This document shows positions 1-27,835 of a DNA stretch of 27,835 bases, in pieces. Source of the stretch: a virus; the IMG/VR virus record IMGVR_UViG_3300008954_000219, positions 1 through 27,835 of that record. One strand, 5' to 3'. Under the pieces are notes generated by a model that made no database searches, was not told the DNA's origin, and saw only the letters and a program-made list of their open reading frames with translations. Position 1 is the first letter of the stretch, and each line of letters begins with the position of its first letter. The position numbers and the translations under genes are program-made.

Positions 1-2
1 AT

Positions 3-2510
3 CGTAAAAGAATTGATTTTCTGGGAGAAGAAGCTAAGAAACTCGACGCTAACGATAAGATTCAAAAAGGTATTCTTGAGAAGAACATGAAGGAGGTTAA
101 GAACCATGAGCGCGAAATTGCCAATCTTGACACTAAAATCAAAAGGACAGAAGAATGGCATGCCACAATCGAAGAGGCGGCCGCAACCTCTAGAGACCTA
201 GGAAAATCATTAGGCAAAGCGATGGCAATGCCGCAAACCCACGATTTTGTTGGCAATATACAATCGATTACAAAAGGACTACAGGGCACCGGTGCGAGTA
301 TGCGCGCCTTTGGAAATGCCGCAGCGAGCGCAATCAGCGCACAATTCGTTAACAATATCATTGGGATGGCTGTCGCCATAGTGGATATGGAAGCCGGATT
401 CCAACGTGCAACGGGGGCTTCTGCAGAATTTGCGACAGTGGTGAGAGAATCGTATAATGAGACTAAGAAGTTTGCAGTTACAGCCGAGGAGGCAAGCAAG
501 TCCGCCCAAGCTTTGTTTACGTCTTATACCGATTTTACGTTTATGTCGAGGGATTCACAAAAGACCTTAATCAAAAGTACCAATATACTAGCCAAACAAG
601 GCATTGCCGTTGGAGATTTGGCCAAGGCAACTCAAATATCCACGAAGATGTTGGGAGTTAATGCCGAACATGCCGCCGGCGTCAATGAGGAAATAGCCAC
701 GTTTGCCCGCGAATTAGGAGTGGCTCCCGCACAAATGGCCGCAGAATTTGCCAAAGGCGGTGCTGCATTAGCTAAGTTTGGCGATCAAGGTGTACAAGCC
801 TTCAAAGATTTACAGCACATCTCCAAGATCACCGGCATGGAGATGGACAAAGTCCTCCAAATCACGAACAAATTTGATACCTTCGAAGGTGCCGCAGAAC
901 AAGCTGGAAAACTCAATGCCGCATTGGGCGGAAACTTTGTGAATGCGATGGATCTCATGATGGGGACTAATCCCGCAGAACGCTTCGAGACAATCCGCAA
1001 CACGATCCTCGACGCAGGACTTTCATTTGACACAATGTCCTATTATCAGAAGAACTTCTATAAGGATGCTTTAGGGCTCTCAGATGTGGGAGATCTTGCT
1101 CTGATTTTGTCCGGAAATATGAACATGGTCTCGGGGGCAACACAGAAAAGTGCGGAAGACTATGAAGTGATGGCTGACCGCGCATTAAAAATGCAATCAA
1201 TCCAAGACAAACTGAATGCAGCCATAGCAGAGTCTACCGACTTAATCGATTGGCTCGTAGATTCGATAAAATGGCTTACCGATCATGTGGATGAGTTTGC
1301 GGGATGGGCGAAGTATGCAATGTACGCGATGCTGGGCTGGAAACTCGCGACTATAGCACTCGGTCTGGCTCAGGTAGTCACCACCTGGCGCCTGGGAACA
1401 GCAACCGCCGCCACCGTCACAAACACAGCAGTGGAGGAATTGAACATTGCAGCGAAAAATCTCTCAACAACATCTAGCAATTTGCTTAACGTTTCTCTGA
1501 AGAAGCAAGCCGTTGGGAGCGAAATGGCCAGCAAGGGCGGAAAAAGCTTGGCTACAACCATGGTGGCCATTGGACTGGCGGCTCTGGGGATAGGATATGG
1601 AGTGTATTTGGCTGCCACTGGTGTAGCTGATTTAGCAGCGGCTTTTAATGGATTGGGCTCGGCCGCCCTTCCTGCAGCTATCGCGATTGGGGTGTTTACT
1701 CTAGCGTTTATGGTAATGATAGTATCATTAATAGCTCTTGTGGCAGGACCCCAAGCTGCCTTAACTACGGCAGCGATTGGGGTGATGTTATCTATTGGGC
1801 TAGCCGCCGCGATGATTGGGGCAGGTGTGGGCGTGGCGGCCCTGGGGCTTTCAATTTTGGTAGGATCGTTTAAAGATCTGGGATCGGCGGCAATGCCTGC
1901 AGCCGCAGGGCTCATCGCATTTAGCATAGCTTTTGCAGTAATGATGCTGGCTCTTACCAGTGCCACAGCAGGACCCCAGGCACTTCTTATTGGTGCAGCC
2001 GTAGGAATTCTGTTGTCAATTGGGGCGGCAGCATTGGCGATAGGATACGGCATCAAGTTGGCAACAGACGGAATGTCGAGATTTAACGAATCTCTTGTAA
2101 GCCTTGCTAGCATTGAAGGTACCGATAATATAACAACCATTATGGAGAAATTCAAGAGCGCACTGGAATTATTACCCGAAGAAAGCACACTTATCACCGC
2201 ATTAAATACCTTATCAAAGATTAACTTTACCACTCAGATTCGTCAAATTGCTGCGTTGTCTGCGGCAATTAACTCTGTTAGAACTGACGAAGCACTAGCT
2301 TTTACTAGCGCCATTAAAGCCGTTACAGAATCAGTGATTACGGTGAAAAATACGCCTTCTCCCGCATTAGCTCAATTGGGCGGCACAGGTGGCACCACAG
2401 GGCCCACTAATTTAGTAGCGAACGTCTATTTAGACGTAGTAGCGATGGAAGATCTCATTAAAAATGGAGCCGTCGAGGCTGTAGGCGATATCGTACAAGA
2501 CTTAATGTAA
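3..2510 (+). CDS. Tail tape-measure-like protein, 5' partial
   Basis: The frame is open to the window edge (RKRIDFLGEE...), so the true start lies upstream; the ATG at 87 is internal or an alternative start. At least 835 residues are visible. The N-terminal part is charged and likely coiled coil. The middle (roughly codons of 400-1150) is helical and Ala-rich, with runs such as MLGVNAEHAAGVNEE, typical of tape-measure proteins. The second half (about 1290-2090) has long Gly/Ala/Ile hydrophobic segments that include a 75-residue tandem repeat, as expected for the membrane-active part of a tape measure. Tape measures set tail length and are ejected into the host envelope. The next genes downstream are probable tail and baseplate genes, which supports this. 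The family call rests on composition and context rather than a catalytic motif, so another large internal tail protein is possible. Confidence 0.72.
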   Translation, partial: RKRIDFLGEEAKKLDANDKIQKGILEKNMKEVKNHEREIANLDTKIKRTEEWHATIEEAAATSRDLGKSLGKAMAMPQTHDFVGNIQSITKGLQGTGASMRAFGNAAASAISAQFVNNIIGMAVAIVDMEAGFQRATGASAEFATVVRESYNETKKFAVTAEEASKSAQALFTSYTDFTFMSRDSQKTLIKSTNILAKQGIAVGDLAKATQISTKMLGVNAEHAAGVNEEIATFARELGVAPAQMAAEFAKGGAALAKFGDQGVQAFKDLQHISKITGMEMDKVLQITNKFDTFEGAAEQAGKLNAALGGNFVNAMDLMMGTNPAERFETIRNTILDAGLSFDTMSYYQKNFYKDALGLSDVGDLALILSGNMNMVSGATQKSAEDYEVMADRALKMQSIQDKLNAAIAESTDLIDWLVDSIKWLTDHVDEFAGWAKYAMYAMLGWKLATIALGLAQVVTTWRLGTATAATVTNTAVEELNIAAKNLSTTSSNLLNVSLKKQAVGSEMASKGGKSLATTMVAIGLAALGIGYGVYLAATGVADLAAAFNGLGSAALPAAIAIGVFTLAFMVMIVSLIALVAGPQAALTTAAIGVMLSIGLAAAMIGAGVGVAALGLSILVGSFKDLGSAAMPAAAGLIAFSIAFAVMMLALTSATAGPQALLIGAAVGILLSIGAAALAIGYGIKLATDGMSRFNESLVSLASIEGTDNITTIMEKFKSALELLPEESTLITALNTLSKINFTTQIRQIAALSAAINSVRTDEALAFTSAIKAVTESVITVKNTPSPALAQLGGTGGTTGPTNLVANVYLDVVAMEDLIKNGAVEAVGDIVQDLM
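1653..2102 (+). repeat. 75-codon tandem repeat inside the tape-measure-like gene
   Basis: Two successive units of 225 nt start with LGSAALPAA (1653) and LGSAAMPAA (1878). Each continues with a hydrophobic stretch, AGPQA, then an IG/AIG-rich helix. A partial earlier copy (IGLAALGIGYGVYLAATG) lies just upstream, at about 1570-1650. The repeat is clear in protein but diverged in DNA, so it is an old duplication of a membrane-type hairpin and not a recent repeat. Confidence 0.8.
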
Positions 2511-2520
2511 GGAGAAAGAC

Positions 2521-3630
2521 ATGTCAGATTTTTGGAACCCTTTCAATGACAAGCGGAATGCTGATCCCACTGAAGATCCTCTTGGGAGATATGTTGAGCG
2601 CGATGTGGAACTGGCCAACGAGGGAGGCCAAAAAATCGGGTTTACACATGTACCCACAAACAACACAGTATACTTTAAGGCATATATTACAGCTTACAAT
2701 GAAACCTTTAATTCCGATTGGGCATCGGAAGTAGTATATGGTCGCGCCGATCCCATATACCTCTTTAAGAACACAACGCGCAAAATTACACTCGCATTTA
2801 AAGTGCCTGCAACAACAGCTAGCGATGCCTACGATAATCTAGGAAAGGTACAGCTTTTAACTCAGTTCCTTTACCCCACTTATATAGAAACAGGACAAGC
2901 ACAAACGATCACACAATCTCCTCTGATCCGTCTTAAGCTCATGAATCTTGCCACAAATACGGCCGGTGCATCTGGAGAACAGTTTGACGGTTACACCACG
3001 GGCGGTGCTGGCGACGACGGGCTTTTGGGAGTGGTCGGTAATCTCACCATCAACCACAACTTAGATACAGATGTCGGTGTAGTAGCTTATGACGGGGGTG
3101 TAATTCTTCCCAAATTAATTGAGATTAATCTTGACTTTTCGCCTATTCACGAGCACGCCTTGGGATGGAACGACGAGAACAAGTTTGGAGTGGGATACAA
3201 CGGGGTTCAGGACGGACCAAGCTTTCCTTATGGAGTTGGTGCCACGGTGCCCGAAGGTGGCGCTGGTACGGGGGGGAGCAATTCGGCCCCTGCACCGACC
3301 AAAACAAATGTCAAAAACGCCGCCGAAGCAATGCCCGCTGACGACGACACTCTCAACGCCGACGGCGACGACGGCGCGACCGCGACCGAGAAAACGGAAA
3401 ATGCCACAACCCCTCCACCGGAGTCAACAGCCGAAGAAGCCGCCAACCAAAATGCCGATATACAGAATAAAGTGGCAAACTCCAAGGCGGCCAACGGCGC
3501 CGGGATGGGGTCAGACAGATACGAAGCTTTCGAACCTTCGGTGAGAATTTTCGAAGAAGCGGATGAGCTTGAGGACCGTTATGCTGAGATTCCTGTAGAA
3601 GACCTCAACGCCGCGCTTCGTGAACTCTAA
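2521..3630 (+). CDS. Virion structural protein, probable tail or baseplate component
   Basis: 369 residues; the ATG follows AAGGAG by 6 nt and lies 10 nt after the tape-measure stop. Residues 1-230 form a compact domain with the pattern VYFKAYITAYNETF ... SEVVYGRADPIYLFKNTTRKI, which I recognise as recurring in tail-tube/baseplate-associated proteins of contractile phages. Residues about 240-330 are low complexity, rich in Ala, Asp, Glu, Thr and Pro, and look like a flexible acidic linker. A short charged tail (FEPSVRIFEEADELEDRY) follows and may be a docking peptide. It sits between the tape measure and a gp53-like baseplate gene. The exact position in the particle cannot be told from sequence. 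Confidence 0.65.
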   Translation: MSDFWNPFNDKRNADPTEDPLGRYVERDVELANEGGQKIGFTHVPTNNTVYFKAYITAYNETFNSDWASEVVYGRADPIYLFKNTTRKITLAFKVPATTASDAYDNLGKVQLLTQFLYPTYIETGQAQTITQSPLIRLKLMNLATNTAGASGEQFDGYTTGGAGDDGLLGVVGNLTINHNLDTDVGVVAYDGGVILPKLIEINLDFSPIHEHALGWNDENKFGVGYNGVQDGPSFPYGVGATVPEGGAGTGGSNSAPAPTKTNVKNAAEAMPADDDTLNADGDDGATATEKTENATTPPPESTAEEAANQNADIQNKVANSKAANGAGMGSDRYEAFEPSVRIFEEADELEDRYAEIPVEDLNAALREL

Positions 3631-3656
3631 TTGGGATATCAATAGGAATATAAACA

Positions 3657-3992
3657 ATGGCAAGAAACAACAAACGCAGAACAATATTGAACGATAGCGA
3701 GTACTATGAACCTCTGAGAAAATCGAGAGGACTTAAGGCTATTGAGCAGTATGAAACACCAATAATGCGAAATCCTTCGTTACGGGCGAGAGTTGCGCTT
3801 AAAAGCACCAAGCACGTATGGAAGTACGGCGACCGATTCTATAGTTTAGCCAACACTTATTATGGCGATGCGCGCTTTTGGTGGGTAATCGCTTGGTGGA
3901 ACAGTTATGGAGTAGAGGCTGATGTTTCCATAGGCGCCCTCCTTGAGATTCCTCTCGACATCGCGGCCGCCCTGAAGGTTTTGGGGGCTTAA
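3657..3992 (+). CDS. gp53-like baseplate protein with LysM-type fold
   Basis: 111 residues. The ATG follows TAGGAA by about 10 nt. Residues 50-90 contain KYGDRFYSLANTYYGDARFW followed by WVIAWWN, the signature of the LysM-like baseplate wedge family related to T4 gp53 (GDR...LA..YYGD...WW.IA..N). In T4-type phages gp53 locks baseplate wedges to the hub; the same structural role is inferred here. The basic N-terminus (MARNNKRRT) fits a protein buried in an assembly. It is followed after 3 nt by the large probable hub gene, which fits a baseplate operon. Confidence 0.75.
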   Translation: MARNNKRRTILNDSEYYEPLRKSRGLKAIEQYETPIMRNPSLRARVALKSTKHVWKYGDRFYSLANTYYGDARFWWVIAWWNSYGVEADVSIGALLEIPLDIAAALKVLGA

Positions 3993-3995
3993 GCT

Positions 3996-6900
3996 GTGCC
4001 GGGAGAAGAATACGAATACAACGAGCCCGCTGAAAAGCCGACACCGGAGACTTATACTGTAAAGGGAGGCGCCCAGGTAGAAACCAATGCGTCTAAGGCT
4101 GCCCGCAGCATCTGGACGGCTGATCAAGTTAGCGAAGAAGCCGCCGCAGCAAGACAGACCGCCATGGCCACCAGTACGACAGAGGAGCGCACCGCCGCCA
4201 GGGAAAACGTATTGGCGGCTATTGAGAGCTACAACACTGCCGCCAAAAATTATTCGGATGCCGTCGATGACGGCACCGCCAAGAAATGTGGTCTTAATTT
4301 GACTTCCCTTTCCACGAAAAGCTGGAATGAAACCGGCGACAACGCTGCAAATATAAGTGGCTTTTCGACCGCGACATCTAAAGTATCCGAAAATAATACA
4401 AAGGCAGCTACTGCTAACGGCTGCTCTGGGGATTCCGAGGTGTTAGCGCTAATCGAGGCTCTTGAAAGCATATCAGAAACCTCAGAGAAGCTTGGGAAAG
4501 ATCTAGACGCGATTAACAATGCCACTGATGCATACAGGGCTGCATTAGAGGCTGAGATCGCCGCGCGCACGGGTCCTTATGCTCCCACCCAAGATCCTAA
4601 TATAATTGAAGATCTTAAAAACTTACTCGCGGCATTGGACAAAGAAAGCGAAGAAGGCGGGGTTTCGCTTAGTGATGTTACAACTACTACGCCACCCTTC
4701 TTTAATGAACAATGTTTTTTGCTGGCAGAAATACAACACTTGGTCAAATATAAAACGGCTGAACTCGATGGGAAATTGAACGGCAAAAGGCTCCCATATA
4801 CCGCCACGCCGGCCGTCAATGGTGTCACCACAGAACCCTGGAACAATAAGATATGCAATGCTAGTTTGTTAGCGCGCGGAGATCCCTTTGCTTTCATCAA
4901 CCACCTTACACAACATCCCGGCTACACACACCTAATGACGATGCAGACGGATCAAATAGCAAATTTACAGCCTATGATTCGTCTTTACAAAATAATCACC
5001 GAAAGGGATTCTGATGGTAATCCCATTTCTCCCCCTACTCAGTTTCCAATTCCTTTTGATTCAACCTTTACGGAAAACGAGATTATTAATTTTGGAGAAG
5101 ACAAATCTAAACGAGGTATAGGAGTGGGCGTCCAAGATTTTACATTTTCATATGAAGCCGACAATCCATTTGCTATTAAGAAGAGTATTAAGGCGAAACT
5201 TACTCTCTTTGCAAACAGCTTTGATGAGTTGTTAGTACCACGCGGCACCACTACAGAATTTAAGTACGTTGACCTCGCCTTGAAAACTGGTGTTGATCGG
5301 AGCCTTAGTTTAGCAAGTTTTAATCCCAAAGAAACTGACGTTAAACAAGAGAATTTAGCTAAATTGGATTTTCGTCTCAAAGCAGTAGTAGGCTGGGCTT
5401 ATAGAAGTGATTGGCCGAACAACAGCACCTTAACCACCGATGTGAAAGACGCTATTTATAATTCTTGTGTCACTCTCAATTTAACCCCCACTGTTCACAC
5501 CTTTGATATTGATGATCAAGGGCGTGTTAAGTTTGTGATTAATTATTTAGCGTATGTGGAAGACTTTTATGATCAGCCTAACTTTAATATATTCAACAGC
5601 GTTAGCGCCGAGAAGAACCGAATAGAAAGAAAAATTAAAGCTCAAACCTGGGTTACCAAGTGTGCATCAAAAGAATACAGCGAGCTACAGAAAGCACAAA
5701 AAACCGAAATAGAAGAAGACAGGGTGACAAGTTTTCAGTCCCTCATAGGGGGTCTATTTGAAAATCACAAAATCAGATTTATACAGCTAGAATCCGCCGA
5801 TGTTCTTAAGTTTAGACAAGAGGGTCCTTTCTTCGACGCATCCCAAATCATCGGCAAAGTCAGTACGCTATCCGAGGGGAATGAAATCGCCTTATCGGGA
5901 CAAATTCAGCAGGCAATTGGAAGTGGAGCCACCGAAGAAGATCGAGTCAAACTATTGAGCATTGCAGGAACCGGTGCAGAAAACAAAACACAAACTCTTT
6001 CTTTTTTCTACGTCAGCGATTTGATGGATTTGATTTTAGAAGGGATTGATGAAAAATTTAATGGAGATAATAGCTTGCAAAACTATTTGAAAGAAATGCG
6101 TCAAAACCCTGGACAATATTTAAAAACACCCGCACCAGATGAAAAGCCAATGGATGATGAAACGGTCTTAGAGCAGATCGATCAGCAAGTAGCTGTTGTT
6201 CGTGCCATGGGCGAGCAGTATAAAAATTTTCGGCTTCTGTTGGGTCCTTTGGAGATTGTGAGTCCGGATGAGAACAAGGAATCTTTGTTCCCCAGTTTGG
6301 GGGATTTGCCAATTTCCGTCAAATACTTTACAGAATGGCTCTCTCGTAAAATGGCGAAGAGGGACGAGGTGTACTATCCGCTCCCTAAGTTTTTAAATGA
6401 TTTTTTTAATGAACTCATAAGAGAGTTTTTGAACAGCAATCAATGTTTTAGCAATGAAGCCAAACAAAAGACTCGCGTTAACCAAGCAGTCGTCACATCA
6501 TATAGAGACACTACAAATCATGCCGATGAAATCACCGAACTTATATGGGGAGACCGAAACAAAACCTCGAAGACTAACATCAGCCGGCTCTGGCTTAAAG
6601 ATCACAAAAACACTCGACCCTTACTTAAAAACATTGGAGGTGATCGAGATCTTCCCATCGTAGAGAAGGGTGTTGACAAAGAGATTAACTATTTGGCTTA
6701 TTTCGCAGGACGCACACAACCAGCAGAGCAAATGACGGGAGATGAGGCTACAGATCATACGAATGGCATCTTTCATTATTCCATTGGTCGAGACAGAGGC
6801 ATTACCAAAACCATTAAGCTGAAAAAGACAGACTCGACAGGACTTAAAGAGTTGCGCTTTGAACAAGATGGTTATGATGGACTTAAACAGTTGCGTGAAG

Positions 6901-7283
6901 TCTTTGATGTGGATATTGAGACTTATGCGAATGTCAGTGCATTTCCGGGGAGCTATATTTATGTGGATCCTAGGGGCTTTTCGCCCAACACCGTTATTGG
7001 GAGTGATACTATAGATTTAACGCAAATAGGTATTGGAGGGTATCACATGATTATTCGTTCCGAACATAGCTTTGGGCCGGGCCGTGCTAATTCCCGCATT
7101 CACGCGAAATGGGTAGCTAGCACAAATGCCAAAGCGACCAACACCCCCTCGGCCGGCAGCATGACGACGGCTAGTCCCACGCGCGCCATTTATTGTTGGT
7201 CGGAGGCAGAGAATTCTAATCGAGAACAAGAAGCTAAAGACGGATCTGGATTGATGGAGTTTGTTTTTGGGGGTGAAAGTTAA
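3996..7283 (+). CDS. Large virion structural protein, probable baseplate hub or wedge
   Basis: 1095 residues starting at GTG, 3 nt after the previous stop. The GGGGG run 8-9 nt upstream is the only ribosome-binding-like sequence, and no in-frame ATG occurs before residue 56, so GTG is preferred. Residues 1-230 are Ala/Thr/Glu-rich and probably coiled coil. From about residue 295 the sequence becomes beta-rich, with FINHLTQHPGYTHL, LQPMIRLYKI, GIGVGVQDFTFSYEADNPFA and a KAVVGWAYRSDWP region. The C-terminus has PGSYIYVDPRGFSPN and GIGGYHMIIRSEHSFGPG, the style of late-control/hub beta domains of contractile tails. It overlaps the next gene by 1 nt (TAATG). A structural role is fairly secure; the specific hub assignment is inference. 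Confidence 0.65.
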   Translation: MPGEEYEYNEPAEKPTPETYTVKGGAQVETNASKAARSIWTADQVSEEAAAARQTAMATSTTEERTAARENVLAAIESYNTAAKNYSDAVDDGTAKKCGLNLTSLSTKSWNETGDNAANISGFSTATSKVSENNTKAATANGCSGDSEVLALIEALESISETSEKLGKDLDAINNATDAYRAALEAEIAARTGPYAPTQDPNIIEDLKNLLAALDKESEEGGVSLSDVTTTTPPFFNEQCFLLAEIQHLVKYKTAELDGKLNGKRLPYTATPAVNGVTTEPWNNKICNASLLARGDPFAFINHLTQHPGYTHLMTMQTDQIANLQPMIRLYKIITERDSDGNPISPPTQFPIPFDSTFTENEIINFGEDKSKRGIGVGVQDFTFSYEADNPFAIKKSIKAKLTLFANSFDELLVPRGTTTEFKYVDLALKTGVDRSLSLASFNPKETDVKQENLAKLDFRLKAVVGWAYRSDWPNNSTLTTDVKDAIYNSCVTLNLTPTVHTFDIDDQGRVKFVINYLAYVEDFYDQPNFNIFNSVSAEKNRIERKIKAQTWVTKCASKEYSELQKAQKTEIEEDRVTSFQSLIGGLFENHKIRFIQLESADVLKFRQEGPFFDASQIIGKVSTLSEGNEIALSGQIQQAIGSGATEEDRVKLLSIAGTGAENKTQTLSFFYVSDLMDLILEGIDEKFNGDNSLQNYLKEMRQNPGQYLKTPAPDEKPMDDETVLEQIDQQVAVVRAMGEQYKNFRLLLGPLEIVSPDENKESLFPSLGDLPISVKYFTEWLSRKMAKRDEVYYPLPKFLNDFFNELIREFLNSNQCFSNEAKQKTRVNQAVVTSYRDTTNHADEITELIWGDRNKTSKTNISRLWLKDHKNTRPLLKNIGGDRDLPIVEKGVDKEINYLAYFAGRTQPAEQMTGDEATDHTNGIFHYSIGRDRGITKTIKLKKTDSTGLKELRFEQDGYDGLKQLREVFDVDIETYANVSAFPGSYIYVDPRGFSPNTVIGSDTIDLTQIGIGGYHMIIRSEHSFGPGRANSRIHAKWVASTNAKATNTPSAGSMTTASPTRAIYCWSEAENSNREQEAKDGSGLMEFVFGGES

Positions 7284-8485
7284 TGTCTGCTTATTATAAA
7301 GAAAAAAACAACGAATCGACCCGAGATTTGTTTAACAAAAAGATGGTTTATAAAAGCAACATGTTAGATTATGCTAACAACTATCCCAACATCACTAATT
7401 TTAATTATGGAGAGAAGTTGTTGTATGGGCGGGTTAATAGATTATTTGTACCCATTCAAATTCGGGATCCTGACATCTCCCTAAAGGGATTTAAAAGCGT
7501 CTCCCAACCAGCCCAGGGTATCAAATTTGTAGTGGATGCCTTTGAAGACATGGCCCGACAATTTCGTAAATGTGCCATGGCTGGCAAAATTAATACTTCC
7601 GATCCGTACCTGAGCAATCTTTTGGTATATAAAGCTTACCAAAGTCCTGAAATCTTATATCAAGGTTATAAAAATATTTATTTTGGTACGATAGCTGCCA
7701 ACTTTAAGGGAGATAAACTAAACGTTAAAAATTTTGATGAGTTCATAGAAAAACTGAACCCGATGCTTGAAAAACCAAGCCACAGTATTCCTTTCACCAA
7801 GACTGCTTTTGTTAAAAGCCGACGCTGTCCTATTAATGTGTCAGGATTGGTGGTTGAGATAGCAGATTTGGATCCTGTTAATGACGATGAAAAGATAAAC
7901 GCCTTTGTTAACAGCCCTAATTGGGAATTTTATGTTAACACTTGCAAGTCATACGGATTCATGATTGATCAAGAAATGCCATGGCGCCTGGTGGCCGACA
8001 TTGGTTCATCCGCAATGATAGAATATGCCGCGCGCTATGCGCTGGGGGGCACGGATCTCATTATTCATTCGATTTACGGGCCCTCTCATCTTTCTTATTT
8101 TAATAATTTAATGGCCTATCTGTTGAGTTTGTATAATATTTGTAAAGAAGAGACCATCATTGAAATTGAAGAATGCGGAGATCGGAGTATCACCTCTTTG
8201 GTAACCCCCAGTTCTTATAGTCTGGCACAAATTGCCCAACAATACAGAGAGATTTATTTTTTTAAACTCTATATGAAGATAAGGTTTTGGGAAGACGAAT
8301 CCAAAGAAGACGATGCTCCACGCGCACAACTCGAACGGGACTGTGTTCAGATTTATCTTACCCGAGGATTAGACAAAGCTTTGTATGTTTTTGAAAGAAT
8401 TATTAATAAACCATTTGACTATCGCGGCTCTTTGAGTTATATTTATAAACAGGTAGACGCAATGCGCGAGTCCGAGATCGAATAA
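7283..8485 (+). CDS. Conserved virion-associated protein of unknown function
   Basis: 400 residues, start overlapping the previous stop by one base (TAATG), so it is translationally coupled to the hub-like gene and is probably made with the virion proteins. It is rich in Tyr, Phe, Asn and Lys. Visible stretches are NPMLEKPSHSIPFTK, VPIQIRDPDISLKGF and a mid-protein SPNWEFYVNTCKSYGFMIDQ. It has no signal peptide and no clear transmembrane helix. I recognise no catalytic motif. Its position as the last gene before the replication block suggests a baseplate or tail accessory protein; this is by context only. Confidence 0.6.
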   Translation: MSAYYKEKNNESTRDLFNKKMVYKSNMLDYANNYPNITNFNYGEKLLYGRVNRLFVPIQIRDPDISLKGFKSVSQPAQGIKFVVDAFEDMARQFRKCAMAGKINTSDPYLSNLLVYKAYQSPEILYQGYKNIYFGTIAANFKGDKLNVKNFDEFIEKLNPMLEKPSHSIPFTKTAFVKSRRCPINVSGLVVEIADLDPVNDDEKINAFVNSPNWEFYVNTCKSYGFMIDQEMPWRLVADIGSSAMIEYAARYALGGTDLIIHSIYGPSHLSYFNNLMAYLLSLYNICKEETIIEIEECGDRSITSLVTPSSYSLAQIAQQYREIYFFKLYMKIRFWEDESKEDDAPRAQLERDCVQIYLTRGLDKALYVFERIINKPFDYRGSLSYIYKQVDAMRESEIE

Positions 8486-8494
8486 GAAGGGTAA

Positions 8495-9670
8495 ATGTTT
8501 TTTCAGACATTAGATGATAAAACTGAATGTGTTGGTGTATATGTAGACGGGAAACTTCACTTTGATGAAATCCCCGACAACCTCACCAAGACATGGAAGT
8601 ACACTGGTTCTGTATCCGACAAGGATGTGGAGTTTGCGTGGTTGTATGCTAACGGCCTCGACCTACAGGAAGCCGCACCCGAAGAATTAAAGACAGCACT
8701 CCAGGACAGCCAGCGCAGATTTAGAGCATACTTGAAAGCTTTCAAGATTGGCAAAATCAACCTGCGAGAGCACTGCTTTTTTGACCTTGTGCCCCAGGAT
8801 TTTCTGATGGAGTTCTGCGACATCAAAAATCAAGTTACAGAGCACGTTTTCGATAACTTCGAGAAGCCAGAGAACTACAAGTTTCTGGATAAGGTATATC
8901 GACTGCTGCACAAGATCAAATATCAAGATCTCAACCTCAACAACGAGGGGTGCCGAGAGTTGTACTACACATCCATGGGGCGCAAGAAGTCCAATCAGCT
9001 TATTGACCACTACGGACACATAGACTACAATCTCTTTGGTACGGTCACCGGTCGCCTCACAACCCTTCCAAATTCTTTCCCCATACTGACAGTCCAGAAG
9101 AATTTTCGTCAACTTCTAAAGCCGCATAACGATTGGTTTATCTCTTTGGATTACAACGGTGCAGAGGCTAGAACTTTGCTCTATTTGAACGGAGAATCAC
9201 AACCTCAAGAGGACATCCACACCTGGAATATGGAGAACATTTTTATCAGCGAGCGCGACCGAGACACAGCCAAGACGCTGTTCTTTGCGTGGCTGTATAA
9301 CCCCGAATCCAGCGCATTCAATGCCGAATGTTATAATCGCGAAAAAGTACTTGACGAATGGTATCGAGGTGGTTATATTTATACACCATATGATCGTAAA
9401 ATCTTAGTGGACGAGAGGAAAGCCTTAAACTATCTCATTCAAAGCTCGACAGCAGATCGCGTTCTTGCGAGGGCTGTTGAGATTGACGAGTTTCTTGAGG
9501 GCAAGAAGTCATTCATTTCTCATATTGTTCACGATGAAATTGTGATCGACATGAGCGATGAAGATCGCGAGAGTTTAGTGGATATTAAACAGATCTTTGA
9601 AAAAGACAATTTTATGGCCAACCTGAATGCAGGGAAGGACTACTTTAACTTTAAAGAGTTGAAAATATGA
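8495..9670 (+). CDS. Compact family A DNA polymerase lacking an exonuclease domain
   Basis: 391 residues, ATG 9 nt after the previous stop with AAGGG upstream. All family A polymerase core motifs are present: TVTGRL (T183-R187), motif A DYNGAEAR with catalytic D219, motif B R256-x3-K260-x3-F264-x3-Y268 (O-helix positions), LNYLIQSSTAD with Q316, and motif C HDE at H346-D347-E348. Spacing matches Pol I, but the protein is about half to two-thirds of the usual length. Only about 180 residues precede the palm, with no DEDD 3'-5' exonuclease motifs. It should copy DNA without proofreading, perhaps for gap filling or Okazaki maturation beside the DnaE encoded at 23188. It overlaps the next gene by ATGA. 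Confidence 0.9.
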   Translation: MFFQTLDDKTECVGVYVDGKLHFDEIPDNLTKTWKYTGSVSDKDVEFAWLYANGLDLQEAAPEELKTALQDSQRRFRAYLKAFKIGKINLREHCFFDLVPQDFLMEFCDIKNQVTEHVFDNFEKPENYKFLDKVYRLLHKIKYQDLNLNNEGCRELYYTSMGRKKSNQLIDHYGHIDYNLFGTVTGRLTTLPNSFPILTVQKNFRQLLKPHNDWFISLDYNGAEARTLLYLNGESQPQEDIHTWNMENIFISERDRDTAKTLFFAWLYNPESSAFNAECYNREKVLDEWYRGGYIYTPYDRKILVDERKALNYLIQSSTADRVLARAVEIDEFLEGKKSFISHIVHDEIVIDMSDEDRESLVDIKQIFEKDNFMANLNAGKDYFNFKELKI

Positions 9671-10527
9671 TCTCTATTATTGGGCTGGGAAATTCTGGTA
9701 GCAGGATTGCGGAAAAGTTTTCCTCACTCCCACAGTATAGTGTTTTTTGTTTGAATAATAGCGTTAAACGAACGTCTAAGTATAAGTTCAAATTAAAGAA
9801 GTACCAGACGCCCGAGGAATACGAAGAAAACATTCCAGATGTCCGAAAGTTCTTTAAAGACGCAGCCGATCACATTCAGTTTTTTGTGGTGGGGGCATCG
9901 TACAGTTCTAACTATGCGTTGGGGATTCTGGAGCAGCTTAAGGATAAGAAGATTGATTTGTTTTACATCAAGCCAGATGTGGATCTGCTCTCGGGAATCC
10001 CGAAGCTCATGGAGAATGCCACCTTCGGTGTGCTCCAGGAATATGCGAGGTCGGGACTGTTTAATTCTGTGACCTTGATTTCAAACCTTAACCTGGAAAC
10101 CATTTTGCAGAACGTACCTATCAAGGAATACTACAGTTCACTCAATGGAATGATTCAGTCGGCTGTACACTACATGAATTACTTTGCGCACAATGAGCCT
10201 GAGATTGGCGTTTTGGCCAAGCCGGCAGAGATTTGTCGTATTACAACCTACGGTGTTTTGAACATGAAGAATCTTGAAGAAAAATGGTTTTTTGACCTTG
10301 ACATCGACAGAGAGGTATGTTATTATTTATGTATGAATAAGGAAAAGTTAGAGAAAGATGGGAGCTTGCATAGGAAATTGGTTCATATGCTGAAGGAAAA
10401 GCCCCGCAATGCCTTTCGTAAGGTTTCGTATGCAATTTACGAAACTGAGACTGGCGCCGATTTTGGGTTCTGCGTTGCCCGCACTAACGTAGTACAAAAA
10501 ACTCTTGACATGGTAGAGCAAGAGTAA
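9667..10527 (+). CDS. Divergent tubulin/FtsZ-like protein
   Basis: 286 residues, start overlapping the polymerase stop (ATGA). Residues 2-14 are a beta strand plus glycine loop (IGLGNSGSRI) like the T1 loop of FtsZ. Residues 72-84 (FFVVGASYSSNYA) fall where tubulins have GGGTGSG, but the glycines are mostly lost. The order then follows the family: a strand with KPDVDLLSGIPKLMENA (FtsZ VTKPF...R...A), a strand VTLISNLNLETIL (FtsZ IVIPN..L), a long helix SSLNGMIQSAVHYMNY, then PEIGVLAKPAEICRI in the place of the T7 loop PGLINVDFADV. The catalytic NxDxxD is not conserved. Phage tubulins such as PhuZ build spindles; here nucleotide hydrolysis may be lost. A plain Rossmann protein is the main alternative. 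Confidence 0.6.
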   Translation: MISIIGLGNSGSRIAEKFSSLPQYSVFCLNNSVKRTSKYKFKLKKYQTPEEYEENIPDVRKFFKDAADHIQFFVVGASYSSNYALGILEQLKDKKIDLFYIKPDVDLLSGIPKLMENATFGVLQEYARSGLFNSVTLISNLNLETILQNVPIKEYYSSLNGMIQSAVHYMNYFAHNEPEIGVLAKPAEICRITTYGVLNMKNLEEKWFFDLDIDREVCYYLCMNKEKLEKDGSLHRKLVHMLKEKPRNAFRKVSYAIYETETGADFGFCVARTNVVQKTLDMVEQE

Positions 10528-10533
10528 TATAAT
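10505..10533 (+). promoter_or_regulatory. Consensus sigma70-type promoter for the SSB gene
   Basis: TTGACA (10505-10510), 17 nt, TATAAT (10528-10533): a perfect match in both boxes. It lies over the last codons and stop of the tubulin-like gene. The predicted transcription start is near 10540, 44 nt before the SSB ATG. A perfect inverted repeat ACTCTTG (10501-10507) / CAAGAGT (10519-10525) straddles the -35 box. Confidence 0.85.
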
Positions 10534-10536
10534 AGA

Positions 10537-10583
10537 GTAACAAGGAACGCTTGTTGCGAACTCATCAAAAAGGAGAAAAAAGT
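10537..10583 (+). promoter_or_regulatory. Leader of the SSB mRNA with 5' hairpin
   Basis: GTAACAAG (10537-10544) can pair with CTTGTTGC (10550-10557) around a 5-nt loop, 8 bp including one T-G pair, right at the predicted 5' end of the transcript. It is followed by an unstructured A-rich stretch with the ribosome binding site AAGGAG. In T4 the gp32 mRNA leader has a 5' structure and an unstructured site used for autogenous repression; the same logic here is inference. Confidence 0.4.
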
Positions 10584-11354
10584 ATGAGTATTGATATGGA
10601 ACTAATGAGAAAGAAGCTTGCCTCATTGCGAGGTGAGAACACGGATAATGGAAACTCTCCATGGTTTAAACCGGACGAGGGAGATACGGACATTCGCATC
10701 GTGCCTACAAACGATGGGGATCCGTTGAAGGAAATGTTCTTCCACTATAATGTAGGAAATCACAGAGGCGGAGTGCTCTGTCCAAAGCGCAACTTTGGCG
10801 ATCACTGTTCAATTTGTGAATTTGCCTCTCAGCTTTGGCGAGAGGGAGTAGACAACAACGACGAGGAAAGCAAGAAGCTGGCCAAGTCTCTCTTTGTGAG
10901 GACTCGGTACTTCTCTCCAGTGGTCATTCGTGGCCGCGAGGATGAGGGAGTTAAGGTATACGGCTACGGTAAGACCGCATACGAACTGCTTCTCGGCTAT
11001 ATCCTTGATCCCGAATACGGCGATATTACAGATGCCAATGAAGGCACTGATATTACGCTAACTTACACCAAGCCGAATAAGCCTGGTGCCTATCCCCAAA
11101 CGAGTCTGAAGATGCGTCGTAATACATCGACCCTCCTTGATGACACAGAAGCGATCCCTGCCCTTTTGGATCGTTTGCCAGACTTTGATGCTCTCTTTGA
11201 GCGTTTGAGTCCTGCGCAAGTAGACGCAATTCTCGATGAACAGCTTTCTAGCGATAATTCCGCTGAAGGACGTTCTTCTGAGACAGCCAAGTACGGTCCC
11301 GCCAATGGGAAGAGCGAGGTTGACCGAGCATTCAATGAACTTATGAGTGGCTGA
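10584..11354 (+). CDS. Single-stranded DNA-binding protein, gp32-like
   Basis: 256 residues. The ATG at 10584 is chosen because AAGGAG lies 8 nt upstream; an in-frame TTG at 10551 would extend it but has no such site. The zinc motif H60-x5-C66-x8-C75-x2-C78 (CPKRNFGDHCSICEF) closely matches the His/Cys3 zinc subdomain of T4 gp32. The N-terminus (MELMRKKLASLRGENT) resembles the basic LAST-type region for cooperativity, followed by WFKPDEGDTDIRIVP, an OB-fold start. The C-terminal 40 residues are polar and acidic with EVDRAFNELMSG, fitting the partner-binding tail. It would coat ssDNA for the phage polymerases, RecA and helicase. It has its own strong promoter and is followed by a terminator, so it forms a separate high-output unit. 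Confidence 0.92.
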   Translation: MSIDMELMRKKLASLRGENTDNGNSPWFKPDEGDTDIRIVPTNDGDPLKEMFFHYNVGNHRGGVLCPKRNFGDHCSICEFASQLWREGVDNNDEESKKLAKSLFVRTRYFSPVVIRGREDEGVKVYGYGKTAYELLLGYILDPEYGDITDANEGTDITLTYTKPNKPGAYPQTSLKMRRNTSTLLDDTEAIPALLDRLPDFDALFERLSPAQVDAILDEQLSSDNSAEGRSSETAKYGPANGKSEVDRAFNELMSG

Positions 11355-11374
11355 GACGACTCACGGGTGCCGCT

Positions 11375-11411
11375 GGCAGACCGGCTTGCAAATAGTCTGC
11401 CTACTTTTTTT
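11375..11411 (+). terminator. Intrinsic terminator after the SSB gene
   Basis: Stem GGCAGAC (11375-11381) / GTCTGCC (11395-11401), 13-nt loop, then TAC and seven T residues (11405-11411). It starts 20 nt after the SSB stop, so SSB can be made as a monocistronic message. Confidence 0.85.
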
Positions 11412-11421
11412 AAAAAAGTTC

Positions 11422-11450
11422 TTGACAACGTAAAGAAAGTTTGATATATT
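11422..11450 (+). promoter_or_regulatory. Sigma70-type promoter for the ParB-like/Dam unit
   Basis: TTGACA (11422-11427), 17 nt, TATATT (11445-11450), 11 nt downstream of the terminator T run. Predicted start near 11457. A short inverted repeat TTCTT (11419-11423) / AAGAA (11433-11437) overlaps the -35 box. Confidence 0.8.
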
Positions 11451-11550
11451 AAGAATATCCAAAGTGACGATGGTCACCGAGGTTACACAAAAGTGCAATT
11501 GCTACGGCTACCGCACTTATAATACAGGCCACTGGCCGAGGAAATTAATA
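11451..11550 (+). promoter_or_regulatory. Structured 5' leader of the ParB-like gene
   Basis: The roughly 94-nt untranslated leader holds two hairpins: GTGAC-GATG-GTCAC (11464-11477) and AAGTGC (11491-11496) / GCACTT (11513-11518) with a 16-nt loop. The ribosome binding site GAGGA lies at about 11538-11542. I see no coding sequence here apart from an in-frame upstream extension of the next gene that begins with a non-ATG codon and lacks a ribosome binding site. Confidence 0.45.
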
Positions 11551-12687
11551 ATGAGCAATAATAAGAAAGGCGCCGCTGACGCCAACATCAGCATCGTGAA
11601 CGTTAACGATCTTCAAGGAGATATCTATACAGACTCCGAAGGAGAAGTTGTTGACATTAACAATGGCACCCCGAAAATCCGCACAGGATTCAACAACCGA
11701 GGAACAATTAATCTTGATGAGTTGGAAAAACTCCCCAAGATTGATTTTAAGGACGCAAAGTTCATTGAGTTTGGTTGGTTGGATCTTACGACAGTTGATC
11801 TAAATGACGCTAACTGGAAGAACATCGGTATTCGCGCGGTGGATGACGCAGACAATCGCATTGATAGTTTTCGTGTGTCATTCAGCCGTCGTGGTTATGA
11901 CATGTCGGAGTTTCCGCCGTGTATTGACACCGATGATAATCCATTAGAAGGTCGAGGTCGCATTAAGGCTGCGATAAAGAATGGAGAACGCTGGATGCCA
12001 ATTGCGCGATATAGTCGGTCCGACACATCTGACCGCAATACTGTGACTAATGGTTTGCGTGCTAATCAGAAGAAGCCAGTCTATATGTCAGTTTTCGATG
12101 ACTATGTGAACGCTGGTGTTGGCCTGATTGCCAAGGGAGAACTTGAAGCTGATATACAAGCAATTGATAATTGGCTATATAGGGAAGTCAAGATTGACAA
12201 CGTGATCGATAACAGTCGAGGCGGCACTATCACCAAGATTAAGAATAAGATCTTGGAACGCTCCAAGATTGATTCCAGTCTTATCTGGAGTCTTAGCAAA
12301 ACTGATGCTGAAAAGTGGATTACCACGAATCTTGGTTTGGCAAAAGCTGATTTCGTTCTGATCAACATGGCTGATAATGAGACGTATGCTGAGCGCGCAT
12401 GGCGACATGTCCGCGATGCTTTGAAGAACGGTCGGGAGCCCGTGAATCTCATCTTCTACACTACTGACTATAGCCCAACCGCAGCGCGCGCAGGGCTTAA
12501 GAAATCGATGGAATACGTTGAAAACTTGTACCGCGACTCTTGGGAAGTGGTCATGAGCCAACTTCCAGCAGTGGTTAAGTTGGAAATTCCGGAGACGCGT
12601 CCATTTATTTTCATGGGCGCCCTTCCGCAAATCGTCCAAAATCACAAAATCAATGGACACCACTTGGTGCCGGTTGATAAGTACTAA
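11551..12687 (+). CDS. ParB/sulfiredoxin-like domain protein
   Basis: 378 residues from the ATG at 11551, which has GAGGA about 8 nt upstream. An upstream in-frame extension to 11464 lies in the structured leader and is not used in this call. Residues 70-155 carry the ParB-like pattern: WLDLTTVDLNDANWK, FRVSFSRRGYDMSEFPPCID, then DNPLEGRGRIKAAIKNGERW and MPIARY, corresponding to the dG..l.GRhRi.AA..nG...iPv core of the ParB/Srx fold. The C-terminal 200 residues are helical, with VKIDNVIDNSRGG and a Trp/Arg-rich region, and match nothing I recognise. Phage ParB-like proteins often sit beside DNA methylases and may bind or nick DNA or hydrolyse CTP. It is coupled to dam by TAATG. The fold assignment is fairly good; the function is unknown. 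Confidence 0.65.
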   Translation: MSNNKKGAADANISIVNVNDLQGDIYTDSEGEVVDINNGTPKIRTGFNNRGTINLDELEKLPKIDFKDAKFIEFGWLDLTTVDLNDANWKNIGIRAVDDADNRIDSFRVSFSRRGYDMSEFPPCIDTDDNPLEGRGRIKAAIKNGERWMPIARYSRSDTSDRNTVTNGLRANQKKPVYMSVFDDYVNAGVGLIAKGELEADIQAIDNWLYREVKIDNVIDNSRGGTITKIKNKILERSKIDSSLIWSLSKTDAEKWITTNLGLAKADFVLINMADNETYAERAWRHVRDALKNGREPVNLIFYTTDYSPTAARAGLKKSMEYVENLYRDSWEVVMSQLPAVVKLEIPETRPFIFMGALPQIVQNHKINGHHLVPVDKY

Positions 12688-13556
12688 TGAAATCACCACT
12701 GCGTTACCCTGGCGGTAAATCTCGCGCGGTTAAGACGTTGATGGAATTTATTCCCGATGATTGTGGGGAGCTTTGCTCCCCCTTTCTCGGGGGTGGTTCG
12801 TTTGAACTTGCTTTGGCCGAGAAGGGAATAACCGTACATGCTTATGACGGATTCAAGCCTTTGATCTGGTTTTGGACCGCTCTGTTAAAAGATCCTAATC
12901 GTCTGGCAACCTTGGCGGAGATGTACCGTCGCCGCAAAACATACAAATATACGAAACCCGGAACCAACAAGAAAACCGGTAACCCGTATGAGGAAATCAA
13001 AATCTCAGCCCGAGGGCTTCCTAAAAAGGATTTCATAAGATTTAGAGAGGAGATAAGATTTGCTCTGCGGGCAAACCACCCTTTCACATTTGAGGCCGCA
13101 GCGAAGGTTTATGCTATTAATCGTAGCAGTTTTTCAGGGGCGACCTTTGGTGGGGGTTTTTCAGAGAGGGCTTCATATGCTAGGTTTACCGATCAGCAAA
13201 TAGAATATATACGAAACTTTCAAGTTCAAAATCTTATCGTTAGGCATGCCGATTTTAAATATGCAATGAAGAAGCATGACTGTCTTTTTTACTTGGATCC
13301 ACCTTATTTTTTAGAGGGTACCAGGAACAGTCTCTATGGGGATGAGGGGGATATGCATAGATGCTTTCCGCATCTGGCTTTGTTCTCTATTTTGCGTGAG
13401 AGAAAGAACTGGATCTTATCTTATAATAACTGTGAAGAGATCAGATCTTTATATCGAGACTATAAGATTTATGATGCTGAATGGACTTATGGAATGAACA
13501 AATCAAAAGAATCCTCAGAAATCATTATTACGAACTTGACAAACAGCCCTGTTTGA
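12687..13556 (+). CDS. dam: Dam-type (D12 class) DNA adenine N6-methyltransferase
   Basis: 289 residues, start overlapping the previous stop (TAATG). The N-terminus has RYPGGKSR (R6-K11), the D12-family AdoMet/target loop, then FLGGGSFELAL (motif I) and VHAYDGFKPLI. Motif IV is D204-P-P-Y207, the catalytic DPPY of N6-adenine methylases. The length is close to T4 Dam (259) and E. coli Dam (278). It transfers methyl from AdoMet to adenine, probably in a short site such as GATC, which would protect phage DNA from host or phage nucleases or mark it for packaging. The specificity is not readable from sequence. Its last codons hold the promoter for the next unit. Confidence 0.9.
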   Translation: MKSPLRYPGGKSRAVKTLMEFIPDDCGELCSPFLGGGSFELALAEKGITVHAYDGFKPLIWFWTALLKDPNRLATLAEMYRRRKTYKYTKPGTNKKTGNPYEEIKISARGLPKKDFIRFREEIRFALRANHPFTFEAAAKVYAINRSSFSGATFGGGFSERASYARFTDQQIEYIRNFQVQNLIVRHADFKYAMKKHDCLFYLDPPYFLEGTRNSLYGDEGDMHRCFPHLALFSILRERKNWILSYNNCEEIRSLYRDYKIYDAEWTYGMNKSKESSEIIITNLTNSPV

Positions 13557-13564
13557 GGTAACAT
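13536..13564 (+). promoter_or_regulatory. Sigma70-type promoter for the recA unit, with palindrome in the spacer
   Basis: TTGACA (13536-13541), 17 nt, TAACAT (13559-13564), inside the end of dam. The palindrome CAAACAGCCCTGTTTG (13540-13555) fills most of the spacer and has the size and position of a repressor operator. The predicted start is near 13571. Confidence 0.75.
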
Positions 13565-13570
13565 AGTAGA

Positions 13571-13813
13571 ATGAATAAGTGGAACAAGATCTTAGGACAT
13601 CTCGATTGTGGTGGATACTACACCGAGAATCCTTGCCGATCTAAAACATGCAATCGTAAGCACAATTATTGTGCAAGACATAAGAAACTTTTACAGCCAA
13701 AAGGAGAAGTTAATGGCAAGAAAAGCACAACCATCCGCAAAAGCAGGACGCGTAGCAATCCAAGACCTAATGAAGCTCGTCAACAAGAAGGCGGGACGCA
13801 ACGTTGCGCATGA
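13571..13813 (+). CDS. Possible Cys/His-rich small protein overlapping the recA start
   Basis: 80 codons from the ATG at 13571, which coincides with the predicted transcription start, so it would be leaderless. Residues 12-37 carry C13, C22, C27, C34 and H37, a plausible zinc site (DCGGYYTENPCRSKTCNRK). After about residue 48 it runs in another frame over the first 101 nt of recA and becomes merely basic. There is no ribosome binding site. It may be a real leader peptide, or chance coding in a recA leader; the cysteine spacing is the only positive argument. Confidence 0.25.
   Translation: MNKWNKILGHLDCGGYYTENPCRSKTCNRKHNYCARHKKLLQPKGEVNGKKSTTIRKSRTRSNPRPNEARQQEGGTQRCA
13660..13674. repeat. 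Perfect palindrome in the recA leader
   Basis: GCACAATTATTGTGC is symmetric around one central base (7-bp arms), about 40 nt before the recA start codon. As DNA it looks like a dimeric operator; as RNA it makes a short hairpin upstream of the ribosome binding site. Confidence 0.45.
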
Positions 13814-14867
13814 TCTAACGGGCGACAACCCCACAGCCGTCAAAGAATGGATTCCCACCGGCTCACGCTGGCTGGACTCAATCGTTTGCAAAGGCCAAAT
13901 GGGAGGCATTCCTGTCGGAAAGGTTACAGAAATCGCAGGCTTAGAGTCTACAGGCAAGTCATACATGGCAGCACAAGTCGCTGCAAACGCCCAGAAACAG
14001 GGCAAGCTTGTTGTATATTTTGATTCCGAGTCAGCTATCGACCCAAGCTTTTTGGAGCGAACAGGGTGCGACCTGGCCCGTTTAATGTACGTCCAAGCAT
14101 CGTCTGTCGAGTTCGTCTTGGAGACAATCGAAGAGTTGCTGGGCGCCACTGAAGATCAATTGGTTTTTATCTGGGACTCTCTGGCATTCACTCCGTCTGT
14201 CTCAGACGTAGAAGGTGACTTTAACCCGCAGTCTTCGATGGCAGTGAAGGCACGCATCCTCGCAAAGGGAATGTCTAAGCTGGTTATTCCTATCGCTGAT
14301 AGGCAAGCTACGCTGATTGTTCTTAATCAGTTGAAGACCAACATCCCTCAAGGGCCGAACGCTCGCATTGTTGCGATGACAACACCCTACACCACACCAG
14401 GCGGGAAGGCTATGCACTATTCATATTCTCTTCGCATCTGGTTGACCGGTCGTAAGTCTAAGGCATCTTTCATTGAAGACGACAAAGGTTTCCGGATCGG
14501 ATCCGAGGTGAAGTGCAAGCTGGAGAAGTCGCGCTTCGGAACACAAGGGCGTTCATGCGCTTTCCGCATCCTCTGGGGTACGGAGGAGATTGGCATTCGA
14601 GACGAAGAAAGCTGGTTTGATGCAATCAAGGGATCCGAATGTCTTACCAGCGCAGGTGCGTGGTACACACTCACGATGCCCGAGGGATATACGAAAAAGT
14701 TTCAACCTTCAAAGTGGTCACAACTAATTACATCTGACATTGAATTTAAAGAGCATGTCATACGTCTAATGGATGAGGAGATTGTTCAGAAGTTTGATCG
14801 CCGCGAAGGAAATGCTGACGCATTTTATTCAGAGCCTGAAGATTTGACAGTACCTCTTAAAGATTAA
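13713..14867 (+). CDS. recA: RecA/UvsX-family recombinase
   Basis: 384 residues. The ATG at 13713 is preferred because AAAGGAG lies 7 nt upstream. Walker A is GLESTGKS with K82; Walker B is LVFIWDS with D155, followed by a loop L1-like SDVEGDFNPQSS and a loop L2-like NQLKTNIPQGPN. FDSESAIDPSF with the catalytic-type Glu of RecA precedes Walker B. It forms ATP-dependent filaments on ssDNA and drives strand exchange, needed in T4-like phages for recombination-dependent replication and repair. The gp32-like SSB upstream would be its partner; no UvsY-like mediator is seen in the window. Length and motifs are complete. Confidence 0.92.
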   Translation: MARKAQPSAKAGRVAIQDLMKLVNKKAGRNVAHDLTGDNPTAVKEWIPTGSRWLDSIVCKGQMGGIPVGKVTEIAGLESTGKSYMAAQVAANAQKQGKLVVYFDSESAIDPSFLERTGCDLARLMYVQASSVEFVLETIEELLGATEDQLVFIWDSLAFTPSVSDVEGDFNPQSSMAVKARILAKGMSKLVIPIADRQATLIVLNQLKTNIPQGPNARIVAMTTPYTTPGGKAMHYSYSLRIWLTGRKSKASFIEDDKGFRIGSEVKCKLEKSRFGTQGRSCAFRILWGTEEIGIRDEESWFDAIKGSECLTSAGAWYTLTMPEGYTKKFQPSKWSQLITSDIEFKEHVIRLMDEEIVQKFDRREGNADAFYSEPEDLTVPLKD

Positions 14868-14884
14868 TCTAGGAGAAATTTAAA

Positions 14885-15145
14885 ATGACAAATTTGTTTA
14901 TGCTAATGTTTTTAGCAGGTATGCAAACTGCAGATGCACACCACAAGCACAGGCACGCGAAGCCCGCACCACCACCGAAGCACCATCATGTGCGACCCGC
15001 CCCGCGACCTAAGCCTCGCCCTTATCGCCACGACGGTCACAAGTATTATGCTGATCATGATGGCGTTGTGTGGATCTGGAAACGTGGCCACTGGCTGAGC
15101 GGTCGGTGGATCCGGGGACACTGGGAGATCAGTATCCATCTCTAA
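14885..15145 (+). CDS. Small exported His/Pro-rich protein
   Basis: 86 residues; AGGAG lies 9 nt before the ATG. Residues 1-18 (MTNLFMLMFLAGMQTADA) look like a signal peptide with an A-x-A cleavage site before His19. Thirteen histidines follow, in clusters HHKHRH, KHHH and YRHDGHKYY, mixed with Pro/Lys/Arg. The C-terminus repeats W-x3-HW-x2-GRW-x3-HW, the WxxGxW-type repeat of small secreted bacterial proteins. It should lie in the periplasm or envelope and could bind metal ions. It sits between recA and a terminator. A role in lysis, superinfection exclusion or envelope remodelling is possible, but nothing in the sequence decides among these. Confidence 0.7.
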   Translation: MTNLFMLMFLAGMQTADAHHKHRHAKPAPPPKHHHVRPAPRPKPRPYRHDGHKYYADHDGVVWIWKRGHWLSGRWIRGHWEISIHL

Positions 15146-15162
15146 AATAATTTAGTTAACAC

Positions 15163-15191
15163 TTGACTTAAGCCTCCCGATTGGTTATAAT
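15163..15191 (+). promoter_or_regulatory. Sigma70-type promoter nested in a terminator
   Basis: TTGACT (15163-15168), 17 nt, TATAAT (15186-15191). The predicted start is near 15198, just after the loop, so new transcripts lack the left arm of the terminator and escape both termination and sequestration of the GGGAGG ribosome binding site. Confidence 0.85.
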
Positions 15192-15212
15192 AAAACTGAT
15201 CGGGAGGTTTTT
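15173..15212 (+). terminator. Intrinsic terminator enclosing a promoter -10 box
   Basis: Perfect 9-bp stem CCTCCCGAT (15173-15181) / ATCGGGAGG (15199-15207) with a 17-nt loop, followed by TTTTT. It ends transcription from recA and the His-rich gene. The loop holds the -10 box of the next promoter, and the right arm contains the GGGAGG ribosome binding site of the next gene. Confidence 0.85.
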
Positions 15213-15401
15213 GTGATTATATGGGTGTTGCTTTGGGCATGTGAGATGGGGCTTAATCCCCTCAACAATCAATGTCCTGGCGGACCCAACTGCTGGTGTC
15301 CAAGTGATACCGGACACGAAGAATTTCCGCCGCTTGACGAGAGCGGTAACATAATCTGTGACGACACAGGAGAGAAAAATGAAAAGAGTACTGATTATTG
15401 A
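15213..15401 (+). CDS. Small Cys-containing protein of unknown function
   Basis: 62 residues from GTG at 15213, 5 nt after GGGAGG. The N-terminus MIIWVLLWAC is hydrophobic and ends at a cysteine in a lipobox-like setting (L-W-A-C10), although the segment is short for a lipoprotein signal and lacks an n-region charge. C21, C27, C29 and C49 follow (NNQCPGGPNCWCPSD), then an acidic tail. It overlaps the exonuclease gene by 23 nt. It is the first frame behind a consensus promoter, which argues that it is translated. It could be a small envelope lipopeptide or a metal-binding peptide; I do not recognise a family. Confidence 0.5.
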   Translation: MIIWVLLWACEMGLNPLNNQCPGGPNCWCPSDTGHEEFPPLDESGNIICDDTGEKNEKSTDY

Positions 15402-16353
15402 TGCGCTGAACGCCTATCTACGAGCTTACATTGTAGATCCGAGTTTGTCCTCAAATGGTCAGCCCATCGGAGGTTTAAAAGGATTCATTAAAATCCTTCA
15501 GAAGCTTGTGCGAGAAACCAAACCTGACGAGATTATTATTTGTTGGGATGGGCCGAATGGTTCCCAGAAGCGCAAAACTATGGACAAGAATTATAAAGCA
15601 GGACGCAAACCTTTGCGTTTGAATCGGGCTTTCCATAACTTGACAGAGGATGAAGAGCTTAAAAATAAAATGTGGCAACAAACGCGCATCATGGAGTATC
15701 TGAATGAGATGCCCATTGTGCAAACAATCCTTCCAGAGATCGAAGCTGATGATGTGATTGCTTATGTGACCCAGATGGATTACTACAAGGGATGGCAAAA
15801 GGTTATTGTATCTAATGATAAGGATTTCATGCAACTATGCGATGAAGAGACAGTGTTGCTTCGGCCTACCCAGAACGAACTGTTAAACAAAAGTCGCATT
15901 GTTGAGCGCACCGGCGTACACCCAACCAACATGGCATTGGCCCGTGCGATCATTGGAGACTCTTCAGATAATCTCCCAGGTATCAAGGGCGCCGGGTTTG
16001 CGACGGTAGCAAAAAGACTTAATTTTTTGTCGGCTGAGAAATCTTATACAATTCAAGAGGTTATAGATTTTTGTGAGAAAACAAACAGTAAACTCAAATT
16101 CTTTTCTAATATTCTGGAGGGAAAGGAAGTCATCGAACATAATTATAGCATGATGCAATTGTACGCTCCTCAGATGTCTTTTCAATCTAAAATGACGGTT
16201 AAAGAGGCAGTGGAGGGCTTCGAGTGCACGTTTAATAAAACTGAAGTTATACGGATGATGAGAGAAGATGGGTTTGGGGAACTTAATTGGGAAGACCTGC
16301 GAACTAATTTAAATCGCATCACCTACAACTGCAACACAGGCGATAAAGATTGA
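15379..16353 (+). CDS. 5'-3' exonuclease / flap endonuclease (T4 RNase H type)
   Basis: 324 residues. The ATG at 15379 has AGGAGA about 5 nt upstream; an in-frame extension to 15358 has no site. Metal-binding and catalytic motifs of the FEN family are in order: IIDALNAYLRAY with D8, IICWDGPNGSQKRK with the basic arch residues and NYKAGRK, EADD (E122, D124, D125), SNDKDFMQL, and GDSSDNLPGIKGAG, the helix-3-turn-helix DNA-binding signature. It would remove RNA primers and flaps on the lagging strand, working with the mini PolA, whose own lack of a nuclease domain it would complement. It is expressed from the 15163 promoter. The length matches T4 RNase H (305). Confidence 0.9.
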   Translation: MKRVLIIDALNAYLRAYIVDPSLSSNGQPIGGLKGFIKILQKLVRETKPDEIIICWDGPNGSQKRKTMDKNYKAGRKPLRLNRAFHNLTEDEELKNKMWQQTRIMEYLNEMPIVQTILPEIEADDVIAYVTQMDYYKGWQKVIVSNDKDFMQLCDEETVLLRPTQNELLNKSRIVERTGVHPTNMALARAIIGDSSDNLPGIKGAGFATVAKRLNFLSAEKSYTIQEVIDFCEKTNSKLKFFSNILEGKEVIEHNYSMMQLYAPQMSFQSKMTVKEAVEGFECTFNKTEVIRMMREDGFGELNWEDLRTNLNRITYNCNTGDKD

Positions 16354-16378
16354 CAGTTTATCGTTAAGCTGTTATAAT
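16350..16378 (+). promoter_or_regulatory. Consensus sigma70-type promoter for helicase and RNR
   Basis: TTGACA (16350-16355), 17 nt, TATAAT (16373-16378), perfect in both boxes. The TGA of TTGACA is the stop codon of the exonuclease gene. An inverted repeat CGATAAA (16341-16347) / TTTATCG (16357-16363) has the -35 box in its loop. The predicted start is near 16385, close to the helicase ATG at 16399. Confidence 0.85.
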
Positions 16379-16398
16379 ACACTATAAAGAGGGCATAC

Positions 16399-17787
16399 AT
16401 GTTAGCAACCGCTGAAAGCGCGAATTTTGGAAGGTATGGAAAAGCTTTTCAAGAAGGACTCGTACAATTAATTTTTGAGGATCGGCCATTCGCTGATCAA
16501 ATCACAGAAGTACTAGACATCAGATTTTTAGAGCTAGAATATTTGAAGGTGTTTGTGCATAAGATCATTTCTTATCGCGCGAAGTACAACAAGCACCCAT
16601 CGGTTGAAGCCGTGATGACCATCCTGCGCACCGAGTTAGAAAACGAAGACGAGGTGGTGCAACAGCAGGTGAGAGATTACTTTCACCGGATTCATAACCG
16701 AGAACTCACAGACATCGACTACATCAAAGAAGCCTCGTTGGATTTCTGCCGCAAGCAAAACCTTAAAGAGGCCATGCTTAAGTCAGTAAACCTTTTGCAG
16801 AACTGTTCTTTCGATGAGATATCTAAGACGATCAATGACGCACTTAAGCTGGGGTCCGAAAACAATTTTGGTTATGATTACGTGGCAGACTTCGAGAAGA
16901 GGTTTGTTCCCAAGCATCGTAATCCTGTTTCTACTGGTTGGTCTGACATGGACAACCTGTGTGGTGGTGGCTTAGGGAAGAGCGAACTGGGCGTCGTCAT
17001 TGCTCCAACGGGCGCGGGCAAGTCAATGGTATTGGTGCATCTAGGCACCGAAGCACTAAAAGACGGAAAGACAGTTATCCATTACACTTTGGAACTACAA
17101 GACACAGTTATTGCAAATCGCTACGATAGTTGCTTAACAGGCTATCCGCTTTCTGATATTATTAATTTCAAGGAAGAAGTTTATGATGAAGTCAAATCTC
17201 TGCCAGGCTCTCTGATCATTAAAGAATATCCCACCAAGTCGGCTTCCACTAATACCATCCGCGCACATCTATCGCGTCTGGTAAAGCGTGGGATTAAGCC
17301 AGGAATGATTGTGGTGGATTATGCGGACTTGCTTAAGCCCGTACAGGCGCGCAAAGAAAAGCGCAACGAACTGGAATCAATTTATGAAGAACTGCGTTCT
17401 CTGTCCACGGAGTTTAGTTGTCCTATTTGGACAGCGTCTCAAACAAATCGCTCTGGCTTAAATGCTGAAGTGATCACCATGGAACAAATCTCCGAAGCAT
17501 TTAATAAGTGCTTTGTGGCTGACTTTATCTTCTCGGTATCGAGAACAATCGAGGATAAACAAAAGAACTTAGGAAAGATTTTTATAGCGAAAAACAGAAA
17601 TGGGCCAGACGGTATGATTTATCCCATACTTATGGACACCTCTAACGTAAAGATTAGAATCCTGCCCAAAAATAATCCTCACATGCAAAATGGAAAGGTG
17701 CCTCTTAACCCAGTGACTCTCGATCCATCCATGCAGAAGGAATTACTACAAAGAAAATATACGAAACTTAAGAAGAAAGGAATTTAA
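16399..17787 (+). CDS. dnaB: Replicative DNA helicase, DnaB/gp41 family
   Basis: 462 residues, close to T4 gp41 (475) and E. coli DnaB (471). GAGGG lies 6 nt before the ATG. Residues 1-170 form the helical N-terminal and linker part. Residue 175 onward is the RecA-like motor: VSTGWSDMDNLCGGGLGKSE, Walker A APTGAGKS with K208, FLELQD-type catalytic Glu (YTLELQD), Walker B IVVDYADLL with D307, TASQTNRSG (H3 with Gln/Asn sensor), and FIAKNRNGPDG near the arginine-finger region. It unwinds DNA 5'-3' on the lagging strand ahead of the phage polymerases. No primase gene is visible in the window. It is followed after 2 nt by the reductase gene. Confidence 0.92.
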   Translation: MLATAESANFGRYGKAFQEGLVQLIFEDRPFADQITEVLDIRFLELEYLKVFVHKIISYRAKYNKHPSVEAVMTILRTELENEDEVVQQQVRDYFHRIHNRELTDIDYIKEASLDFCRKQNLKEAMLKSVNLLQNCSFDEISKTINDALKLGSENNFGYDYVADFEKRFVPKHRNPVSTGWSDMDNLCGGGLGKSELGVVIAPTGAGKSMVLVHLGTEALKDGKTVIHYTLELQDTVIANRYDSCLTGYPLSDIINFKEEVYDEVKSLPGSLIIKEYPTKSASTNTIRAHLSRLVKRGIKPGMIVVDYADLLKPVQARKEKRNELESIYEELRSLSTEFSCPIWTASQTNRSGLNAEVITMEQISEAFNKCFVADFIFSVSRTIEDKQKNLGKIFIAKNRNGPDGMIYPILMDTSNVKIRILPKNNPHMQNGKVPLNPVTLDPSMQKELLQRKYTKLKKKGI

Positions 17788-17789
17788 AC

Positions 17790-19757
17790 ATGAGAACCCT
17801 ACAGAACATCCGCCGCTTCCGCTTATCAGATACATTTATCGAACCCTATAAAACCCAAGAGGTACCATGGGGTCCATTGGGATATGTGACGTTTAAGCGC
17901 ACCTATGCTCGCCGCTTAAGCGAGTTTGATCCGGAGGCCACCGGCACCGAGGAGTGGTGGCAGACCTGTCGCCGTGTCATCGAAGGCATGTTCAACATGC
18001 AGAAGCAGCATGTTTTCTTGTTGGGGCTCGAATGGATCGACAACAAGGCGCAGGCAACCGCAAAGGATGCCTATGACCGTTTGTTTAATTTGAAGTGGAC
18101 ACCACCAGGACGAGGGCTCTGGATGATGGGCACCAAGTTTGTGGAGGAACGTACTGCAGCAGGACTGTTTAACTGTGCGTTCAGATCCACTCGCGATCTT
18201 TCAACGAAGGGAGGCTATCTGTTTTCGTGGATGATGGACGCGTTAATGGTGGGCATCGGCGTAGGGTTCGACACAGAGGGAGCCGGCACCATCACTATCG
18301 AAGAACCCCAATACACAAACGACCTTCATGTGATTGATGACTCCCGAGAGGGTTGGGTTAATTCGGTTCATATGTTGTTGGACGGATTTTTTTTCGGCCA
18401 AAAAATTCCCAGATTTGACTATTCTGCTATCCGCCCCTTGGGTGCACCCATCCACGGATTTGGTGGAACATCTAGCGGACCAGATCCCCTTAAAGAACTG
18501 CATGAAAATCTCACAGAAATGTATACATCCAAGATTGGTGAGACCATCACGTCTGTGGACATTGTTGACACAGAGAACCTCATCGGTCGTTGCGTGGTGG
18601 CAGGAAACGTTCGCCGCTCAGCCGCATTGGCCATGGGCAAGTATGACGACATGTATTATTTGGAGATGAAGAACGATCAAGAGAAACTCTATCATCATCG
18701 GTGGGGTTCTAACAATTCTTTCAACGCCGTAGTGGGAATGGACTATACCTGGCATGCAGAGCAGAGCCAGAAGAACGGAGAGCCAGGATACATTTGGCTT
18801 GACAACGCACGCACCCGTGGCCGCTTCAAGGATGGCGAACGTCTCGATGATATAAACGTTGCCGGCTTTAATCCTTGCGTCGAACAACAGTTAGAAGACG
18901 CAGAGCTATGCTGCCTGGTCGAAACCTTTCCAGCTAAGCATGAAGACTTCGAAGATTACCGTAAGACGCTGAAGATCGCGTACCTTTATGGGAAAACTAT
19001 TACACTCTCTAACACACACTGGCCAGAGACCAACGCAAAGATGTTGAAGAACCGACGCATCGGACTGTCACAGTCTGGCGTTGTCCAGGCGTTCAATAAG
19101 TTTGGCCGCCGTACTCTGTATAGCTGGTGCAACCAGGCTTATGACTATATCGCTGAGTTGGATGAAGAGTATTCTAACTGGCTGTGTATTCCAAAGTCTG
19201 TGCGTACAACCTCAATTAAACCTTCGGGCACTGTCTCGCTGCTGAATGGCTCAACACCAGGGATTCATTTCCCCGAGAGCGAATACTATATTCGTCGTAT
19301 TCGATTCTCTAAAGGTTCACAATTGCTTGACACTTTGCGTGAAGCGGGTTATAATATGGAGGACGACGCGTACTCCCCCAACACTGTTGTAGTTGAGTTT
19401 CCAGTTCACGAGCCTTACTTCGTGAAAAGCAAACAAGATGTCAGCATGTGGGAGCAACTAGAGATTGCCGCCCAGTATCAGTATTACTGGGCCGATAACT
19501 CTGTGTCGGTCACTGTGACTTTTAAACCCGAGGAAGCATCGCAATTAAAGTATGCACTTGAAATGTATGAAACTAGGCTGAAGGCTGTTTCTTTTTTGAA
19601 GTATGAGGAGACCGGATATAAACAAGCTCCGTATGAACCTATTACTCAAAAAGAATACGAGAAGGTCATAAAGAGCATTAGCCCAATTCATAGATTTAAA
19701 ACTGATGAACAGGGAAGTGGAACTAAATTTTGTGATGGTGAGTCGTGTACAATCTAA
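17790..19757 (+). CDS. nrdJ: Adenosylcobalamin-dependent (class II) ribonucleoside-triphosphate reductase
   Basis: 655 residues, monomeric RTPR type, with AAAGGAA 10 nt before the ATG. Redox and radical positions are present: C129 (FNCAF), radical C363 in NPCVE with E365, partner C374 exactly 11 residues later (followed by an extra C375), and the C-terminal thiol pair C648/C653 (CDGESC) that reduces the active site. PGRGLWMMGT and KPSGTVSLL also match the family. It converts NTPs to dNTPs using coenzyme B12 and thioredoxin-type reductants, works with or without oxygen and needs no NrdB subunit. It is shorter than the Lactobacillus enzyme (739), probably in the allosteric parts. It ensures dNTP supply for replication. 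An internal consensus promoter lies at 19327-19355. Confidence 0.92.
   Translation: MRTLQNIRRFRLSDTFIEPYKTQEVPWGPLGYVTFKRTYARRLSEFDPEATGTEEWWQTCRRVIEGMFNMQKQHVFLLGLEWIDNKAQATAKDAYDRLFNLKWTPPGRGLWMMGTKFVEERTAAGLFNCAFRSTRDLSTKGGYLFSWMMDALMVGIGVGFDTEGAGTITIEEPQYTNDLHVIDDSREGWVNSVHMLLDGFFFGQKIPRFDYSAIRPLGAPIHGFGGTSSGPDPLKELHENLTEMYTSKIGETITSVDIVDTENLIGRCVVAGNVRRSAALAMGKYDDMYYLEMKNDQEKLYHHRWGSNNSFNAVVGMDYTWHAEQSQKNGEPGYIWLDNARTRGRFKDGERLDDINVAGFNPCVEQQLEDAELCCLVETFPAKHEDFEDYRKTLKIAYLYGKTITLSNTHWPETNAKMLKNRRIGLSQSGVVQAFNKFGRRTLYSWCNQAYDYIAELDEEYSNWLCIPKSVRTTSIKPSGTVSLLNGSTPGIHFPESEYYIRRIRFSKGSQLLDTLREAGYNMEDDAYSPNTVVVEFPVHEPYFVKSKQDVSMWEQLEIAAQYQYYWADNSVSVTVTFKPEEASQLKYALEMYETRLKAVSFLKYEETGYKQAPYEPITQKEYEKVIKSISPIHRFKTDEQGSGTKFCDGESCTI
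19327..19355 (+). promoter_or_regulatory. Intragenic consensus sigma70-type promoter in the RNR gene
   Basis: TTGACA (19327-19332), 17 nt, TATAAT (19350-19355), perfect in both boxes, inside the reductase coding frame (residues LLDTLREAGYN). It could serve the zinc-ribbon-like, GroES-like and amidase genes from 19767 on. GCTT/AAGC and CAC/GTG can pair around the -35 and spacer. No experimental support is visible in sequence. Confidence 0.55.
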
Positions 19758-19766
19758 GAGGTAAGG

Positions 19767-19997
19767 ATGAACTTTAATTATTTGATAGAAGACAAGAGAA
19801 AGAAAACAATATGCAAGAAGAGAAACTTGAGCGAATGTCATTGGAGCCCTACTGGTCGCGTGTGGGCTACTAGCGGAGATAACATTTGTGTTTCCATGTA
19901 TTGCAAAAGGTGTGAATGTAAGGAGGATATTTTTCTCACGAGAGAAGAATACAAGACTCAACAAAACATTCTTTCGCGAGAGGTGGGAGATGTTTAA
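19767..19997 (+). CDS. Small zinc-ribbon-like protein
   Basis: 76 residues; GAGGTAAGG precedes the ATG, 9 nt after the reductase stop. Cysteines at C16, C24, C41, C46, C49 and C51 form CxxC-type knuckles (C46-K-R-C49) with an aromatic core CHWSPTGRVWATSG, consistent with a small zinc-binding fold. The C-terminal 25 residues are helical (FLTREEYKTQQ). It overlaps the GroES-like gene by 8 nt, so the two are probably coupled. No known family is recognised; an adaptor or regulator is plausible. Confidence 0.65.
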   Translation: MNFNYLIEDKRKKTICKKRNLSECHWSPTGRVWATSGDNICVSMYCKRCECKEDIFLTREEYKTQQNILSREVGDV

Positions 19998-20265
19998 ACC
20001 TGTTAATCGGTACATTCACATTAATGTGGCCGAAGCGAAGCCAGCCGAGAGAGCGTCTGGCATCGTTCTGCCAGATGACTATGCACCAACCAAAGACAGC
20101 CACCTTACGACTACGGTGTTAGCGTGGTCAGAGGATGTTCGGTTCGCAGAACTCCTCACAGAAAACTGCGAAATTATAGTTGATCGCAGCATGGTGGAAG
20201 AAATTACCACTCCCAAAGGGAAGTTTAATGTAATCCTGGATAATTATGTTATAGGAATTGTCTAA
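19990..20265 (+). CDS. GroES-like cochaperonin (gp31-type role)
   Basis: 91 residues from the ATG at 19990, which has GAGGTGGGAG directly upstream; the longer in-frame extension to 19888 lies in the previous gene. The Cpn10 pattern is visible: FKPVNRYIHINV, ERASGIVLPDD followed by the mobile-loop position, VLAWSEDVRF, CEIIVDRSMVEEI, and the closing VILDNYVIGIV. GroES caps the host GroEL; T4 gp31 does so to fold the large capsid protein. The probable mobile loop (PAERASGIVLP / YAPTKDSHLTT) is short, close to bacterial GroES. It would help folding of phage proteins in the host cytoplasm. Confidence 0.85.
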   Translation: MFKPVNRYIHINVAEAKPAERASGIVLPDDYAPTKDSHLTTTVLAWSEDVRFAELLTENCEIIVDRSMVEEITTPKGKFNVILDNYVIGIV

Positions 20266-20279
20266 AGGAAACATACAGA

Positions 20280-21185
20280 ATGGATAAGGATTTTTACAAC
20301 CAGGCGTCGGCTACGCAATTGGGCTGGGAGCCGTCTTGGTTTGGCGAAAGGTACTTTGATGAGAAGCTAGTGAGGGCTATCAAGAAGTGGCAGAAGGCGC
20401 ACGGTCTAACCGCCGATGGTCTCTGCGGTCCAGCCACATACCGGCGCATTTGGACATCGAGACAAGAAAGCATCGATGAACATAAACCTTACCCTATCCA
20501 ATACTCCAGTTACCTCGTATACAATAGCTCGTTCATTCCTATTAAATGGGACAAGGTGGTTCTCTGGTCAGAACAGAACGGACTAGCCGCAAAGGCAGGT
20601 AACTACTACGATTACAGCGGCCGCCCCCAACGCAACATTCGCCTCTTCGTAAACCACTGGGACGTGTGCTTGAGTTCTCGGCGTTGCAACGACGTTTTGA
20701 ACAAGCGCGGTATCTCTGTACACTTTATGATTGACAACGATGGTACCATCTATCAGACGATGGACATGCAACATGGCGCCTGGCATGCAGGAACAAGCCG
20801 CGTCAATCGTGCGTCGGTGGGGGTCGAGATGACAAACGCATACTACCCCAAGTACCAGGACTGGTATGAGAGAAACGGCCATGGTAAGCGCCCGATGGTA
20901 GAAGGTGCATGGGTCCACGGCAACCAACTGGATCCTTTCCTGGGGTTCTATCCCATCCAGATAGAAGCAGCTAAAGCTTTATGGAAAGCTATTGAAGCCG
21001 TCACCAATGTGGAGTTTCAAACACCACTTAGTCAATTCGGCAAGACAGAAACAAAGTACATCCAAGATGTGGTGTATGGCAAGTACGCTGGTATCGTGAG
21101 TCATTATCATTGCAGCAAGCGCAAGATTGATTGCGCGGGACTGGATATTAAAACTTTGATTGATGAGATAAGCGACGAAGAATGA
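20280..21185 (+). CDS. N-acetylmuramoyl-L-alanine amidase endolysin with peptidoglycan-binding domain
   Basis: 301 residues, AAAGGAA about 10 nt before the ATG. Residues 1-60 form a peptidoglycan-binding domain (WQKAHGLTADGLCGPATYRR). Residues 115-290 are an Amidase_2 catalytic domain: H126 (LFVNHWD), HFMIDNDGTIYQTMD, HAGTSRVNRASVGVEM, and HYHCSKRKIDC with H277 and C285, eight apart as in T7 lysozyme zinc ligands. It should cut between muramic acid and L-alanine. There is no signal peptide, so release needs a holin, which I cannot identify nearby. An N-terminal binding domain is common in endolysins of large Gram-negative phages. It overlaps the next gene by ATGA. Confidence 0.9.
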   Translation: MDKDFYNQASATQLGWEPSWFGERYFDEKLVRAIKKWQKAHGLTADGLCGPATYRRIWTSRQESIDEHKPYPIQYSSYLVYNSSFIPIKWDKVVLWSEQNGLAAKAGNYYDYSGRPQRNIRLFVNHWDVCLSSRRCNDVLNKRGISVHFMIDNDGTIYQTMDMQHGAWHAGTSRVNRASVGVEMTNAYYPKYQDWYERNGHGKRPMVEGAWVHGNQLDPFLGFYPIQIEAAKALWKAIEAVTNVEFQTPLSQFGKTETKYIQDVVYGKYAGIVSHYHCSKRKIDCAGLDIKTLIDEISDEE

Positions 21186-21427
21186 AAGTTGGCGATTTAA
21201 TAAGATACCGAGATGATTGGGTTCACACTAATCACAAATATGACGATTCCGGTGTAGCAATTAATTGGGACATTGAGTCCCCGAGGCTCGATGATGAGGG
21301 TTGGTCTAATCCTGTCTTGGTCATTGAGCGTTGGGAGGGCATGTGGATATGTTTGCGACACGGCGAGAAAATCGTTGTTAACCCGAGCCCAGGAACAACA
21401 GCGGTAGAGGTGATAAGTCACACTTAA
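21182..21427 (+). CDS. Small conserved hypothetical protein
   Basis: 81 residues, start overlapping the amidase stop (ATGA). It is Trp-rich (DDWVHTN, INWDIESPR, WSNPVLVIERWEGMW) and reads like a small beta-barrel: MKVGDLIRY at the start, LVIERWEGMWICL, then GEKIVVNPSP. It has no signal or membrane segment. Similar small SH3-like proteins are frequent in large phages; no function is assigned. Confidence 0.6.
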   Translation: MKVGDLIRYRDDWVHTNHKYDDSGVAINWDIESPRLDDEGWSNPVLVIERWEGMWICLRHGEKIVVNPSPGTTAVEVISHT

Positions 21428-21440
21428 ATACGATAAGATA

Positions 21441-22298
21441 GTGATCGGTAGTTCGCTGTCGGCGTTGATGTACGCAGTGATAAACGATTTTCCTGTGTTC
21501 TTCTCTGCGGCCGAGCGTCCGTTTCGGTTTGATTATTTGGATCCCGAGGTGGACTTAAGCTCTCTGTGCTTAGAAAATGAATCTCGTTCACTCAAAACAT
21601 TTGGAGAGGATAGAGTCGTCGGACTCCCCAAGGAGGTCTTGTGGGAGAGACTAATGTTTATGTTGGCCATTCGAGGGAATGCGCCATTAGCTAATCTGTG
21701 CGAGTCGATGAGATACAACGGCGAAGCTTTAGTTTGTTCAGATGAATACGCAAAGATAGCAGAAATAAAGTTTCAACAAGCTTATTACTTTGGTGATCGA
21801 AATTGTTATAAACTTTTAGATCAATCAAGAGTTGACAATGGCAAGTATATATGTTATGATTGGATATCATTCAATCGAGGAGGTAAACATGAAATTGACT
21901 TCATTGAAACTGATGATACTTTCGTCAAACACATATGGTTCTATCCTTCTGACAGAATTGATGGGAATAGTCCTGTTAAGGACGCTTGTGTGGTATCATA
22001 CTTAACAGAAGAAGAGCTATTCGACTTTGATTTTTCAGAGACAATGGCTCGATTCAAAATGATCCACGAAATGGAAAAACGAGGGATGAAAGGAGTATTT
22101 AATGGCTACGGACCCAATGGAAACCCAAAACATTATCGATTTAGAACAACACATTTCAGAAGAAGAAGTGAAAGAAAGACAACGCCGCTTAAAGGAGAGC
22201 AAAACAATGTCAAAATACCGCAACTTAAAGAACAAGATCTATTCAAAGATTTATCATCGGCTTGTATGGACGCCAATGGATTTCTAAGAGAACTGTGA
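21441..22298 (+). CDS. Rossmann-like (possibly FAD/NAD-binding) protein of unknown function
   Basis: 285 residues from GTG at 21441. The start is uncertain: the frame is open upstream to 21417 and would read YDKIVIGSSLSALMYAV, a complete first beta strand and dinucleotide loop, whereas GTG gives only MIGSSLSAL. No ribosome binding site is evident for either. The glycine loop GSSLSAL resembles the first loop of flavoproteins. Later parts (HIWFYPSDRIDGN, CVVSYLTEEELFDFDFS, FNGYGPNGNPKHYRFR) look well formed and soluble. The C-terminus is basic. It ends in a GTGA overlap with the nucleotidyltransferase-like gene, so the two are coupled. The call is by one motif and is tentative. Confidence 0.5.
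   Translation: MIGSSLSALMYAVINDFPVFFSAAERPFRFDYLDPEVDLSSLCLENESRSLKTFGEDRVVGLPKEVLWERLMFMLAIRGNAPLANLCESMRYNGEALVCSDEYAKIAEIKFQQAYYFGDRNCYKLLDQSRVDNGKYICYDWISFNRGGKHEIDFIETDDTFVKHIWFYPSDRIDGNSPVKDACVVSYLTEEELFDFDFSETMARFKMIHEMEKRGMKGVFNGYGPNGNPKHYRFRTTHFRRRSERKTTPLKGEQNNVKIPQLKEQDLFKDLSSACMDANGFLREL
21832..21860 (+). promoter_or_regulatory. Intragenic sigma70-type promoter with extended -10
   Basis: TTGACA (21832-21837), 17 nt, TATGAT (21855-21860), with TG one base upstream of the -10 (extended -10). It lies inside the Rossmann-like gene and could transcribe the downstream nucleotidyltransferase-like gene and dnaE. Confidence 0.55.
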
Positions 22299-23167
22299 GC
22301 GCGAATGTACACGTTGCCGGCATCATCCCCTTAGCTAATCTGGAAACAGATCATGCTTTGGATATGCCCTCGTGTATGCTCCCGGTGAACGCAGGCTTTA
22401 CAGCTATTCAAAAGTCTGTGTTTGAGTGTGCGATGGCGGGCTGTCAAACCATTTGGATTGTAGCCAATCCAGATCTTGCACCCATAGTGCGTAAGACTGT
22501 GGGAGAGTGGACTTATGACCCCGTCTATTATAAACGCACAATGACTAAATTTTATAAGAATGTACGGAAAGAGATACCTATTTATTACGTTCCCATTAGT
22601 GAACAGGATCGTGATCGTCGCGATTCGTATGGCTGGTCGATTTTGCATGGAGTAAATTCTGCTTGGTGGGTGGCCACTAGGATTTCAAAATGGCTTACGC
22701 CCGAAAAGTACTTTGTTTCTTTTCCTATGAGTGCATATGACATTTATTCCATCCGAGAACACAGGCGGCAGATTTCACACAGGAAACATAACTTCTTCCT
22801 GACACACAAGGGGCAAACCGTGAAAGATAACTTGCCGTTGTCTTTTACTATGAAAGGAGATGACTTTATAAAATGCAGAAGAAAGGTAAACAAACTAACA
22901 ACGCGGGAATTTTTACCACCATTAGAGGGAAGCAAATACCCGTCCCAAAAATTACCACTGGAAGAAAGGTGGTCAGCGCGGACGTTCGAGTTCCAAACGA
23001 TTCTTGAAGAAGTAGAGGAGGCTGACGCAGCACAGAAAGAAGTGGATTGGTTCTACGATCTTTCAAGCTGGGAAGAATACAAAGCTTTTTTGGGATCCCA
23101 AAACATTATCGAAAAACCATATGAGGGCTTGACACAGCCCCATATTCATGCTAAATTATTACTATAG
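22295..23167 (+). CDS. Nucleotidyltransferase-like (GT-A fold) protein
   Basis: 290 residues from GTG at 22295 that overlaps the previous stop as GTGA; an in-frame TTG at 22262 lies inside the previous gene. Residues 5-60 follow sugar-phosphate nucleotidyltransferases: VHVAGIIPLANLETDHALDM, PSCMLPVNAGFTAIQKSVF, ECAMAGCQTIWIVANPDLAP. The usual G-x-G-T-R loop is replaced by NLETDHAL, so catalysis may differ or be lost. The middle (VPISEQDRDRRDSYGWSILH) resembles the nucleotide-sugar part with a DxD-like patch. The C-terminal 90 residues are charged. It may activate a sugar or another small molecule, or modify a protein. The family is suggested by pattern, not proven. Confidence 0.5.
   Translation: MSANVHVAGIIPLANLETDHALDMPSCMLPVNAGFTAIQKSVFECAMAGCQTIWIVANPDLAPIVRKTVGEWTYDPVYYKRTMTKFYKNVRKEIPIYYVPISEQDRDRRDSYGWSILHGVNSAWWVATRISKWLTPEKYFVSFPMSAYDIYSIREHRRQISHRKHNFFLTHKGQTVKDNLPLSFTMKGDDFIKCRRKVNKLTTREFLPPLEGSKYPSQKLPLEERWSARTFEFQTILEEVEEADAAQKEVDWFYDLSSWEEYKAFLGSQNIIEKPYEGLTQPHIHAKLLL
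23130..23158 (+). promoter_or_regulatory. Sigma70-type promoter for dnaE
   Basis: TTGACA (23130-23135), 17 nt, TAAATT (23153-23158), at the end of the preceding gene. Inverted repeat GGGCT (23126-23130) / AGCCC (23137-23141) encloses most of the -35 box. The predicted start is near 23165, about 23 nt before the dnaE start. Confidence 0.7.
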
Positions 23168-23187
23168 ACTAAAAAAGGGAGTGAGCT

Positions 23188-26100
23188 TTGAAAGACATGT
23201 CTAATATTAAATTCGTGGGCCTGCATGCGCATAGCGTAGCAGGCTCTATCTTTGATGCCATTGGGTATCCACAAGCGCATATGGATTTTGCGTATGAAAA
23301 CGGCAGCGATGCGCTAGCATTAACCGACCACGGAAACATGAACGGGTTGGCATACCAAGTGCTACATGCCAGAAAGATGCAATCGCAAGGCAAGAGCTTT
23401 AAGCCCATCTTTGGATGCGAAGCTTATTTTCTGCCATCCCTGTCAGACTGGCGCGAAGAGTATACGAAGGCGATGGAAGACAAGAAGAAGGCGCGCTCTA
23501 TTAAGAAGGAGGGACAGTCAGGCGCAACCGTTGAGGATGAGAACGACAGCAAGAAGGTGCAAGGGCTCCTTCGGCGCCGTCGTCATCTCGTGCTGCTTGC
23601 GCAAAGCCAAGAAGGTCTGAGAAACTTATTCAAGTTGATCTCTGAGTCTTACCAGCCAGAGAATTATTACCGATATCCGCGAGTAGATTACGCTCTGCTT
23701 GAGAAGTATGGCGAAGGTATCATTGCTACCTCCGCATGCTTGGGTGGCGTATATGCTGGAAATTATTGGGAGAATCGAGAGGAGGGTGACGAAGCTGTGC
23801 TTGAGGCAATGCGCGAGACCACACGCCGAATGGTAGACATCTTCGGTGACCGTTGGTACGCAGAGCTTCAATGGAATAACATTCCAGAGCAACATGCCCT
23901 GAACCAACACATCATTACAGTGGCCAAAGAGTTTGGCGTTGGACTGATTTCTACAGCCGACAGCCATTACCCCAGCCCAGACGCTTGGAAGGACAGAGAG
24001 CTTTACAAGCGTTTGGGTTGGCTTGGCAAAGGCACACCAGATTGGGCAGACGGAAACGAACTTCCCGATGGTGTAGACGAGATTGGGTACGAACTGTATC
24101 CCAAGAATGGTAACCAGATGTGGGAGTCTTACAAGGAGTATTCAAAAGACTATGATTACGATGATGATCTTGTGTTGGGTTCTATCGAAGAAACCTACAC
24201 GATTGCGCACGAAAGGATTGAGTCATTCTTTCCCGACAACACGGTTCGACTCCCGTCGTTCGTTGTACCTGCCGGGTTCACGGATACTGAAGCTCTGATT
24301 AACATGTGTCTCGAAGGCTTGCGAGAGAAGGGCTTGCACGAGGATACCGAGTATCATTCGCGTCTTGAGCACGAGCTAGACATTATTGATGATCGAGGAT
24401 TCTCCAAGTACTTCCTGACGATGAAGGCAATCGCGGATGTGGCCAACAGTATGATGCTGGCTGGACCTGGACGTGGTTCTGCTGCAGGCTCACTCGTAGC
24501 CTACGCTCTGGGAATTACCCAGATTGATCCTATCAAAAACGGACTGCTGTTCTCTCGCTTCTTGCGGTCAGACGCAACAGACTATCCCGATATCGATTAC
24601 GATGTGTCCGATAGCATGCTTCTGAAGGAGAAGCTGGTGGAGATGTGGGGTGAAGACACTGTCGCACCAATCTCAAACTGGAATACACTCCAGCTTCGCT
24701 CGCTCATCAAAGACATTTCAAAACTGTATGGTATTCCCTTCACCGAAGCGAACACTGTCACGAGTGTCATGATGCGCGAGGCAACACCAGCGGCCAAGAA
24801 GAAGCACGGCATCAAGGCTGGCGTCTACGCACCGACGTGGGAAGAGGTGATGGAATTCTCACCTTCCCTCCAGGTATATCTTGCCAAGCATCCAGCCGTC
24901 AAGGCTCACGTTGAGGGGCTCGTTGGACAGGTACGTTCATGCTCTCGCCATGCTGGCGGTGTAGTGATTGCCGAGAACTTAGATAGAAGCATGCCTTTGA
25001 TTAACTCAGGAGGTGTGCGACAGACGCCATGGTCCGAGGGTCAGAACGTTCGACACCTGGAGCCCATGGGTTTCATTAAGTTCGATCTGTTGGGGCTCTC
25101 GACCCTGAAGATGATGGAGGGTTGTATCGAACACATCCTGCGCCGTCATCATGGCATGGAGAATCCTACGTTTGATGACGTGAAGAAGTATTACGATGAG
25201 AACCTCCACCCGGATGTGGTAGACACCCAGGATCAAAAGGTATACGAGAATGTGTTCCACTCAGCGAAGTGGGCTGGCATCTTTCAGTTCACCGAGACTG
25301 GAGCGCAGAACTTTTGTGCGAGAGTCAAGCCAAGAAGTATTCTCGACATTTCAATCATTGCTTCCATCTATCGTCCTGGTCCTTTGTCGGCTGGGGTACA
25401 CGATGAGTATATGGAGGCCAAGGAACACCCGCAATACGTCAAGTATTTGTCGGAGGAGGCACGAGAGATCACCGAGGAAACCTTTGGCTTTCTAATCTTC
25501 CAGGAGCAAATTGCACTACTGGCGCATAAGCTGGGAGGGCTGACGCTCGATGAGGGTAACATGCTGCGCAAGGTTCTCACTAAGAAGGGTACCGGAAAGG
25601 GCGGCATCAAAACAAAGCTTCGCGTTAAGTTCATCGATGGTTGTGCTGAGAATGGCATCGGCAAAGATGAAGCAGCAGCTTTGTGGGATAAGTTCGAATA
25701 CTTCTCAGGCTATGGTTTTAACAAGTCGCATGCAGTTTCATACAGCACGATTTCTTATCAGTGCGCATGGCTGTGGACTTACTATCCGGCCGAGTGGATG
25801 GCAGCGTTCTTGGACAAGGAGCCAGAGACTCGAAAGGAGAAGGCTATTAACATCGCAAAGCGGTACGGATTCAACATCGCACCACTGGACATCAATAAGT
25901 CAGGAGTAGTGTGGGAGATTAGCGAAGATGCCAAGACGATGGTGCAACCGCTCACATCTATCAAAGGTTTGGGAATGTCAGCCATTGAACAAATCTTAGG
26001 CAACCGACCGTTCACCAACGCAGAAGATCTCCTCTTCCGAGAAGACATTGTCTACAGCAAACTTAACAAGAAGTCGCTGGATGCATTGTGTCGCGGAGGC

Positions 26101-26607
26101 GCCCTGGATAATATAGTGGATGATAGATTCTCTGGACGTAAACACTTCTGGTCAGCATGCATTGTTGATCGACCGAAGTCTCTTAAGAGATTGACAGAGA
26201 ACATCGAAACGTTCAGACCAGAAGGAGACTTCTCAGAAGAAGAAGTTATCCAGTTTAAAACTGACCTTACGGGAGTCTTTCCCATCAACTTGGTCATCAC
26301 TCCCGACACCATTGAGGAGCTACTCGAAAAGGGTGTGCCTCCAATCTCAGAATTCGATCCCGATCTTTTTTTGTGCTGGTTTATCCCGCGCAAGATCGTG
26401 GAAAAGAAGACGAAGAACGGCAAATTGTATTGGATTGTAGAAACGATTGACAGCAACAATCAGCTAACAAAGATTAGGTGTTGGGGCATTAAACCCGAGA
26501 AGGATCGTATTTACTTAAACCGACCTTATATGGCTCGATTAAAGTATGACGAGCAGTGGGGATTCTCCACATATGCGGTAGGTAAAACGTTTAGATTACT
26601 AGGATAA
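23188..26607 (+). CDS. dnaE: DNA polymerase III alpha subunit (family C, DnaE type)
   Basis: 1139 residues, close to E. coli DnaE (1160). The TTG at 23188 is chosen because AAGGGAG lies 7 nt upstream; the ATG at 23197 is 16 nt from it. The PHP domain has H13-A-H15 and LTDHG (D47, H48). The palm has GPGRGSAAGS (about 426-435), PDIDYD with catalytic D468 and D470, RHAGGVVIA, and KFDLLGL with D633. The fingers run through GFGFNKSHAVSYS-like text (YGFNKSHAVSYS). The C-terminus has an OB fold (KKTKNGKLYWIVETID). No PolC exonuclease insertion is present. A complete replicative polymerase in a phage is unusual; it may need a host or phage clamp and exonuclease. An error-prone DnaE2 is less likely from context. 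Confidence 0.93.
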   Translation: MKDMSNIKFVGLHAHSVAGSIFDAIGYPQAHMDFAYENGSDALALTDHGNMNGLAYQVLHARKMQSQGKSFKPIFGCEAYFLPSLSDWREEYTKAMEDKKKARSIKKEGQSGATVEDENDSKKVQGLLRRRRHLVLLAQSQEGLRNLFKLISESYQPENYYRYPRVDYALLEKYGEGIIATSACLGGVYAGNYWENREEGDEAVLEAMRETTRRMVDIFGDRWYAELQWNNIPEQHALNQHIITVAKEFGVGLISTADSHYPSPDAWKDRELYKRLGWLGKGTPDWADGNELPDGVDEIGYELYPKNGNQMWESYKEYSKDYDYDDDLVLGSIEETYTIAHERIESFFPDNTVRLPSFVVPAGFTDTEALINMCLEGLREKGLHEDTEYHSRLEHELDIIDDRGFSKYFLTMKAIADVANSMMLAGPGRGSAAGSLVAYALGITQIDPIKNGLLFSRFLRSDATDYPDIDYDVSDSMLLKEKLVEMWGEDTVAPISNWNTLQLRSLIKDISKLYGIPFTEANTVTSVMMREATPAAKKKHGIKAGVYAPTWEEVMEFSPSLQVYLAKHPAVKAHVEGLVGQVRSCSRHAGGVVIAENLDRSMPLINSGGVRQTPWSEGQNVRHLEPMGFIKFDLLGLSTLKMMEGCIEHILRRHHGMENPTFDDVKKYYDENLHPDVVDTQDQKVYENVFHSAKWAGIFQFTETGAQNFCARVKPRSILDISIIASIYRPGPLSAGVHDEYMEAKEHPQYVKYLSEEAREITEETFGFLIFQEQIALLAHKLGGLTLDEGNMLRKVLTKKGTGKGGIKTKLRVKFIDGCAENGIGKDEAAALWDKFEYFSGYGFNKSHAVSYSTISYQCAWLWTYYPAEWMAAFLDKEPETRKEKAINIAKRYGFNIAPLDINKSGVVWEISEDAKTMVQPLTSIKGLGMSAIEQILGNRPFTNAEDLLFREDIVYSKLNKKSLDALCRGGALDNIVDDRFSGRKHFWSACIVDRPKSLKRLTENIETFRPEGDFSEEEVIQFKTDLTGVFPINLVITPDTIEELLEKGVPPISEFDPDLFLCWFIPRKIVEKKTKNGKLYWIVETIDSNNQLTKIRCWGIKPEKDRIYLNRPYMARLKYDEQWGFSTYAVGKTFRLLG

Positions 26608-26611
26608 AGAT

Positions 26612-27217
26612 ATGAAAGTTATGAAATACTTTAGCCCTCTCTTTAAAGAGAAAGAGCTAGTTGATGACCTGCCGGTCATCATTAGAGTCAAGAAATTTGA
26701 CGAGAGTGCTGCTAATGAATTTTGTACTAAGATGAACAAGGCACAAAACACTGGTCAGCCAATAGTCCCAGTCATTATAGACAGTTATGGCGGACAAGTG
26801 TATAGTTTGATGTCTATGATTTCAGACATTAAACATTCCAATCTTCCTGTGGCCACGATTATACAAGGTAAAGCCATGTCCTGTGGTGCTGTCCTGGCTA
26901 GCTTTGGAACTGAGGGTCACCGCTATATGGATCCCGACGCTACTTTTATGATACACGATGTAAGTTCGATGGGGTTTGGCAAGGTGGAAGAGATCAAAGC
27001 TGATGCAGCCGAGACCGAACGTTTAAATCAAAAGCTGTACACAATGATGGCAGAAAACTGTGGTCACCACAAAGACTATTTCTTAGACATCATTCACCAG
27101 AAAGGCCACGCCGATTGGTTTTTAGAAGTAGATGAAGCACGCAAGCATAATCTGGTAAACCATGCACACATTCCCACATTATCAATCCGCGCAAAGATAG
27201 AATTTAAGTTTGAATAG
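26612..27217 (+). CDS. ClpP-like serine protease
   Basis: 201 residues, 4 nt after the dnaE stop with AGGA 7 nt upstream. The full ClpP triad is visible with family spacing: S90 (GKAMSCGAVLAS), H115 (ATFMIHDVSS) and D168 (DWFLEVDEA, aligned with DRFLSAPEA). IDSYGGQVYSL is the oxyanion/substrate strand (SxGG). The length fits mature ClpP. In cells ClpP works with ClpX or ClpA; phage ClpP-like proteins may serve as head maturation proteases or rewire host proteolysis. Its place beside dnaE and a J-domain gene, far from the virion block, favours a regulatory or proteostasis role over prohead processing; this is inference. Confidence 0.85.
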   Translation: MKVMKYFSPLFKEKELVDDLPVIIRVKKFDESAANEFCTKMNKAQNTGQPIVPVIIDSYGGQVYSLMSMISDIKHSNLPVATIIQGKAMSCGAVLASFGTEGHRYMDPDATFMIHDVSSMGFGKVEEIKADAAETERLNQKLYTMMAENCGHHKDYFLDIIHQKGHADWFLEVDEARKHNLVNHAHIPTLSIRAKIEFKFE

Positions 27218-27242
27218 ATAATTATGACCAGAGGGTTCTCAT

Positions 27243-27835
27243 GTGTCAGTCTCGCAAAAACTTAAATGGAGAAAATTAGTTAATCAATTAAGATATTTGT
27301 ATGAAGAACTCGACCTTGTAGAGGACACATCCAATTCTGCAGCCAAAGAATTTCAAGAATACTATGATGAATATTGTAGAAAGAACAACATCGACGTTGA
27401 TGAACTTAACCGAAAGCACTGCCAACACCTGGACAACTTATACAAACCCGAAGGCGAATCAGATGAAACTCCAATACCTTACAGTGGTTCGGCCGCCATG
27501 GTACCCTTCGATGAAGAGACGCCTCCCGCTGCGACAGGTGGAGAAGCGCTCGAACTCACACAGGACGAAAGAGAAATGCATGAAATTTTTTCAAAGCTTT
27601 TTAGGAAGATTGCATTTCTCTTGCATCCCGACAAAGTTAACAGCAGGGACTTGAGCGATGACGAGAAAAAAGAGATGCTAAATATGTTTACTAAAGTTAA
27701 AGAAGCTTTAGAAGAAAAGAGATACTTTGTGTTGTTAGATTGTGCGGACAAATATAAGATCCCACTACCTAAAAACTACAAGCAACAAACACGATGGATG
27801 CGCAAGGAAATAGACATGGTTAATCATTCGATTGA
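27243..27835 (+). CDS. J-domain (DnaJ-like) protein, 3' partial
   Basis: The frame opens at GTG 27243 with AGAGGG 7 nt upstream and runs off the window after 197 codons. Residues about 1-60 are charged and helical (MSVSQKLKWRKLVNQLRYL). A Pro/Glu linker follows. From about residue 115 a J-domain appears: FSKLFRKIAFLLHPDKVN with the invariant HPD, then FTKVKEALEEKRYFVLL. J-domains stimulate DnaK ATPase. A C-terminal J-domain after a long N-terminal part is unlike DnaJ but known in phage and specialised J-proteins. It follows ClpP by 25 nt and is likely cotranscribed. The end is not seen. Confidence 0.75.
   Translation, partial: MSVSQKLKWRKLVNQLRYLYEELDLVEDTSNSAAKEFQEYYDEYCRKNNIDVDELNRKHCQHLDNLYKPEGESDETPIPYSGSAAMVPFDEETPPAATGGEALELTQDEREMHEIFSKLFRKIAFLLHPDKVNSRDLSDDEKKEMLNMFTKVKEALEEKRYFVLLDCADKYKIPLPKNYKQQTRWMRKEIDMVNHSI

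Follow-up and report, generated by a model that had tools for sequence, protein, structure and literature searches.

FtsZl, the 286-aa gene product described here, is encoded in a 27.8-kb IMG/VR virus record (the window, i.e., the whole stretch of DNA analysed) between genes for a family-A DNA polymerase (polA) and a gp32-like single-stranded DNA-binding protein (SSB), as had been proposed in a first-pass annotation of this DNA (Table 1). Downstream of the SSB gene are genes for Dam, RecA/UvsX, a FEN-type exonuclease, a DnaB-like helicase and ribonucleotide reductase. Between SSB and RecA, a 377-aa protein (11554-12687) and a Dam-like methylase (12687-13556) are encoded in a minority of relatives (7 and 36 loci, respectively) and constitute a variable island. 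Just upstream of polA and outside its promoter unit, a fast-evolving 400-aa protein (7283-8485; mean distance 0.63) is encoded in most relatives; its only match is a weak one to a PHROG labelled "polymerase" (0.029).

Table 1. Positions in the window of FtsZl, its motifs, its neighbours and the associated promoters
Feature	Position	Strand	Details
sigma70-type promoter of polA-FtsZl unit	8415..8443	+	TTGACT-17-TATATT
polA, minimal exonuclease-less family-A DNA polymerase	8495..9670	+	391 aa; Pfam DNA_pol_A 2.5e-14
ATGA overlap of polA stop and FtsZl start	9667..9670	+	4 nt; translational coupling
FtsZl	9667..10527	+	286 aa, ATG start; motif-degraded FtsZ/tubulin-superfamily protein; AlphaFold2 model, Foldseek, HHalign to L414
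T1-like glycine loop GLGNSGS	9682..9702	+	residues 6-12; aligned to GIGQGGC of L414 (HHalign)
Degenerate T4 VGASYSSNY	9889..9915	+	residues 75-83; replaces GGGTGSG
T5-like segment KPDVDLLSG	9970..9996	+	residues 102-110
T6-like ISN	10078..10086	+	N140 at guanine-reading Asn position
N160 in H7-like helix	10144..10146	+	second guanine-reading position
T7-like segment without catalytic aspartates	10192..10239	+	residues 176-191, NEPEIGVLAKPAEICR
Reduced C-terminal beta domain	10240..10491	+	residues 192-275; most conserved region; DSSP of model
sigma70-type promoter of separate SSB unit	10505..10533	+	perfect TTGACA-17-TATAAT; overlaps last codons of FtsZl
gp32-like SSB	10584..11354	+	Pfam gp32 7.9e-14, PHROG 1192
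Seven sigma70-type sites	10298, 10505, 11422, 15163, 16350, 19327, 21832	+	at most 1 mismatch

The FtsZl ORF is a genuine conserved gene. Searches of viral contigs identified relatives on >590 viral stretches, which rules out a chance ORF, and the family set used below comprised 151 distinct full-length sequences (pairwise identity: mean 63%, minimum 51%). No match above threshold was found in Pfam, PHROGs, NCBIfam or the PDB sequences, tblastn returned 0 matches among 50,697 named phages, and two peptide-pattern scans did not find FtsZl in bacterial and archaeal species genomes. The carriers are a widespread uncultured marine phage group, in which FtsZl was present in every genome checked. 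No description of a phage FtsZ of this kind was found in the open-access literature.

Predicted fold and relationship to phage FtsZ proteins

The first-pass annotation had recognized a tubulin/FtsZ-like protein in this ORF, and the predicted structure agrees with it. The AlphaFold2 model built from a 36-member alignment (A1) had a pLDDT of 88.3 and a pTM of 0.88, and the five models agreed with each other (86-88). Its elements are arranged as S1-H1-S2-S3-H3-S4-H4-S5-H5-S6-H6, followed by a 24-residue H7 (152-175) and a beta-rich C-terminal domain, which is the order of FtsZ (i.e., a Rossmann-like GTP-binding domain, the H7 connector helix and a C-terminal beta domain). In the C-terminal domain of the model H9 was not seen and H8 was not helical, and the ORF ended about 13 residues past the last beta strand. 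When the model was compared with the PDB by Foldseek, each of the best 50 matches was an FtsZ or a TubZ (full length; best E 3.4e-12), with TMq values mostly of 0.64-0.72 and an identity of ~12%. Its best match among viral models was A0A6J5RW92 (E 7.9e-14, TMq 0.76), annotated as "FtsZ Cell division GTPase" of an uncultured Caudovirales phage, and other viral matches included phage tubulins. Since the model was confident, the best 50 PDB matches contained FtsZ and TubZ only and phage tubulins were among the viral ones, the annotation withstood its own test, which had looked for a confident model of some other fold with no tubulin match. An ordinary Rossmann dehydrogenase was also considered and rejected, as the Pfam matches of this kind (F420_oxidored, GARS_N and similar) were weak, all sub-threshold and at odds with the match of the whole protein to the FtsZ fold.

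Similarity was also detected at the sequence level. Scanning viral contigs for the GGGTG(S/T)GA signature identified three types of motif-intact phage proteins, L414/L377 (339 aa), L391/L429 (426 aa) and the TubZ-like L422, all of which were Pfam-Tubulin positive (1.1e-17 for L414). In HHalign, the 151-member FtsZl profile scored 32.1 against L414 over 174 collinear columns (3-176 on 9-205) and L414 outscored all 450 unrelated viral ORFs used as controls, the best of which reached 27.9 over 23 columns. Against L391 the score was 27.2 over 151 collinear columns, exceeded only by short chance matches. E. coli FtsZ and PhuZ were at background in this ranking, and direct HHalign comparisons of FtsZl with E. 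coli FtsZ, a small FtsZ set and phiKZ PhuZ showed no similarity. FtsZl and L414 also have the spacing N-x7-H-x2-N of H7 in common; its residues vary little or not at all among the 151 sequences, and chance is a poor explanation for it. Given the fold prediction and the profile homology, FtsZl almost certainly belongs to the FtsZ/tubulin superfamily.

The 426-aa protein, found at L500:7695-8975 as well as in L391 and L429, has an N-terminal extension of ~100 aa, and a few genes separate it from the gene for a tail sheath protein (Pfam Phage_sheath_1). The TubZ-like protein (L422:7713-8744; Pfam Tubulin and TubZ_C_3) comes from a viral contig of 55 kb. A0A6J5RW92, the BFVD entry, may likewise be motif-intact.

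Another database match pointed elsewhere. The PADLOC CARF6 profile matched 14 of the 36 alignment members weakly (best E 1.9e-5; residues 38-106 of the window protein), and the pocket edge of FtsZl has conserved polar residues that are not those of FtsZ (E50, E53, S80 and D104). Both would fit a pocket re-purposed for another nucleotide or dNTP, by which FtsZl would regulate the neighbouring polymerase, or a CARF-like Rossmann sensor. The CARF match, however, is confined to 69 residues, whereas the FtsZ match extends over the whole protein, and a canonical FtsZ also matches CARF weakly (0.022), so the CARF signal is probably cross-talk between Rossmann folds. With the fold search favouring FtsZ, identification of FtsZl as a CARF sensor is disfavoured, and as no catalytic motif was recognized in FtsZl, a nucleotide sensor or enzyme of any of these types is improbable.

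Retained and degraded motifs of FtsZl

Motif positions were assigned from HHalign/MAFFT alignments and secondary-structure order, without superposition. As the first-pass annotation had proposed, the elements follow the order of FtsZ/tubulin; in the profile alignment, GLGNSGS falls on T1, GASYSSN on GGGTGSG, LISN on the end of the T6 (MDN/IPN) strand and the next helix on H7. In the T1-like loop, G8 was found in 151/151 and G6 in 148/151 sequences, and in the T5-like segment P103 and D104 were invariant (151/151) and G110 nearly so (150/151). The two guanine-reading positions were also invariant: N140 (151/151) is aligned to the Asn of MDN (T6) in L414, and N160 (151/151) to its N189. In addition, H168 and N171 are aligned to H197 and N200 in H7 of L414.

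The phosphate-binding and catalytic loops are different. In the HHalign alignment with L414, the GGGTGSG signature of T4 is replaced by GASYSSN, with a 3-residue deletion immediately upstream, and the consensus of the 151 sequences at this position is GSSYSSN. The T3 GAG(K) loop is absent. At T7, VLAKPAE is aligned on SLDKADL of L414 (MAFFT), neither NxDxxD nor LDxAD is present, and position 184, where the first T7 Asp would be, is S, A, T or C in 151/151 sequences with no conserved Asp, in agreement with the loss of NxDxxD noted earlier. Thus, the earlier description of the GTPase motifs as degraded holds for T4 and T7; the guanine-reading asparagines of T6 and H7 are retained. Given the losses at T4, T3 and T7, GTP hydrolysis by FtsZl is very unlikely, and judged by these motifs FtsZl would not be a canonical FtsZ/tubulin GTPase.

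The loops at the pocket edge were more conserved than those at the opposite edge (Mann-Whitney p = 0.0065), although the numbers of near-invariant positions, 10/52 and 3/42, respectively, did not differ significantly (p = 0.13). The lowest mean entropy was found in the C-terminal domain, where 23/84 positions were near-invariant; this concentration of the strongest constraint on the C-terminal face is as expected for a protein-binding surface.

The invariance of both guanine-reading asparagines and the higher conservation of the pocket-edge loops would suit a static filament: FtsZl would bind GTP through these asparagines and assemble, without hydrolysis, into stable filaments by which the replicating phage DNA is organised or positioned. 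There is a precedent in catalytically dead PhuZ D190A, which still requires GTP and makes stable filaments (PMC4244570), and early expression together with polA (see below) would be in keeping with such a role. Nevertheless, FtsZl has lost or shortened its phosphate loops, T3 and T4, as well as T7, which belongs to the longitudinal interface; H9 is missing from the model, and FtsZl is without the long C-terminal tail of the PhuZ/TubZ type. A segregation cassette of the TubZRC type was rejected, as no iteron array was found in 8400-13800 and no TubR-like neighbour was recognized, which also counts against DNA-positioning filaments. Static filaments of this type are therefore rather unlikely.

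These features set FtsZl apart from the known members of the superfamily. FtsZl resembles the motif-intact phage FtsZs L414/L377 and L391 in its collinearity from T1 to H7 and in the matching N of T6 and N, H and N of H7. Unlike FtsZl, these 339-426-aa proteins keep GGGTGSG, a GAGK-type T3 and an LDxAD T7 and are Pfam-Tubulin positive. PhuZ and TubZ, the phage and plasmid tubulins (PHROG 4733), have the same fold and, like FtsZl, are viral and linked to DNA handling. They are, however, GTP-driven polymers of other phage groups that have the motifs and a C-terminal tail, and FtsZl shares no detectable sequence similarity with them and has no match to the PHROG 4733 or TubZ_C profiles. Bacterial FtsZs, which are the best PDB fold matches, differ in having GGGTGSG, NxDxxD and a C-terminal FtsA/ZipA peptide. 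Two divergent prokaryotic families, FtsZl1 and FtsZl2, were described previously (Makarova and Koonin, 2010; PMC2875224). They retain the GGGTG(S/T)G loop and occur in cellular, membrane-linked contexts, and FtsZl1 is without recognizable T6-H7 and C-terminal domains (PMC2875224). FtsZl, in contrast, is a viral protein linked to replication, in which T4 is lost but the asparagines of T6 and H7 are retained. It is thus neither a PhuZ/TubZ nor a member of FtsZl1/FtsZl2, but represents a new family, with degraded motifs, within the FtsZ/tubulin superfamily. The superfamily is usually searched by GGGTGSG, and other members without this motif may have gone unnoticed likewise.

Coupling to polA and possible role in replication

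The gene order polA-FtsZl-SSB was found in 199/199 loci in which both neighbours were present, with 15 further loci cut at contig ends, although this set was selected by FtsZl and some of its loci are repeats of the same contig. Because of that selection, the analysis was repeated with loci chosen by their SSB (the 80 nearest SSBs, identity at least 81%), and FtsZl was found in 73/73 of those with enough upstream sequence. In all loci polA adjoins FtsZl directly. The two genes overlapped by 4 nt in 134/135 distinct junctions (ATGA 122, GTGA 12 and TTGA 1). A sigma70-like site (at most 2 mismatches) within 120 nt upstream of polA was found in 99/137 relatives, compared to 1/137 shuffles, and such sites were at background in the region before FtsZl. 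polA and FtsZl therefore form a two-gene unit in which FtsZl is the second cistron and transcription starts from a host-type and presumably early promoter. The SSB gene has a promoter of its own (at most 2 mismatches) in 121/130 relatives, compared to 4/130 shuffles. Across the window, seven sites matching TTGACA-17-TATAAT with at most 1 mismatch were found (three perfect; 0.22 expected), and those before SSB and the helicase are kept across relatives; this suggests early transcription by the host RNAP.

This universality bears on whether FtsZl might copy one face of the host FtsZ and, by capping or poisoning Z-ring protofilaments, block division of infected cells; an inhibitor of host FtsZ was among the guesses of the first-pass annotation. 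The FtsZ fold, the loss of T7 on the catalytic side and the early promoter would all suit such an antagonist, and phage-encoded division blockers exist, e.g., lambda Kil (PMC9372555). Genes for host takeover, however, tend to be small and patchily distributed, whereas FtsZl occurs throughout its group and is locked to polA. Moreover, FtsZl is without the FtsZ-type C-terminal peptide for FtsA/ZipA, is ~12% identical to FtsZ and has no detected profile similarity to E. coli FtsZ. The guess is thus disfavoured by the universal, polymerase-coupled conservation, and we regard division inhibition as unlikely.

The polymerase with which FtsZl is coupled is small and its motifs are intact, i.e., TGRL (motif 1), DYNGAEAR (motif A), an R-x3-K-x3-F-x3-Y-like motif B and HDE (motif C). 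Its AlphaFold2 model (pLDDT 92.6) matched KlenTaq in Foldseek (E 2.7e-11), than which it is ~150 residues shorter, a length consistent with absence of the exonuclease domain. A second polymerase encoded in the window (23188-26607), 1139 aa long and of the DnaE type, has matches to the DNA polymerase III alpha of named phages, which makes it probable that the phage has another replicase besides PolA.

We propose that FtsZl is a non-hydrolysing FtsZ/tubulin-fold accessory or scaffold subunit of this minimal family-A polymerase, a reading that we hold tentatively, at a little short of even confidence, because of the presumed stoichiometric co-translation with polA, the universality in the group, the loss of the GTPase cycle and the conserved C-terminal face. 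The first-pass annotation had made three functional guesses, namely a non-hydrolysing scaffold, an inhibitor of host FtsZ and a new nucleotide-binding family, and the first of these is also the one that fits best. FtsZl would no longer run a GTPase cycle and would be a fixed, early-made partner of PolA, the two being made in matched amounts and binding to each other, probably via the highly conserved C-terminal face of FtsZl. By analogy with thioredoxin and T7 polymerase or PolG2 and mitochondrial polymerase gamma, it may keep the polymerase at replication sites or increase its processivity. GTP or GDP, if the pocket binds any, would be a static structural ligand or sensor rather than an energy source. 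T7 gene 5-thioredoxin and Pol gamma A-PolG2 (aaRS-like), in each of which a family-A polymerase has acquired a dedicated accessory subunit of unrelated fold, serve here as a working analogy for PolA-FtsZl; we know of no FtsZ/tubulin-fold polymerase accessory subunit.

FtsZl divergence follows that of polA more closely than that of the other tested genes (Pearson 0.58-0.71, three sets), which supports the accessory-subunit reading. Several observations argue against it, however: polA divergence correlates about equally with SSB, and both the gene coupling and the correlated divergence are confounded by physical linkage. FtsZl was not found in the pol-SSB interval of the SPO1, Lysinibacillus, immuto and Mel-JY01 phages or of 80 Mel-JY01-like contigs. 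As Mel-JY01 and the 80 contigs like it represent related phages with a similar short polA and an SSB ~33% identical to that of the window, short polA enzymes are not generally dependent on FtsZl. The blank Pfam, PHROGs, NCBIfam and PDB sequence searches and the weak CARF6 match also count against this reading.

In FtsZl, a viral family has kept the fold and the base-reading residues but not the phosphate and catalytic loops, and all members examined are coupled to the gene of a DNA polymerase. This coupling points to the re-use of a cytoskeletal fold in phage DNA replication, as one of its fixed parts. It is possible, if somewhat doubtful, that in a globally common marine phage lineage a GTPase-dead tubulin/FtsZ fold has become both a dedicated DNA polymerase subunit, for processivity or location, and an obligatory replication gene. 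If so, a cytoskeletal NTPase would be convertible into a static replication part, whereas the known viral tubulins PhuZ and TubZ are GTP-powered polymers. As FtsZl and the 391-aa polymerase are two small proteins, the idea is directly testable.

Plausibly, FtsZl originated from a phage FtsZ-like GTPase that was tied to replication and lost its GTPase cycle afterwards. Like FtsZl, L414 and L495 are encoded in replication/recombination operons, and the presence of L495, a canonical phage FtsZ and the nearest motif-intact relative, in a recombination/SSB operon supports the link to replication. In L495:5645-9020, this motif-intact FtsZ-like gene comes last in an operon that also contains an SSB-like and a RuvC-like gene, and it overlaps its upstream gene by 4 nt. 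The operon, a second case of a GTPase tubulin encoded in a replication setting, is preceded by ORFs that by eye are YqaJ-like and Erf/Rad52-like.
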